Shown piece by piece: positions 1 to 64,000 of a stretch of 64,000 nucleotides of DNA. Each line of letters opens with the position of its first letter. Positions within the stretch are counted from its first letter, which is position 1. A model generated the notes under the pieces. That model did no database searches, was not told the origin of the DNA, and saw only the letters and a list, made by a program, of their open reading frames with translations. This DNA comes from Ilumatobacteraceae bacterium (GTDB lineage Bacteria > Actinomycetota > Acidimicrobiia > Acidimicrobiales > Ilumatobacteraceae): assembly GCA_030729045.1 (NCBI GenBank), contig JANQYF010000022.1, forward strand, positions 1-64,000, written 5' to 3'. The position numbers and the translations under genes are program-made.

Positions 1-909
1 AATGTTGCGTGGTGGAGGAAAGTATTCATCTTCTTCAGTGACAAAGATTTCCTCGACTCCTTCTTTTGGCGCAAGAAATTCAAGAACGCCTTGTACTAGT
101 TCTTCTGGTGCAGATGCACCAGCAGTAACACCGACAGTTCCGTACAAGTCGTTCGGTAGTTCTTCGAATGAGTTGACCCGAAATACTTGAGTGCAACCTG
201 CTTCGATTGCTAAACGTTCGAGGGCTCGAGTATTTGAACTATTTGAAGAACCGATTATGACAAACGCATCGACTGTACTTGCAATCGATATAAGAGCTGT
301 TTGTCTATTTGTTGTAGCGAAACACAAATCACTTTTGCCTGGCGTCCATACGTCGGGGAATCTCTCACGTACGTGAACGGCAATCTCATTCCATTCTCTA
401 TGAGACAGAGTCGTCTGCGCAAGCATTGCAACATTGGAATCAAAGTGGGGAAGTGCTTCAACTTCTTCCAAAGACTCAACCCTAGAAATTGATGCTGGTG
501 CCACCGCCATCGTGCCGACAGCTTCTTCATGTCCTTCATGTCCGATGTACACAATGTGGTAGCCCTTGGCTGCACGAGTCTTTACTTCATGATGCACTTT
601 CGTTACAAGAGGGCATACTGCGTCCACCACGTAACTTCCTCTGGATCGAGCAGCGGCAACTATCTCTGGGGCAGAACCATGGGCCGACAGCATGATTGGC
701 GCCCCGACAGGAACTTCGTCGATGGAGTCAACAAAGACAACTCCCTGGGCGATGAAACGGTCGACCACGATCTTGTTGTGAACGATTTCGTGGTAGCAGT
801 ACACGGGCTCATCAAACGAGCGCACCATCCATGCGAGAGCCTTGATGGCCATTTCGACACCAGCGCAGAAACCTCTGGGTGAGGCGAGAAGTACCTTGTT
901 GACGGCCAT
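1..909 (-). CDS. ispH: 4-hydroxy-3-methylbut-2-enyl diphosphate reductase (3' end runs off the window)
   Basis: Reverse-strand reading from ATG at 909 gives MAVNKVLLASPRGFCAGVEMAIKALAWMV...VYCYHEIVHNKIVVDRF, typical of IspH; no stop before the window edge, so absent from the ORF track. Confidence 0.93.
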   Translation of the reverse strand, partial: MAVNKVLLASPRGFCAGVEMAIKALAWMVRSFDEPVYCYHEIVHNKIVVDRFIAQGVVFVDSIDEVPVGAPIMLSAHGSAPEIVAAARSRGSYVVDAVCPLVTKVHHEVKTRAAKGYHIVYIGHEGHEEAVGTMAVAPASISRVESLEEVEALPHFDSNVAMLAQTTLSHREWNEIAVHVRERFPDVWTPGKSDLCFATTNRQTALISIASTVDAFVIIGSSNSSNTRALERLAIEAGCTQVFRVNSFEELPNDLYGTVGVTAGASAPEELVQGVLEFLAPKEGVEEIFVTEEDEYFPPPRNI

Positions 910-955
910 ATAACCTCTTCAGACTACCGAGAGTGCTCAGCGGTAGCCTGCAGGG

Positions 956-2398
956 GTGAATTCGACCACCGACTCTCTACCGCAGATAGCTGCGATTGAC
1001 CGTTCTTCAGCGGCATTTCGGGTCGGTCTGCTGGTTGGAGACCGAGTCATGTCGGTGAACGGGGTGGTTCCCCGCGACATTCTTGAGTGGCAGCGGTTAG
1101 TTGAGTCTGACGAGGTTGATATTTGTGTTCTTCGTGGTCGCGAGACGCTTGAATTCGATCTGGCGCGACAGCCGGGAGAACCGTTGGGGGTTTCCATCTC
1201 CAGCGCTGTGTTTGATCGAATTCATACGTGCGACAACCATTGTGAGTTCTGCTTCATCTATCAATTGCCCAAAGGCATGCGCCGCAGTTTGTATATGAAG
1301 GATGATGACTACCGACTCAGTTTCTTGTTCGGGAACTTCACCACCATGACCCGTTTCACTGAGGCAGATCTAGAACGCGTGATCGACGAGCGTTTGTCAC
1401 CTCTCTATGTGAGTATCCATTCGCCTGAGCCCCATGTTCGCTCTGATATGTTGCGTAATGTTCGCGGCGGGTTCAGTCTTCGATGGATGAAGGTGTTGCT
1501 TGATAACGACATTGAAATTCGCGCACAAATAGTTCTTTGCCCCGGGGTTAACGATGGAGATGTTCTCGAGTCGACTCTCGCAGGCCTTTTAGAGCAGTAC
1601 CCAACTCTCGAATCAATCGCCATAGTGCCGCTCGGACTGTCTCGTTTCAATACCGAGGACCGCATGCGGGTTCACACTCAATCAGAAGCAGCTCAAGTTA
1701 TAGAGACTGTTACTAAATGGCAAGCCCGCTACGTTCGTGCTATCGGTTGTCAACCCATTCACCTAGCCGATGAGTTCTTCTTGGTGGCGCAAGCGGCTGT
1801 TCCTGAGTCGTCACATTACGGAGAATTTCCCATGTTGGAAGATGGGGTAGGGCTCGTTCGGTCCTTTCTGGATGCTTTTGCTGGAACTGGTCCCGACTTG
1901 ATGGGTAAACAATCTGGTTTCTTTGCCTCCGTTGATGTGCCTTCACCCACTGACTATGTGCGAGTGATTAATCCAGCAGCAGATACCGGATTGCGATCAT
2001 CTGCTTCTGTTCCTGTTTCCCTGAGAGCCAGAAAGCCAACAGCTAACAAGCCCATAGCCGTTGTTACTGGTTCGTATGGGGCAACTGTTATGCGTACCGC
2101 ACTTGCTGAACAGAACTTCAATGATGTCGTGGTTCTTGAAGTGAAGAATCAATACTTTGGTGGCAATACTGCTGTGGCCGGACTAATGACCTTCGAAGAT
2201 ATTCAAAGTGTTCTGGAAAAGGACAACGGCGCTCATGTGTACTTATTGCCTGATGTGTGCCTTAATGACGGCGTTTTCTTAGACGGTGGGTCTTTAGAAG
2301 ATTTACAAAGTCAGTTCGACATTGAAGTTCTACCAACTAGTGGAAGTTCACTACGAGATCGGCTTGAATCAGCCAAAAGAGAGGTTTCTCATGTCTGA
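956..2398 (+). CDS. DUF512-family protein with N-terminal PDZ-like region and radical-SAM-like CxxxCxxC motif
   Basis: ORF 480 aa; CDNHCEFCFIYQLPKGMRRSLYMKDDDYRLSFLFGNFTTMTR is typical of DUF512 proteins; GTG start. Confidence 0.85.
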   Translation: MNSTTDSLPQIAAIDRSSAAFRVGLLVGDRVMSVNGVVPRDILEWQRLVESDEVDICVLRGRETLEFDLARQPGEPLGVSISSAVFDRIHTCDNHCEFCFIYQLPKGMRRSLYMKDDDYRLSFLFGNFTTMTRFTEADLERVIDERLSPLYVSIHSPEPHVRSDMLRNVRGGFSLRWMKVLLDNDIEIRAQIVLCPGVNDGDVLESTLAGLLEQYPTLESIAIVPLGLSRFNTEDRMRVHTQSEAAQVIETVTKWQARYVRAIGCQPIHLADEFFLVAQAAVPESSHYGEFPMLEDGVGLVRSFLDAFAGTGPDLMGKQSGFFASVDVPSPTDYVRVINPAADTGLRSSASVPVSLRARKPTANKPIAVVTGSYGATVMRTALAEQNFNDVVVLEVKNQYFGGNTAVAGLMTFEDIQSVLEKDNGAHVYLLPDVCLNDGVFLDGGSLEDLQSQFDIEVLPTSGSSLRDRLESAKREVSHV

Positions 2399-3716
2399 CG
2401 AAGAGAAAGTCATATTTCCTACAGTTGTAATTGTTGGTCGTCCCAATGTTGGCAAAAGCACTTGGTTTAACCGTGTCATTGGTGAACAGGCGGCAATTGT
2501 TGAAGACCGCCCCGGAATCACTCGCGACAGACATCCGCGTATGGCCTCATGGCTTGGTATTGAATTTTGGATTGTTGATACCGGTGGTTGGATGCCAAGC
2601 GGTACCGAACTAGATGACAAAGTAAGTCGCCAAGTTGAGGAGGCTGTTCGTGAAGCCGACCTGGTCATCTTCATGGTTGATGCATCTGTCGGGGTAACTG
2701 ACGATGACGAGCATATTTCGCAATGGTTGCGCAAAACTGGCGTTCCGGTTCTGCTCGCTGCCAACAAGTCAGACAACGATCGTCGCGAACAAGAGAAGTG
2801 GATCTTCATGTCACTTGGTTTTGGCGAGCCGATGGCAGTGTCTGCACTCCATGGTCGTCGCTCCGGTGATTTCCTTGACGAAGTCGTAGCCCGCATACCT
2901 CATGTTGAACTTCCAGTTCGTGAACTAGATGCAATCAAACCAGATGGAGTTCCTCGTGTTGCACTCGTCGGACGCCCAAATGTTGGCAAGAGCACCCTGT
3001 TCAACCGCTTGGTCGGCGAGGAACGCTCTGTAGTTCACGACATGCCTGGTACCACGCGTGATGCAGTAGACACCCTTGTAGAAACGCCAGATGGTCCGTT
3101 GGTCTTTATCGATACTGCCGGAATGCGTAAGCGAAGCAAGATTGACGAATCAACTGAGTTCTATTCGCTTGTGCGAGCCCTGAAGGCAATTGATGAGGCC
3201 GATATTGCAATTCTTATCATTGACGCGACAGTTGGCGTAACGAGTCAAGATCAACGGTTAGCAGAACGAATTGACGTCGCTGGTTGCCCGATTCTTATTG
3301 TGCTGAACAAATGGGAACTTCTTGATTCAGAGAATCGTCGACAAGTCGAACTTGATCTTGCACGCATGTTGTACTTCATTGATGATGCGCCTGTGTTGAA
3401 GTTGTCGGCTCTCACCGGCATGGGCGTGCATAAATTGCGCCCTGTTCTGCAGGACGCCATCGAGCAGTACCACCGCAAGATTCCAACCCGAGATGTGAAC
3501 AGAGTGATTTCAGCGGCTCAACAGAAGTCACCAGCGGCCGGTGGCGCAAGGGTGTTGTTTGCTGTTCAGGGCGCAAACGACCCACCGACATTCACATTGT
3601 TTGTGAATCGTGAATTGTCAGCCCCTTATATTCGCTACTTAGAGCGTTCTATTCGTGAAGCGTTTGAGTTTGGCTCGACACCACTCAAACTTCGAGTGCG
3701 GAAAAAGGGCGATTAG
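2391..3716 (+). CDS. der: Ribosome biogenesis GTPase Der (EngA)
   Basis: Two tandem G domains, each with GRPNVGKST; KH-like C-terminus. ATG at 2391 preferred over 2322, which overlaps the upstream gene. Confidence 0.96.
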   Translation: MSDEEKVIFPTVVIVGRPNVGKSTWFNRVIGEQAAIVEDRPGITRDRHPRMASWLGIEFWIVDTGGWMPSGTELDDKVSRQVEEAVREADLVIFMVDASVGVTDDDEHISQWLRKTGVPVLLAANKSDNDRREQEKWIFMSLGFGEPMAVSALHGRRSGDFLDEVVARIPHVELPVRELDAIKPDGVPRVALVGRPNVGKSTLFNRLVGEERSVVHDMPGTTRDAVDTLVETPDGPLVFIDTAGMRKRSKIDESTEFYSLVRALKAIDEADIAILIIDATVGVTSQDQRLAERIDVAGCPILIVLNKWELLDSENRRQVELDLARMLYFIDDAPVLKLSALTGMGVHKLRPVLQDAIEQYHRKIPTRDVNRVISAAQQKSPAAGGARVLFAVQGANDPPTFTLFVNRELSAPYIRYLERSIREAFEFGSTPLKLRVRKKGD

Positions 3717-3718
3717 AT

Positions 3719-3961
3719 ATGCCGTGGTGTGAGCCATGTGCAAAGTATTTTGCACCGTCAGCATTATCTCTCGATGGTGAATGTCCCGAATGTCGGTCCG
3801 CTGTCGACAACGTGTCTGCATCGGGTCGCATCAAAGCTGACACACTTGACTTGAAGAAACTCGCTGGCATAGACGGTGAGAAAACTCCGTGGCATTTCAA
3901 ATTGCTTGTTGGGCTGCTATGTCTGTACTTGGGTTGGCGAGTAATTCAGATCTTTGTATAG
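3719..3961 (+). CDS. Small protein with CxxC...CxxC zinc-ribbon-like N-terminus and one C-terminal TM segment
   Basis: MPWCEPCAKYF...GECPECRS then FKLLVGLLCLYLGWRVIQIFV; starts 2 nt after the der stop. Confidence 0.7.
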   Translation: MPWCEPCAKYFAPSALSLDGECPECRSAVDNVSASGRIKADTLDLKKLAGIDGEKTPWHFKLLVGLLCLYLGWRVIQIFV

Positions 3962-3999
3962 ACATCAAGTCAGGCTCACCGATAGAGTCATACACCATT

Positions 4000-4076
4000 C
4001 GGGCTGTAGCGCAGCTTGGTAGCGCGCTTGTCTGGGGGACAAGAGGTCGTGGGTTCAAATCCCGCCAGCCCGACCA
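4000..4076 (+). tRNA. tRNA-Pro (anticodon GGG), CCA encoded
   Basis: CGGGCTG/CAGCCCG acceptor stem, CTTGT-CTGGGGG-ACAAG anticodon arm, GGTTCAAATCC T-arm, terminal ACCA. Confidence 0.93.
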
Positions 4077-4122
4077 ATGAAATCGTCGCCCGTACTGGGT
4101 GGGAGAGAAGAGTTATTGCAAG

Positions 4123-4842
4123 ATGTGTGGTCGTTTTGTGGGAGCTTTCAGTGCTGAACTATTGATGGCTGAAATGTCGGAGGCTTTGTCAGAGGCGACA
4201 ATGACGATGTCGTTTGATGAAGCCAGTTTGTTTGCACCGAACTACAACACAGCACCAACTCACAATGTGCCTATTCTTCGTAACGAGGAGTCGAACGTCG
4301 TTGTTGATTCCATGCAGTGGGGACTCGTTCCGTCCTGGTCCAAAGATCCAAGTGTTGGTTCAAAACTCATCAATGCTCGGTCTGAGACAATTACCGAGAA
4401 GCCTTCGTTTCGACAATCTGTACCAAGTAGGCGCTGCATCATTCCGATGAGTGGGTTTTATGAATGGGATAGGGCTGACCCGAAACGAAAAGTTCCGTAT
4501 TTTGTCACTCGCGAAGATGGTCGTCTCATGTTGGTGGCCGGAATTTGGACTGCATCGCCTGCACTTGAAGGCCGACACACATTTTCTTTGATTACCCGCG
4601 AGAGCATCGATGACCTTTCGCATATTCACAGCCGAAGTCCCGTTGAACTACATGCTGATGATGCTCTGGAATGGATGTGCAACCCAGTGCCTCCGCTTGA
4701 ACTGTTTGCACCGGAGCATCAGCCGCGATTCGCTGCAAGAAAAGTGTCTACTTTGGTGAACAGCGTGAAGAACAACTACGAAGCTTTGCTGGATGAATAT
4801 GTAGAAATCACCCAGAAAAGCGACCCTGACACTCTGTTCTAG
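4123..4842 (+). CDS. SRAP (HMCES/YedK-like) SOS response-associated protein
   Basis: MCGRFV...NYNTAPTHNVPI...MQWGLVPSWSKDP...NARSETI...RCIIPMSGFYEW; catalytic Cys must be residue 2, so start is 4123 rather than 4099. Confidence 0.92.
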   Translation: MCGRFVGAFSAELLMAEMSEALSEATMTMSFDEASLFAPNYNTAPTHNVPILRNEESNVVVDSMQWGLVPSWSKDPSVGSKLINARSETITEKPSFRQSVPSRRCIIPMSGFYEWDRADPKRKVPYFVTREDGRLMLVAGIWTASPALEGRHTFSLITRESIDDLSHIHSRSPVELHADDALEWMCNPVPPLELFAPEHQPRFAARKVSTLVNSVKNNYEALLDEYVEITQKSDPDTLF

Positions 4843-5240
4843 AAACGAGCCAATTCGCCCATCAGTTTTTCGGCTTGCGCCTCCAACACACTGCGCTCGA
4901 CATTTGCAGCGGCGTTCGCGAAATTCAGTTCGCTCATTGTGTTTGTTGGAATCAGATGGATATGGCAATGATTGATTTCGTATCCAGCGATAATCAGCCC
5001 GACTCTTGTACACGGAAACGCCCTTGATATCGCAATTGATATTCGATGCGATACGGAGAACATATGAGCAGAGAGTTCTGGACTCATGTCTATCCAATGG
5101 TCAACTTCTTCGATGGGAACAACTAGAACATGACCATTGGCGAGCGGGTTTATGCTCAAGAACGCGACACACAGCGAATCGCGGTAGACGAAGGTTCCGG
5201 GAATCTGACCTTCAATTATCCGCGTGAAAATAGTTGTCAT
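4839..5240 (-). CDS. HIT family protein
   Basis: FTRIIEGQIPGTFVYRDSLCVAFLSINPLANGHVLVVP...HCHIHLIP. Confidence 0.9.
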   Translation of the reverse strand: MTTIFTRIIEGQIPGTFVYRDSLCVAFLSINPLANGHVLVVPIEEVDHWIDMSPELSAHMFSVSHRISIAISRAFPCTRVGLIIAGYEINHCHIHLIPTNTMSELNFANAAANVERSVLEAQAEKLMGELARF

Positions 5241-6049
5241 CCGGTGTATCCACCTGACACATTGAAAACATCGCCTGTGCAGTACTCCGACTCTGGCCCG
5301 GACAAGAACCGGATCATGTCTGCTAATTCATTAGGCTCGCCGAGGCGACCTTTCCCAATTCTCATAGTGATTCCAGCCATCATGGTTTCACTAAATGGCG
5401 TTAGTAGAGGCGTGCGAATGTAGCCAGGGCAGATTGCATTGACATTTATGCCTAAAGGCGCCACTTCAGCCGCCACTGCTTTTGTGAGCGTGATGATTCC
5501 GGCTTTTGCAACAGAGTAGTGGGGTGCGCCAGCAGCAGGATAAAGCCCAAGTACTGACGAGATGTTGATGATGCGACCTGACCGCTGAGGTTGCATATGC
5601 GTAAGGGCTGCACGGCACCCGTAGAACGCACCGTACAGATGAACCTTTATCATCCTGTCCCAATTTTCGTCGGTCAGATCACGTAGATAGTTCATTGGAT
5701 TCATCTGATCAATTTCGCCGGCCATTCTCTTCGTTACATTTTCAATCATCAAGTCTGTCTTTGAAGCAGTGTCTTGGGGCGCGATGCCAGCGTTGTTGAC
5801 CATGATGTCAAGTCGGCCCAATTTCTTGACACAGTCATCGACGGCAGAGGAGAAGGTTTGCGAATCAGTTACGTCGAATGCATATGCGATGCCGCCAACT
5901 TCGTTCGCGACTTTTTCAGCCGCGTTGAGGTCTAAGTCGTTAACAGCAACCAAAACTCCATCAGCAGCAAGTCGGCGGGCGGCTGCTGCTCCGAGGCCGG
6001 AACCTCCACCGGTGATGAAGGCAACTTGGTTTTCGAGGGCAGGTTTCAT
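5237..6049 (-). CDS. SDR family oxidoreductase
   Basis: TGGGSGLGAAAARRLA, NNAG, YSVAK and PGYIRTPL motifs. Confidence 0.9.
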   Translation of the reverse strand: MKPALENQVAFITGGGSGLGAAAARRLAADGVLVAVNDLDLNAAEKVANEVGGIAYAFDVTDSQTFSSAVDDCVKKLGRLDIMVNNAGIAPQDTASKTDLMIENVTKRMAGEIDQMNPMNYLRDLTDENWDRMIKVHLYGAFYGCRAALTHMQPQRSGRIINISSVLGLYPAAGAPHYSVAKAGIITLTKAVAAEVAPLGINVNAICPGYIRTPLLTPFSETMMAGITMRIGKGRLGEPNELADMIRFLSGPESEYCTGDVFNVSGGYTG

Positions 6050-6106
6050 ATCTGCAGACTATGCCGATGCTCAATGTGGAAAGGTCACTGGGGCTACCAT
6101 CTGTCT

Positions 6107-6670
6107 GTGAGTATTCGTGAAAATCTGACCATTCCGAATGTGCTGTCTCTGCTGCGTCTTGCCATGTTGCCTACGTTTGTCAGTTTGTTTGCCGATGGAC
6201 GGGTAGTTGCCGGCAGTTGGTTTTTCGGGCTTCTTGCATCCACGGATTGGATTGATGGCTACATTGCTCGACGTTTCAATCAGGTGAGCGAACTGGGAAA
6301 GATTCTTGACCCCATTGCCGATCGCACAGTGTTCTTTGTCGGAATTGGTGCTGCTTTGTACTACGACTACCTGCCAATGTGGTTCGGGATCGTCATACTC
6401 ATTCGGGAGGTCTCTATTGCCGTTCTTATGGTTGTAGCCACAGCCATGGGTATGGAGCGTTTCCCTGTAACTCGTCTCGGTAAGTGGGCGACATTCGCTC
6501 TGATGGCGGCTGTTCCCTGGATCACACTCGGGTCGGCCGGAGGTGCCTGGACTGTGTTCACCTACATGGGGTGGGCAGTCGGTATCCCAGGTGTCTTTGT
6601 TTCGTATAAATCGTTCTTCGAGTATCTGCCGACGGTGAGGAGTCACTTGGCGTCGGGACGAAGGTCATAG
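6107..6670 (+). CDS. CDP-alcohol phosphatidyltransferase (PgsA-like)
   Basis: DWIDGYIARRFNQVSELGKILDPIADR matches the CDP-OH-P motif DG..AR.....G..LD...D. GTG at 6107 is preceded by TACCAT at 6-nt spacing. Confidence 0.88.
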   Translation: MSIRENLTIPNVLSLLRLAMLPTFVSLFADGRVVAGSWFFGLLASTDWIDGYIARRFNQVSELGKILDPIADRTVFFVGIGAALYYDYLPMWFGIVILIREVSIAVLMVVATAMGMERFPVTRLGKWATFALMAAVPWITLGSAGGAWTVFTYMGWAVGIPGVFVSYKSFFEYLPTVRSHLASGRRS

Positions 6671-6687
6671 AGAGTACCGTTAGTGAA

Positions 6688-7065
6688 GTGACAGTTCCTT
6701 CCCAACTCCGATATTCAAAAGATCACGAATGGGTGCAAATCGACGGCTCTCGGGCCAGGGTTGGCATCACTGACTATGCACAAGATGCATTGGGAGACAT
6801 CGTGTTCATTCAACTTCCTGACGTCGGCTCCGTCATAACTCTGCATGATGGGCTTGGTGAGATTGAAAGCACAAAGAGTGTCAATGATGTTTATGCCCCA
6901 GTTGCCGGAACAGTGGTTGCAGTTAATGAGGCACTGATTGCAACTCCGGAACTTCTTAATACTGATCCATATGTATCGGGCTGGATCTGCGACATCGAGG
7001 TGTCAGAAATCAACGAAGCTGAGTTGATGAGTGCGGAGCAGTACTCGGCGCTCATTGGGGCGTAG
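6688..7065 (+). CDS. gcvH: Glycine cleavage system H protein
   Basis: YSKDHEWVQ...GITDYAQDALGDIVFIQLPDVG...ESTKSVNDVYAPVAG. Confidence 0.96.
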   Translation: MTVPSQLRYSKDHEWVQIDGSRARVGITDYAQDALGDIVFIQLPDVGSVITLHDGLGEIESTKSVNDVYAPVAGTVVAVNEALIATPELLNTDPYVSGWICDIEVSEINEAELMSAEQYSALIGA

Positions 7066-7077
7066 TAGTTAATAGTT

Positions 7078-7569
7078 ATGTCGTACGTGTTTTGTAACCA
7101 GTGTGGTCATAGGAATCCTCCTCTATCGGCTTTTTGCTCTGCGTGCGGAACGGTTTTAGACATTGTCTCTGATCACACGATTACTTTGGCAAAGACAGAC
7201 TCGCTACAAGATGCACCTGGCCCTGAGGATGATGTTCAGGTTTCTTTGACAAACATTTCCCGTGGAACAGCAATTTTGGTGCTTCGAGGCGGTGAAGGGG
7301 AGGGTGATCACTATGTTCTGTCCTCGCCATTAACAAACATTGGTCGTCACGCTGACTCCGATATTTCACTAGACGACATCACTGTGTCTCGTCGTCATTG
7401 TGAAATCACATCAGAGAACAGTCGATTCATAGTTCGTGATGTCGGATCTTTGAACGGAACCTACGTCAACCAAAAAAGAGTTGACGTGATTGAACTGACG
7501 CAAGGTGATGAACTGCAAATTGGAAAGTTTCATTTGGTTTTCTTAGAGAGGCCGGATGAGAAATCATGA
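7078..7569 (+). CDS. FHA domain protein with N-terminal zinc ribbon (GarA/OdhI-like position)
   Basis: CNQCGHRNPPLSAFCSACG then IGRHADSDISLDDITVSRRHCEI...VRDVGSLNGTYVN. Confidence 0.9.
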   Translation: MSYVFCNQCGHRNPPLSAFCSACGTVLDIVSDHTITLAKTDSLQDAPGPEDDVQVSLTNISRGTAILVLRGGEGEGDHYVLSSPLTNIGRHADSDISLDDITVSRRHCEITSENSRFIVRDVGSLNGTYVNQKRVDVIELTQGDELQIGKFHLVFLERPDEKS

Positions 7570-8381
7570 GTGATCGTGACTATCTCTCAATCGGAGAAGT
7601 GCTAGCGCAACTGCTAGAAGAGTTTCCAGACGTCACTATTTCTAAGATTCGTTTTCTGGAGAGTCAAGGCTTAATCGTTCCCGAGAGAACTCCTTCTGGC
7701 TACAGGAAATTCACTTCTGCTGAAGTCGAACGTCTTCGCTTTATTCTTCAAGAGCAGAAGAATAACTACCTTCCATTGCGCGTGATCAAAGGCAAGCTCG
7801 AAGATGAAAGTCAAGACATCAGTCGCGACTTGGACAACATCAGCGAATTAGTTTCGACATCGGGTCATCCTGCAGCACGTGCTGCAATGCCGCGCCCCGC
7901 TGCTGTCGAGCAATCACCTCAACTGGAACAAGACCCCATCGTGCCAGCGTCTGTTAAACGTCAACAAAGAAAAGTTGCCCTGCAACACGCCGACAAGACG
8001 GAATCAATTCCGCGAGATCAACTTCTTGAACAAGTTCATATTGATTCGACATTTCTTAAAGATTTAGAGGCAGCTGGTCTCGTAAGTGGCCATGACGTTG
8101 GTGACACGACCTTCTTTGATACACACTCAGCCTCCATTGCCCGCACAGCCGGTCGATTCCAGGAAATGGGTATTGATATTCGTCACTTGCGTGCTTGGAA
8201 ATCCTCTGCTGATAGGGAACTTAGTTTGTTTGAGCAAAGAATCCTTCCCCTCTTGCGACAAAGAAACCCAGCCTCGCGTGATGAAGCTCTCGAAATGCTC
8301 GCTGAGTTCATGGAGCTGGGCGGCGAGTTGCGTAACTCGTTGTTGATGCGAGATATCGCTCGGTTGACGGAACAGAAGTAA
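7566..8381 (+). CDS. MerR family transcriptional regulator (FtsR/Rv1828-like)
   Basis: SIGEVLAQLLEEFPDVTISKIRFLESQGLIVPERTPSGYRKFTSAEVERLRFILQEQ. Confidence 0.9.
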   Translation: MSDRDYLSIGEVLAQLLEEFPDVTISKIRFLESQGLIVPERTPSGYRKFTSAEVERLRFILQEQKNNYLPLRVIKGKLEDESQDISRDLDNISELVSTSGHPAARAAMPRPAAVEQSPQLEQDPIVPASVKRQQRKVALQHADKTESIPRDQLLEQVHIDSTFLKDLEAAGLVSGHDVGDTTFFDTHSASIARTAGRFQEMGIDIRHLRAWKSSADRELSLFEQRILPLLRQRNPASRDEALEMLAEFMELGGELRNSLLMRDIARLTEQK

Positions 8382-8383
8382 TC

Positions 8384-8875
8384 ATGAAATCTCTCTCTGT
8401 ACGTGGAGTACGCATAGATCGAATGTCAAACACGCCTGTAGTTACTTTGCGTGAAGAAGACGCACCGCGTCGGCAATTTGAGATCTTCATCGGGGCGCCA
8501 GAGGCAGCAGCTATCAAAACTGCGCTTGACGCCGAACAAACGCCTCGTCCGCTGACACATGACTTGTTTGTGCTTGCACTCGAGCGGGTATCGGTCTCAG
8601 TCAGTCGAGTTGTGCTGACCCATGTTTCTAATGGCACGTACTATGCCGATTTGGTCCTAACGCCAGATGGTGGGCCAGAAGTAACAGTCTCAAGTAGGCC
8701 GTCAGATGCTCTAGCCATTGCCCTGCGGGCCTCGTGCCCAATCTTTGTCCTCGACGACCTCATTGATTTGGTGGGCGAAGTTATCGAAGAGGATGAATCC
8801 CGCACGGACACAGGAATTATCGACGAATTTAGGGATTTCATCGAAAACATCTCCCCAGAAGATTTCGATACCTGA
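8384..8875 (+). CDS. Bifunctional nuclease family (DUF151) protein
   Basis: FEIFIGAPEAAAIKTALDAEQTPRPLTHDLF...VSSRPSDALAIALRASCPIFV. Confidence 0.92.
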   Translation: MKSLSVRGVRIDRMSNTPVVTLREEDAPRRQFEIFIGAPEAAAIKTALDAEQTPRPLTHDLFVLALERVSVSVSRVVLTHVSNGTYYADLVLTPDGGPEVTVSSRPSDALAIALRASCPIFVLDDLIDLVGEVIEEDESRTDTGIIDEFRDFIENISPEDFDT

Positions 8876-8969
8876 CATCTTGACGAGAGAGCCGTTTCGG
8901 CCGTAGCGTCTTACACCCGCGTAGTTTCCATTTCGGAGCGAAACTAGCGCCAAGCGAATCGGTACTTCA

Positions 8970-9422
8970 ATGACTCAAACTTTCAGTGGAACGCAGGCGG
9001 CAGACGTTGTAGGAATTACCTACCGTCGTCTTGACTACTGGGCACGAACTGACCTCGTGCGTCCGTCTGGAACAGATGCTGCAGGAAGTGGAAGTCGTCG
9101 TCGCTACACCTATCGCGATCTTCTTGAGTTACGAATCATCAAACAGTTACTGGATGCCGGAATCCGTTTGGAATCCATTCGCGATGTTTTTGCGTATTTG
9201 CGCGACCACATCGAGACTGATATCTCTGCAGCGCATTTGGTGATCGACGGATCGTCCGTGGTGTTGTGCAATGGCGATGAGCTGATAGACGTATTGCGTC
9301 ACGGTCAAGGTGTCTTGAATATCCTTCCCATGGATTCAGTTCGTGAGCAAGTTGATAAACAGATTGTGTTGCTTCACCCAATCGATGATTCGATTGATGA
9401 TGAAATTTCGCGGGCAGTGTAA
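8970..9422 (+). CDS. MerR family transcriptional regulator (Rv1830-like position)
   Basis: FSGTQAADVVGITYRRLDYWARTDLVRPS...YTYRDLLELRIIKQLLDAGI. Confidence 0.88.
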   Translation: MTQTFSGTQAADVVGITYRRLDYWARTDLVRPSGTDAAGSGSRRRYTYRDLLELRIIKQLLDAGIRLESIRDVFAYLRDHIETDISAAHLVIDGSSVVLCNGDELIDVLRHGQGVLNILPMDSVREQVDKQIVLLHPIDDSIDDEISRAV

Positions 9423-9424
9423 AG

Positions 9425-10477
9425 GTGCGTTTTTCGCCACTTGATGCCCAGCATCGTTTACTTGACGCCAAGATGGTTCCCTTCGGTGGTTGGGACATGC
9501 CTTTGGCGTATCCATCAGGAACTCTTGCCGAGCATGCGGCATGTCGCACTGGCGCAGTCATCTTTGATGTTTCTCACTTAGGGACTGTGCGAGTCGAGGG
9601 TGAGAATGCGTTTGAACAGCTTCAAGCATGTCTTACAAATGACTTGTCACGGATAGCTCCCGGTCGGGCCCAGTACACGCACCTGCTTAACAAAGATGAT
9701 GCCAGTGTTCTCGATGACATCATCGTGTGGTGGGTAAGTGATCAAGTCTTCGACGTGATGCCAAATGCATCAAATACTGATCGTGTAGTGGCGGCTATCG
9801 GTGGAACTGACACCACAAGCACCCGCGCAGTTATCGCCGTGCAAGGACCTGACGCGCGTGCAATTGTTGCCAAGTTCTGTGCAGAGGCAGCTGCTGTACG
9901 TCGCTTCACAGTTCAAGAAGTGCAAGTGTGCGGTTTCTCGTGCGTGGTGGCAGGGACTGGCTACACAGGCGAAGACGGAATTGAGATCGCTGTACCTAAT
10001 GAAGGTGCGGCAGCTGTGTGGAAAGCCCTTCACGAAGCTGGCGCCGTTCCCGCAGGCTTAGGTGCACGTGACACTCTTCGTCTTGAAGCTGGATTGCCAC
10101 TACACGGACATGAATTGGGAGAGGGCATTACTTCTCTACAAGCCGGACTTGAGTGGGTTGTTGCATGGGGAAAGCCTTACTTTTTTGGAAAGACAGCATT
10201 GCTGAAGGAAAAGGAGAGGGGAGTAGCGCGTCGATTGGTCGGTATATCTATTCCCGGACGCCGTCCTGCACGTGACGGCACACGTGTTCTTGATTCGGTC
10301 GGATCTGAAGTCGGATTTGTGAGCAGTGGGAATTTCTCGCCAACTCTCGGACACTGCGTTGCAATGGCTTTTGTTTTACCTTCTGTCAACGTAGGTGATG
10401 CAGTCTCTATGGACGTGCGCGGAACGCTCATCGATGGAGTAGTGGTTGCTACTCCGTTTGTTGCGAAGAAGAAGTAG
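9425..10477 (+). CDS. gcvT: Aminomethyltransferase (glycine cleavage T protein)
   Basis: PLDAQHRLLDAKMVPFGGWDMPLAYPSG...FDVSHLG...GYTGEDGIEI...GLGARDTLRLEAGLPLHGHEL. Confidence 0.95.
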   Translation: MRFSPLDAQHRLLDAKMVPFGGWDMPLAYPSGTLAEHAACRTGAVIFDVSHLGTVRVEGENAFEQLQACLTNDLSRIAPGRAQYTHLLNKDDASVLDDIIVWWVSDQVFDVMPNASNTDRVVAAIGGTDTTSTRAVIAVQGPDARAIVAKFCAEAAAVRRFTVQEVQVCGFSCVVAGTGYTGEDGIEIAVPNEGAAAVWKALHEAGAVPAGLGARDTLRLEAGLPLHGHELGEGITSLQAGLEWVVAWGKPYFFGKTALLKEKERGVARRLVGISIPGRRPARDGTRVLDSVGSEVGFVSSGNFSPTLGHCVAMAFVLPSVNVGDAVSMDVRGTLIDGVVVATPFVAKKK

Positions 10478-10868
10478 AACTCGAAGACGGCTTATTTGGT
10501 CGAAGGCCAAACAAACCACCGGCGTTCTCAGCCAACGTGGTTAGGGGACCAAGTCGTTTGGTCAGATCTCCCAGTTGTGTCGCCACTTCACCCATGGAAG
10601 CCATTGTGTTCATCGCAGTACCTACTTGAGGCATAATGCGCCGTAGTGGCTCCTCAATGTCATCAAGCATTGCATTGATTCGCGTCGTTGTCTTATTGAG
10701 ATTGTCTACTGTCGAAGCAAGGTTCTCCAGAATTGTCAAGAGTGACTCGCTAGTTCTACGAGTGACGTCAACAGCCTTCCCGGCCAGGTCAATCGGATCA
10801 ATGGTTCCAAGAAGTGACAACAACTGTTCGATTGGATTCGTTGTCGTGTTTTGCTCTGCGTCGCTCAC
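10449..10868 (-). CDS. Hypothetical coiled-coil-like protein
   Basis: GTG at 10868 (VSDAEQNTTTNPIEQLLSLL...) preceded by TACGGT at 6 nt; overlaps the gcvP stop by 4 nt. Confidence 0.7.
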   Translation of the reverse strand: MSDAEQNTTTNPIEQLLSLLGTIDPIDLAGKAVDVTRRTSESLLTILENLASTVDNLNKTTTRINAMLDDIEEPLRRIMPQVGTAMNTMASMGEVATQLGDLTKRLGPLTTLAENAGGLFGLRPNKPSSSSTSSSQQTE

Positions 10869-13744
10869 GACCCCACCGTAGCGTGCTCGAGACTGATGGC
10901 GTACTGCTCTATGGGGGCGCAAGTGCAAACGAGGTTGCGGTCACCATATGCGGCATCAATTCTGGATACAGACGGGTAGTAACTACGCGACCTGAGATGT
11001 GCCAGTGGATAAAGCGCTGATGCTCTGCTGTATGAGCGGTTCCAGTCTCCTGCAATATCCTCAACTGTGTGTGGAGCGTAGTGAAGAACAGATTCTTCAG
11101 CAGAGACTTTTCCGGATAAGACCATCTCAATCTCACGGCGGATACTGATCATTGCATCGCAGAAACGATCCACTTCTGCGAGTGACTCGCTCTCTGTTGG
11201 TTCGACCATCAGCGTGTTTGCTACGGGGAAACTCATGGTTGGAGCGTGAAGTCCGTAATCCATTAACCGCTTGGCAATATCGTCGATTGAAAGCCCTGAG
11301 CCCTTGATCACTTCTCCCACGTTAAGGATGCACTCGTGCGCAATTGTGTTGTTAGCTCCTGTGTACAACACTGGGTAGGAAGAATTGAGTCGGTGCGCTA
11401 CGTAGTTTGCAGACAAGATCGCATCACTTGTTGCTTGCAGTAAGCCATCCGCACTCATCATTGAGATATACACCCAAGGAATTGCACAAATACTTGCTGA
11501 ACCAAAGTTCGCAGCGGAGACAGGCCCAACTCCGTCCGATGGATTCAATGGGTCGCTTGGCAAGAATGGAATGAGATGACTACGAACAGCAACTGGCCCG
11601 ACGCCGGGTCCACCGCCGCCATGGGGAATGCAGAATGTCTTGTGAAGATTCAGATGGCTGACGTCTGCTCCAAATTTTCCTGGTTGTGCTGTTCCCACTA
11701 GCGCGTTGAGGTTTGCGCCGTCGACATATACCTGCCCGCCGTGTGAATGAATAATCTCGCAAATATCGGAAATAGCTTCTTCAAATACACCGTGTGTAGA
11801 GGGGTATGTGACCATGATTGCTGCAAGCGTGTCACCAGCTAGTTCGGCCTTGTGTGTCAAATCAGAAACGTCGACGTTGCCGTTGTCGTCGCATGCAACA
11901 ACAACTACTGACATGCCAGCCATTACTGCGCTTGCAGCATTTGTGCCGTGAGCGCTAGATGGAATTAGACAGATCGTTCGTTGTATGTCTCCACGAGAAC
12001 GGTGATAGGCGCGAATGGCCATAAGTCCAGCGAACTCACCTTGACTTCCTGCGTTTGGTTGGAGGCTTACTGCGTCGTAGCCAGTTATCTCGACAAGCAT
12101 TGCTTCTAGTTCCGCCAAGACCGTACGAATGCCAACAGATTCATCGGCTGGTGCATACGGATGAAGCGAAGAAAATTCTGGCCAGGTAACTGGCTCCATC
12201 TCTGTCGTTGCATTCAGTTTCATAGTGCAGGAACCAAGAGGAATCATTGTGCGATCGAGAGCTAAGTCTTTGTCAGCTAGTCCGCGAAGGTAGCGGAGCA
12301 TTTCATGTTCGGTGTGGTACTTATGAAACACGGATTGCTTCATGTAGACGTCTGTACGGAAATGATTGCTTGCACGTGATTTCAGCGTCGTCTCGACTAG
12401 TGCAACGTCAATTGACTTCAGCAATGCACTGAGTATGTCCGTTGTGGTCGTTTCATCGACACTTATTGAAAAGGCAGTGTCAGAGATTTGGCGCATATTG
12501 AAACCTGCGGTGCGCGCCCTTTGTAAGAATGCCGCTGCGTCATCGACTTCGCAGGTAACGGTGTCAAAGAAAGAATCATGGCGCACTTTCATCCCGGCCT
12601 GTGTGAACGATGCTGCAATGGTTGATGCATGTGAATGCACTCTGTTGGCAATCCTCTTCAGGCCATCTGGTCCGTGCCAAATGCCGTACATTCCGGCCAT
12701 GTTGGCGAGAAGTACTTGAGCTGTGCAGATATTGCTCGTGGCTTTCTCACGACGGATATGTTGTTCGCGCGTTTGTAGCGCCAATCGAAGCGCAGGTCGA
12801 CCCTCGGTGTCTGTACTTACTCCGACTAGTCGTCCTGGCAATGCGCGGGCGTGTTCATCACGAGTGGCCATGAATGCTGCATGAGGACCCCCAAAGCCCA
12901 TCGGCACGCCGAAGCGTTGCGACGAACCAATCGCGATGTCGAATCCGAGTTGTCCCGGAGGAGTGAAGAGGGAACAGGAGAGTAAATCAGTAATGGCGAT
13001 AGAGATCGCTTTGTGCTCTCTTGCTTGGCTTGTGAGAGCAGTGAGTGAAGAAGATGAAGGGATGATTCCGTCGCTCCCGGGCGTTGACACAACGATTGCA
13101 AAATACAGCGATGCGTCACATGTGGTTATGTCACCGAGATGAATAGTTATTCCGATTGGTTCTAGGCGCGTCGAGAGAACTGCAAGGGATTGTGGATGAG
13201 TGTTGCTGTCAACGAAAACCGAATCTGATTTTGACTTGCTTACTCTGTGCGCCATGGTCACTGCTTCGGCGACCGCAGTGGCTTCGTCCAACAGGGACCC
13301 GTTAGCCAGTGGCAATCCTGTTAGTTCAGACACCATGGTTTGGAAGTTGAGAATTGCCTCCAAGCGCCCTTGACTAATTTCTGGTTGGTATGGCGTATAC
13401 GCGGTGTACCACGCAGGATTTTCCAGAACGTTTCTCTTGATGACTGCTGGCGTGATGGTGTTGTAGTAACCCTGACCAATAAATGAAGTGCGGTGCGCAT
13501 CATTAGCAAATTTTGATTTGAGGACGGGCAAAACTTCGGACTCTGTCAAGGGTGACGAAAGTGCCATTGAAGTGCGCAGACGAATCGATGATGGAATGGT
13601 CGCATCTAGGAGTTCTTCAGAACTTTTGAAACCAACAGCAGCCAACATTGTTGCTCTGTCGGAATCACTTAACCCAAGATGACGATGTGCGAAATGATCA
13701 GCGTGAAATTCAGGCGTGGTGAGTGAGCGTGGGGTAGAGGTCAT
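10865..13744 (-). CDS. gcvP: Glycine dehydrogenase (decarboxylating), P protein
   Basis: 959 aa; FADHFAHRHLGLSDSD..., MIPLGSCTMKLNATTEM, NLHKTFCIPHGGGGPGVGPV. Confidence 0.97.
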   Translation of the reverse strand: MTSTPRSLTTPEFHADHFAHRHLGLSDSDRATMLAAVGFKSSEELLDATIPSSIRLRTSMALSSPLTESEVLPVLKSKFANDAHRTSFIGQGYYNTITPAVIKRNVLENPAWYTAYTPYQPEISQGRLEAILNFQTMVSELTGLPLANGSLLDEATAVAEAVTMAHRVSKSKSDSVFVDSNTHPQSLAVLSTRLEPIGITIHLGDITTCDASLYFAIVVSTPGSDGIIPSSSSLTALTSQAREHKAISIAITDLLSCSLFTPPGQLGFDIAIGSSQRFGVPMGFGGPHAAFMATRDEHARALPGRLVGVSTDTEGRPALRLALQTREQHIRREKATSNICTAQVLLANMAGMYGIWHGPDGLKRIANRVHSHASTIAASFTQAGMKVRHDSFFDTVTCEVDDAAAFLQRARTAGFNMRQISDTAFSISVDETTTTDILSALLKSIDVALVETTLKSRASNHFRTDVYMKQSVFHKYHTEHEMLRYLRGLADKDLALDRTMIPLGSCTMKLNATTEMEPVTWPEFSSLHPYAPADESVGIRTVLAELEAMLVEITGYDAVSLQPNAGSQGEFAGLMAIRAYHRSRGDIQRTICLIPSSAHGTNAASAVMAGMSVVVVACDDNGNVDVSDLTHKAELAGDTLAAIMVTYPSTHGVFEEAISDICEIIHSHGGQVYVDGANLNALVGTAQPGKFGADVSHLNLHKTFCIPHGGGGPGVGPVAVRSHLIPFLPSDPLNPSDGVGPVSAANFGSASICAIPWVYISMMSADGLLQATSDAILSANYVAHRLNSSYPVLYTGANNTIAHECILNVGEVIKGSGLSIDDIAKRLMDYGLHAPTMSFPVANTLMVEPTESESLAEVDRFCDAMISIRREIEMVLSGKVSAEESVLHYAPHTVEDIAGDWNRSYSRASALYPLAHLRSRSYYPSVSRIDAAYGDRNLVCTCAPIEQYAISLEHATVGS

Positions 13745-13767
13745 TAGTTATCCGATTGACTCTGTGA

Positions 13768-13945
13768 CCCCCGCTGTCTTTTGTACCTGAGAGCTTCGCC
13801 ATCGAAATGACTTTCCCCGTCGGTGGAGGGCAAGCCCTCTCTTTCCAGCGTTCGATGTCTACCTGGTCCCTGTGCCTGAGAGATTCCGGGGTGGTTGCTC
13901 CTTCGGCGGTGAACCGTTGCCGGCACACACTCTCCCAAGTAGACG
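13768..13945 (-). ncRNA. Tandem glycine riboswitch (two aptamers) upstream of gcvP
   Basis: Reverse complement reads GGGAGAG...CCGCCGAAGGAGCAACC...CUCUCAGGCACAGGGACC, linker, then CGCUGGAAAGAGAGGG...CACCGACGGGGAAAGUC...CUCUCAGGUACAAAAGACAGCGGGG. Confidence 0.95.
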
Positions 13946-13953
13946 TTTTCTAT

Positions 13954-13959
13954 ACCGTA
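13954..13959 (-). promoter_or_regulatory. Candidate -10 element (TACGGT) for the riboswitch-gcvP transcript
   Basis: Same hexamer as seen upstream of many starts in this window; sits just before the riboswitch leader helix. Confidence 0.55.
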
Positions 13960-13981
13960 GTCGGCGGGGAAGGGGGTCGAG

Positions 13982-15232
13982 TCATTCCGTGGTGGCGTAC
14001 GAGCCGCTTGATCCTTTTTCTGTTCCAACCTGCTGTACGGCCTTATCAAGGTCAGATAGGAACTCGTCGACGTGGGGAGAGTGATGTGCCATAACTGTGA
14101 GGTGAATGCTGGCTGGGGGAGTTTGTTTGTCGAGGAACCATCCACCCGCAATCAGACGGTCCGCAATGGCAAATACGTCATGACGATTTGGGTCTTTGGT
14201 GCCGAACGAGAGAAGTGTTGAATCGGGGACTGCGCGCAAATCAAGATCAGGGTGGTTAGCGATGTGCTTGCTGATGCGTATTGCTGATTCGCGAGCGCTT
14301 TTGGTGACGCGCTCGTAGCCATCGTCGCCGAGATAATGCAGTACTGCCCATGAAGAGGCAATTGGTCCTCCAGATTTGGTCCCCAGAATTCCGGATGATC
14401 CATAGAAGCCGCCAAGCCAGTTATCGGTGATGAATGTTTGGTCACTTCGTAAAGCTTTGTTGCGGTGTAGCAATACGCCTGAGCCCTTCGATGTGTAGCC
14501 GTACTTGTGAAGGTCTACAGAGATTGATGTGACACCATCACATCGAAAATCCCACGGAGCAATCGGTTCCCCAAGTCGTTCTAAATAAGTGAGCGTGACC
14601 CCACCCATACATGCATCAACATGACAATTGATGTTTCGTTGAGCAGCGATCTCTGCGATGGCAGCGATTGGATCGACAACTCCCTGAGGGTATTGCGGAG
14701 CGGAACCGACAATCAAAATAGTTTCGTCATCGCATGCATCACGCATTGCGTTGACATCAGCTCTCCAGTCAGTTCCCACCGGAACGCGGCGACTCTCAAC
14801 TTCGAAGTAGTCGGCGCCTTTTTCAAACGCGGCGTGTGCAGACGAGGGGAGAACCATGTTCATTTGCTTCAGGTTGCGTCCCTCGCGCTCTGCGCGCTTG
14901 CGAGCGGACCGAACGGCCAGCACGAGGCTCTCGGTGCCACCTGAGGTCATAAAGCCGGCTGTGGCGTCGTCACCGTGAACCCAGCCAGAGACAATGTCGA
15001 CAACCTGTTGTTGCATGACGCGAAGTGATGGAAACGCGCTGGTGTTCAGAGCGTTCTCGCCAGAGAAACGCCGATACGACTCTTCGGCCAATGCCAGGAC
15101 ATCTGGCCCAGCGCTGTACGCAAGCGTGAAGCAGCGACCATCGCGCCAGCGCACGTCGTGAGTGCGCAGTGATTCCATGTGGTCAAGGATTGACTCTGCT
15201 GATTGGCCGGGGCCGAGTTGTTCTATAGGCAT
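13982..15232 (-). CDS. PLP-dependent group II decarboxylase / sphingosine-1-phosphate lyase-like protein
   Basis: FMTSGGTESLVLAVRSARKRA...CHVDACMGG...SISVDLHKYGYTSKGSGVLLHRN. ATG at 15232 preceded by TACAGT at 6 nt (ORF track start is 15259). Confidence 0.85.
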   Translation of the reverse strand: MPIEQLGPGQSAESILDHMESLRTHDVRWRDGRCFTLAYSAGPDVLALAEESYRRFSGENALNTSAFPSLRVMQQQVVDIVSGWVHGDDATAGFMTSGGTESLVLAVRSARKRAEREGRNLKQMNMVLPSSAHAAFEKGADYFEVESRRVPVGTDWRADVNAMRDACDDETILIVGSAPQYPQGVVDPIAAIAEIAAQRNINCHVDACMGGVTLTYLERLGEPIAPWDFRCDGVTSISVDLHKYGYTSKGSGVLLHRNKALRSDQTFITDNWLGGFYGSSGILGTKSGGPIASSWAVLHYLGDDGYERVTKSARESAIRISKHIANHPDLDLRAVPDSTLLSFGTKDPNRHDVFAIADRLIAGGWFLDKQTPPASIHLTVMAHHSPHVDEFLSDLDKAVQQVGTEKGSSGSYATTE

Positions 15233-15325
15233 GTGAGCACTGTAGGCGTTTGGGCACAACGCCAGCGGGGCATGGGTTTCGTACTGCTCGGGTTACTTCT
15301 GCGAACAATAATTACATAACGGAGA

Positions 15326-15703
15326 TTATGAGCGTATTGCGGGAGTTAACGAAGCGGCGGCTATCGGTTCGGCAGCCTGAATCAGCCAACCAAGCATCTC
15401 TAGCAAGGTTTCCTTGGTTTGGCGTGGTGAGGCCAAGTCTGTTTGTACGTCGTTCAATGCGCAATGCAACACGTACATCTGGTCCTTCAGTGCATCGAGT
15501 TCATCTCTGGTCATCACGAGTTCGTTCTCTGACAACGCAAGTTCTGACGCACGCTGACGTGACACCCAATCCCATTGCCGACAGCGCTGACTGCAGAATT
15601 CCTTTGGCCTGCCTGGACCCGATGAAGCCACTAATACGTGCCGGCACCATCGACATCTTTTGTCGATTCCCTGCTGCCCTGCTGTGCCCGTCAATATCGT
15701 CAT
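15326..15703 (-). CDS. Small zinc-finger-like protein (CxxC...FCSxxCR)
   Basis: CRWCRHVLVASSGPGRPKEFCSQRCRQWDWVSRQRASE; ATG at 15703 preceded by TACAAT at 6 nt. Confidence 0.7.
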   Translation of the reverse strand: MTILTGTAGQQGIDKRCRWCRHVLVASSGPGRPKEFCSQRCRQWDWVSRQRASELALSENELVMTRDELDALKDQMYVLHCALNDVQTDLASPRQTKETLLEMLGWLIQAAEPIAAASLTPAIRS

Positions 15704-15735
15704 GACGTAATTGTACGACAGGTAGTCTTGATGAC

Positions 15736-16791
15736 GTGTCATTTCCTCCCGCACCTGCGCGATTCTTCGCAAGCGACAATTTCAGCGGCGCTCATCCCCG
15801 GTATCTCTCAGCTGTTGAACGAGCTAACTCTGGACATGTAATGGCCTATGGCGGTGACGAGATCACCAAGCAAGCGACAAAACTTTTCCAAGAATTGTGC
15901 GACACCGATGTTGACGTTTTGTTCACGTTTAACGGCACGGGTTCAAACATTGTTGCCTTGGGAAGTTTGTTGCGGTCTGCAGAGTCGGTTCTGTGCAGTG
16001 AATGGGCACACATTCATGTTGACGAGACTGGCGCCCCTGAGCACATTCTGGGAATCAAATTGCAAGATGTTGACTCCCCTGACGCCAAGGTCACGCCCGC
16101 ACACATCATCTCTGCTTCGTCAGCACTTGGAAATGTGCATCATGTGCAACCAGGAGTTGTGTCGATTACACAGGCAACAGAACTCGGAACCGTCTATTCC
16201 ATTGAAGAAATTCGTGCCATCTGTGAAACAGCTCATTCCTACGGCATGAGAGTTCATCTTGATGGTGCTCGTATTGCAAATGCGACAGCTTCACTCGGTG
16301 GAGACGTTGCTACGTTCCGTGCTCTTACTTTTGGAGCTGGTGTTGACGCGGTGTCTTTCGGTGGAACTAAAAACGGAATGTTTGGCGCCGAAGCCGTGTT
16401 GTTGCGCCGCGGAGTAGCTTCCGATCGATCTGGTTTCATTCGCAAGCAGAGCACACAACTGCCGTCGAAGATGCGCTACACAGCTGCTCAGTTCGTTGAA
16501 GCGCTTACAAACAACTTTTGGATTGAGACCGCTAGTCACGCGAACAAGATGGCGATGCGTTTGTATGACGCACTGGCCCACATCGATTCGCTGCAGATTT
16601 CTTCCCCTGCTGTGAACAGCCTCTACCCCATCCTCCCTGTTGCCGTAAAGGAACGCCTGCAGGCCTGGAACTTCTTTTGGGACTGGGACGTTTCGCGTTC
16701 TCAGGTCCGCTGGATGACTTCGTGGGACACCTCCCCCGAGGACGTGGACGCCTTTGCTGCTGGGGTTTTGGCGGCTTTCTCCGAACAATAG
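15736..16791 (+). CDS. Threonine aldolase / beta-eliminating lyase family protein
   Basis: FASDNFSGAHPRYL...MAYGGDEIT...VHLDGARIANA...DAVSFGGTKNG. Confidence 0.88.
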   Translation: MSFPPAPARFFASDNFSGAHPRYLSAVERANSGHVMAYGGDEITKQATKLFQELCDTDVDVLFTFNGTGSNIVALGSLLRSAESVLCSEWAHIHVDETGAPEHILGIKLQDVDSPDAKVTPAHIISASSALGNVHHVQPGVVSITQATELGTVYSIEEIRAICETAHSYGMRVHLDGARIANATASLGGDVATFRALTFGAGVDAVSFGGTKNGMFGAEAVLLRRGVASDRSGFIRKQSTQLPSKMRYTAAQFVEALTNNFWIETASHANKMAMRLYDALAHIDSLQISSPAVNSLYPILPVAVKERLQAWNFFWDWDVSRSQVRWMTSWDTSPEDVDAFAAGVLAAFSEQ

Positions 16792-16870
16792 ATTCGCCTA
16801 CAGATCCAGAATTGACTAACGGGTTAATTCGGCTATGGTGGTGTCACACGCGGCGAAGTTGGGGGCAACA

Positions 16871-17176
16871 ATGTCAATAGGGGAACTGTTTTCTTTTCGG
16901 GAATGGAACGACACGGCGTGGTCTGAAGACGCTGAATGCCGAGGCCTTTCGATCATCTTCTTCCCTCCTGCAGCGGAACGTCCTCAAGCACGCGAGCGTC
17001 GTGAGGCACAAGCTCGCCAGGTGTGTCAATCATGCGCAGTCATGACAACGTGCCGCGAGTTCGCTCGCAGTAATCGTGAATATGGTTTTTGGGGCGGCGA
17101 ATCTGAAGAAGAACGTCACGCTGCTGGCTTCAGACTTATTGCACCAATTGGTGTGCGTTCTCGCAACATTTCCTGA
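16871..17176 (+). CDS. WhiB family transcriptional regulator
   Basis: DAECRG...VCQSCAVMTTCREFA...YGFWGGESEEER: four conserved Cys plus a G-x-WGG turn. Start chosen at internal ATG 16871. Confidence 0.9.
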   Translation: MSIGELFSFREWNDTAWSEDAECRGLSIIFFPPAAERPQARERREAQARQVCQSCAVMTTCREFARSNREYGFWGGESEEERHAAGFRLIAPIGVRSRNIS

Positions 17177-17180
17177 CGAG

Positions 17181-17969
17181 TTACAACTTCCGCAGAATTA
17201 CTGCGGCCCATCCATCGATAATTTCTCGATCAAGTTCTACGCAATCTGTGTATGAGAGCAACACATTCTCCACTTGTTCTTCGCGCATCCCACTAAGAAC
17301 AATCAGGCCTGATTGAACAATGGAGCCCTTGATTGTCGCAGACTCAGCAATTAGTACCGGAGCAAGAATGTTTGCAAAAACAAGTCGAGCATTCAAGTCC
17401 CTAACATCGCTTCGCCATGTTGTGTGAACGTCATTCAGTTCATCATTGATGCGCACTACTTCTTTGGCGTTGTGTGCAATATCAAAAACATAACTCTCAC
17501 ACTGATGAATCTTTGTTACTGCAATGGCCAACACTCCGGAGCCGCAACCAAAATCAAATACTCGAGATTTCGGTACACAATGCGCAAGACCAAGTCGTAA
17601 TGCCAGAACTGTGGTCGTGTGGTTTCCCAAACCGAATGTGTCAGCTGGTTCGATACGAATCACGTGTTCCGCTTCGGGTGCTTCAATCCAGGCTGGGCAC
17701 AGGACGACATTCTCGGTCACCCAAGTTGGAACTGCATGCGCTCTCCACGTATCAGCAACGCTTCTCTCAACAAGTGCAGTGGAGACAATGACGTTCGGAA
17801 ATTCGGCGTGTACGAGACCGCGAGTGAACGAATGATCGTCGCCGAGGCTCGTACGCAATGTTACGAAGCCATCTGTGGCTTCTCGTTCCTCTACAGCTAC
17901 AACTCCGAGGCTCCATAACAAGTCGGACAGCAATTCAGATTCAGATATTGAGACGAGAAAATCGAGCAT
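17181..17969 (-). CDS. Ribosomal protein L11 methyltransferase-like (PrmA) protein; exact start uncertain
   Basis: DTFGLGNHTTTVLALRL...VFDFGCGSGVLAIAVTK...ANILAPVL; the longer ORF to 18134 overlaps the upstream gene. Confidence 0.8.
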   Translation of the reverse strand: MLDFLVSISESELLSDLLWSLGVVAVEEREATDGFVTLRTSLGDDHSFTRGLVHAEFPNVIVSTALVERSVADTWRAHAVPTWVTENVVLCPAWIEAPEAEHVIRIEPADTFGLGNHTTTVLALRLGLAHCVPKSRVFDFGCGSGVLAIAVTKIHQCESYVFDIAHNAKEVVRINDELNDVHTTWRSDVRDLNARLVFANILAPVLIAESATIKGSIVQSGLIVLSGMREEQVENVLLSYTDCVELDREIIDGWAAVILRKL

Positions 17970-17991
17970 CGACCACGATGAGCAGGGAATG

Positions 17992-18510
17992 TCAGTCAAT
18001 GCGACGCAGCTGTTCTCTGAAGCGCTGGCCCTTGTGTAAGTACGCCAGGACTGCCATCTCGATATCGGCTTTTCGCGCACGACCTTCTTTGATGGTGGCT
18101 GGTGCGCCCACCGCAAGGGCGCCTTCGGGAACAACGGTGTCGTTCAGGACAACAGAATTCGCCGCCACAATTGCACCGGATCCGACAACTGCTCTGTGAA
18201 GGACAATCGCACCAGATGAGACCTGGGATCCGTTTTTGATGATGCATCCCTCTAGGTGAACAAGATGGCCGACCACGCAGTCATCTCCGACCGTGGTGTG
18301 GTCCATAGGAGTCGTGTGTACAACGGTTCCGTCTTGGATACTGGTGCGTTCACCGATGACTATTGCTCCGTCATCGCCGCGCAAGACCGCACAGGCCCAA
18401 ACAGAACTTTGAGCTCCAATAGTGACAGATCCGATGATGACAGCGTCTGGATGAACATAGGCCGTTGGGTGAATTGATGGAGTTTGATCACCGAGTGCGT
18501 AGATAGGCAT
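17992..18510 (-). CDS. Gamma carbonic anhydrase family (left-handed beta-helix) protein
   Basis: HPDAVIIGSVTIGAQSSVWACAVLRGDDGAIVIGERTSIQDGTVVHT hexapeptide repeats. ATG at 18510 preceded by TACCGT at 5 nt. Confidence 0.9.
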   Translation of the reverse strand: MPIYALGDQTPSIHPTAYVHPDAVIIGSVTIGAQSSVWACAVLRGDDGAIVIGERTSIQDGTVVHTTPMDHTTVGDDCVVGHLVHLEGCIIKNGSQVSSGAIVLHRAVVGSGAIVAANSVVLNDTVVPEGALAVGAPATIKEGRARKADIEMAVLAYLHKGQRFREQLRRID

Positions 18511-18579
18511 GCGCAACGGTAGCAACTAGATCCTTGTCCCCTGATGGTCGTGGCGTTTTCCGAGATACCGTAGATGCCT

Positions 18580-20064
18580 ATGTCACGTCGTATCGAGATC
18601 GAACTCACCAGCAAACGCCCAGATGGCACTTGGACATGGCGCGCCGCCGGCGCACGTGAGCCTCGTGGTGAAGTTGTCGACTCAGTCGTCCCTGCCGGAG
18701 CAAATGTCAACGACATCATGCGCGCAGACGTTGAGACAGACCTTGATGGAAGCCGCGTGTTGTCGATTACACCTCCTAAAGCCAAGAACGTGCGTACAGG
18801 TCTTCTTGAAATTCTTCCGTCGACTAAGGCCTTTGAGCCTGTTACTCAGCAGCTTGCAAAAAAGGGTTCACGCGGTGGCGATGATCGTAAAGGTCCTCGT
18901 CGCGAGCGTAAAGACGGAGACAAGCCACGCGGAGAACGTAAAGACGGTGATCGTGCACGTGGAGATCGTAAAGAAGGTGCAGACGGTCGTACAGATCGTC
19001 CTCGTCGTCAATTCTTTGATGCACCACCAGAACTCCCACAGCGTCCAAAAGCGAAACGCATTCGTCCGTTACGCGTGAACGTTGATGCTGTGCTTGCTGA
19101 ATTGCCAGAAGCTCATCGCACAATTGCAGAGACAGTTCTCAACGGAGGCGTTCCAGCAGTGCGCGCTGCTATCGAAGAACAGAATCGTCTTGCAGTAGCT
19201 GCTGGCAAGGAAAAAGTACCTGCCGAAGGCCTGTTGCAGATTGCAGAACAGTTGTTGCCACGTCTCCGTGTAGCGGAATGGCGCGACAAGGCAATATCAG
19301 CTGAGTCCATCATTCACGACATTGACCTTCGCGACCTTCGTTCAATCGTCGTAACCGCAGACCAACTCGTTGCAATTGATGAAGAAACTCGTGCTCTCGT
19401 TGCCAAGATGAAACAAGGTCTTGTCATTCGCCAAGAGACAGAGACTAAGAATTGGCTTGATGATGTTGCTGCTGCAACTTCAGTTGGTCGAGTAGTTCGC
19501 GCTTTGCGGTTGTCTTCTCAGCCTCCCAAAGCCGGAGTTCCATTTCCTGCTCCGCTAGCTGCGCAAATTGTCGCTGCAACGGTGGCTGGTCTCACTACAG
19601 ATGCGCCATCAGAGCGATGGATTGCGCTGTTGGAAGCAGCCGCGTTCTCCCCTGTCCACGCCAAGGTTCTTCCTGCAGCGGTTCCTGCCGTTATCTCAGA
19701 AGATCTCACAAAAACTGTGACTCGTCTTTCGCCGCTCATGCCGCAGATTGCAGCGTTGTTCGGTATTGCCGTTGATCCGAAGGCTCGTCCGCCTCGCCCA
19801 TTGCAGGTTCCTCGCGGTGACAAAGGTCCTCACAAGCGCGCCGGAGAATTGAATAAGTCTGCTGACGGCAAGCCCGGTGCTGACAAGCCACGCCGCGGTC
19901 CTAAGCCGCAGGCAGCAGATTCACAGAAGCCTGCAGCCGATGTGGTTGCATCAACTCCTGAATCATCGGAACCTGTTGCTTCATCTCCCGAACCAGTAAT
20001 TGACCAGGTTGTAGAAGCACCTGTTATCAGTGAGTCTGAAGTAACTACTGAACAGGCTGAATAG
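18580..20064 (+). CDS. Hypothetical protein with RG/KD-rich low-complexity segment
   Basis: 494-496 aa; RRERKDGDKPRGERKDGDRARGDRKEGADGR; no family recognised. ATG at 18580 lies 8 nt after TACCGT. Confidence 0.75.
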   Translation: MSRRIEIELTSKRPDGTWTWRAAGAREPRGEVVDSVVPAGANVNDIMRADVETDLDGSRVLSITPPKAKNVRTGLLEILPSTKAFEPVTQQLAKKGSRGGDDRKGPRRERKDGDKPRGERKDGDRARGDRKEGADGRTDRPRRQFFDAPPELPQRPKAKRIRPLRVNVDAVLAELPEAHRTIAETVLNGGVPAVRAAIEEQNRLAVAAGKEKVPAEGLLQIAEQLLPRLRVAEWRDKAISAESIIHDIDLRDLRSIVVTADQLVAIDEETRALVAKMKQGLVIRQETETKNWLDDVAAATSVGRVVRALRLSSQPPKAGVPFPAPLAAQIVAATVAGLTTDAPSERWIALLEAAAFSPVHAKVLPAAVPAVISEDLTKTVTRLSPLMPQIAALFGIAVDPKARPPRPLQVPRGDKGPHKRAGELNKSADGKPGADKPRRGPKPQAADSQKPAADVVASTPESSEPVASSPEPVIDQVVEAPVISESEVTTEQAE

Positions 20065-20107
20065 CCTCAACTTCCCCGCCATCACTGCTTCTCACTACGG
20101 TGGAGGC

Positions 20108-20890
20108 ATGTCAAACTTGGTCACATATGAAGTGCGCGGAAACGTTGCTCTAATCACACTCAATCGTCCTGATGCTCGCAATGCCGTAAACGATGAGTTG
20201 GCAGCTGACCTGGAGGCATGCATTGACCGTCTCGAGGCTGACGACACGGTGTGGGTCGGTGTATTGACAGCAAATACTGAAGGCCACAAGTCTCCTGTGT
20301 TTTGTGCTGGCGCAGACCTGAAGGCGCTCAGCGCTGGTGGCCAAACGCTCGGCACCAAGCGTGGCGGCTTCGCAGGCTACGTGTATCGCGACAGAGTAAA
20401 GCCGATCATTGCTGCTGTGGATGGACTTGCTACTGCAGGTGGATGTGAGATTGTTCTGGCCTCTGACATGGTGATTGCAACATCGCGATCATCATTTGGA
20501 CTTGCAGAAGTAAAGCGAAACCTTATTGCCGGTGCAGGTGGGTTGTTTCGTCTTCCTCGCGCCATTGGGCGAGCAGTCGCAATGGAAGTAATTCTAACTG
20601 GTGATCCACTCTCAGTTGATCGCGCATATGCGCTCGGCTTGGTAAACCAAGTGGTTGAACCGGGCAAACAAGTTGAAGCCGCCATGGTTCTCGCTGAGAA
20701 GATTGCTTTGTCAGCACCGATGGCAGTTGCTGCCAGTCGTCGTGTGATTCTCGCTTCTGCCTACTCAACTGACGAAGAGCTCATTGAGATGACAAACAAA
20801 GAATTCGCACCAATTCTGAAATCAGAAGATACCAAAGAGGGCCTCACTGCATTCATTGAAAAGCGTGCTCCTCAGTGGAAGGGCCGCTAA
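20108..20890 (+). CDS. Enoyl-CoA hydratase/isomerase (crotonase) family protein
   Basis: ALITLNRPDARNAVNDEL...FCAGADLKAL...FGLAEVKRNLIAGAGGLFRLPR. Confidence 0.92.
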   Translation: MSNLVTYEVRGNVALITLNRPDARNAVNDELAADLEACIDRLEADDTVWVGVLTANTEGHKSPVFCAGADLKALSAGGQTLGTKRGGFAGYVYRDRVKPIIAAVDGLATAGGCEIVLASDMVIATSRSSFGLAEVKRNLIAGAGGLFRLPRAIGRAVAMEVILTGDPLSVDRAYALGLVNQVVEPGKQVEAAMVLAEKIALSAPMAVAASRRVILASAYSTDEELIEMTNKEFAPILKSEDTKEGLTAFIEKRAPQWKGR

Positions 20891-21306
20891 AGCTTTTTGC
20901 CAACAATGATTGTTTGAGCGACTAAACCATGTCGTTCAAAAAGATTTTTCATCGCGCGATCACCGGGTAACGCACTTGACTGCAGCCATGTTGCATTCTT
21001 TTGTTGCAACTCTCGAATGCACTCGAGAACTAGGGCATCACCGATACCGATGTCTCTGCTGGCGGATTCGACAAAAACTGAGTTAATTGACCACTCGCTT
21101 GAACTGGCCGCTGTGGCTACTAAAGAACCCATCACGGTTGTGCCAATACCAGCTACCAATGCCAGAGTCTCTGTTGCTTCAATTGAAGTTGCTAATGCTG
21201 ATCCTCGGTACTGAGTGGCCTCTTGTTCTGACAGTGTGTGATGCCTTGCGAGAACCGCGGCATCGTCTTTTCCCGCGTGGCGAACAAAAATAGAATGATC
21301 AGGCAC
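20887..21306 (-). CDS. GNAT-like acetyltransferase
   Basis: Short protein with INSVFVESASRDIGIGDALVLECIRELQQK (acetyl-CoA-binding-like segment); GTG at 21306 overlaps the preceding small ORF. Confidence 0.6.
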   Translation of the reverse strand: MPDHSIFVRHAGKDDAAVLARHHTLSEQEATQYRGSALATSIEATETLALVAGIGTTVMGSLVATAASSSEWSINSVFVESASRDIGIGDALVLECIRELQQKNATWLQSSALPGDRAMKNLFERHGLVAQTIIVGKKL

Positions 21307-21478
21307 TAGTTGAGTCGTCCTTGGAAGACGGCCGAACAACAACTTTGCGAACTTCTCTGACTGCCTGATCGACAGCGAACTTCCCCACCATCTTTGCTGA
21401 TGGTGCCTGCTTTTGAAGCGCTGAGAGAACTTCGCTGAACTTACGTGCGCAATCTTTTGAAAACGCTGACAGGTTCAC
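21299..21478 (-). CDS. Small hypothetical ORF (59 aa), not in the ORF track
   Basis: Reverse reading from GTG 21478: VNLSAFSKDCARKFSEVLSALQKQAPSAKMVGKFAVDQAVREVRKVVVRPSSKDDSTSA*; fills the gap between two same-strand genes. Confidence 0.5.
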   Translation of the reverse strand: MNLSAFSKDCARKFSEVLSALQKQAPSAKMVGKFAVDQAVREVRKVVVRPSSKDDSTSA

Positions 21479-21482
21479 GGTG

Positions 21483-21935
21483 TTACTTCACAAATACAGG
21501 ACACGCGTCATCGCCGATTGGACACATTGGCGCATTCTTGCGAACAAGAAGAAAACAACTGTTACACAGAAGTTCGTTTGCGCGTTTCGGCTGCAACTCA
21601 TCGTCGCCAGTTGATCGCTCTTCGTTGTCTGGAACTTCGTCTTCTTCAGCCGGAAGATCTTCGCTGGCAAGGCGGTCTTTCAGAATCTTCGAGAGGTCCT
21701 CTTCGACATCGTCTGGAGCAACCATGTCGTCGTCGTCATCGTCGTCATCACCCGGCTTGCGAACGATGGTGGCACCCATTGAATCGTCGTCGTCTTCATC
21801 GTCGTCGAGCAAAGCGTCTTCGTCGTCTTCGATAAGAGGCTCGTCAAGTTCCAATTCCTTGAGGTCGTCAATTTCATCCCCATCAAGGTCAATCTCCAGC
21901 TCAACTTCAACTGGTTCAATCTTCTTCTTAGCCAC
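21483..21935 (-). CDS. DUF4193-type acidic protein with C-terminal Cys motif
   Basis: Long Asp/Glu tracts, then NELLCNSCFLLVRKNAPMCPIGDDACPVF; upstream AGGAG ribosome-binding site. Confidence 0.8.
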   Translation of the reverse strand: MAKKKIEPVEVELEIDLDGDEIDDLKELELDEPLIEDDEDALLDDDEDDDDSMGATIVRKPGDDDDDDDDMVAPDDVEEDLSKILKDRLASEDLPAEEDEVPDNEERSTGDDELQPKRANELLCNSCFLLVRKNAPMCPIGDDACPVFVK

Positions 21936-22049
21936 TATGTGCTCCTAAATATGTGCAAGGACTCGCGGCGGGATACTAGGCATAAAACAGTGCCAATGGA
22001 CGAATGCTCGCAAATTATCGTCTGACCGTGACGAGTGTCACGAGTACGA

Positions 22050-23657
22050 TTACTGATCTTTTGCGGATCTTTTGGACTCTGCGCGCCTCTCGGACTCAAG
22101 CCGTTCGAGTTCGGGTACTTCTGTCGTCATATGGGACATCGCTGCCGCAACGGCATGATGGCCGGCCTTCTCAGAGATCTGTTTATGCATCTCCAGAGCC
22201 ACCCTGCGGTACGAAGGATGTCCTTGTGGACCTGAGCGCAGTTCCAGCATGTGCATCGCCTCGCGGGCGTTGAACTGCATTACGTAGCGAATTCGGTACG
22301 CCATGGAAACTGCGTAACTTGCCTGATACGGGTGGTCAGCGGCAAGGGCGTCATACAGCGAAGATGAACGCGCCATGACTTCGTCGAACATCTCGGCTCC
22401 CCCAGCTGCATCGACCAATTCAGGACGTGAATAGCCGTGGTATGGGGTCAACGGCTGCCACTCGATTGTCAATAGGCGATGCCGCTGCATGTCGCGAAAT
22501 GCGCCGTAATCAGACAAGACGTCGAAACGGTAGTCAATGCTCTCGAAGGCTCTTCCGGGACGATGGCGACGATTGTCGCGGTTGCCGATGTAGGCATTGA
22601 GAATATCTGTCTTGTCAGCGACGCTCATGGCTTCGACCTTCAGACGAATCTGAGATTCGGGTAAATGCGAATACTGGTAACAGGCAGCTGCCACCAACTT
22701 GTTCTCACCATCAGGATCAAAATCGATAAGCGTCACTTCATCTACATCTGTTGCAATCACGTCACCCATGATTGAGTCAACAATGTCTGTCATGGCCGCA
22801 GTGTTTGTCGAAAGATAGTCAGACCACTTCACTCCACGTTCGGGAACATCAACGCGACGTAGAAATGAAGGAATTACCTTGCGAAGTTCTACAAGCATCA
22901 TGTCTGCGTAGTAACGCGCTTCAGGAAGCGGGTGTGCACGCATGCGCAACAAGAGTTGTTCGTATCCCTGTCCGCTTCCGTAGATTCCGACATTGGACAA
23001 TGACGATGCTGGCAATAACCCGCGCACCGCATCGAGCGCCTTGGCGCGAGTCGCCTGTCGGTAGACAAAGTCGCTGTCTTTGGGCCCCTTGACAACAGTC
23101 GCACGAACATGATCGGTAACCAATTCGGCTAGCTGACTGTATGAATCGAACATGCGGTCCATATCGCCCACGTAACGCGTGCCAAATCGACCTTCAAGAA
23201 TGTCCGGATCACGGTAGTAGCGGTAACGCCCACCGAGTCTGTCGTCATAAGCGATGTAACGAGTACTTTGCTCGAGGTAGCTCATTAAGCGTCCCCACTC
23301 GAGAATCTTGGTCAAAATGTTTGAAGCCTGCTCGCATGCAAGGTGCACGCCGCCAAGTTGCGCCACAGAGTCATCACCGTATTCAACGAATACCTTTTCA
23401 TACAGAGTTTCCGCTCTGTCTACCCCGACTGTTGCGTCGACCGCTTGATCGCCAGCAATCTCCAAGTCGTTCACAAACTCGTCGAGAAACAAACGACGAA
23501 GGCTTCGAGGGCTACGGCTGTAACGCGCAAACAAGGCACCCTTTACAACTTCTGGGAGATTGACTAACGCAAAAACTGGAAGATCAAGATTTGTAAAATA
23601 ACGACGCAGGATGTCAGATTCTGCATCTGTAAATTCCTCGGGAACATAAACACTCAC
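22050..23657 (-). CDS. Double-length ThyX-like (FAD-dependent thymidylate synthase family) protein
   Basis: 535 aa; N-half EWGRLMSYLEQSTRYI, C-half FRDMQRHRLLTIEWQPLT and QFNAREAMHMLELRSGPQGHPSYRRVA resemble ThyX signatures. Confidence 0.8.
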   Translation of the reverse strand: MSVYVPEEFTDAESDILRRYFTNLDLPVFALVNLPEVVKGALFARYSRSPRSLRRLFLDEFVNDLEIAGDQAVDATVGVDRAETLYEKVFVEYGDDSVAQLGGVHLACEQASNILTKILEWGRLMSYLEQSTRYIAYDDRLGGRYRYYRDPDILEGRFGTRYVGDMDRMFDSYSQLAELVTDHVRATVVKGPKDSDFVYRQATRAKALDAVRGLLPASSLSNVGIYGSGQGYEQLLLRMRAHPLPEARYYADMMLVELRKVIPSFLRRVDVPERGVKWSDYLSTNTAAMTDIVDSIMGDVIATDVDEVTLIDFDPDGENKLVAAACYQYSHLPESQIRLKVEAMSVADKTDILNAYIGNRDNRRHRPGRAFESIDYRFDVLSDYGAFRDMQRHRLLTIEWQPLTPYHGYSRPELVDAAGGAEMFDEVMARSSSLYDALAADHPYQASYAVSMAYRIRYVMQFNAREAMHMLELRSGPQGHPSYRRVALEMHKQISEKAGHHAVAAAMSHMTTEVPELERLESERRAESKRSAKDQ

Positions 23658-23702
23658 GGCAACTGAGCCTAGGAGTCACGTGGGGCGCTACGAGGGATAC
23701 CG

Positions 23703-24905
23703 CTAGAGCACATTCTTGTCTGGGTTGGCAGCGCCAAATTCGGCTGCAACGGCGACTTGGCGTTCAGGAGACGTCCAGTAATCAATGGCCGTCATTGCCA
23801 TAGCTTTCGCTCCATCGAGTACTGCCTTGTCTGCCATTGGTGACCGTGCAAACTGTGCAAATTGGTTCGTATGTATCGAAGTGCCAGAAGGAGCGGACGC
23901 AATCATGGGGTGAATTGACGGCACCAAATGGCTGACATTTCCCATGTCGGTACTTCCAACTACTCTGTGTCCGCCCTGCCGAGGATCAGCGACGGTTCGT
24001 CCAAGGCGCAGTGCATTGTGTGCATACATTGTCCCCATGGTGTTGTTTGTCACCATGTCTGCGTATGCGGCACCAATCCATTCGTGCGATACCGAACAAC
24101 CACATGCATGAGCACCGGATTCGAGTGCCGCTAGAACACGCGGTTTCAGAGCGGCCAAAGAAGTGACATCATTAGATCTGACGTACCATTCGGTCGATGC
24201 TTCGCTAGGAACAATGTTTGGCTTGTCTCCTGATTTTAGGAAGATTCCGTGAACGCGTTCGGTCGGCAAGATGTGTTGCCGCAATGTGGCTACTGCCATG
24301 TACCCGAGGACGGCTGCATCGAGCGCGTTTCGACCCAGATGTGGAGCCGCCGCCGCATGTGATTCCAGTCCGCCGTATTCGACTAGTAACTGTTGTAGCG
24401 CGATGGCATCGATAGTCGCTAAATCAGCATCAGCGGGATGAACCATCATTGCTAGGTCGACACCTTCAAGTGCTCCGTTCCGAGCCATGAGAATTTTACC
24501 CCCGCCGCCTTCTTCAGCCGGAGTGCCCATATACCTAACACGACCACCTGCGTTTCCAGCGACAGACGCAAGTGCTATGGCAGCTCCGAGACCAGCGGCG
24601 GCAATGATGTTGTGTCCGCAGCCATGCCCAATTTCTGGCAATGCGTCGTATTCGCTCATGATGCAGACAGTTGGTCCGGTTCCGACGTCACCCGAGAAAC
24701 CTGTGGGGCAATCGAAGGCTCCCAATTCAACGGGAACGCCTGAATCGTTTGCTGATCTGGTCAAAAGTTCTGAGGCAAATACTTCTTCGTAGTTCTGCTC
24801 CGGATGATCGTGAATCTCATGACTTACTCTGACGAGTTCATCTGCGTTCGAATCAATCAGATTGCACGCGCGCGTCTTTAGTTCCTCAACTTCTGAAATT
24901 TTCAC
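23703..24905 (-). CDS. M20 family metallopeptidase/amidohydrolase
   Basis: EIHDHPEQNYEE...GPTVCIMSEYDALPEIGHGCGHNIIAAAGLGAAIAL...GTPAEEGGGGK. Confidence 0.93.
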   Translation of the reverse strand: MKISEVEELKTRACNLIDSNADELVRVSHEIHDHPEQNYEEVFASELLTRSANDSGVPVELGAFDCPTGFSGDVGTGPTVCIMSEYDALPEIGHGCGHNIIAAAGLGAAIALASVAGNAGGRVRYMGTPAEEGGGGKILMARNGALEGVDLAMMVHPADADLATIDAIALQQLLVEYGGLESHAAAAPHLGRNALDAAVLGYMAVATLRQHILPTERVHGIFLKSGDKPNIVPSEASTEWYVRSNDVTSLAALKPRVLAALESGAHACGCSVSHEWIGAAYADMVTNNTMGTMYAHNALRLGRTVADPRQGGHRVVGSTDMGNVSHLVPSIHPMIASAPSGTSIHTNQFAQFARSPMADKAVLDGAKAMAMTAIDYWTSPERQVAVAAEFGAANPDKNVL

Positions 24906-25897
24906 AATTGTGTTCCGTGATCAAGAACAATCTTTCCCAGTTGTTCACCACGCTCAAGACGAGACAAGGCTGTTTCATATTCATGTAGTGGGTAGACATT
25001 GTCAACAGCTATTGGTAAACCGTTATTCACGATGGACAACAGTTGATCGAACTCTTCATAACTACCCATTGATGAACCGATAATTTCATACTGCTTGAAA
25101 AACAAACGAGGAATGTTGATCTCTGCTGCGGAACCTGATGTCCCACCACACACAACCATTCGTCCGCCTGGAGCCAGTGACCGCACCGACTTGTCCCACG
25201 TAGCCGGCCCTACGCTCTCAATCACAACATCTGCCTGCACAGGCCACTTGGCATCTGCTGAATCAATCGCAGAAATGGCACCCATGCGTAACGCTTGTTC
25301 CCGTTTTGCTGCATCTCTGCTGGTCACAATTGCTTGTGCTCCCATGAAGTTGGCGAGGGCTAATGCTGCTGTTGATACACCTGAGCCAATTCCGACAATC
25401 AGTACTGTCTCGCCCGCAGCAAGTCGTGCCCTGTTCAGCATTCGTAGAGCTGTGAGATATGCCAGAGGGAACGCAGCACTTTCAAACCATGTTCTGCTTG
25501 AAGGCCTGGGGCGTACGTTTCTGTCAGGTGCAATAGCAAACGTTGCATGACCACCGTGGCAATGCTCACCCCAAATCATGAAACCAGGTCCCATTGGTGA
25601 ATTGTTACCGAGTCGCACTATGTCTTCAACTGGTGACACTCCGGGGTTCACAACAACTTCATCGCCAACAGAAACAGAAGTCACTTTGCTTCCGATGGCA
25701 TCAACTATGCCGGCAACGTCGCAACCAGGAATGTGTGGAAGTGGAGGTTTTGGCATTCCTCGTGTGACCCACAAATCCATGTGATTAAGAGCACTCGCCA
25801 CAACACGAATGCGCACTTCGTTATCTTGAGGTTCAGGTGTGGCGATATCTCCCCACACATAGGTGCCTGGCGATTCGTTCAGTATCCAAGATTTCAT
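24902..25897 (-). CDS. Zinc-binding dehydrogenase (MDR superfamily)
   Basis: ASALNHMDLWVTRGMPKPPLPHIPGCDVAGIV...VLIVGIGSGVSTAALALANFMGA; ATG at 25897 preceded by TACGGT at 6 nt. Confidence 0.9.
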   Translation of the reverse strand: MKSWILNESPGTYVWGDIATPEPQDNEVRIRVVASALNHMDLWVTRGMPKPPLPHIPGCDVAGIVDAIGSKVTSVSVGDEVVVNPGVSPVEDIVRLGNNSPMGPGFMIWGEHCHGGHATFAIAPDRNVRPRPSSRTWFESAAFPLAYLTALRMLNRARLAAGETVLIVGIGSGVSTAALALANFMGAQAIVTSRDAAKREQALRMGAISAIDSADAKWPVQADVVIESVGPATWDKSVRSLAPGGRMVVCGGTSGSAAEINIPRLFFKQYEIIGSSMGSYEEFDQLLSIVNNGLPIAVDNVYPLHEYETALSRLERGEQLGKIVLDHGTQL

Positions 25898-25914
25898 GCA
25901 CCCACCGTAGAGGG

Positions 25915-26514
25915 CTAGACGAGCAGTCTCCAGTAATCGGGAACAATTTCTACTCGCACCGCGCTCCATGAAGGAATACGGCGTCCATCAATGCGGAGAG
26001 ATTCGGAGCGGGACACCGACGAGTACTCGATCTCTTTGGCACGGCTACTGCCCACAAGCGGATGTGGCACGTGAGTTCCAAGTGCGGATCTATGACGGGC
26101 ACGAACACGCTGTTGAAGTCTCATAGTCGGTTGCAACGACATGACATCGAAGAATCCATCGTTCGGATGAGCGCGAGGCGAGATATTTCTCTTTCCGATA
26201 AACCCACTGTTGTTCACACAGATAAAACGGCCACGCAACCAATGCCCGATCATCACATGTGAAGAAGCGAGCAATGAAACACTTGATCCGTCATGCAAGG
26301 TGATGGTTGCCCGAAGTGCGTCAATGGGAACTTCCAGGCACTCTGCGCCGATTAATGGGTTGACAGGGTCACCGAGACTATGGGCGATGTCTCCTGCCTT
26401 CACGATCAGACGTATGTCCTTTGGACGTGAAGCAAGGTCGCGATCTCCGCTGACAACAATGTCAGCGTGAGTCCGTGTTGTCGGAACGCCCCACTGTTCT
26501 CCACGCGTAATCAT
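25915..26514 (-). CDS. Diacylglycerol/sphingosine kinase-like C-terminal domain protein
   Basis: FICVNNSGFIGKRNISPRAHPNDGFFDVMSL resembles the YegS/DAGK C-terminal domain; no N-terminal kinase domain. Confidence 0.55.
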   Translation of the reverse strand: MITRGEQWGVPTTRTHADIVVSGDRDLASRPKDIRLIVKAGDIAHSLGDPVNPLIGAECLEVPIDALRATITLHDGSSVSLLASSHVMIGHWLRGRFICVNNSGFIGKRNISPRAHPNDGFFDVMSLQPTMRLQQRVRARHRSALGTHVPHPLVGSSRAKEIEYSSVSRSESLRIDGRRIPSWSAVRVEIVPDYWRLLV

Positions 26515-29099
26515 CGCGACGATGTTCCTGATGCGGCTGCCACTACCCCGCGATCAAGAGCGCGCGTGGCAGATTCAGCAGTGTCTCGCAATGATGGATT
26601 CGACGTTGTAGTCACAATCTGTCGCAAAAGATCAATTAGTTGACGCATAGAGCGTACGAAGTCTCCAGGTGTGAGATCCGGATCAAGAATTTTCGATAAT
26701 GGTTTTCCGCTAGCCCATGCTGCAGTTTCGAATGCCAATCCCCCGTTCGGTGCACGGTGTTGATGAAGTCCACGCTGGCGTTGAATGTCTTGTACCTGTT
26801 CGCTCACACGTTCTATCCGCTTGAATCTTTGACGTACTTGCTCGTTTGGCCAACGTGGCGCACCGCCAGAGTCTCCTCCACGTGGTTCGTACACAAGCGT
26901 TGACAACACTGCCACCAAGTCATTGACGGACAAATTGTCGAACAGCCCCTTGTTCATAACTTCAACAATCAATAAGTCAGATTCATGAAATATGCCTGCC
27001 AGCATTTCGCCCTTTTCGGTCAATGTCCATTGTGAGATGTAGTTCATCTCTTCAAGCATGTGCACGACGTCCATGAACCTCGACCCGACAGAACCAGCGC
27101 GAGTGCCTGCACGACTCTCCATCTGTTCGATCTCGTTTCGTAACTTGCGAATGCTTTTGTGCGACAAAGGTGAATCGACAACGCGCGGACCATTCTGTTC
27201 CTGCATTGCTCTTCCCATTGTCTCGTCAATCTTTGCCTTCACGAGTCGCGCAGCGGACTCACGTATGAACTCAGTTCGAGCTGGTTCAAAAGGAACAGGT
27301 AAGTCTGCATGTCCAGCCTTCAAGGGTAATGAGCGCAAATCTTTTGCCATTACGTCGAGAATTTTGCGACTCGGTGTAACAACAGTGAGACGAATGCCTG
27401 AGCGTCGGGCTGCAGTACTGATGATCAGTCCTCTACCTCTAATGTTTGATGCATCAAACATCACAATGTCGCCTGGACGTAATGAACGAAGTGCAATCTC
27501 TGCCTCGACAGAAGAGGCCATCTGGTCAGAAGCAGTAATGTTCTCTTGACCAAAATCTCTCTCCGCAAGAGCCTTTTCAAGAAGCACTAGTTCACGCTTG
27601 CGACCATCGAGGGAGGCTTCGGACGTTACAACGTCTTTGTCGGCCTGAAACTGGGCAAACGATAGATTCAAGATGTGATGCGCGCCATCGAGTGAACGAT
27701 TCCGAACCATATTGACAGCCATGTTGAAAGTCGGGCGGAATGCAGACGACAGCCGAAAACTTCTGCTGAGAGCAAGGCCAACAACTTGGTCGAAGTCGAC
27801 AAAAGGATTCCACAGAGAAATTGCGTGCCCGATGTCATCAAGTCCTCTACGACCTGCGCGTCCAGTTAATTGAGTGAACTCCGATGCCTTTAACAACTGA
27901 TGATGCTCACCCGTGTACTTGGTCAACTTCTCAATTACCACCGCGCGCGCTGGCATGTTGATGCCTACGGCGAGAGTCTCGGTTGCAAATACGACCTTGA
28001 CAAGTCCCTGCACGAAGCATTCTTCTACAGCCTCTTTGAACATGGGAATCATGCCGGCATGGTGGCAAGAGATCCCACTCGCCACATCATCAATGAAGTG
28101 GTGATATTCAAGCGCGTCTTTATCGTCTGCAGTGAGGTTCTCGCAATGACGTTCAACGATTTCGCGTATCTGAATCTCCTCTTCGAGAGATGTCAAGACC
28201 ATTCCAGCGTTCATACAAGAGTGAACTGCATCCTCGCATTGGGCTCGGCTGAAAATGAAGACAATTGCTGGCAACATTGATTTGTCTTCAAGAAGTTCGA
28301 CAATCTCAGGCCGAGTTGGCGGTGAGAAACGTCTCGGCTTCTTACCACCGTTGTGGCCAGAACGACCTCTAATCTGAGTTGCATTGGAAAGTAGACGTTG
28401 CACGTGACGATTCGGTTCACCCCCTACCACTGTCTCAAACATCTCACATTGTTTAGAAGCGTTATCGAACAGAGCGAAATGATTGACAAGTTCAATAGGA
28501 CGTGTCGTCTCAACCACAACATCAGTTCTGCCGCGCACTGTGGATAGCCAGTCACCAACTTCGCCTGCGTTCGAGACTGTTGCCGATAAACACACAAGCT
28601 GAACTTCAGGATCAAGCTGAATAATCACTTCTTCCCAAACAGGACCGCGATATGCGTCTTGCAGGTAATGCACTTCATCAAGAATCACAACGCCTAAATC
28701 ATCGAGGCGGTTTGACTGTGAGTAAATCATGTTCCGCAGAACTTCTGTAGTCATAACAACGACTGGGGCTTCGGCGTTCACAGCGTTGTCGCCAGTGACT
28801 AGTCCGACCTTGTGAGCCCCGTACAAGGCCTGTAAATCTCGATATTTCTGGTTTGACAGGGCCTTTATAGGTGTTGTGTAGAACGCTCGTAAACCAAGTG
28901 AACGTGCCCGTGCAATGGCATATTCAGCAATGAGGGTCTTTCCGGAACCCGTGGGAGCGGCAACAAGAACGGAGGCATCTGCATCTATTGAATTCATAGC
29001 CTTAACTTGGAAAACGTCCGGTTCGTAATCTAAAGACTGAAGAAATGTTGCGCGAACGTCCGACACCTTTAGGTAGTCCTTCGTCGCGTTAGTAACCAA
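26511..29099 (-). CDS. DEAD/DEAH-box helicase, Ski2/HelY type
   Basis: 862 aa; AAPTGSGKTLIAEYAI, LDEVHYL, LSATVSNAGEVGDWL, QLTGRAGRRGLD. Confidence 0.94.
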   Translation of the reverse strand: MVTNATKDYLKVSDVRATFLQSLDYEPDVFQVKAMNSIDADASVLVAAPTGSGKTLIAEYAIARARSLGLRAFYTTPIKALSNQKYRDLQALYGAHKVGLVTGDNAVNAEAPVVVMTTEVLRNMIYSQSNRLDDLGVVILDEVHYLQDAYRGPVWEEVIIQLDPEVQLVCLSATVSNAGEVGDWLSTVRGRTDVVVETTRPIELVNHFALFDNASKQCEMFETVVGGEPNRHVQRLLSNATQIRGRSGHNGGKKPRRFSPPTRPEIVELLEDKSMLPAIVFIFSRAQCEDAVHSCMNAGMVLTSLEEEIQIREIVERHCENLTADDKDALEYHHFIDDVASGISCHHAGMIPMFKEAVEECFVQGLVKVVFATETLAVGINMPARAVVIEKLTKYTGEHHQLLKASEFTQLTGRAGRRGLDDIGHAISLWNPFVDFDQVVGLALSRSFRLSSAFRPTFNMAVNMVRNRSLDGAHHILNLSFAQFQADKDVVTSEASLDGRKRELVLLEKALAERDFGQENITASDQMASSVEAEIALRSLRPGDIVMFDASNIRGRGLIISTAARRSGIRLTVVTPSRKILDVMAKDLRSLPLKAGHADLPVPFEPARTEFIRESAARLVKAKIDETMGRAMQEQNGPRVVDSPLSHKSIRKLRNEIEQMESRAGTRAGSVGSRFMDVVHMLEEMNYISQWTLTEKGEMLAGIFHESDLLIVEVMNKGLFDNLSVNDLVAVLSTLVYEPRGGDSGGAPRWPNEQVRQRFKRIERVSEQVQDIQRQRGLHQHRAPNGGLAFETAAWASGKPLSKILDPDLTPGDFVRSMRQLIDLLRQIVTTTSNPSLRDTAESATRALDRGVVAAASGTSSR

Positions 29100-29857
29100 C
29101 CAATGAGAACTGCAACCAGGTACAAAAAGGTAAGTGGTATAGCAAGCGCAAGCATGCTGATTGGATCACCTGACGGTGTGATTGCGGCGGCTGCAACGAA
29201 TATGCCCATAACGGCGTAGCGCCATTGTTTAATAAGAGTTTTGGGCGTAACAACCGACACAAGTTGAAGAAATACAAGAAGAACAGGGCTAAGAAATCCA
29301 ACTCCAAACGCCAACATCATCATCACAACGAGATTGATGTATTTCGTTATTTGGTATGCCTGAGTCACATCACTACCCGACCAGGAAATTAGGAATTCCA
29401 GAGCCTTGTCGAGCGTCCAATAGGCCAAGTAGCAACCCAATGAGAAAAGAACCACAGAGGAAGCAATAAAGGGCACTGCGTAATTCTTCTCCCGCCTAGA
29501 CAAGGCTGGAACAATGAATCGCCATATCTGCCAAAGGATGACTGGCAACGCCATTATGAGTCCTCCGTATAAACAGACTCGCATTCGTGCAGAAAATCCG
29601 TCGAGTGGACCGAGTGAAAACAGAGAGCCATCACATTTAAAGTCTGGACGCCGTGAACAGAGGTTTGTGTATGGCCGTGTAAGCAGATTCTTTAACTGGT
29701 CATAGAAGGCCAGAAGAATCAACATTGACACCCCGATCGCTAAGACGCTCCGCACAAGCCGCATTCGCAACTCACGCAGGTGGTCCATCATGGACATTGC
29801 AGTTATGGGTTCGGCTGAAATTTCACTCATCGTCTGTATTGGGTGCTGGCGCGTCAA
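29069..29857 (-). CDS. tatC: Sec-independent protein translocase TatC
   Basis: MSMMDHLRELRMRLVRS, multiple TMs, FGVGFLSPVLLVFLQLVSVVTPKTL, ITPSGDPISMLALAIPLTFLY. Confidence 0.95.
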   Translation of the reverse strand: MTRQHPIQTMSEISAEPITAMSMMDHLRELRMRLVRSVLAIGVSMLILLAFYDQLKNLLTRPYTNLCSRRPDFKCDGSLFSLGPLDGFSARMRVCLYGGLIMALPVILWQIWRFIVPALSRREKNYAVPFIASSVVLFSLGCYLAYWTLDKALEFLISWSGSDVTQAYQITKYINLVVMMMLAFGVGFLSPVLLVFLQLVSVVTPKTLIKQWRYAVMGIFVAAAAITPSGDPISMLALAIPLTFLYLVAVLIGWLLTRRRTT

Positions 29858-30155
29858 TTTGTGGAGCAGAGAAATCTGGCTTCGGGTAGACGGTCTTTTC
29901 AGGTCGCATGGGTGGTGACGCTTCAGTGTCTACCATTCCGAAACCATGACGAATCTGGTCGGCGGTGGACTTCATTTCGTTGATTGGCTCTGAGAAAGTT
30001 TGACGAAACTCTTTCTCGTACCCGCTTGCAGCCCGACGGAGATCTCCGTAGATCTTCCCTACCCGTCGGATGACGCCGGGAAGGCGTTCAGGACCTAGGA
30101 CGACAAGACCTGCAACGAGCAGAAACATAATCTCGCTGCCTGACATATTGAACAC
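29823..30155 (-). CDS. tatB: Sec-independent protein translocase TatB-like
   Basis: MSGSEIMFLLVAGLVVLGPERLPGVIRRVGK...; directly upstream of tatC. Confidence 0.88.
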   Translation of the reverse strand: MFNMSGSEIMFLLVAGLVVLGPERLPGVIRRVGKIYGDLRRAASGYEKEFRQTFSEPINEMKSTADQIRHGFGMVDTEASPPMRPEKTVYPKPDFSAPQIDAPAPNTDDE

Positions 30156-30191
30156 CCGTTAAGCATAGAAGCAGGCACCTAGTGTTGGAGG

Positions 30192-30923
30192 GTGCAGCAA
30201 CGCATTGCCTCCCTTCTTCCAGACCCCATTGCATTTGCCCACAGAGGCGGAATGGCGCATGCTCCCGAGAACACTCTTGAGGCTTTTGCACTCGCTTTAC
30301 GTCTCGGTTCAAATGGCCTTGAAACCGATGCTTGGACGACTTCTGACGGTCATGTAGTTCTAGACCATGACGGAGTCGTGAGAAAGATGGCTCGTAATCG
30401 CCCGATCTCAACATTGCGTTTGTCTGAACTGCCGTCACATATTCCAACCTTGGCTGCACTTTTCGACAAGTGCGGAACAAATTTTGACCTCAGCATTGAC
30501 ATCAAGGACGAACAGAGCTTCGAGCGTTCCGCCGAGACGGCACGAAACAGTGGTTTTGACGAGTCACGCTTGTGGTTGTGTCACTATTCAAGCGCAGTTG
30601 TCATCTCTCAACGTCCATTGCTTCCTAATGTTCGTTTAGTCGATTCAACTCGGTTGTCTCGAATCAAAGAAGGCTTAGAGATGCGTTGCGCAAAACTGTT
30701 TGCGAACGGAATTGACTGTTTGAACATGCACCATTCTGACTGGTCTGGTGGGTCCACGACTTTGGTGCACAAGTTCGGAATGTATGCCTTCGGTTGGGAC
30801 TGTCAGTTCCATCACGTCCTGTCTACATCGTTACGCATGGGCCTAGATGCGGTGTTTAGTGACCATGTCGACACGATGGTTGAAACCTACGAGAATGAAA
30901 TCGGATACGTCCCTAGAACGTAG
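30192..30923 (+). CDS. Glycerophosphodiester phosphodiesterase family protein
   Basis: AFAHRGGMAHAPENTLEAFALALRLGSNGLETDAWTTSDGHVVLDHD; GTG preceded by TAGTGT at 6 nt. Confidence 0.93.
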   Translation: MQQRIASLLPDPIAFAHRGGMAHAPENTLEAFALALRLGSNGLETDAWTTSDGHVVLDHDGVVRKMARNRPISTLRLSELPSHIPTLAALFDKCGTNFDLSIDIKDEQSFERSAETARNSGFDESRLWLCHYSSAVVISQRPLLPNVRLVDSTRLSRIKEGLEMRCAKLFANGIDCLNMHHSDWSGGSTTLVHKFGMYAFGWDCQFHHVLSTSLRMGLDAVFSDHVDTMVETYENEIGYVPRT

Positions 30924-30926
30924 GCT

Positions 30927-31523
30927 TCACAGTGTTGAAATACGGTTGAATGGCCAGACGACAGCAAACGCTCGTCCTACAACCAAACTTTCAGCAATTG
31001 GGCCGAAACTTCTGCTGTCAAAAGATTCAGACCTGTTATCGCCCATTACGAAAATCTTCTTTTGAGGAATTGTCTGCACTGGCATGTTTGCAACGCGACA
31101 TCTATCGACGGGGTCAATGATGCCTAAGACATCTTTGTCAAGGTACGGCTCGACAGTCGGTTTTGAGTTGACGATAACTACACAGTTTTTGATTTCAACC
31201 GTGTCTCCGGGCAATGCAATTACTCGCTTGATTAAGTCATCGTGAGACACAGTTCCGTCACTCGTGGTCACACGATCAAACACAACTACATCACCTCGAT
31301 GAATACCATGTAATCGATAACTCAATTTATTCACAAGCACACGGTTGTTTCCGTAGAGGGTGGTCTCCATAGACGGTCCGCTGATGTAAAACTGCTGAAG
31401 CACATACACGCGTACAAGCAAAGCAGCCCCAAGAGCCAGAACTACTACAAGAAACCAGTCGCGTAGGGCCTTTGTCACAGGATGAACTTCAGGCGACTCT
31501 GTAGGTGTGGTCTGGTCCGTCAT
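30927..31523 (-). CDS. lepB: Signal peptidase I
   Basis: QQFYISGPSMETTLYGNNRVLVNKLSYR...GDVVVFDR...LIKRVIALPGDTVEI...VMGDNRSESFDSRSFGPI. Confidence 0.95.
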   Translation of the reverse strand: MTDQTTPTESPEVHPVTKALRDWFLVVVLALGAALLVRVYVLQQFYISGPSMETTLYGNNRVLVNKLSYRLHGIHRGDVVVFDRVTTSDGTVSHDDLIKRVIALPGDTVEIKNCVVIVNSKPTVEPYLDKDVLGIIDPVDRCRVANMPVQTIPQKKIFVMGDNRSESFDSRSFGPIAESLVVGRAFAVVWPFNRISTL

Positions 31524-31639
31524 GAAGGCTCCACGCTACCCGTCACTACGGGTGAGGGCCGGTCCTTCAGAATGCTGCCATTCGTGATTCGTCAGTCACA
31601 GATAGACAGGGCGACACGGGTACCCGATGTGTAGGCTGA

Positions 31640-31704
31640 TAACTGTCCCCGGTTGGGGGCATCCATTGGTGCCGTAACTCGGCTCATGAGAAGGGACTCC
31701 CCAA
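31640..31704 (+). promoter_or_regulatory. Candidate structured 5' leader of the ferredoxin gene
   Basis: TCCCC-GGTT-GGGGG hairpin, GCCG-TAACT-CGGC hairpin, and an alternative TTGGGG/CCCCAA pairing reaching the start codon. Confidence 0.4.
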
Positions 31705-31950
31705 ATGAAGGTATGGATCGATCAAGACCTCTGCACTGGCGATGGCCTCTGCGAAGAAATTGCACCAGACGTTTTTACACTTCTCGACGACGGACTTGCT
31801 TATGTTCGCGAAGGCGACAAAGTTTTCGCAAAAGCTAAAGGCAACGCCGAAGGAGCTGAAGGACTTGCAAACTTCGACGACAAGTTGATTGACGCTGTCG
31901 TTGAATCCGCCGAGGAATGCCCCGGCGAGTGCATCTTCATTGAACCCTAA
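31705..31950 (+). CDS. Small ferredoxin ([3Fe-4S]/[4Fe-4S] type)
   Basis: MKVWIDQDLCTGDGLCEEIAPDVFTL...VVESAEECPGECIFIEP. Confidence 0.92.
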   Translation: MKVWIDQDLCTGDGLCEEIAPDVFTLLDDGLAYVREGDKVFAKAKGNAEGAEGLANFDDKLIDAVVESAEECPGECIFIEP

Positions 31951-32723
31951 AGGTTCGAACCGATCCAACGCCCCACAGTAAGAAACGCTGTGTGCGCAAC
32001 CATTCGATGATCAGGCCGTACCGCCATGCCTTCAATGTGCCACGTGCGATGAAGAACTTCGAGTGTGCGTTGGTCCACCCATCCCTTGCCCATTGATTCT
32101 CGTACTTGCACAGCCTGTGTGATGGAAGGCGTGTACGCGACCAATAGGCCGCCTGCTTCAAGAACGTGTTGAACCCTCGGCACTACTTGCCATGGTTCAG
32201 GAAGATCAAGCATCACTCTGTCGAAAGAGCCTTCCAAGGTGGTTTCATAGCTATCGCCCAATGACACGTTGTACCGAGACAGTGCTTCTTCCCCGAGGAA
32301 CGAACGAACATTTGCCTTTGCTCTATTCATGAAGTCTTCGCGAAGTTCAAGTCCGGTGATGTGAGCTCCGTAACGCAACATGGTCATTGATAGAGCACCT
32401 GAACCGACACCAGTTTCGAATACCCGTGCTCCGGGATAAATATCGCCAATCATGCACATAGGCGCAAGGTCCTTGGGGTAAATAACTTGTGCACCACGTG
32501 GCATCTCAATAACAAAGTCTTCAAGTGTCGGACGTAGCACGATGTACTTCGAACCTTTAGTTGATTCAACGGGTTGTCCGGGAAGTGTTCCTATGACAGA
32601 TGTATGCGGAACAAACCCTGCATGACTGTGGAACTCGCCCTCTTTATTCAATTGGATGAGATAGCGACGTTGTTTCGAATCAATAAACAGGGCCTTCTCA
32701 CCTTCAGCAAATACTCCGCTCAT
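31947..32723 (-). CDS. trmI: tRNA (adenine-N1)-methyltransferase TrmI
   Basis: RGAQVIYPKDLAPMCMIGDIYPGARVFETGVGSGALSMTMLR...DRVMLDLPEPWQ. Confidence 0.93.
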   Translation of the reverse strand: MSGVFAEGEKALFIDSKQRRYLIQLNKEGEFHSHAGFVPHTSVIGTLPGQPVESTKGSKYIVLRPTLEDFVIEMPRGAQVIYPKDLAPMCMIGDIYPGARVFETGVGSGALSMTMLRYGAHITGLELREDFMNRAKANVRSFLGEEALSRYNVSLGDSYETTLEGSFDRVMLDLPEPWQVVPRVQHVLEAGGLLVAYTPSITQAVQVRESMGKGWVDQRTLEVLHRTWHIEGMAVRPDHRMVAHTAFLTVGRWIGSNL

Positions 32724-32920
32724 GAGGTGTGTTGTCCTGTCTTGGTTATCCGAATTTCCATCGTCTCGTCGCGAGCGAGGATGACTCTGCGAACAGGAGA
32801 AATGGTCCGTTTAGCAAGCCGTACAACTCCTACGAAGGTTGCGACCCGACTAATTATTCGAAACTTTCTCGACTGACTGTTAATGATGCGGCGTCCGATG
32901 AATCGAACAATCGTGCGCAT
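32720..32920 (-). CDS. Small basic hypothetical protein
   Basis: 66-aa ORF whose stop overlaps the trmI start by 4 nt. Confidence 0.5.
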   Translation of the reverse strand: MRTIVRFIGRRIINSQSRKFRIISRVATFVGVVRLAKRTISPVRRVILARDETMEIRITKTGQHTS

Positions 32921-32925
32921 AAAAA

Positions 32926-33135
32926 TTAGAACCGTCGAAATTCAACGCGCGACGCGCGACGTCGACCCTTACGGCGACCAAACAGGTAGGCAAGAATCAC
33001 AACAATTGAAACTGCCGCGGTGCCTATGGCGATTGCAGATTGTTTCTTGTCGGCAGCACGGCCTTGGATGTCAGCTTGAAGTGCACGAAATTTAGACTCA
33101 AGATCGTCGCGAGAGATACGAGTGTTGTCAGCCAT
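32926..33135 (-). CDS. Small membrane protein
   Basis: MADNTRISRDDLESKFRALQADIQGRAADKKQSAIAIGTAAVSIVVILAYLFGRRKGRRR; start corrected from 33240. Confidence 0.7.
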   Translation of the reverse strand: MADNTRISRDDLESKFRALQADIQGRAADKKQSAIAIGTAAVSIVVILAYLFGRRKGRRRASRVEFRRF

Positions 33136-33137
33136 GA

Positions 33138-33488
33138 TTATGAGTCCTTTGCGAGAGTGCGCCGCGAGACGCGAGAAAATGAAATAGCTACAAGAACGGC
33201 TACAACGACAAACGTAATGAAGTAGTGAACAAACGACCATGAGCCGTCGAGAACAGTGCCACCAAGATCTTGGCTGAGACGTAAGACGCCAAGCGCGGCA
33301 AAAACCAATGCGAGACCGAGGGAAAGAGCAGCTGTCGAACCGACCCCAACCCAGCGAATGGCGCCCTTGATAGGTTCGAGCGTTTCTTGGCGGGCATACT
33401 GCTTCACAGATGCAGCCAAATCTCCCACTTGGTCAACTGGACCTCTGGCGGGTCGGCGGGAGTTGCGGGACGAGTCCATGGGTCTCAT
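33138..33488 (-). CDS. Phage holin family (DUF1469-like) membrane protein
   Basis: Two TM segments after a short amphipathic N-terminus; located beside another small membrane protein. Confidence 0.6.
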   Translation of the reverse strand: MRPMDSSRNSRRPARGPVDQVGDLAASVKQYARQETLEPIKGAIRWVGVGSTAALSLGLALVFAALGVLRLSQDLGGTVLDGSWSFVHYFITFVVVAVLVAISFSRVSRRTLAKDS

Positions 33489-33526
33489 ATTCTACGGTTG
33501 GTGAACTGAGATATCCACAGGGTGTT

Positions 33527-34963
33527 TTATGGTGTCAATTGCTCCACAGAGGGCGAGGCGGACGCCCGGTTCAGTACATCGCCCAGGGAATACCAGATCG
33601 GGCGGTAAGCGCTTTGATTGTCTATTCCCGACTTGTTCATAAGTAACGAGAAGGTCACTGGGTCAGAGTTCGTAATGGGCAAATAACCCACGAGAGCCTT
33701 TACTCCATTGAGTGTTCCGGTTTTCCCCAGCAATTTTCCCGCCACTGATGTGCCATCGAAAGTGTCGCGGATGGTTCCTGTCTCACCGGCAACAGCCATC
33801 AGATTGGGCATGACCGTAGAGAATGTGTTGAGTAGCGACATAAATGTTTCACACGGAACCCGACCGTCAGATGCGAGACCAGACCCATCAAACAACAGGA
33901 CATCTTTATCAATTTTCCATTTGGCTAAGTGTTCCATTACCACTGCCAATCCAGCTGCGGTTGTGCCTGCCCCTTTAGATGCGAAACCAATTTCTTTGAT
34001 CAATAGTTCCGAAGTGTTGTTGTCACTATTGACCATCATCTCTTGAACAACCGCCGTTAGTGGCGCTGATTGGATGGACGCCATCTCCGGGATATTCGCA
34101 GGCAATACATCGTGACGAGCTTGCGCGCCAAACAGAACTCCTCTTGCGTTCAGCAAATTCTGCAATTCAATTGCAGCAGCTAACGCTGGATCATCTGGCT
34201 TATTGGGCTGGCCGAGAACAACACCGTCATCGACCACAAGGGCCCCAAGTGGACCGGCTTCTGTGTAATGGAATTCCTGCGGCCACACATCAACAAACCT
34301 CAGACTGTCGTATCGGGTGTCAACTCCGACGACTGAACCCGTCACTTGCCGTAATCCTGCAGCGACTAATGAGTCAGCCAGTTTCTCTAAAGAAGTACCA
34401 GACGTTGTTGGGTACTTTTCGGAAGCTACATATTCATTGCGAACGATTACGGGGTCTCCCCCGCCAACGAAATACAAATCAGCTGCGAGTCCTGCGGCAT
34501 CGAGGGAACCATGAACTTTGGTTGTGTACACGAAGTCTGGTTTCAGTACTTCAAGCGCCACGGCAGCTGTTATCAGTTTTGTCGCCGATGCCGGTATCAG
34601 TGCCTTTGAAGGATTGAGTGAACCAAGACGAGTTCCCATCCATTCAACTACAACACAACTTTGCGAAGGAAAATCGGACGCGATGTTTGCAAATGCTCTC
34701 GACACTTTTCCAGTACGAGTAATAACAGACAAAGTATTTGGCGCTCTGCGTGCAGATAATAAGGAAACACGCGGCGTTACTGAAACGACCCGTTCAGCTT
34801 TGTGTGTGACACGAGACGCGGTGCGTGCCAAAGCTACATACAGACCGCCAAATAACGTGAGCCCCAATACCGCAACAATTGAGATTGTGCGAAGCGGATT
34901 TGCAGACTGTCGCGATCGAGCACCAAAGCTGTTACTTACGCGCGACACCTGTGTGCACCGCAT
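33527..34963 (-). CDS. dacB: D-alanyl-D-alanine carboxypeptidase/endopeptidase (PBP4/DacB family)
   Basis: PSKALIPASATKLITAAVALEVL (SxxK), VNSDNNTSELLIKEI (SxN-type), GKLLGKTGTLNGVKALVGYL (KTG). Confidence 0.9.
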   Translation of the reverse strand: MRCTQVSRVSNSFGARSRQSANPLRTISIVAVLGLTLFGGLYVALARTASRVTHKAERVVSVTPRVSLLSARRAPNTLSVITRTGKVSRAFANIASDFPSQSCVVVEWMGTRLGSLNPSKALIPASATKLITAAVALEVLKPDFVYTTKVHGSLDAAGLAADLYFVGGGDPVIVRNEYVASEKYPTTSGTSLEKLADSLVAAGLRQVTGSVVGVDTRYDSLRFVDVWPQEFHYTEAGPLGALVVDDGVVLGQPNKPDDPALAAAIELQNLLNARGVLFGAQARHDVLPANIPEMASIQSAPLTAVVQEMMVNSDNNTSELLIKEIGFASKGAGTTAAGLAVVMEHLAKWKIDKDVLLFDGSGLASDGRVPCETFMSLLNTFSTVMPNLMAVAGETGTIRDTFDGTSVAGKLLGKTGTLNGVKALVGYLPITNSDPVTFSLLMNKSGIDNQSAYRPIWYSLGDVLNRASASPSVEQLTP

Positions 34964-37091
34964 ATCGATAGAGATGTCCGAGAGCCACTGCTGCACGGTT
35001 GCCGCTGGCGTAGCAGAGCCTGCCTGTTTCACGCACGGTTCGAACTCCTGAATTGTCTGGGTCAGCAACAGCTAATTCTGTCGCCAATAGAATTGGCTTT
35101 CCGGTTGAAATGGAAAGATCATGAGCCGCCTGTGCAAACCGCGCGTCCTGGCGTTCGTGGTACTCAACGATGCGATCGAGACCATGGCCAGGATGAAACT
35201 GGCCCTCTCTCATCAGACGTGCTTGGTTGGCTTGAATGCCCAATCCCAGATAGATGATTGCGTCTACGTCCTTATGTTCAGCAATCATTGCCATTACTTC
35301 AGGAATTGTGTCGCGGGTTTCTCCACCTGCACAGTCAACAGGATTGTTTCGGCTCCAGCGCGGAGGCAGCTTCGTGTCAATTTGGGCAAGCAGATCTTCC
35401 GGCAAAGTCATCAAATGCATTGAGCCATCATTCGCAATTGCATCGCTCGTTACAACACCCCATCCACCGGCTGTTGTGAGAACAACAACGTTTGGTCCTA
35501 GCGGGAGTGGTTGCGTTGCAAATGTGGCCGCTGCCTCAAAAGCCTCTTCGACATTCGCAGCTCTGGTGACTCCACCTGCTTTACACGCGCCATCGAATAT
35601 GGCGTCATTTGCCGCGAGTGCTCCGGTGTGGCTTGCTGCTGCGCGTGCGCCCTTGTCTGTAGCACCGCCCTTAATCAGTACGACCGGCTTGTTGGCAGTT
35701 ACGCGAGCGAGCCGCTCCATTAATCCGCGACCGTCGCTAATACCTTCGACATACGTCAATGCAACTTTGGTTGCGGAATCTGTTCCGTACCACTCGACAA
35801 GATCCGCAACGCCTAGCGCTGCTGCGTTACCTGCAGACACTGCTCGGCTAATACCAACACCAGTTTGACGTGCGTAGTTCAAAAAGCTCGAAACAAAGTT
35901 TCCGCTCTGACTGGCAACAGCAATTGCTCCAGCCGGCGGGTACGGAGCAACAATCTGCGCGCATAATTTTGCTGGCGTTGATACAACGCCTTGCCCATTC
36001 GGACCAGCTAGAAGGATTCCTAATTCATCTGCAAGAGCCACCAGTTCAGTTTCTAGTTGTCGTCCTTCGTCACCGGCCTCTCCGTAACCAGCCGATGTCA
36101 AGAACGCTGCGCCGATACCCTTTCGTGCGCATGCTCGAAGCAAGTCTGGGTTAGCTGATGCGGGTGTACATACAAACACCAAATCGATTGCATTGTCTGG
36201 CAATGAATCAATATCAGCAACTGTCTTAATGCCAAGAACTTCTTCGCCTTGCAAGTTGGTGCCATAGACACCACCCGCATATCCACTCGCCAGAATATTG
36301 TGCAAAGAAACGAATCCGAACTTTCCCGGATGTGTAGAAGCGCCAGCGACCAATACTCCTCTTGGTTCAAACAGTGCACGAAACTGCGCATCTGTGTATG
36401 GCACGCGCTTCGAGACCATTGAGATATTTCTTGTTCCCATCTCGACCAAAGCATCGACAGCCACCACATCACCGTTCGCGCGAACTATCAGTGGATTCAC
36501 ATCAACAGACACAATGTCTGCACGTTCAATAGCAACTTTCGAAAGACCAACAATTACGGAAATCAACTGGCTCCGATTGACTGCTGACTCTCCCCGAAAG
36601 GCCTCGAGGAGCCCCTGCATGCGCAGAGAATCAATCATGGCCGCTGCGCCTGCTTCGTCAACGGGTGCTGGCCGAAAAGCGACATCAGCGATGACTTCTG
36701 CCATCACTCCGCCTATTCCAAGCATCACCGTTGGCCCGAACTGGGGATCAACGAGCATGCCCGCTATCAATTCCCTTGTTCCGCTAATCATCGGAGCTAC
36801 TAACAAGTGGACATCACCATCAGCCGCAGTAGCGGCAGCAAGCAAACTTGTCGCAGCTTCCGAAACAGCATCCGCATTATCCAAACGCAAACGAACTAGG
36901 CCGCGTTCGGTCTTATGAGCGATGTTGTCGCCTCCGAGCTTTACAACGACTGGGTAGCCAAGTTGATCTGCAGCAGCAACTGCGTCTACAGCAGTGTTGG
37001 TCTTTTTCTCAGGAGCAAAGGGAATGCTGTACGACGACAGCAGCGCTTTTGAATCAGATTCAGACAGGGTGGAAGTTTGCTCAGATGACAC
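34932..37091 (-). CDS. Acyl-CoA synthetase (NDP-forming), ATP-grasp domain fused to CoA-binding domain
   Basis: 719 aa; N-terminal ATP-grasp (VVVKLGGDNIAHKTERGLVRL), then RGVLVAGASTHPGKFGFVSLHNIL...GPNGQGVV...AIAVASQSGNF. Confidence 0.88.
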   Translation of the reverse strand: MSSEQTSTLSESDSKALLSSYSIPFAPEKKTNTAVDAVAAADQLGYPVVVKLGGDNIAHKTERGLVRLRLDNADAVSEAATSLLAAATAADGDVHLLVAPMISGTRELIAGMLVDPQFGPTVMLGIGGVMAEVIADVAFRPAPVDEAGAAAMIDSLRMQGLLEAFRGESAVNRSQLISVIVGLSKVAIERADIVSVDVNPLIVRANGDVVAVDALVEMGTRNISMVSKRVPYTDAQFRALFEPRGVLVAGASTHPGKFGFVSLHNILASGYAGGVYGTNLQGEEVLGIKTVADIDSLPDNAIDLVFVCTPASANPDLLRACARKGIGAAFLTSAGYGEAGDEGRQLETELVALADELGILLAGPNGQGVVSTPAKLCAQIVAPYPPAGAIAVASQSGNFVSSFLNYARQTGVGISRAVSAGNAAALGVADLVEWYGTDSATKVALTYVEGISDGRGLMERLARVTANKPVVLIKGGATDKGARAAASHTGALAANDAIFDGACKAGGVTRAANVEEAFEAAATFATQPLPLGPNVVVLTTAGGWGVVTSDAIANDGSMHLMTLPEDLLAQIDTKLPPRWSRNNPVDCAGGETRDTIPEVMAMIAEHKDVDAIIYLGLGIQANQARLMREGQFHPGHGLDRIVEYHERQDARFAQAAHDLSISTGKPILLATELAVADPDNSGVRTVRETGRLCYASGNRAAVALGHLYRYAVHTGVARK

Positions 37092-37151
37092 GACTACATA
37101 CGGTAGTCAGTATCGACGCTGAATGACGGGTGCTCTCACCGGTCAGAGGCT

Positions 37152-37925
37152 CTATGCCACGTGGGCACTTACCGCCGAAGCAATTTCCGCCGGTAATTCA
37201 CCAATTACGAGGTGTCCAGCTGGTAATTCAACGAGCGTGGCCCCTGGCACATTTGCTGCAATATGGCGTGACTTCGAGATGTCGACCCACCGATCTTCGA
37301 TACCGCCGATAACCAGGCACGGAGCTGTGATGCGTCCCAGGCTTTCCTCGATATCTATACGAATATCGAGTTCAAGTTGTGCATCTGATCCAGGCTGAAC
37401 AGCAGAAGCCGCCATTCCCACTACGACATCAAACATTGGTTCTATAACTTGCAGGCCAGCTGCTGTATAACCATCTGCCAATGCATAACGCATGAATAAT
37501 TCATTATCTATCGCGATCAAACGACGCCATAAATCGAACGTCACTTTCATCCGTGCATCTGTTTGCGACCATCCGCAAAGCGATGTAACGGTGATGACGG
37601 AAGCAGAAAAGTTTGCTGCACAGCGCAACGCTGCTACCGCGCCAAGCGAGTACCCGATGACATGAAACCGTTCATGTCCCAGATGTTTCATCAATGCAAC
37701 AGCGTCGGCCACGACTACATCAAGCTCGATCGGACCATTTGGCATTTCAGATTCACCAGATCCTGGGAACTCAAATGTCACCCACTGCAGGCTCGCTGGA
37801 CACGCTTGTTGAACCTGAGCCCAAGCGTTGGCGGACTGTGTTGTTCCATGAAAGGCAAGGATGGGAACTCCAGCTCCTTCAGATGAAAAACCGATAGTAC
37901 GACCGTTGTTAATCCAGGTAGACAT
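37152..37925 (-). CDS. Alpha/beta hydrolase
   Basis: ILAFHGTTQSANAW...HVIGYSLGAVAALRCAA...CLVIGGIEDRWVD. Confidence 0.88.
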   Translation of the reverse strand: MSTWINNGRTIGFSSEGAGVPILAFHGTTQSANAWAQVQQACPASLQWVTFEFPGSGESEMPNGPIELDVVVADAVALMKHLGHERFHVIGYSLGAVAALRCAANFSASVITVTSLCGWSQTDARMKVTFDLWRRLIAIDNELFMRYALADGYTAAGLQVIEPMFDVVVGMAASAVQPGSDAQLELDIRIDIEESLGRITAPCLVIGGIEDRWVDISKSRHIAANVPGATLVELPAGHLVIGELPAEIASAVSAHVA

Positions 37926-37957
37926 GGCGCAACCGTATCGGATTTGGCAACAACGGT

Positions 37958-38578
37958 CTACGCGACGAGTGCGGCACGAAAGAACGCGACAACGTGGTCG
38001 CAGTGGTCGCGCACGTTCTCGGGTGTGAGCGCCTGGTCATTGAGAAGCTCATCTATAAACGGGGCGTCCGAGAAGTAGGTCAAAATTGCGCCGTATCCAG
38101 TGATGATCAGGTGTTGGGCGTTATGCCTGCGAAAGTGACCAGCATCCATTTCCGAAGTGAAATACGCGCACGCACTGTCAAACAGCGGCCGTAAGAAACC
38201 AGAAAGATCGACCCCAACATGAACTCCGCTATCAAGAGCTTCTCGGCGCATGATTCGCACGTAGTCAGGGGTGCGGGCAAACAAGTCGAATCCGGCACGA
38301 ATGACCAGTTCAGCTTTATCCCACCCAGATGCTGGTGAAGACATTGCAACTTCAAGACCCTCAAGCCATTCCGACAACAGCATCTCGAAAACATCTGTGT
38401 ACAGAGCTTCCTTGCTAGCGAAATGATGAAGCAAGCTTGGGCGCCTAATTCCGACGCCAGCGGCAATGTCATTGAGGGACGTACCTTCATAGCCGCGATC
38501 AGCAAAACAATGCAGAGCCTCATCCAGAATGAGTTCTCGTGTTGTCTTGGAACTGCTTTCTTCTGTTACGTCCGACAC
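37958..38578 (-). CDS. TetR family transcriptional regulator
   Basis: TRELILDEALHCFADRGYEGTSLNDIAAGVGIRRPSLLHHFASKEALYTDVFE. Confidence 0.95.
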   Translation of the reverse strand: MSDVTEESSSKTTRELILDEALHCFADRGYEGTSLNDIAAGVGIRRPSLLHHFASKEALYTDVFEMLLSEWLEGLEVAMSSPASGWDKAELVIRAGFDLFARTPDYVRIMRREALDSGVHVGVDLSGFLRPLFDSACAYFTSEMDAGHFRRHNAQHLIITGYGAILTYFSDAPFIDELLNDQALTPENVRDHCDHVVAFFRAALVA

Positions 38579-38604
38579 ATTTCTAATTTACCGTCATTTT
38601 CGCC

Positions 38605-38622
38605 CTACCTACCAGTAGGTAG
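38605..38622. promoter_or_regulatory. Candidate TetR operator, perfect palindrome CTACCTAC-CA-GTAGGTAG
   Basis: Two 8-bp arms in the 61-bp intergenic region between divergent TetR and desaturase genes. Confidence 0.75.
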
Positions 38623-38639
38623 CCAGTTAGTGTGTCGAC

Positions 38640-39401
38640 ATGAATTCGATTCTTTCAAGTGTTCTCACCGCATTTCTAGTGGCAGCAGTTGTGTGCACAG
38701 CCGCCAACACCTGCACAACTGTCTATTTGCATAGAGCCCTTAGTCATCGTGCCCTCACCATTAGGCCCTCGGTTGCAGTGATATTTCGTGCCGTGTTGTG
38801 GCTTTCTACTGGAATCAAACCCAAAGAATGGGTGGCAGTACACAGAAAACACCACGCCTACACAGATGTTGATGGTGATCCACATTCTCCTGTTCTACTC
38901 GGATGGAAGAAGGTGCAGGCAAAGAATGTCGCTCTGTACCGCGCAACTGTTCTCGACCCGACCACCATCGATCGGTACGCCAAAGATTTGCCAGATGACC
39001 GATGGGACAAAGTCTTCTTTGGTCACAACAAGACTGGGTTGCTCTCAGGAATCGCAATCCTGATGATTGTGTTCGGCCCGTGGACTGGATTACTCGCCGC
39101 CTTCATTCATGCCAATGTGTATTTGGCAAGTAACGCTGCGGTCAATGCTCTTGGTCATCATTTTGGGCGTCGGCCATATGACAATCGCGCTACAAATCTT
39201 CAGTGGTTGGCCTTCTTCACAATGGGCGAAGGGCTTCACAACAATCACCACGCGGCACCGTCGTCACCGCGTTTATCTCATCGGTGGTTCCAGGTAGACC
39301 CAGGTTGGTGGGTAATTAAGGCCCTCACCACTTTGCACTTGGCAACCGTTCGTTTTTCAGATATTCGTCTGACCGCAACGGCCAAGGCATCTTTCAACTA
39401 G
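38640..39401 (+). CDS. Fatty acid (acyl-CoA) desaturase
   Basis: Histidine boxes HRALSHRA, HRKHH and HNNHH. Confidence 0.93.
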   Translation: MNSILSSVLTAFLVAAVVCTAANTCTTVYLHRALSHRALTIRPSVAVIFRAVLWLSTGIKPKEWVAVHRKHHAYTDVDGDPHSPVLLGWKKVQAKNVALYRATVLDPTTIDRYAKDLPDDRWDKVFFGHNKTGLLSGIAILMIVFGPWTGLLAAFIHANVYLASNAAVNALGHHFGRRPYDNRATNLQWLAFFTMGEGLHNNHHAAPSSPRLSHRWFQVDPGWWVIKALTTLHLATVRFSDIRLTATAKASFN

Positions 39402-39422
39402 AAACCCAACTACATTTTCAAC

Positions 39423-40505
39423 GTGTCAAACGAGATCACCTGTCAGCAGTTTTTTGACGGAACAGACCTTCACGGCCCGACTCGAATCGTTATGGCTAAT
39501 AACGGTCTCATTGAATCTCTCAGCAACCACGCGGGTGCTTGTGAATTCCCTGTAGTAAGCCCTGGTTTTGTAGATGTACAAATGAACGGCTTTGACAATG
39601 TTTATGTTGCGACCGCATCTACTGACGATCTACTGCGGCTAGATCAAACACTCCTCGATCGTGGCACCACCAGCTGGTTGGGAACAATAGTGACGGCACC
39701 ACTTGAGAAGATGTCTCAATCTTTGTCGTCTCTTCATCAATCTTTTCTCTCTGGACACTTGCAGGGTTTTGCTGGAATACACGTAGAGGGGCCATTTCTC
39801 GGAGCTGCTCCAGGGGCTCACCCGGTACAGCACATCATCGCTTGCGACTTGGACTGGATATCGCAATTGGTAACTTCTGTTCGCCTCGTAACAGTCGCTC
39901 CCGAACAAGATGATGCGATTCCAGCGATTCGTGAATTGCGCGCTCGTAACATCACAGTTTCTCTCGGTCACTCTCGCCCTACGAAGACACAGTTTGAAGA
40001 CGCAGTTGATGCTGGGGCAAGCATGGTCACTCATTTGTTCAACGGAATGAGTGGAGTCCACCACCGAGACCCTGGTCTAGCCATGTGGGCCTTGACGGAT
40101 AATCGAATCTCTTGCGGGCTGATAGCAGATGGTGTTCATGTTCAACCCGATGCAATCGCACTGGCATTCAAGGCAGCACAATCTCGTATCTGTTTGGTGT
40201 CGGATTCTGTTTCGTGGCGCACCCTGACAGGACCTCGAAGCGGCGTTGAGATTCGTAATGGAGCACCACGCTTGGCAGATGACACGCTCGCTGGCTCTTG
40301 CACGCCACTCTCAGAGTGCGTACAGCGAGTGGTTCGAGAATGTGGTGTCTCGCTTGAATCGGCCCTCTCGAGTGCTACATCCATTCCAGCTGACCTAGCT
40401 GGTTTGGCTGACGTTGGGCGAATTCGAACAGGTCACAAGGCAGATCTTGTCGCGCTTGATTCCGAACTTTCCGTTCTCAAAGCCTGGCGCCGATTACCAT
40501 CATGA
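39423..40505 (+). CDS. nagA: N-acetylglucosamine-6-phosphate deacetylase
   Basis: VVSPGFVDVQMNGFDNV...GIHVEGPFLGAAPGAHPVQHI...VSLGHSRPT...VTHLFNGMSGVHHRDPG...LIADGVHV. Confidence 0.93.
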   Translation: MSNEITCQQFFDGTDLHGPTRIVMANNGLIESLSNHAGACEFPVVSPGFVDVQMNGFDNVYVATASTDDLLRLDQTLLDRGTTSWLGTIVTAPLEKMSQSLSSLHQSFLSGHLQGFAGIHVEGPFLGAAPGAHPVQHIIACDLDWISQLVTSVRLVTVAPEQDDAIPAIRELRARNITVSLGHSRPTKTQFEDAVDAGASMVTHLFNGMSGVHHRDPGLAMWALTDNRISCGLIADGVHVQPDAIALAFKAAQSRICLVSDSVSWRTLTGPRSGVEIRNGAPRLADDTLAGSCTPLSECVQRVVRECGVSLESALSSATSIPADLAGLADVGRIRTGHKADLVALDSELSVLKAWRRLPS

Positions 40506-40506
40506 G

Positions 40507-42462
40507 GTGCCTACACAATTGAGCCCCGAACAAGACGCCCTCGCTATCTCGATAATTCGAGGGATTGCGATGGACGCTCCCCTAGCTGCAAACAGCGGTC
40601 ACCAAGGAACAGCAATGTCGCTTGCGCCTCTTGCCCATGTTTTGTACAGCAGAATTCTTAAACACGATCCGTCCACTCCTGACTTTATTGATCGCGACCG
40701 TTTGATTCTCTCGAATGGCCATGCATCGATTTTGCAGTATGCAATGTTGTTCTTGTCCGGCTACGGGTTAGAGATATCGGATCTCAAACTGTTCCGTCAG
40801 TGGAACTCAGCAACACCAGGTCACCCAGAAGTTGGCCACACGGCAGGCGTGGAAGTAACAACCGGACCATTGGGACAGGGTTTCGCAAATGCAGTAGGAA
40901 TGGCAATTGCAGAATCGCATTTACGTGCAGTTCATGGGAAAGATGCAATTGATCACCATACATACGTCATTGCAGGCGATGGTTGCCTTATGGAGGGAAT
41001 CAGTCACGAAGCTGCATCACTTGCTGGTCATTTAAAACTTGACCACTTGGTATGTATTTTTGATGACAACAAGATCACTATTGACGGCAGTACCGCGTTG
41101 ACATGCAGCGACGATGCGCCAGCGCGTTTCCGTTCGTACGGTTGGAACGTCATCGAAGCGGGAGAGATCGCTGAAGATTGTGATGCTCTTGAGAAGGTGT
41201 TGGTAACTGCGCGCGACCATGCCGGTGCACCAACATTGGTGGTTCTGCGGTCACACATTGGGTTTCCTTCTCCTGACCTCACTGACAAACATGAGGCGCA
41301 TGGAAATCCATTCACTGCACCACTTGTCAGCGCCACTAAAAAAGTAATGGGAATACCCGACGAGCCTTTTTATGCGCCTGAATCATTCGTGTCTGAATAC
41401 CGGGCGTTCTGTCGCGAACGCGGACAAGTTGCAACATCAGATTGGAAGAAGCGCACTCAGTCACTGTCGCCCGCTTTAACACCTTCCACGTTCGGCATTG
41501 CAAGTAAAGAGCAAATCGCTTCGGCGCTTCCCGTCTTTCCATCGGACACCAAACTGGCAACTCGCCAGGCATTTCAAAAAGTTCTTGAGGCAACCGGAAG
41601 CGCATTGCCTTTCGTGCTTGCGGGTGCTGCAGACCTCACTGGAAACACCGGAGCGAAACTTTCTGAGACAAGTGGATTTTCTGCTGAGAACCGACAGGGT
41701 AAACAGATCTACTACGGCATTCGCGAACATGCGATGGGAGCAGCGATGGTCGGAATGGCTCTGCACGGTGGTGTGTTGCCAGTCGGCGGCACGTTCTTCG
41801 TGTTTGCCGACTACATGCGTCCAGCAATTCGTTTAGCAGCTCTCTCGCGCGCTCGGACCGTGTTCGTGTTTAGTCATGACTCTGTCGGAGTTGGCGAAGA
41901 CGGCCCAACACATCAACCAGTAGAGCAACTGGCTTCCCTACGAGCCATTCCAGGCTTGCAAGTGATTCGTCCAGCGGATGCAAATGAAACCGCCCAAGCC
42001 TGGTTGATCGCGGCGACACACGACGGACCGACCGCGCTTATTTTGTCGCGTCAAACGGTTGCAGCTCTCACAGATGGATCAGCTGTCGCTGATGGTGCCG
42101 GTGTCATTGTCAAAACAGACACCCCTCAGGCAACAATCATCGGAACAGGTAGCGAATTGTCTGTAGCAGTTGACGCAGCAGAGTTGCTGAAGAAAGAAGG
42201 TGTCAACGTCAATGTTGTAACTATGCCTTCATGGGAACGTTTTGCTGCTCTTTCGCAATCACGTCAAGATGAGATTCTTCCGCGTTCGCTCCCTCGCATC
42301 AGCGTGGAGGCTGGCACTACATTTGGTTGGGCTGCATACGCCACCGACAGTGTCGGTATCGACCGCTTTGGTGCAAGCGCCCCCGGAAACGTCGTAATGG
42401 CCGAGCTGGGAATCACTGCGACCCATGTGGCTGATGTAGCAAGAAAAGCGATCAGTCGATGA
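40507..42462 (+). CDS. tkt: Transketolase
   Basis: GIAMDAPLAANSGHQGTAMSLAPLAHVLYSRIL...TTGPLGQGFANAVGMAIAE...GDGCLMEGISHEAASLAGH; start at GTG 40507 just after the nagA stop. Confidence 0.95.
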   Translation: MPTQLSPEQDALAISIIRGIAMDAPLAANSGHQGTAMSLAPLAHVLYSRILKHDPSTPDFIDRDRLILSNGHASILQYAMLFLSGYGLEISDLKLFRQWNSATPGHPEVGHTAGVEVTTGPLGQGFANAVGMAIAESHLRAVHGKDAIDHHTYVIAGDGCLMEGISHEAASLAGHLKLDHLVCIFDDNKITIDGSTALTCSDDAPARFRSYGWNVIEAGEIAEDCDALEKVLVTARDHAGAPTLVVLRSHIGFPSPDLTDKHEAHGNPFTAPLVSATKKVMGIPDEPFYAPESFVSEYRAFCRERGQVATSDWKKRTQSLSPALTPSTFGIASKEQIASALPVFPSDTKLATRQAFQKVLEATGSALPFVLAGAADLTGNTGAKLSETSGFSAENRQGKQIYYGIREHAMGAAMVGMALHGGVLPVGGTFFVFADYMRPAIRLAALSRARTVFVFSHDSVGVGEDGPTHQPVEQLASLRAIPGLQVIRPADANETAQAWLIAATHDGPTALILSRQTVAALTDGSAVADGAGVIVKTDTPQATIIGTGSELSVAVDAAELLKKEGVNVNVVTMPSWERFAALSQSRQDEILPRSLPRISVEAGTTFGWAAYATDSVGIDRFGASAPGNVVMAELGITATHVADVARKAISR

Positions 42463-43562
42463 CCGATGTTCTTAAGCAATTGTCATCTCAACATGGGCAG
42501 AGTCCGTGGCTAGACAACTTGCAACGCGGATACATCACTTCTGGAAATCTCGTTTCACTGGTTGAGCGTGGTGTACGAGGCCTCACATCGAATCCCACTA
42601 TTTTTCAAAAGGCAATACAAGGCAGCTCAGATTATGACGAGCAATTCCGTAGTGAAATTCTGAAAGGCTCATCTGCCAGAGATGCGTACTGGGAACTGGT
42701 ACTTCAGGACATTCATGGTGCGCTCGATGTATTTGCCAATTTGTACGCGCAATCAAATGGAATAGATGGATTCGTCAGCGTTGAGGTAGATCCATCACTA
42801 GCTCACGACACTGCGGGAACATTGTCAGCAGCACGTTTGCTTCATGAACGTATTTCACGTGCGAACGTGATGATCAAGATTCCTGCTACGCAAGCGGGAC
42901 TCCCAGCCATCAGAGAGATGATCGCTGAAGGCCGAAATGTAAACGTGACATTGATCTTCAGTCTCTCTCGTTATCAGGATGTGATGGACGCCTACATCGA
43001 TGGTCTAGAACAGCGAATGGCCTCGGGCTCCCCTGTTTCCAACATCTCGAGTGTTGCGAGTTTCTTCATTAGTCGCGTCGACAATGAGATCGATAAACGT
43101 CTTGAAACGATTGGCACTCCAGCAGCTCTCGCACTACGCGGGACCGCAGCCGTCAATCAGGCGAGGCTTGCCTATGCAGCATTTCAAAAAACGTTCAGTG
43201 GGCCTCGATGGGAGGCGCTAGCGAAAGCTGGTGCCACGGTGCAGCGTCCATTGTGGGCTTCAACATCCACGAAGAATCCCACGTATCCGGACACGATGTA
43301 CGTAGATCAATTGATTGGACCTGACACCGTCAATACGTTGCCAGATGCGACTCTGGAAGCTTTTGCAGATCATGGAACGCTTGCGCGCACAATTGATCAG
43401 AACATTGGTGTTAGCCGGCGTCAGTGGGCTGAATTAGCCATGAATGCAATTGATGTCGACGAAGTTGCAGCTCAATTAGAGGCCGAAGGTGTCGCTTCTT
43501 TCATAAAGAGTTTTGACGAGCTCATTGGTGTACTTGAAGATAAAGCGTCAGGAATTTCGTAA
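42459..43562 (+). CDS. tal: Transaldolase
   Basis: SPWLDNLQRGYITSGNLVSLVERGVRGLTSNPTIFQKAI...NVMIKIPATQAGLPAIREM...NVNVTLIFSLSRY. Confidence 0.95.
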   Translation: MTDVLKQLSSQHGQSPWLDNLQRGYITSGNLVSLVERGVRGLTSNPTIFQKAIQGSSDYDEQFRSEILKGSSARDAYWELVLQDIHGALDVFANLYAQSNGIDGFVSVEVDPSLAHDTAGTLSAARLLHERISRANVMIKIPATQAGLPAIREMIAEGRNVNVTLIFSLSRYQDVMDAYIDGLEQRMASGSPVSNISSVASFFISRVDNEIDKRLETIGTPAALALRGTAAVNQARLAYAAFQKTFSGPRWEALAKAGATVQRPLWASTSTKNPTYPDTMYVDQLIGPDTVNTLPDATLEAFADHGTLARTIDQNIGVSRRQWAELAMNAIDVDEVAAQLEAEGVASFIKSFDELIGVLEDKASGIS

Positions 43563-43566
43563 CACA

Positions 43567-44592
43567 GTGACTGCATCATCGAACACACGTAAAGCAATTG
43601 ATGATTTGCTGAAGAGTTTCGAGAAGGTACAACGCACTCCATCAGAAGTACGGCAGCTGAATCGTATTCTAAAAACTGTGACTGACCTAGTTGGTGGCCC
43701 ATCCTCTTCTCTAGACATAAAGATTGCAAGTTCCGCAGTTGAAGAGATGAGTAGAGCGTTCACTATGTTTGCGCCATACAGAGAAGTTCGTAAGGTGTCT
43801 ATCTTTGGTTCGGCTCGCACAACTTCCGACAGCCCTATCTATGCCTTAACCGCGGCTACCGCCAAGGCTCTTGCCGATCATCAGTTCATGGTTGTCACTG
43901 GTGCAGGCCCAGGAATTATGGAAGCCGGAATGGTGGGTGCAGGTAGAGAGAACTCAATAGGTGTTTCCATTCGGCTTCCATTTGAGACCGGTGCCAACTC
44001 CGTTATTGCCGGAGACGACAAGTACGTCAGCATGCGCTACTTCTTCACAAGAAAACTCATGCTCGTAAAGGAGTCTCATGCTTTTCTCTGTATGCCAGGT
44101 GGTTTCGGAACTTTGGATGAAACCTTCGAATTGCTGACACTTGCTCAAACAGCTAAGTCTGTTCCGGTACCCATAGTTTTTCTAGAGGTCCCTGGTCAGC
44201 CCTTCTGGACGCCCCTGATGAATGCAATGGAGCCTTTACTGCTCGATCATGGTCTTATCTCACCTAGCGATACTTCGTTGTACACAATTACAGACAACAT
44301 TGAAGATGCAGTCAACGAGATAACGCGCTTTTATTCAAATTACAACTCAATACGGTTCGTCAACGATGTTCTATACATCCGTATGCAGCGCTCGATTCCA
44401 TCTGCTCAATTCACGGAAATTGCAAATCGCTTCGCCCCCCTCGCATCAGACGGAGAAATTCTTCAAACATCTGCCACACCTGAAGAAGTGAAAGACAATG
44501 ACGTGCCAGATTTGCCGAGGGTCAGGTTGAAATACGCAGCGAAAGGTTTTGCAGATCTGCGGGGACTAATCAACGCACTTAATGAGTTTTAG
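43567..44592 (+). CDS. LOG/TIGR00730-type protein
   Basis: VSIFGSARTTSDSP...MVVTGAGPGIMEAGMVGAGR...CMPGGFGTLDETFELLTLAQT (PGGxGTxxE). Confidence 0.9.
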   Translation: MTASSNTRKAIDDLLKSFEKVQRTPSEVRQLNRILKTVTDLVGGPSSSLDIKIASSAVEEMSRAFTMFAPYREVRKVSIFGSARTTSDSPIYALTAATAKALADHQFMVVTGAGPGIMEAGMVGAGRENSIGVSIRLPFETGANSVIAGDDKYVSMRYFFTRKLMLVKESHAFLCMPGGFGTLDETFELLTLAQTAKSVPVPIVFLEVPGQPFWTPLMNAMEPLLLDHGLISPSDTSLYTITDNIEDAVNEITRFYSNYNSIRFVNDVLYIRMQRSIPSAQFTEIANRFAPLASDGEILQTSATPEEVKDNDVPDLPRVRLKYAAKGFADLRGLINALNEF

Positions 44593-44774
44593 ACAGATCG
44601 CAGAATAAAGAGAGCCTTGTCAACAGATCGTCTGGCTTGAGATACCTTCTTCTCTAACGGGGGACGCTCCTTTTCGCCGTTTCGAATTGCACCTGTTATC
44701 AATGACATGGCGGCATCATTCAACGCTTCACTGGCTCTCTCGAGGTCGGAAATTATCGCGTCAATATCGCTCAT
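44589..44774 (-). CDS. Small hypothetical helical protein
   Basis: 61-aa ORF with AAAGGG upstream; interlocked 4-nt convergent overlap with the preceding gene. Confidence 0.6.
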   Translation of the reverse strand: MSDIDAIISDLERASEALNDAAMSLITGAIRNGEKERPPLEKKVSQARRSVDKALFILRSV

Positions 44775-44829
44775 TGTGTCGCCCTTTCAGATGACTGTCA
44801 GATGAATACTGTGCCACAAGCGTGGTGGT

Positions 44830-45597
44830 ATGTGTGGAGAGGGTCCCGATGGCGTAGCGTTATCTCTTGTGCCTAGAGAAGACCAACCACACGAATGGAT
44901 CAGCTTTGAAGATCCCGACGAAATGCGTACCTGGATGCTTGATGCAACATTCTTGCGATCAAGTTATAAGTGCATTTATGGCCAGGGCTGCCAAGGCATC
45001 CTTGATGAGGCCTCACCAGAGTTGATGCACGGTTGTTGCTCTTTTGGTGCTCATTTTCTTGATGAAAAAGACTTCAAGAACGTCACAAAGTATGTAAAGC
45101 GCCTCAAGGGTCGTCATTGGAAGAACAAGGACAAAGCCAAGGATAAAGGCTGGTTCTCGACCGAGAAGGATGGCGAAAAGAAGACTCGTGTTGTAAACGG
45201 TGCGTGCATCTTTCATAATCCGCCAGGTTTTGAAGGTGGCACCGGTTGCGCATTCCACATCGCTGCTGTTGAAGCTGGCGAACGTCATATGGACTGGAAA
45301 CCAGACGTATGTTGGCAAGTGCCTATTCGTCTTGAAGAACACATCGAAGACGGCGGCTACGTCGTGTCAACTATCCGTGAATGGAAGAGACGCGACTGGG
45401 GCGAAGGCGGAGACGAGTTTCATTGGTGGTGCACTGAATCCGCTGATTCATTTGTCGGCAAAGACCCCACCTACACATTCTTCACTGATGAGCTCACAGA
45501 GATCATGGGCAAAAAGGCATACGCCATCTTGGTGAAGATGTTGTCGGCTCCTGTAGGGGTTCCGCTACCCCATCCTGCACTACGCAAGAAGGACTAA
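44830..45597 (+). CDS. Cys-rich metal/cluster-binding-like protein (DUF3109/YkgJ-reminiscent)
   Basis: YKCIYGQGCQGI...MHGCCSFGAHF...GACIFHNPPGFEGGTGCAFHIAA...DWKPDVCWQVPIR. Confidence 0.6.
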   Translation: MCGEGPDGVALSLVPREDQPHEWISFEDPDEMRTWMLDATFLRSSYKCIYGQGCQGILDEASPELMHGCCSFGAHFLDEKDFKNVTKYVKRLKGRHWKNKDKAKDKGWFSTEKDGEKKTRVVNGACIFHNPPGFEGGTGCAFHIAAVEAGERHMDWKPDVCWQVPIRLEEHIEDGGYVVSTIREWKRRDWGEGGDEFHWWCTESADSFVGKDPTYTFFTDELTEIMGKKAYAILVKMLSAPVGVPLPHPALRKKD

Positions 45598-45604
45598 TTC
45601 GATT

Positions 45605-45623
45605 GGGCTAGTTAGCCCTTTTT
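45605..45623 (+). terminator. Intrinsic terminator GGGCT-AGTT-AGCCC-TTTTT
   Basis: GC-rich stem followed by five T, just downstream of the 44830-45597 gene. Confidence 0.7.
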
Positions 45624-47435
45624 AGAAGACTTACGGCGCTCTTCGATGCTGAGGCCCCGCTTACGAATACGAATGCTCTTCGGAGTTACTTCCACAAGTT
45701 CATCGTCGCCAATCCACTCAATGGCAGTTTCCAAGGTGTGATCAACAGGTGCTGCAAGCTTTGGGCCATCATCATGGCTATGAGTACGAATGTTGGTCTT
45801 TTCTTTGGCACGCACTGCGTTCACGACCATCTCTTCGCCGCGAGCAGCTTCTCCGATGACCATTCCTTCGTAGACCTCAACACCTGGCGCTACGAATAGC
45901 TCTCCGCGCAGTTGCAAGTTATCGAGTGCGTACCCAGTAGTTGATCCGATGCGGTCTGCAATCATTGCTCCGCCCAAACGGTGAGGCAACTCGCCTACCC
46001 ATGGGGTCCAGCCTGCATGTGTCTGATGCAAAAGAGCTGTTCCGCGTGTGCTGCTCATCAAACTGGAACGGAAACCAATGAGTCCGCGTGATGGTGCCTC
46101 GAAAGACACAATGGTGCGGCCCGGATCTCCTGGACGAAGGTCTGTTACACGGCCTTTACGTGGAGCAAGGCCTTGAGTAATGGTGCCCACATGCTCGTCT
46201 GGAACGTCACATGTACCTGCTTCGAGAGGCTCATGGCGCTTGCCGTTGATTTCCTTAGTGATTACTTCTGGTCGACCTACTTGAAGTTCGAAACCTTCGC
46301 GGCGCATGTTCTCAATAAGAACTGCAAGCTGCAATTCGCCTCGACCAGCAACACTGGTGACGTCTGGTGAATCAGTGTCAGCAATCTTGATGGACACGTT
46401 TCCAAGGATCTCTTTCTGCAAACGGTCGCGCAAATGGCGACTAGTAACGAACTTTCCTTCGCGTCCTGCATAGGGAGAGGTGTTCACACCGAAGGCCATG
46501 CGGATAACTGGCTCGTCAACTTCTAGGCGTGGCAATGGAGTCGTCACCGTCAGTGCTGAGATGGTGTCTCCCACTTCAACTTCAGGAATTCCAGCGAGAA
46601 CGAAAAGGTCTCCTGCTGAAATTGATTCCACTTCAGTTCTGCCGATGCCGTCGAACACACTGAGTTGGGCAATACGGCGCTTCAACGGATTTCCGTCAGT
46701 GTCTTTACCCCACAAAGCGACTGTGTCGCCTTTTTTCATAACGCCGCTATGTACGCGACCAATAGCGAGACGTCCAAGGTATTCAGACGCATCAAGGTTG
46801 GTAACCAGTGCGGCAAGTGGCGCTGTCGGGTCGCCCGTTGGAGCTGGCACTGTTGTCAAAATTGTGTCAAGAAGGCACGACAGGTCAGCATCGGCTGCTG
46901 GCATTCCGATACCCATCATTGCGCGACCTTCACGGGCGACTGCTGAAATGACGGGGAAAGACAACTGATCATCTGAACTAGCAAGATCAAGGAACAATTG
47001 TTCCACTTCGACCAACACTTCTTCAGGGCGTGCGTCTTGGCGGTCAACCTTGTTGATGACCAAGATGACAGGCAAACCGAGACCAAGTGCTTTCGACAAA
47101 ACGTAACGGGTCTGAGGCAGTGGGCCTTCAGCAGCATCAACCAAAAGAACGATTCCGTCAACAAGAGCAAGTGCTCGTTCCACTTCTCCACCAAAGTCAG
47201 CGTGACCTGGTGTGTCCACAATGTTGATGAGGGTGCTTCCGTAATTGATTCGGGCTGCCTTAGCGAGAATGGTGATACCGCGCTCGCGCTCTTGGTCGTC
47301 AGAGTCCATGACTCGGTCGATAACTGCGGCATGAGAAGCAAAAGCACCTGTAGACCTCAAGAGAGTGTCCACAAGAGTGGTTTTACCGTGGTCGACGTGC
47401 GCCACTAGGGCAACATTGCGTAAGGAGTTTGTCAT
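45612..47435 (-). CDS. typA: Translational GTPase TypA/BipA
   Basis: LRNVALVAHVDHGKTTLVDTLLRSTGAF...ERGITILAKAARI...DTPGHADFGGEVERAL; C-terminal SSTRGTALLHQTHAGW. Confidence 0.96.
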   Translation of the reverse strand: MTNSLRNVALVAHVDHGKTTLVDTLLRSTGAFASHAAVIDRVMDSDDQERERGITILAKAARINYGSTLINIVDTPGHADFGGEVERALALVDGIVLLVDAAEGPLPQTRYVLSKALGLGLPVILVINKVDRQDARPEEVLVEVEQLFLDLASSDDQLSFPVISAVAREGRAMMGIGMPAADADLSCLLDTILTTVPAPTGDPTAPLAALVTNLDASEYLGRLAIGRVHSGVMKKGDTVALWGKDTDGNPLKRRIAQLSVFDGIGRTEVESISAGDLFVLAGIPEVEVGDTISALTVTTPLPRLEVDEPVIRMAFGVNTSPYAGREGKFVTSRHLRDRLQKEILGNVSIKIADTDSPDVTSVAGRGELQLAVLIENMRREGFELQVGRPEVITKEINGKRHEPLEAGTCDVPDEHVGTITQGLAPRKGRVTDLRPGDPGRTIVSFEAPSRGLIGFRSSLMSSTRGTALLHQTHAGWTPWVGELPHRLGGAMIADRIGSTTGYALDNLQLRGELFVAPGVEVYEGMVIGEAARGEEMVVNAVRAKEKTNIRTHSHDDGPKLAAPVDHTLETAIEWIGDDELVEVTPKSIRIRKRGLSIEERRKSSKKG

Positions 47436-47468
47436 GGGGGTATTTCGTTTTCTGTCCGGCTATCCGGA

Positions 47469-47663
47469 TTAATCGATGTCGTCTTCGGATTCGTCTTCGT
47501 CTTCGTCGAAGCGCACCCCGTAGCGCTCGGCAATGGCTGCATACTCGTCATCATCGGTAGAACTCACTCGTGGTGAGTCACCAAGACCTAGGTCTGCAGC
47601 ACTGGGGCCTGCTTGCTTCAATTTCCGCGCTTCTTCAAACCGGCGATGTCGACCTTTTTTCAT
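47469..47663 (-). CDS. Small hypothetical protein with acidic C-terminus
   Basis: MKKGRHRRFEEARKLKQAGPSAADLGLGD...RFDEDEDESEDDID; GGAG-like site upstream. Confidence 0.6.
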   Translation of the reverse strand: MKKGRHRRFEEARKLKQAGPSAADLGLGDSPRVSSTDDDEYAAIAERYGVRFDEDEDESEDDID

Positions 47664-47754
47664 GGTCGGTCTCCGAACATTTCATTGGCATAAATGCCTA
47701 CTGGACAACCGAAACGAGTGTACAGGTCGGTGAGACAAAAAGATGACTATTGCC

Positions 47755-48939
47755 TCAGGATGGGTCAATATCAACCAGTTTGAGGCCAGATCCTGATGTT
47801 CCAGTAAACGTCAGAGCCTTTCGGCCAGCCACAAGGTCTTCAATATCTGCGCCGACAATGTCCTTTCGCCACCCGTGGCGAAGGCGCGCTTCTGGTGATC
47901 CGCTGAGAAGGTCAACAATGTCTTTTCTCGTGGCGAGGAGGCCTGCGTCCAAATCGCTTTGCTTTGCCAGTTCAGTTATCCATGCTGAAACCAGAGTCAC
48001 CGCAGGTCTCATGGATTTCTCAAGATCATCTCCATCGCTAGTTGGCAAATTGAGTTCCCCATCGACGGAGTCAGCGACACCAAATTGAATCGCATCAAGC
48101 AAAGCCTTACCGTGAACGCCGTTGGCATGCCGATTATCGACTCCCCTGCTTTGTACGAGATCTTCTGCTGTACGAGGAGCACGTTGAGCTACTCCAAGAA
48201 CCGCTATGTCAGACAAAACATGACGAGGCGGAAGGTCAAGATCCATTGCGCGTTCTTCGCGCCACTTCGCTACAGCTCGTGCGACAAAGCGCGACTTTCC
48301 TCGCAACGTGCGAACATCTTTCACGCGAAGCCATGCCTCGTCAGGTGGGTTAGGTCCAGTCGGTCGTGTGCGCAGTTCCTCACACGCTTCAGCAGCCCAC
48401 TCCATACGTCCACGCTTTTCAAGATCTGAAAAGATGATGGATGAGAGTTCCGCCAGATAGGCAACATCAGACGCTGCATACCGCAATTGATCTGATGTGA
48501 GTGGCCTACGCAACCAGTCCGTTAGGCGATCGCCCTTCGGCACAACAACTTTCAAGAGTGATTGCAAGAGAGACGCGAGTGACGGCTGTGTGTACCCGAG
48601 AAAACTTGCACACAATTGTGTGTCCAAAATGCGTGACGGTACGAAGCCGACACTTTGAGTTAACACGTCAAGATCTTGTTGGGCAGCATGGAGCACGCAT
48701 AGCGACGGACCATCCATCAAAGGACGCATCAACGTCGCATCACACGAGACGGGGTCAATGACGCCAAGGCGATCACCGGTTGCAATTTGAATCAGTGCCA
48801 ACTGGGGAAAGTATGTCTTTTCCCTGTGAAACTCGGTATCCAGGTAATACACAACCTGCTGAGATGCATACGACACAAACTCCATTAAGGCTGAGTTGGT
48901 GTCAATCCACTCAAATGAGATGTCAGGCCGCTGTGTCAC
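47755..48939 (-). CDS. rnd: Ribonuclease D family 3'-5' exonuclease with HRDC domain
   Basis: VVYYLDTEFHREKTYFPQLALIQIATGD...LTSDQLRYAASDVAYLAEL...HRDC-like middle region. Confidence 0.92.
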   Translation of the reverse strand: MTQRPDISFEWIDTNSALMEFVSYASQQVVYYLDTEFHREKTYFPQLALIQIATGDRLGVIDPVSCDATLMRPLMDGPSLCVLHAAQQDLDVLTQSVGFVPSRILDTQLCASFLGYTQPSLASLLQSLLKVVVPKGDRLTDWLRRPLTSDQLRYAASDVAYLAELSSIIFSDLEKRGRMEWAAEACEELRTRPTGPNPPDEAWLRVKDVRTLRGKSRFVARAVAKWREERAMDLDLPPRHVLSDIAVLGVAQRAPRTAEDLVQSRGVDNRHANGVHGKALLDAIQFGVADSVDGELNLPTSDGDDLEKSMRPAVTLVSAWITELAKQSDLDAGLLATRKDIVDLLSGSPEARLRHGWRKDIVGADIEDLVAGRKALTFTGTSGSGLKLVDIDPS

Positions 48940-49252
48940 CTGTGGTCACCTCGTGCCCTTCAACAATCCACATGCCAGTTCCGCCAGCAACATTGATGAA
49001 CGTTGTGCCCTCGAGTGCTGGAATGGTTGACAAGTGGCCACACGCCCGGAGGCTCCGCCCACCTGCCTGGCAGATGACGTACACGACCGGCCCGAGTGCA
49101 CATTCGTTTTCGCGTCCTACCAACTCTGAGAGAGCAATATTGATAGCTCCTGGAACATGACCTTCGACGTATTCATCAACCTCGCGAACGTCGATCACCG
49201 TGCGCTCAGACATTGCAGCTAGTTCAGATATTGAGATTTCAGTAATTGACAT
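48923..49252 (-). CDS. Rhodanese-like domain protein
   Basis: TVIDVREVDEYVEGHVPGAINIAL...VVYVICQAGGRSLRACGHL (active-site Cys present). Confidence 0.92.
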   Translation of the reverse strand: MSITEISISELAAMSERTVIDVREVDEYVEGHVPGAINIALSELVGRENECALGPVVYVICQAGGRSLRACGHLSTIPALEGTTFINVAGGTGMWIVEGHEVTTGDTAA

Positions 49253-49254
49253 GT

Positions 49255-49830
49255 CTAGATAGTAGTTGGCTCATCTGAAGGGTTCAGATCTGCAAACGAA
49301 TTAATGTTTCGCACCGCATTGGCCGGAACAGGCACTTCTGCTACGTCAAGCAATACTGCAGCCCGATGTACAGCTCGTTCGTTTCTCTTCCATACAGATT
49401 GCAACGTTGATGAACATTCCTCTTTCGACCAGGCCGCACACAACCAGTTCAAACGATCAGTGCGACCTACAGTTGCTTGGGCGTCGTTAAGACCTTTGAC
49501 CAAACTTGAGATGACTGCACTTGTAATAAACGGCATGTCACATGACAGCACTACGACGGAATCGTGATCCGCATGCTTCAGTGCTGTGATAACACCACCA
49601 AGCGGACCTTCACCTGGGAAGCCGTCTTTCTTCCATGTACCGGTAATTGTCTTTGCTCGAGCAGCCGTACCACCAATGATCAGTACCTGAGAAGCCCCGG
49701 CCTCTTGAGCCGCAAGCGACACTCGGTTGGCCATTGAAATTCCATCGATCTCATAGGTTGCCTTGTCGACGCCCATACGAGAGCTATCGCCGCCAATGAG
49801 TATCGCGACCGTGAATTGCTCGACAGGCAT
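49255..49830 (-). CDS. Molybdenum cofactor guanylyltransferase-like (MobA) nucleotidyltransferase
   Basis: FTVAILIGGDSSRMGVDKATYE...GEGPLGGVITALKHADHDSVVVLSCDMPFIT; start 49830 preceded by TAGCGT at 7 nt. Confidence 0.88.
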   Translation of the reverse strand: MPVEQFTVAILIGGDSSRMGVDKATYEIDGISMANRVSLAAQEAGASQVLIIGGTAARAKTITGTWKKDGFPGEGPLGGVITALKHADHDSVVVLSCDMPFITSAVISSLVKGLNDAQATVGRTDRLNWLCAAWSKEECSSTLQSVWKRNERAVHRAAVLLDVAEVPVPANAVRNINSFADLNPSDEPTTI

Positions 49831-49871
49831 AATGACAACGCTACGGGCTGTTCGCCATCTATGGTGATGGA

Positions 49872-50171
49872 ATGAACTCCTTATGGGCATCAACCGACAT
49901 CGAAACCCTCAAAAACCTCGCTTTGGGGCTCTCGGGCGCCTCAATCGTTGTTGGCCTAATCCTGATGAAAGTGGTCTCCTCCATCATTGGAAAGATCATT
50001 TCACTAGTGATCTTTGTAGCCATTGCCCTGGCTGGATACTCACAGCGAGCTCAAGTTATTGACTGTGCGAACTCGGTGAAGGCTCAAGCAACTGCGACTG
50101 CTTCAGTTAACACAACGTGCACCTTTTTTGGGCAAGAAGTAAAAGTAAAAATTCCTCAGCCCTCGCAATGA
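49872..50171 (+). CDS. Small membrane protein
   Basis: 99 aa with two TM segments; ATG preceded by TATGGT at 6 nt. Confidence 0.7.
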   Translation: MNSLWASTDIETLKNLALGLSGASIVVGLILMKVVSSIIGKIISLVIFVAIALAGYSQRAQVIDCANSVKAQATATASVNTTCTFFGQEVKVKIPQPSQ

Positions 50172-50926
50172 GGAAGCACTAGTTCGTTAACAAATTGCAA
50201 CGGGTGTGTCATTGGTGCACTGTGAGCAGCGTCGCAAAGTTCGACTAAGTGCCCATTTGTCAGGTTATGCGAAAGCCACTTAGCTCCCTCTGCGTGATGT
50301 TTCATTCCGAGAGAACCGAAGCCACACAGAACTGGGCATGTGATTTCTTCTACAGCCCACGGTGCCTTGCTACGCAGTGCAGTGAGTTCGCCAACCAACG
50401 CAACGCCTTCGCGTCTGCGTTCCTCTCTCGTTCTATCGGGCAATGCCTCCCATCGTTTGCGACCAATGAGGCGAATCATGAAGTTCTGGGCTGCGTCAGC
50501 TTCTGACGAAGCCACAGCCATCGCGCCTGCTGTGGTTCCAGGCCACCACTCCATCCACGACAGAGGAGTCTCGTATGTGCTTACTCCGACGACTTGAGCG
50601 CCAAGACGCCCAGCAGCTGCCAACGCAATGTTTCCTCCGAAAGAGTGACCAATCAGGACAACTTTCCTTGTCTCAATCAGTCCGACTAGATCGTCAACTT
50701 GGTCATTAACGGTGAATGGACCTGCATGCGGCCACGATCGTGCGTAGCCTCGCCTGTCGTAACGCAACACGCGATGTTGACCCTGTATGTGGCGAGCAAG
50801 TAGTGCCATTCCGCCACTTCGGTCAAGGGATCCGTGGATAAGGACGATTAACGGTTCGGAGTCTGGACCGGACTCAGCGGAAAATATTGGAGACTCGTCC
50901 AGTCGATGATGCTGCTCACGAGCCAC
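50156..50926 (-). CDS. Alpha/beta hydrolase
   Basis: LIVLIHGSLDRSGGM...VVLIGHSFGGNIALAAAG. Confidence 0.88.
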   Translation of the reverse strand: MAREQHHRLDESPIFSAESGPDSEPLIVLIHGSLDRSGGMALLARHIQGQHRVLRYDRRGYARSWPHAGPFTVNDQVDDLVGLIETRKVVLIGHSFGGNIALAAAGRLGAQVVGVSTYETPLSWMEWWPGTTAGAMAVASSEADAAQNFMIRLIGRKRWEALPDRTREERRREGVALVGELTALRSKAPWAVEEITCPVLCGFGSLGMKHHAEGAKWLSHNLTNGHLVELCDAAHSAPMTHPLQFVNELVLPHCEG

Positions 50927-50946
50927 TTCCCTATCCTTTCATAGTT

Positions 50947-51561
50947 GTGGAACTAATTCTTGTGCGTCATGGCCTCCCAGTGAGGAAAGAAAATACCGAT
51001 GGACCAGCTGACCCTGAGCTATCAATCGACGGACATGCGCAGGCAGCTCTATTCGCTACGTACATGATGTCCGAAAATGTCGATGCGATTTACTCGAGTC
51101 CGCTACGTCGCGCTGTGCAGACTGCAGAACCATTGTCATCTGCAATTGGCATTGACCCAATCTTGGTTCCGGGTATTGCAGAGTGGGATCAGCATTCAAA
51201 TGAATACATCCCTGTGGAGGAATTGAAGGCAGCAAACGACCCTCGTTGGTTGGAAATGGCTAAAGGTGGTTTCAGTTCAGACGAGATTCCCGAAGATTTC
51301 CACAACCGCGTTCTTGAAGCACTCGAGGACATCATCGCCAAACATCGTGGTGACACTGTCGTAGTGACTTGCCATGGTGGAGTAATCAATGACTATCTCT
51401 CTCACATTCTTGGTATTTCAAGTTCGCAGTTCTTCTATCCGAACTACACATCAATACATCGCATAGCTGCTTCGTCTTCCGGACATCGAAGCATTCTTTC
51501 AATAAATGAGACATCGCATCTGCGCGGTTCAGGGTTACCAACGGGCCTATTCCATGCCTGA
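50947..51561 (+). CDS. Histidine phosphatase family protein; exact start uncertain
   Basis: LILVRHGLP...IYSSPLRRAVQTAEPL...VVTCHGGVINDYL. Confidence 0.9.
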   Translation: MELILVRHGLPVRKENTDGPADPELSIDGHAQAALFATYMMSENVDAIYSSPLRRAVQTAEPLSSAIGIDPILVPGIAEWDQHSNEYIPVEELKAANDPRWLEMAKGGFSSDEIPEDFHNRVLEALEDIIAKHRGDTVVVTCHGGVINDYLSHILGISSSQFFYPNYTSIHRIAASSSGHRSILSINETSHLRGSGLPTGLFHA

Positions 51562-52789
51562 GACAACCATCGGCTCGCTCCTTCAATGGCTCGATAAGTG
51601 TCCAACACCGTTCCATGTTGTTGAGACAGCGGCGTCGAACCTTGAAGCGGCAGGGTTCACACGAACAACTCAATTGGGTAATGAGATACCTAGCCTTGGT
51701 TATCTAGCCGTTGACGGCTGCATTGTTGCCTGGAGGCTTGGCGCTCCAACGGGAGCACTACGAATCATTGGCGCGCACACCGACTCCCCGAACTTGCGGG
51801 TCTTGCCCCATGCAGATATTCACCAACTTGGTTGGTCGCAATTGGCAATAGAGATTTATGGCGGAGTACTTCTGAATTCTTGGCTCGACAGAGATCTCGG
51901 TATTGCGGGACGCGTCATTGATTCAAACGGTGTGACTCATTTGTTTTCGGCTCCGCAGGCTCTTGCTCGCATTCCGCAATTGGCGATTCACCTTGATAGG
52001 GAGATTGGAGACAAAGGTCTTCATCTCGACCGTCACCAACACATGACACCAGTATGGGGCTCAACAAAGCAGTCATTCACAGATTGGATACAACGAACTT
52101 CGGGCGTCGCAGACGTATCAGCTTTCGATGCTCATCTATTTGATATTTCCAGTGCCTCACTCTTAGGTGCAGATGAATCGCTCTTGGCGAGTGGCCGTTT
52201 AGACAACCAAGCATCCTGTTGGAGCGCAATTGAAGCGCTACGTAATGCTCCAGAATCCCAGCACACTTCGATACTCGTTCTCAATGACCATGAAGAAGTG
52301 GGCAGTAACAGCTCCACCGGGGCTGCGGGCCCGATGCTTGCAAACGTTGTTTCCCGCATCGCGACGCAACATGGTCTTAGTGAAGGCCAACAGTTTGATC
52401 GTCTTGCTTCTTCTTGGTGTCTCTCAGCCGACAACGCCCATGCCATTCATCCGAACTATGCAGAACGCCATGAACCACGACACGCACCGCTAATTAACCA
52501 TGGTCCTGCCGTCAAGGTGAATGGAAACCAAAGATATGCAACGTCTGCTCGCGGACTGGCACATATTCGTTCAATCGCAGAATCGAGTGGTGTTCCGATA
52601 CAAACTTTTGCATCACGAAACAACGTTCCATGCGGTTCAACTATTGGACCAATCACGGCTACACAATTGGGCATTGAAGCAATTGATATCGGTATTCCGC
52701 AATTGTCGATGCATTCGGCAAGAGAAATGTGTGGCGCCAGTGATCCGGTTTACATGGTTTCGTTAATGAGCGAATTCTTACAGCGCTAA
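51554..52789 (+). CDS. M18 family aminopeptidase
   Basis: LLQWLDKCPTPFHVVETAASNLEAAGFT...IIGAHTDSPNLRVLP...LNDHEEVGSNSSTGAAGP...SADNAHAIHPNY. Confidence 0.94.
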   Translation: MPETTIGSLLQWLDKCPTPFHVVETAASNLEAAGFTRTTQLGNEIPSLGYLAVDGCIVAWRLGAPTGALRIIGAHTDSPNLRVLPHADIHQLGWSQLAIEIYGGVLLNSWLDRDLGIAGRVIDSNGVTHLFSAPQALARIPQLAIHLDREIGDKGLHLDRHQHMTPVWGSTKQSFTDWIQRTSGVADVSAFDAHLFDISSASLLGADESLLASGRLDNQASCWSAIEALRNAPESQHTSILVLNDHEEVGSNSSTGAAGPMLANVVSRIATQHGLSEGQQFDRLASSWCLSADNAHAIHPNYAERHEPRHAPLINHGPAVKVNGNQRYATSARGLAHIRSIAESSGVPIQTFASRNNVPCGSTIGPITATQLGIEAIDIGIPQLSMHSAREMCGASDPVYMVSLMSEFLQR

Positions 52790-52792
52790 TTG

Positions 52793-53480
52793 TCAGTAAA
52801 TGTTTGGACTACCAGCTAAGCGCTGTGCCTCATCGAACAATCGTTGCAATTCGCTAGACAAGTTAGAGCTCAGATCTTTCAAAGCAGATCGCGGCAAGCG
52901 CTCTGTTCCGTTCATAACTGTCTGAATCGGTTTACCGATGACTACGACGCATTTCCGCGGGTAAATCATCTTCGAACCTTTTGGCATGACGCGCTCGGAA
53001 CCGCCGATTCCTACCGGAATAATTGGTACACCGGCTTTAACTGCAACATAGGTTGCGCCATCAAACAGTGGGTGAACAACGGGTCCACTCTGACGTGTTC
53101 CTTCTGGGAAAAGCACTAATGGTTCTCCCGCTTCTAGAACCGTAACGCATCGACGCAATGCTTCACGGTCTGCCGTGCCTCTACTAACGGGAAACGCCCC
53201 AAGAGCCGACACGATCCACCCGATTGGGCCGAATTTCCAAATCGTGTCCTTGCCCATGAATCGCATTCGACGACAAGTCACCGCTGCTGCCAGAGGCGTA
53301 TCAATGTTTGATCTGTGAATGGGTGCCAAAAGGAAAGCTCCGGACTTCGGAATGTTCTCTTTGCCAATGATTGTTGTGCGGGTGTACGACACACATACGA
53401 ACACAACTAGACCGCGCAGAAGTCTGTAGAAGAATCGACTGAGAAAACTTTGACCCGCCATGAATGTGTCAACTTCAGCC
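52793..53480 (-). CDS. 1-acyl-sn-glycerol-3-phosphate acyltransferase (PlsC family); start approximate
   Basis: LLAPIHRSNIDTPLAA (HxxxxD variant HRSNID)...LVLFPEGTRQSG. Confidence 0.9.
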
Positions 53481-54119
53481 ATGATCAACTCTTTCGAAAT
53501 GAGAAACAATCTCTGCAACGACTTCTTCAATGGTTCTGTTGCTGGAATCAACGATCACCGAGTCCTCAGACGGCCGCAATGGCGAGTCAAGCCTGGTGGA
53601 GTCAAGGTGGTCTCGTTCAGCAATGCTTGCCGCCACTGCCGTAATGTCCCCACCTGTTTGCCCAACGCGACGTTCGGCGCGTACTTCAGGTGAGGCAGTA
53701 AGAAACACTTTCAGAATCGCATCGGGAAAAACGACAGTTCCGATGTCGCGACCCTCCACGACTCCGCCCTTCTGGGCTTCAATCCACTTCCGTTGTTGTT
53801 CTCTCATGGCATCACGAACAGGAGTATGAGCAGCAATGATGCTGACAATTGCATTGATCTGGCCAGTACGAATTTCCGTAGACACGTCAACGCCATTCAA
53901 CTTGGCTGCGTCACGTTCAATGACAACCTTGACATCACGTGCAATCTTGCCGACGGCGTCCGCGTCATTGGGATCAGTTGCCGTATTTTGCACTTCTAAG
54001 GCCACACAGCGGTACATGGCTCCTGTATCGAGGTAACGAAGTCCAGTTGCTGTAGAAACCTGTCGGGCAACAGTCGATTTTCCTGCCCCAGCAGGACCAT
54101 CGATCGCAATGACGCGCAT
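53475..54119 (-). CDS. cmk: Cytidylate kinase
   Basis: VIAIDGPAGAGKSTVARQVSTATGLRYLDTGAMYR...VEGRDIGTVVFPDA. Confidence 0.95.
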   Translation of the reverse strand: MRVIAIDGPAGAGKSTVARQVSTATGLRYLDTGAMYRCVALEVQNTATDPNDADAVGKIARDVKVVIERDAAKLNGVDVSTEIRTGQINAIVSIIAAHTPVRDAMREQQRKWIEAQKGGVVEGRDIGTVVFPDAILKVFLTASPEVRAERRVGQTGGDITAVAASIAERDHLDSTRLDSPLRPSEDSVIVDSSNRTIEEVVAEIVSHFERVDHG

Positions 54120-54121
54120 GA

Positions 54122-55558
54122 TTACCAACTGGTGCCGAGAGGTCGACCTTCGTCGTATCCGGCTGCGCTTTGAACTCCGACAACGGCACGTTCGTGAAAC
54201 TCTTCAATGCTCGAGGCACCTGCATAGGTGCATGCTGAACGAAGTCCAGCAACTATCTGGTCGATGATGTCTTCAACACCGGGTCGCACTGGGTCGAGAT
54301 ACATACGCGAAGTGCTAATGCCCTCTTCGAATAGCTCCTTTTTCGCCCGTTCGATAGCAGTTTCTGCCCGCGTACGATTCTTTACAGCGCGATTAGAGGC
54401 CATGCCGAAACTCTCTTTGTACAGACGGCCTTCTGTGTCACGCAACGTGTCAGCTGCAGATTCATAGGTTCCTGCGAGCCACGATCCGAACATTACGTTG
54501 GCTGCACCTGCTGCCACTGCGAGAGCCACATCGCGTGGGAAACGTACTCCGCCGTCTGCCCACACATGCTTGCCCATCGAGCGAGCCATCTCTGCGCTTT
54601 CCAGAACTGCACTGAACTGTGGTCGACCAACTCCTGTCATCATTCGAGTAGTACACATAGCACCAGGTCCGACGCCAACCTTGATGATGTCTGCACCCGC
54701 GTTAAGTAGATCTCGTGTGCCCTCACGAGTCACTACGTTTCCAGCAACGATCGTTGTGGACGGCGCAACAGCGCGCACAGCTTCAATGGCTCGCAACATA
54801 CGGTCTTGATGGCCATGAGCTGTATCAATGACCAGAACATCTACTCCGAGTGCAACCAGTGCTTTTGCGCGCTTTGCTGGGTCTGCGTTGATACCAACCG
54901 CAACTGATGTTAAAAACTGACCGTTCGCGTTAGTTGCTGGCGCATAGATGGTGCTGCGTAGAGCACCCTTGCGTGTGATGGCCCCAACGAGAATTCCGTT
55001 CTTGTCGACTACAGGTGCAAATGACAAACGTTGGTCTATCAACTTGTCGTGAATATCAGCGACTGGCATCGAATCAGTAAAACAAACCATGTCAAGATTC
55101 ATGACATTTTTAAGTTGCGTGAAGCGATCGAAACCGACGGCGTCATACTCAGTGAAAACACCCACTGGTCGATTATCAGAATCGATAACTATGACTGCAC
55201 CATGCGAACGCTTATGAATCAGACTCAACGCCTCGCCCACGGTGTCTTCTGGAGCAAGCGTGATGGGGGTTTCGAAGATGGGGTGCCGCGACTTCACATG
55301 TTCGACAACCATCTCAATAATGTCGAGCGGAATGTCTTGTGGAAGAACGACAAGTCCTCCACGACGTGCAACTGTTTCGGCCATTCGACGGCCAGCGATG
55401 GCAGTCATGTTTGCGACAACAATGGGAACCTTGGTCCCCACCTGATCTGGGGTACTGAGGTTTACGTCGAAACGCGATGACACCGAGGATTTGCTCGGGA
55501 CCATAAACACATCGTTATAGGTCAAATCGTGGGCTGGGAGATCATGTAAGAACCGCAT
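54122..55558 (-). CDS. guaB1: GuaB1 family IMP dehydrogenase-related protein (probable GMP reductase) with CBS domains
   Basis: LTYNDVFMVPSKSSVSSRFDVNLST...VVANMTAIAGRRMAETVARRGGLVVLPQDIP; GVGPGAMCTTRMMTGVGRPQ. Confidence 0.9.
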   Translation of the reverse strand: MRFLHDLPAHDLTYNDVFMVPSKSSVSSRFDVNLSTPDQVGTKVPIVVANMTAIAGRRMAETVARRGGLVVLPQDIPLDIIEMVVEHVKSRHPIFETPITLAPEDTVGEALSLIHKRSHGAVIVIDSDNRPVGVFTEYDAVGFDRFTQLKNVMNLDMVCFTDSMPVADIHDKLIDQRLSFAPVVDKNGILVGAITRKGALRSTIYAPATNANGQFLTSVAVGINADPAKRAKALVALGVDVLVIDTAHGHQDRMLRAIEAVRAVAPSTTIVAGNVVTREGTRDLLNAGADIIKVGVGPGAMCTTRMMTGVGRPQFSAVLESAEMARSMGKHVWADGGVRFPRDVALAVAAGAANVMFGSWLAGTYESAADTLRDTEGRLYKESFGMASNRAVKNRTRAETAIERAKKELFEEGISTSRMYLDPVRPGVEDIIDQIVAGLRSACTYAGASSIEEFHERAVVGVQSAAGYDEGRPLGTSW

Positions 55559-55585
55559 AGGGCATGACGAGACTACCGTGTAGGC

Positions 55586-56281
55586 ATGGCATCTACCGAG
55601 AACGTTCCCGTCGTCCTAGTTCATGGTTGGGGCGGTAGTTTCCGCGAAACATGGCAAAAGCCTGGAATTGACGCTCTTCTGACAGATGTGGGGCGTAATC
55701 CTGTCGGACTTGATCTCTTAGGGCACGGAGAACAAGACAAGCCACATGACCCTGCGGCCTATGTCGAACTTCCGACGTGGCTCCTTGAACACTTGCCGGA
55801 TGAACCTGTGGTTGACGCTGTCGGATTCTCTCTCGGCGCCCTCACTATCTTGCGGGCCTTGATCGCTGCACCGCATCGTTTTGGCAAAGTCGTGCTGTCT
55901 GGAATTGGTGATGGGGTCTTCACTAAGTCCCCTCCTGATGGCAATAAGCGTATTGTCGATGCTCTCGAAGGTCGCGCTCCCGAAGACGACACCTTTGCTC
56001 GCATGTTCGCCCATTATGGAAACTCGCCAGGCAACGACCTTCTCGCACTCACTGCAATCATGAAGCGCCCTCCATCAGAACCAGTCACTGAGGAAGAGTT
56101 ATCGAAGATCACTAATGAAATACTCATCGTGATTGGTGATGCTGACTTTGCTGCACCAGCCACACGCCTCGCATCGTCATTTCCTAATTCCAAAATCACC
56201 GTTCTACGCAACACAGATCACTTCGCCACCCCAGAGTCTTTTTCTTTCATCGATGCAATCTTGGATTTTCTCGCTGCATGA
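55586..56281 (+). CDS. Alpha/beta hydrolase
   Basis: VVLVHGWGGSFRETW...VDAVGFSLGALTILR; ATG preceded by TACCGT at 6 nt. Confidence 0.9.
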   Translation: MASTENVPVVLVHGWGGSFRETWQKPGIDALLTDVGRNPVGLDLLGHGEQDKPHDPAAYVELPTWLLEHLPDEPVVDAVGFSLGALTILRALIAAPHRFGKVVLSGIGDGVFTKSPPDGNKRIVDALEGRAPEDDTFARMFAHYGNSPGNDLLALTAIMKRPPSEPVTEEELSKITNEILIVIGDADFAAPATRLASSFPNSKITVLRNTDHFATPESFSFIDAILDFLAA

Positions 56282-57201
56282 ACGATTCCCCACGAATCAC
56301 GCAGGACATAGCCACGGCATGTGATGTCTTACTACGTGGAGGCCTCGTCGGCATTCCTACAGAGACTGTGTACGGACTAGCAGCAGTTGCACTGAATGAA
56401 GCAGCAGTGGGCCGAGTCTTCGAGGCAAAGGCACGACCACGATCTCATCCGCTAATCATTCATTTGTCACCAAGCGACGACGTCAATCGGTGGGGAGAGT
56501 TAAACGAAACTGCACAACTTCTTGCGTCCGCCGTATGGCCGGGACCACTCACTCTCCTTGTACCGCGGACTCGCCTTGTTCCCGACTGGGTCACTGGTGG
56601 TCGCAACACCGTTGCGTTGCGCATCCCAGCACATGACATGACAATCGCCCTGCTTGATGCGCTTGGTGACGCTGTTGTTGCACCATCTGCCAATCGCTTC
56701 GGTCAAGTCAGTCCGACTAGCGCTACACATGTCATTAACGACTTAGGTGATTCAGTTGATCTAGTGCTCGACGGAGGACAATGTGCAATAGGCATCGAAT
56801 CAACCATTGTCGAGTGCACAAGTTCTTCGGTTCAAATTCTTAGGCCAGGCAAGATAACTGCAATTGAAATAGCGAACATCACGGGCTTAACCATTTCAGC
56901 ATTGGACGGACCGTCTCGCGCGCCCGGAATGATGCTCGCCCACTACGCACCAAATGCAAAAGTCGAATTGTGCAACTCTTTTGCAGAAGCAGAAGAACGT
57001 CGTAATCAACACACAACAGACGGTGTGCCTGTACAGATTCTGCATCACGAAGACATGGTGACCTATGCGCTGAGTTTGTATGACGATCTTCGCGCAGCAG
57101 ACTTGAGTGATATTCATGTAGTGGTGGCCGTGTTGCCACCTGATGAGGGGCTAGGAATTGCAATCCGTGATCGCTTAGTAAAGGCTGCAGCGTCGAACTA
57201 A
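56278..57201 (+). CDS. L-threonylcarbamoyladenylate synthase (TsaC/Sua5)
   Basis: LLRGGLVGIPTETVYGLAAVALNEAAVGRVFEAKARPRSHPLIIH...ALGDAVVAPSANRFGQVSPT; C-terminal Sua5-like region SRAPGMMLAHYAP. Confidence 0.94.
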   Translation: MNDSPRITQDIATACDVLLRGGLVGIPTETVYGLAAVALNEAAVGRVFEAKARPRSHPLIIHLSPSDDVNRWGELNETAQLLASAVWPGPLTLLVPRTRLVPDWVTGGRNTVALRIPAHDMTIALLDALGDAVVAPSANRFGQVSPTSATHVINDLGDSVDLVLDGGQCAIGIESTIVECTSSSVQILRPGKITAIEIANITGLTISALDGPSRAPGMMLAHYAPNAKVELCNSFAEAEERRNQHTTDGVPVQILHHEDMVTYALSLYDDLRAADLSDIHVVVAVLPPDEGLGIAIRDRLVKAAASN

Positions 57202-57725
57202 TTCGGCCATTCAATAGCGTTAAGGTTGGCAACCAAATAATCGCGAACTTCTTCGACCGAAATGCCGTCTGAAGATTCTGCAGTGCCCACAAGAAGTGAG
57301 ACCGTAGTTGCACCTGCTTCTGGCACTAAGTAGCACCGACACCACCCATTAAGAGCTCCTGCCACTTCTGCGTCGTGAAGAGAAAATTCCAGTTGATACG
57401 GGGGTTCGTCATGTGAGATAGCCCCGCTGATTCCAGCAACAATTAATAGGGCTTCAAAACACTCAGTCGGAAGAGCATCAACAGTGAAGCTTGAAACATC
57501 TCGTTCTCGCCTCACCAAGACAGGCGGAACCGCTTTCGGACTTACTGGAGCTCCAACAAGTTCCAATGCTGACTGCAAAGCTTCATTGAGTTCCTGCATT
57601 GCCGAATCAGTTCCCCCAACATCGGGGTGAACCATGCGAGCTCTTTTTTTCCAAGCTTGTCGTATTTCATCAGCTGAGGCTTCGCGCTCTATGCACAACA
57701 CCAAGAAGGGATCCTGAGATGTCAC
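57198..57725 (-). CDS. J-domain protein
   Basis: DPFLVLCIEREASADEIRQAWKKRARMVHPDVGGTDSAMQELNEAL (HPD motif). Confidence 0.85.
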   Translation of the reverse strand: MTSQDPFLVLCIEREASADEIRQAWKKRARMVHPDVGGTDSAMQELNEALQSALELVGAPVSPKAVPPVLVRRERDVSSFTVDALPTECFEALLIVAGISGAISHDEPPYQLEFSLHDAEVAGALNGWCRCYLVPEAGATTVSLLVGTAESSDGISVEEVRDYLVANLNAIEWPN

Positions 57726-57733
57726 GAAGTCCT

Positions 57734-58540
57734 TTAACGGCCAATGAAGTTTGGAGGGCGCTTTTCTATGAAGGCTGCAACGCCTTCCTTGAAATCTTTC
57801 GTACGGAAGAGCGGTAGCAGTTGAAGAAACACGTGATGCACATTCTGCTCAAAAGTCTCAGTTTCTGCTGCTCGCATCATTCTCTTAATCGCTCGAACCG
57901 CTAACGGAGCGTTTGATGCAATCTCCCCCGCCATATCCATAACGTGATCCATCAATTGATCAGCAGGAACAACTTTGTTCACCAGACCCATTTCAAAACA
58001 TTCTTCAGCCATCAAAGTGCGACCCGTGAACGCAATCTCAGCAGCTCGTGCGTAGCCAACCATTCGTGGCAACAACCAAGTGCCACCACTCTCTGGAAGA
58101 ATTCCACGCTTAGCAAAGCCTGGCGCCATTTTTGCAGTGTCAGCAGCAATACGAATATCGCAACCAAGCGCAATGTCTAGCCCGTACCCAGCCGCCCCGC
58201 CATTAAGCGCACAGATCACGGGAGTGTCGATGCCGTGAAGAACAATTGGTGGTGCCTCACGAAGGTCAAATTCAGCCATGTTCGCACCGGTGTCGTCTAG
58301 CACTCCTAGCGATTCGGTCTTTCCTGCTTGCGATCCGAGATCAAGCCCAGCGCAAAACGCACGACCTGCGCCAGTCAACACGATGCAACGCACCTCTGGG
58401 TTGCGATCAGCCTCAAGGAGTTTCTTCGACAGCAAATCAAGCATGACACCAGAAATGGTGTTCATTCGTCCCGGCGCATTCAAAGTAATCGTTGCGATTC
58501 GGTTGGAAACTTCTAGTAGGACTTCATCTTCTTTGGTCAT
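57734..58540 (-). CDS. Enoyl-CoA hydratase/isomerase family protein
   Basis: IATITLNAPGRMNTISGVML...FCAGLDLGSQ...FAKRGILPESGGTWLLPRMVG. Confidence 0.92.
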   Translation of the reverse strand: MTKEDEVLLEVSNRIATITLNAPGRMNTISGVMLDLLSKKLLEADRNPEVRCIVLTGAGRAFCAGLDLGSQAGKTESLGVLDDTGANMAEFDLREAPPIVLHGIDTPVICALNGGAAGYGLDIALGCDIRIAADTAKMAPGFAKRGILPESGGTWLLPRMVGYARAAEIAFTGRTLMAEECFEMGLVNKVVPADQLMDHVMDMAGEIASNAPLAVRAIKRMMRAAETETFEQNVHHVFLQLLPLFRTKDFKEGVAAFIEKRPPNFIGR

Positions 58541-58559
58541 ACCAACAAAGATAACAACT

Positions 58560-59246
58560 ATGGAAACTCAGAAATCAGTTGGGTCGCCAGACTCAACTAG
58601 CGTCCCTCAACCAACTCTTGACGGCTCGATTGGAGATGGATGCAGAGTGCTCCTTATTCGTCACGGAAGGTCTGCAGACACTGTCCCAGGGTCGCCGGAA
58701 AGCACCGACCCTCCACTGCATGAACTTGGCAAGAAACAAGCAATTGCGGTTGGGAATCGATTATCTCAGGCACGCATCGACGCTGTGTATTCAAGTCACC
58801 TGCTACGAGCACTGCATACAGCAGAAGCAATTGCTTCGCATCATAAACTTGATGTCGGCGTATTTGAGGACCTAGAAGAGGTGCGCCTTGGCGATTGGGG
58901 TAACGGTGAATTTCGTAGACGTGCAGCCACAGCTGATCCCGAGTATGTCAAATGGGCCGCCATTGGTCGGTGGGACGGAATACCGAATGCTGAAGGCGAT
59001 CAGAACTTTCGCTCGCGTGTATCAACTCGCATCAACGCACTGGCTGCACAACATGAAGGCGGATGCATTGCAGTTGTATGTCACGGCGGTGTGATCAATG
59101 CGTATTTGGCAGAAATGTTGGGAACGCAACGATCACTATGGATGATGGTTGAAAATACAAGCATTACAACTGTGAAACTGAGTGAAACGCCGAGTGTGCT
59201 GACTCTGAATGATTGCAGTCATCTATACGATCTCCTGCTTCAGTAG
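58560..59246 (+). CDS. Histidine phosphatase family protein
   Basis: VLLIRHGRSADTVPG...VYSSHLLRALHTAEAIA...VVCHGGVINAYLAEM; start 58560, the ORF-track start 58278 lies inside the divergent gene. Confidence 0.9.
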   Translation: METQKSVGSPDSTSVPQPTLDGSIGDGCRVLLIRHGRSADTVPGSPESTDPPLHELGKKQAIAVGNRLSQARIDAVYSSHLLRALHTAEAIASHHKLDVGVFEDLEEVRLGDWGNGEFRRRAATADPEYVKWAAIGRWDGIPNAEGDQNFRSRVSTRINALAAQHEGGCIAVVCHGGVINAYLAEMLGTQRSLWMMVENTSITTVKLSETPSVLTLNDCSHLYDLLLQ

Positions 59247-59247
59247 G

Positions 59248-60126
59248 TCAAAGATTCTGTAACTCGCGTGATGGAGATAACGCTAAGTTGCACACTGCGA
59301 ACCACAAGGCAGTGGCGCCAACGATATGAACCGCCACTAACGCGACAGGTACTCCATTGAAGTATTGGAGATAGCCGATAGCGCCCTGAAAAACAGCCGT
59401 AATCAACAATGCTTGAATTGCATCACGCGTACTCGAGTCGCCGTTCAGTTGTTTGGCGCGAATTGCAAGAAAGATGATGAGCGCAATTGTGATGATGACG
59501 CTCACGCTATGAACGCGAGCAACGCTGGTCAAGGCAAAACCAAATCGGACTGCATCCTCGTCTCCTGCGTGTGGGCCTGTTGCCGTCACCACGGTCCCCG
59601 TCACTAAAGCCAATGCGCAACTGACAACAACTAACCGGATAGCAACGATTATGCGAACAGGGCCTGTTCGAAAATAAGTCGCAGGCTGATCTCCTGAGCG
59701 GCGATACAAGACAAAAGCATTAGCTACCAGAACAAGCGATACTAGGAAGTGGGCCATGTTCGCGTACGGGTTCAAGCCGGTGAGCACCACAATGCCTCCG
59801 ATGATGATCTGGGCCAGAACTCCAATCACCAAGCCCCATGCAAGGCGTACCAGCTCTTTTCTCAGAGGTCTACGAAAGTGAGCTAGTAACACCGCTGCAA
59901 TCACGCTCAGTGATACAAAACCTGTGAACAACCGATTTGCTTGCTCGATCAACGTGTGGCCAGTAGATACGTCGACAAATTTTGCCTCGTTGCATCGTGG
60001 CCAGTCAGCACAGCCAAGACCTGAACCTGTCAATCGGACCATTGCGCCGGAGAAGATAATGACAGACAAGGAACCCAAAGCAGTTCCTGCCACAGTTCGA
60101 AAAGCCTTCTGGGAAACCGTAATCAC
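59248..60126 (-). CDS. ctaA: Heme A synthase (COX15/CtaA family)
   Basis: GAMVRLTGSGLGCADWPRCNEAKFVD...LFTGFVSL...GIVVLTGLNPYANMAHFLVSLVLV; GTG 60126 preceded by TACAGT at 7 nt. Confidence 0.92.
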   Translation of the reverse strand: MITVSQKAFRTVAGTALGSLSVIIFSGAMVRLTGSGLGCADWPRCNEAKFVDVSTGHTLIEQANRLFTGFVSLSVIAAVLLAHFRRPLRKELVRLAWGLVIGVLAQIIIGGIVVLTGLNPYANMAHFLVSLVLVANAFVLYRRSGDQPATYFRTGPVRIIVAIRLVVVSCALALVTGTVVTATGPHAGDEDAVRFGFALTSVARVHSVSVIITIALIIFLAIRAKQLNGDSSTRDAIQALLITAVFQGAIGYLQYFNGVPVALVAVHIVGATALWFAVCNLALSPSRELQNL

Positions 60127-60202
60127 GGAACACACTGTACGACAGCAACGGCTTCGGTTTCCGTCTGGCATTGGCAGCTAAATAGTGGCTACGGTCACAG
60201 TC

Positions 60203-61315
60203 ATGATCACTTCCTTTGACGACTACCCAATTCATCAGACGTCTGAACCAATCGCACATACAGAGTCAGGCGATCCAGGAGCCTATGACCGATATTTCTT
60301 CAACGGGTATTCACGAGATGGAAAGCTCTTCTTTGCCGCCGCGATGGGTCTGTATCCGAATCGACACGTAATTGATGCTTCGTTCAGCGTCGTACGAGAC
60401 GGAGAACAGATCAATGTGCATTCTTCAGGTCGCGCACCTTTTGATCGCATGCAATGTAACGAAGTCGGACCAATCAAAGTCGATGTCGTCGTCCCAATGA
60501 AACAACATCACATCACGATTGATTCACCTGAACATGGCATCCGTGCTCATATTCGTTTCGAAGCATCATCTTTGCCGTACGAAGAACCACCGTTTCTTGT
60601 ACGCGCGGGAAACAGAAAAGTCATGAGTTACACCAGGCTCACCCAACTAGGAACATGGACCGGCTGGATTGAAGTGGATGGCGTTCGGACTGAACTCATT
60701 CCAGGAGACATCGTTGGCTCTCGCGACAGATCTTGGGGAATACGTGGCGTTGGTGAACGAATTCAACTTGGTGCACCGCAAAATACTCCGCCCCAGTTCT
60801 ACTGGCTATGGGCCCCCGTCTGGTTCGACGGATTCGGCACCGTATTCGATGTCAATGAATATTCCGACGGCCAAAGGTGGCACGAGTCAGGTGCAATGTT
60901 GATCGGTTCCGACACCATCAAACACGCCAACTCTGTGACGTATGAATACTCCTGGGAACACGGGACTCGACGTGCTGAACAGTTTGCTTTGAAGTATCAG
61001 TTTGCAAAGGACTCTGCCGATCTGGTTTTCACTCCGCTAGTCCATTTTCAGATGAACGGACTCGGCTACCTGCATCCAGAATGGAATCACGGGAACTGGA
61101 AAGGTGAATCCGTAACAGGTGGAGACAGATACACAGTTCCGGTGGAAGAACCCTTGCTGATGCACAATCTTCACACACAAACACTGAGTTCCGTCTCTTG
61201 CACACTGTCTGACGGAAGCGTGCATCAAGGAATTGGGATTCTTGAAACTCTTGTACTTGGCGCTCACGAACCGTCAGGCTTCACGGGAATGAGTGATGGG
61301 TTTTCAAAGCCTTAG
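60203..61315 (+). CDS. Hypothetical protein, AttH/CrtC-like (lipocalin-like hydratase fold) candidate
   Basis: RYFFNGYSRDGKLFFAAAMGLYPNRHVIDASFSVVRDG...GDIVGSRDRSWGIRGVGE...FYWLWAPVWFDGF; start 60203 proposed because TACGGT lies 7 nt upstream. Confidence 0.6.
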   Translation: MITSFDDYPIHQTSEPIAHTESGDPGAYDRYFFNGYSRDGKLFFAAAMGLYPNRHVIDASFSVVRDGEQINVHSSGRAPFDRMQCNEVGPIKVDVVVPMKQHHITIDSPEHGIRAHIRFEASSLPYEEPPFLVRAGNRKVMSYTRLTQLGTWTGWIEVDGVRTELIPGDIVGSRDRSWGIRGVGERIQLGAPQNTPPQFYWLWAPVWFDGFGTVFDVNEYSDGQRWHESGAMLIGSDTIKHANSVTYEYSWEHGTRRAEQFALKYQFAKDSADLVFTPLVHFQMNGLGYLHPEWNHGNWKGESVTGGDRYTVPVEEPLLMHNLHTQTLSSVSCTLSDGSVHQGIGILETLVLGAHEPSGFTGMSDGFSKP

Positions 61316-62103
61316 CCGTGCTTGACGGACATTGCTCCGTCTACAACTACTGCAGTACCGTTTACGAACGATGATGCAGGCAAGCACAGATTCAAAGTCA
61401 TGTGCGCAACTTCTTCAGGAGTTCCATAACGTCGAAGTGGAACTTTTCTTCTTGCGTACTTTTCTTTTGCTTCATCGTTAATACCTGCAGTCATGGCCGT
61501 ATCAATGGGTCCGGGACATACAGCATTGACGGTGATGTTGTGGCGCCCAAGTTCTACGGCGAAACTTTTCGTGAGTCCAATGACCGCGTGCTTTGATGCC
61601 GTATAGGCGGACAGGCCCCCCGTCGCAACTATCGCTTCTGTGGACGCGATGTTCACCACCCGACCGCCATTTGGCGCCTTCTGCAAGTACGGAAGAGCCG
61701 CGCGAATCAGATGGGCATGGGCGGAAACATTGATTGCGATTGTCTGATCCCAATTGTTTGCAAAGGACTCGTCATCAGAGAAAACTGACGAGACCAAACT
61801 GACGCCAGCGTTGTTCACGAGCACATCAATTCCACCCCAGGCTTCCACAACGCTACGAATGATCTCTGCACGGTCTGGAGCATGCGAAACGTCTCCGCTG
61901 CACCCACGGGCCGCATCAGCACCATGGGCCCCGACAATTTCTTGGACCACTTCTTGAACACGCTCTGAATCCCGGTCAACAACCAGCACATGAGCCCCCT
62001 CATCGGCAAACAAATGCGCTGTAGCTCTTCCCATGCCACTCCCAGCCCCAGTAACTACAACCCTTGCGCCTTTGACGCTCCTCGACAATGTGCTCAGTCT
62101 CAT
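61312..62103 (-). CDS. SDR family oxidoreductase
   Basis: VVTGAGSGMGRATAHLFADEGAHVLVVDRD, NNAG, YTASKHAVIGLT; GGGGAG upstream of ATG. Confidence 0.93.
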   Translation of the reverse strand: MRLSTLSRSVKGARVVVTGAGSGMGRATAHLFADEGAHVLVVDRDSERVQEVVQEIVGAHGADAARGCSGDVSHAPDRAEIIRSVVEAWGGIDVLVNNAGVSLVSSVFSDDESFANNWDQTIAINVSAHAHLIRAALPYLQKAPNGGRVVNIASTEAIVATGGLSAYTASKHAVIGLTKSFAVELGRHNITVNAVCPGPIDTAMTAGINDEAKEKYARRKVPLRRYGTPEEVAHMTLNLCLPASSFVNGTAVVVDGAMSVKHG

Positions 62104-62199
62104 AAAACTCCCCTGTTTCGCCTAAACGCGCTGAAGACCATGTTCTCACAGCATTTCGTCCCGATTTTGGTTCTTGAAGCCTTGATTCCCACCACTCCG

Positions 62200-62217
62200 T
62201 GTGATTGCTTCATCACA
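62200..62217. promoter_or_regulatory. Inverted repeat TGTGAT-N6-ATCACA upstream of the M23 peptidase gene
   Basis: Perfect 6-bp arms; followed by another TCACAG at 62226. Confidence 0.45.
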
Positions 62218-62321
62218 GATATCACTCACAGTGGTTATATAAACATTTTCTGTGAGAAATTCCTCAAGTTCTGCTCAAACCTGCCGATCCCTATTGCGGA
62301 TCAAAAACAGGGAGCAGACAC

Positions 62322-63716
62322 ATGTCTCACAACCACACACATTTCGTACGTCGCATCATCATCGCAACAGCAGTTGTTTCGATGGGTCTCGTAATCGCAC
62401 CATCAGGCGCCAGCGCATCAACCGGCGTCATTGCTGCATCTTCTACTTCAGCAAAGACAGCCCCTGGTCAGCCTGCATTTGGCGACAAGGGACCACATGT
62501 AGCCGCAGTTCAGAAAGCAATCATGCGCAATGGCTTCACGTTGAAGGGCGGAGCAACTGGGGTTTTCAATAAGTCGACACAACGCGCACTGAAGAACTTC
62601 CAAAAGGTTGTCGGACTCAAGGCAACAGGCGTTGTTGACAATGCCACAGCGAAAGTTCTCAAAGTTGCAGCAGCAACGACAACAACAGTTCAGGCCACCA
62701 CCACAACTGTTGCACCAACCACAACTACCACTCCTGCCGTTGTGTATCCCTTCACAACTTCGACACTTCCAGTTCGTGGAGCCAAAGGTGATGCGGTTGT
62801 TGCAGTGCAAAAGGCACTCAAAGCTGCTGGTCTCGTAGTTAAGGGTGGTATCGATGGTGCGTTCGGATCAGGAACAACAGCAACTATCGCAACATTTCAG
62901 ACAAACAAGGGCTTAGCTGCCAGCGGTGTTCTCGACATCCCTACAGCAGTTGCTCTTGCTCTGATCGCACCAGTTGCGGCTCCAGCACCTGCCCCTGCAG
63001 TTGCACCAGCAACAGTGAGCGTTGCAAGTACCACAACACTTATTGACCCTTCAGCACTTCCAGTACGCGGAAACCGTGGTGACAGTGTTCGTGCACTCCA
63101 GACAGCACTAATCAATGCCGGTGTTGAAGTTAAGGGTGGCGCTGACGGAGTTTTCGGCGGAGCAACGTTTGTTGCGCTTCAGAAGTACCAAACAGCTAAT
63201 GCTCTTACCGTTACAGGAACCTTGACAACACAGACTGCAGTAAAGCTTGGTCTTGTCGCTACTCCAGCTGTAGCTATCTCGGTATTCCCTGTACAAGGCC
63301 TATGCAGCTACGAGAACACCTGGCACGCACCTCGCGGCAAAGATCGTAAGCACCTCGGAGTTGACATCATTGCTAAAGAAGGAAACCTTCTCTACGCAGT
63401 TGCAGACGGAACAATTACAAAGCTATATACAGAAGCGTCAGACAAGCTTGCCGGTAATGGTGTACGTCTTACTATGGCTGATGGGACTTACTTCTTCTAC
63501 GGTCATATGCAGAAGATTGCTGACGGAATTACAATTGGTACCAAGGTAAAAGCGGGACAAGTTGTCGGTTACCTCGGAAAAACCGGTGGGACCACCACCC
63601 CGCACCTTCACCTCGAAGTTCATCCACTGGGTGGCGCCGCAATCGACCCAACACCAATCGTTGCTGCAGTCGATGCGTGCAGCGTCACAACTCCGCTGCC
63701 AGTACCAGCAGCATAA
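62322..63716 (+). CDS. Secreted M23 family peptidase with three peptidoglycan-binding (PG_binding_1-like) repeats
   Basis: Signal-peptide-like N-terminus; three GDxVxxxQxAL...GGxxGxFGxxT repeats; HLGVD and TPHLHLEVHP catalytic motifs; AGGGAG RBS. Confidence 0.93.
   Translation: MSHNHTHFVRRIIIATAVVSMGLVIAPSGASASTGVIAASSTSAKTAPGQPAFGDKGPHVAAVQKAIMRNGFTLKGGATGVFNKSTQRALKNFQKVVGLKATGVVDNATAKVLKVAAATTTTVQATTTTVAPTTTTTPAVVYPFTTSTLPVRGAKGDAVVAVQKALKAAGLVVKGGIDGAFGSGTTATIATFQTNKGLAASGVLDIPTAVALALIAPVAAPAPAPAVAPATVSVASTTTLIDPSALPVRGNRGDSVRALQTALINAGVEVKGGADGVFGGATFVALQKYQTANALTVTGTLTTQTAVKLGLVATPAVAISVFPVQGLCSYENTWHAPRGKDRKHLGVDIIAKEGNLLYAVADGTITKLYTEASDKLAGNGVRLTMADGTYFFYGHMQKIADGITIGTKVKAGQVVGYLGKTGGTTTPHLHLEVHPLGGAAIDPTPIVAAVDACSVTTPLPVPAA
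62463..63254 (+). repeat. Three in-frame peptidoglycan-binding repeats (about 62463-62666, 62760-62963, 63051-63254) separated by Thr/Val and Ala/Pro linkers
   Basis: Aligned by eye: PAFGDKGPHVAAVQKAI / LPVRGAKGDAVVAVQKAL / LPVRGNRGDSVRALQTAL. Confidence 0.88.
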
Positions 63717-63728
63717 AAGAATCGTCTT

Positions 63729-63772
63729 CGCTCTCTTTCCTGTCACACGATCCAGTGACGAGAAAGAGGGCG
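63729..63772. terminator. Hairpin between convergent genes (CGCTCTCTTTC-TGTCAC...GTGAC-GAAAGAGGGCG); terminator candidate without a T-run
   Basis: Long imperfect inverted repeat in the 69-bp intergenic gap. Confidence 0.45.
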
Positions 63773-63785
63773 TTGATGTATTCCC

Positions 63786-64000
63786 CTACGGGCGTACTTC
63801 GTAGAAGGCGTTCACCGAATGATCGACATCAAGTTTCTTGAATTGCGTGAATCCGGCATCGCGAGCCATTGCCTCAGCACGCACAGCCGACAACCCCAAC
63901 GTTCCGAGCCCTTCTCCGCCGGCTTCCGACATTGCAGAAGACATGCAACTAAGGACGCTGATTCCGTAGAGCAAAGATGCCATCGGATTCTTCGTGACAT
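63786..64000 (-). CDS. Class I SAM-dependent methyltransferase, C-terminal fragment (5' end outside window)
   Basis: VTKNPMASLLYGISVLSCMSSAMSEAGGEGLGTLGLSAVRAEAMARDAGFTQFKKLDVDHSVNAFYEVRP* resembles methyltransferase C-termini. Confidence 0.65.
   Translation of the reverse strand, partial: VTKNPMASLLYGISVLSCMSSAMSEAGGEGLGTLGLSAVRAEAMARDAGFTQFKKLDVDHSVNAFYEVRP

Follow-up and report, generated by a model that had tools for sequence, protein, structure and literature searches.

A double-length ThyX of Acidimicrobiia whose two halves appear to share out a single active site

The locus described here raises the question of whether a protein that resembles two flavin-dependent thymidylate synthases (ThyX) in one chain, neither of which carries the full ThyX signature, could still serve as a thymidylate synthase. 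The window, by which we mean the whole stretch of DNA analysed (64,000 nucleotides from an Ilumatobacteraceae bacterium), had been given an initial annotation that offered two readings of this gene, namely that it encodes a pseudodimer built around one composite site or else a flavoprotein that has been repurposed. From comparisons of sequence, predicted structure and genomic distribution, we believe that the double-length ThyX is very probably the organism's flavin-dependent thymidylate synthase, and that it would operate as a pseudodimer in which each chain has a single live composite site.

The gene (Table 1) starts with a GTG codon and its stop lies at 22050-22052. The Pfam model PF02511 (Thy1) matches the protein in two stretches, with a total of 115.6 bits against a cut-off of 24.8, and each half exceeds this cut-off when scored apart in a whole-genome scan, which bears out the proposal that the ORF is double-length and ThyX-like. 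Profile comparison with a reference set of 22 single-domain ThyX sequences (PDB fragments from T. maritima, T. thermophilus and PBCV-1, plus actinobacterial ThyX) matched both the N-half (E=2.5e-18) and the C-half (E=6e-12). Thus, when the possibility of only one ThyX domain was put to the test, Pfam and profile comparison both found two. Along the signature helix, both halves align to single-domain ThyX without gaps as far as the end of RHR. Direct comparison of the N-half with the C-half yields no convincing match (E=0.015, probability 3%), and their shared ancestry therefore rests on the match of each to ThyX. A phmmer search of the full-length protein against the PDB gave no match, and the link is visible only by profiles and folds. 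The score against the ThyX equivalog model NCBIfam TIGR02170 is 39.3, below the cut-off of 87.9. A frameshift or assembly artefact was ruled out by the presence of the same single ORF in eight single-contig genomes.

Table 1. Features of the double-length ThyX gene, with T. maritima ThyX numbering for the equivalent positions
Feature	Position in window	Strand	Details
Double-length ThyX (two Thy1 domains), 535 aa	22050..23657	(-)	ORF and translation
N-terminal ThyX domain, residues 1-290	22788..23657	(-)	Thy1 48.6 bits
C-terminal ThyX domain, residues 291-535	22053..22787	(-)	Thy1 65.7 bits
GDDS, residues 94-97	23367..23378	(-)	D95 at H53, S97 at T/S55
Signature helix of N-half, residues 117-134 (KILEWGRLMSYLEQSTRY)	23256..23309	(-)	E129, S131, R133 and Y134 retained; W121/G122 at R78/H79
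R212 = R147 (dUMP phosphate), N-half	23022..23024	(-)	175/176
C-half signature RDMQRHR, residues 388-394	22476..22496	(-)	R392, H393 and R394 retained; downstream S-x-R-Y gone
D389 at Q75 position, C-half	22491-22493	(-)	Asp in all except two Bacillota members (Q)
Y448 at R147 position, C-half	22314..22316	(-)	Tyr in 175/176
NAR, residues 463-465 = N163/R165 (FAD contact in canonical ThyX)	22263..22271	(-)	R465 in 154/176
ELR, residues 472-474; R474 = R174 (uracil contact)	22236..22244	(-)	176/176

The neighbourhood of the gene is ordinary. An M20 peptidase encoded on the same strand lies 45 bp upstream, followed farther upstream by a zinc alcohol dehydrogenase, a YegS-like fragment, a DSHCT helicase (found near the double-length ThyX in 60 of 80 related loci) and TatC. 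On the other side are an Asp-rich protein, a GNAT acetyltransferase and an enoyl-CoA hydratase. The Asp-rich protein (150 aa, 21483-21935, minus strand) is immediately downstream and has no Pfam match; a similar acidic ORF family adjoins 22 of the related loci (e.g. L132). The nearest named records are from Acidimicrobiia, chiefly Ilumatobacteraceae.

The two motifs that first drew attention to this protein are both present. The N-half motif WGRLMSYLEQSTRY occupies residues 121-134 (23256-23297), exactly where the initial annotation placed it, and the C-half motif RHRLLTIEWQPLT occupies residues 392-404 (22446-22484), the claimed limit of 22443 being one codon beyond. The NAR and LELR motifs attributed to the C-half were likewise found, at residues 463-465 and 471-474. 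In T. maritima numbering, with the N-half residue given before that of the C-half, the alignment equates R78 with W121/R392, H79 with G122/H393, R80 with R123/R394, E86 with E129/W400, S88 with S131/P402, R90 with R133/T404, Y91 with Y134/P405, R147 with R212/Y448, H53 with D95/P367, T55 with S97/R369 and Q75 with I118/D389. R165 has no N-half equivalent and corresponds to R465 of the C-half, and R174 corresponds to R474 of the C-half and, with uncertainty, to R238 or M239 of the N-half. All of the residues by which the two main subunits contact dUMP and FAD are present in the chain, with R78, H79, R80 and R174 in the C-half and E86, S88, R90, Y91 and R147 in the N-half.

This division is shared by every relative that we collected. 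The 176 double-length homologues comprise 131 from Acidimicrobiia (window protein included), 20 from other actinobacterial classes, 19 phage records or viral contigs, and the remainder from Parabacteroides (plasmid), Miltoncostaea, Euzebya, Paenibacillus, Bacillus licheniformis and Microcystis phage LMM01; they are related by descent and cannot be treated as independent instances, and their extreme members share only ~20-25% identity. A complete RHR...S-x-R-Y signature within one domain is absent, and it is divided between the halves in 176/176. Equivalents of E86, S88, R90, Y91 and S55 occur in all 176 N-halves and that of R147 in 175, and the C-halves hold equivalents of R78 and R174 in 176, of H79 in 175 and of R80 in 174. 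H79, S88, R90, Y91, R147 and R174, all near-invariant columns in the 22 single-domain ThyX sequences, stay conserved in the doubles in one half each. The proposal that the C-half keeps RHR and has lost S-x-R thus holds throughout, the ExSxRY motif being found in 0/176 C-halves. Its counterpart, that the N-half keeps E-x-S-x-R-Y and has lost RH, stands for the retained motif (176/176) and nearly throughout for H79, where His occurs in five phage members; it holds less uniformly for R78, which is invariant in C-halves only and is still Arg in 31 of the 176 N-halves. Over 75 members, distances among N-halves correlate closely with those among C-halves (r=0.97), the pattern that joint inheritance of the two halves after fusion would produce.

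The predicted structure is consistent with two ThyX folds. AlphaFold2, run with 70 sequences, returned a mean pLDDT of 89.9 and a pTM of 0.88, and both halves of the model present helices and strands in the same order, so that the structure prediction suggested at the outset gives two confident ThyX folds. The best 50 Foldseek matches in the PDB are all ThyX, with TM scores of at most 0.73 by target length, and no double-length protein is among them. The best match, Thermus thermophilus Thy1 (PDB 6j61), has the ThyX fold plus an extra C-terminal domain, and differs in having one ThyX domain, 270 aa in total and no ThyX duplication. The C-half alone (residues 301-535) was modelled with a pLDDT of 91.7 and gave TM scores of ~0.6-0.7 against ThyX crystal structures. 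In a viral structure library, only two proteins match strongly over nearly the full length, and they also rank first; both are double phage proteins, namely a 461-aa protein and the thymidylate synthase of Microcystis phage LMM01.

The manner in which the residues are divided can be read against crystal structures of canonical ThyX, where three subunits build every site (PMC6514825). In the M. tuberculosis enzyme, dUMP is bound by Arg95 and Arg199 of subunit A and by Ser105, Arg107 and Tyr108 of subunit C, and FAD is held by the RHR of subunit A together with Ser71 and Arg190 of subunit B (PMC6514825). These dUMP ligands correspond to R78, R174, S88, R90 and Y91 of T. maritima, respectively. 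In PolB, Arg86 and Arg193 come from one side and Glu94', Ser96', Arg98' and Arg166' from the other (PMC5003785), and Arg166' can be equated with R147 of T. maritima. On these residue correspondences, the C-half is predicted to retain the face of subunit A and the N-half that of subunit C, and the halves are specialised along a natural subunit interface. The proposed pseudodimer with one composite site is therefore strongly supported, because the division of residues matches the subunits of ThyX crystal structures and is invariant in the family. It also extends to R147, which the initial annotation did not mention, and to R174, which that annotation brought up only in passing. Contacts to FAD from the third subunit are unevenly spread. 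The N-half supplies S97, and the C-half supplies R465 in bacterial members other than Bacillota; R165 is lost in phages and in the Bacillota plasmids.

We propose that an ancestral ThyX gene was duplicated and then fused, or that two such genes were fused, after which the copies shared out the active site. The C-half would take the place of subunit A, gripping FAD and the uracil ring through RHR and R174, and the N-half that of subunit C, holding dUMP and forming a lid over the flavin (E86, S88, R90, Y91 and R147), such that every chain would contribute to a complete composite site. The other two faces would make up a mirror-image site, which would be dead because its residues have been lost. 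With the reverse pairing (A face of the N-half with C face of the C-half) disabled, each chain is expected to have one live site and one dead one, and two chains might assemble into a pseudotetramer in which two of the four sites are live. Catalysis would presumably proceed as in ThyX, with NADPH reducing FAD and the carbon of CH2-THF passing first to N5 of the flavin and from there to C5 of dUMP.

Against this interpretation we count the change of H53 to Asp in bacterial N-halves (not Bacillota), the change of Q75 to Asp in most C-halves, the missed TIGR02170 threshold, the uneven spread of third-subunit contacts, and the persistence in bacterial N-halves of R80 and possibly of an R174-like arginine. 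H53, a third-subunit residue, is invariant in the 22 single-domain sequences and is mostly Pro in the C-halves of doubles. At position 95 of the N-half, Asp is found in 154 of the 176 members and His in 22, the latter being phage and Bacillota members. However, structures of the T. maritima H53D variant with FAD and dUMP exist (PDB 4kar and 4kas), and Asp at this position is therefore compatible with ligand binding. The Q75-to-Asp and R147-to-Tyr replacements are both nearly invariant in C-halves across the entire family of doubles, those of phages among them.

One variant of the composite-site interpretation places the live site between the N- and C-halves of different chains, in a domain-swapped dimer where fusion would do no more than fix the stoichiometry. 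In its favour, canonical sites use three subunits (PMC6514825), and at least one piece must therefore come from the other chain; in contrast, the model yields a confident single-chain arrangement, as judged by its pTM. We consider this variant a realistic possibility, albeit not the one that we would favour.

A further proposal, compatible with a composite catalytic site, is that the degenerate second site has been retained to bind a nucleotide in a regulatory or structural capacity and provides allosteric control that homotetramers lack. The near-invariant Tyr at the R147 position of the C-half would fit such a role, as would the presence of R123 (R80) and R238 in the N-halves of nearly all Acidimicrobiia. 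R80 persists in the N-halves of bacteria other than Bacillota, and an arginine near R174 (R238) in most bacterial N-halves, which would mean that the dead second site is incompletely erased, although the assignment of R238 as R174-like is only possible. However, this conservation might be purely structural, and R123 and R238 are mostly lost in phage members, such that we regard a retained nucleotide site as unlikely. The more specific idea of a naturally asymmetric thymidylate synthase, whose disabled mirror site now serves regulation by sensing nucleotides, is in our estimation rather improbable. If true, the ThyX reaction and its feedback control would reside on one polypeptide.

The distribution of the gene speaks to its function. 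A profile scan of the source genome (a 1.13-Mb assembly, 80% complete), carried out to look for another thyA or thyX as the initial annotation advised, found no second Thy1 and no ThyA. Double-length ThyX is present in 139 of 198 genomes of the class, and in 116 of the 136 of high quality, all of which have some thymidylate synthase. Only three of these 116 carriers also have ThyA (one by a partial match), and the 20 high-quality genomes that lack the double have either ThyA and no Thy1 (12 genomes) or a single-domain ThyX of ~220 aa (eight genomes, family f21). The negative association between ThyA and the double-length ThyX gives a Fisher p of 9e-10, a value that ignores kinship. In family f26, some genera have ThyA and others the double-length ThyX, and the type of thymidylate synthase therefore appears to have been swapped inside one family. 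One genome of the class (G119:C8:5203-5817) has an extra single ThyX ORF (289 aa) alongside the double.

Organisms that use ThyX can typically dispense with dihydrofolate reductase (DHFR). Among the class genomes, DHFR (PF00186) is found in only 11, four of which have the double, and 112 of the 116 high-quality carriers are without it. ThyA yields dihydrofolate, and five genomes of family f37 have ThyA and no DHFR_1 match, so an alternative reductase is expected there. The correlation between ThyX use and dispensable DHFR has been noted previously (PMC1274311). Taken at the level of gene content, the double ThyX is very likely the organism's sole source of thymidylate.

The remaining alternative, a repurposed flavoprotein in which the fused ThyX catalyses another flavin or nucleotide reaction and the cell obtains dTMP by salvage or through an unrecognised enzyme, draws on the lack of a full signature in either half, the altered H53 and Q75 positions and the score under the equivalog cut-off, but we judge it highly improbable given that the double is the only Thy1- or ThyA-type enzyme in nearly all carriers (single-contig ones included), is nearly mutually exclusive with ThyA and ordinary ThyX, for which it is swapped, retains exactly the dUMP-contact residues, and mostly occurs without the DHFR that a ThyA pathway needs.

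Compared with canonical ThyX (PF02511; T. maritima TM0449 and M. tuberculosis ThyX), the double-length protein has the same fold twice, the same ligand residues and the same genomic role as a ThyA replacement, usually without DHFR. It differs in that canonical ThyX is a single-domain homotetramer with four identical sites, whereas the double has two specialised halves per chain, H53 and Q75 replaced by Asp, R147 of the C-half replaced by Tyr, and a TIGR02170 score under the cut-off. Phage doubles (Microcystis phage LMM01 gp020 of 491 aa, Tunturiibacter phage Tunturi_5 gp50, and those of Vibrio phages BONAISHI and Yong) share its two-domain layout, residue division and nearly full-length structural match, but are only ~20-28% identical to it, keep His53 in the N-half, and have neither R80 in the N-half nor R165 in the C-half. 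The plasmid doubles of Paenibacillus and Bacillus licheniformis (~23% identity) exhibit the same division, with E-x-S-x-R-Y in the N-half and R-H and LxLR in the C-half, and differ in having RHN in the C-half and in retaining Q75.

Several other occurrences deserve mention. In Tunturiibacter phage Tunturi_5 (309 kb; L091:330-2922), the double ThyX adjoins a dCMP deaminase, which suggests a phage pathway for dTMP supply. When viral contigs were scanned with one sequence at a time, neither the Tunturi_5 protein nor P0001 gave a match, but an alignment query did. A Parabacteroides distasonis plasmid (NZ_OY725790.1, L234:2983-4602) encodes a double ThyX that shares 47% identity with its actinobacterial counterpart, suggestive of horizontal transfer. 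Three records titled Bifidobacterium breve or Ferrithrix thermotolerans contain proteins 67-98% identical to the Ilumatobacteraceae double ThyX (98% in CAMDLK010000001.1), and these MAG titles look misassigned.

Public annotation labels double-length members, those of Paenibacillus and Bacillus licheniformis included, simply as 'FAD-dependent thymidylate synthase'. In the literature on fused, duplicated or pseudodimeric ThyX, where subscription journals were thinly covered, we found no description of the double form or of its division. To our knowledge, ThyX chemistry has been studied only in homotetramers, where a mutation alters all four sites and every subunit role together. A natural double with these roles on separate halves would permit residue-by-residue tests of subunit roles, of the number of sites needed and of cross-talk between sites. 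The double ThyX would represent an old event of duplication and division whose outcome has been maintained across one whole bacterial class as well as in large phages and further bacteria. It is likely the sole source of dTMP for freshwater and marine Acidimicrobiia, cultured Ilumatobacter among them.
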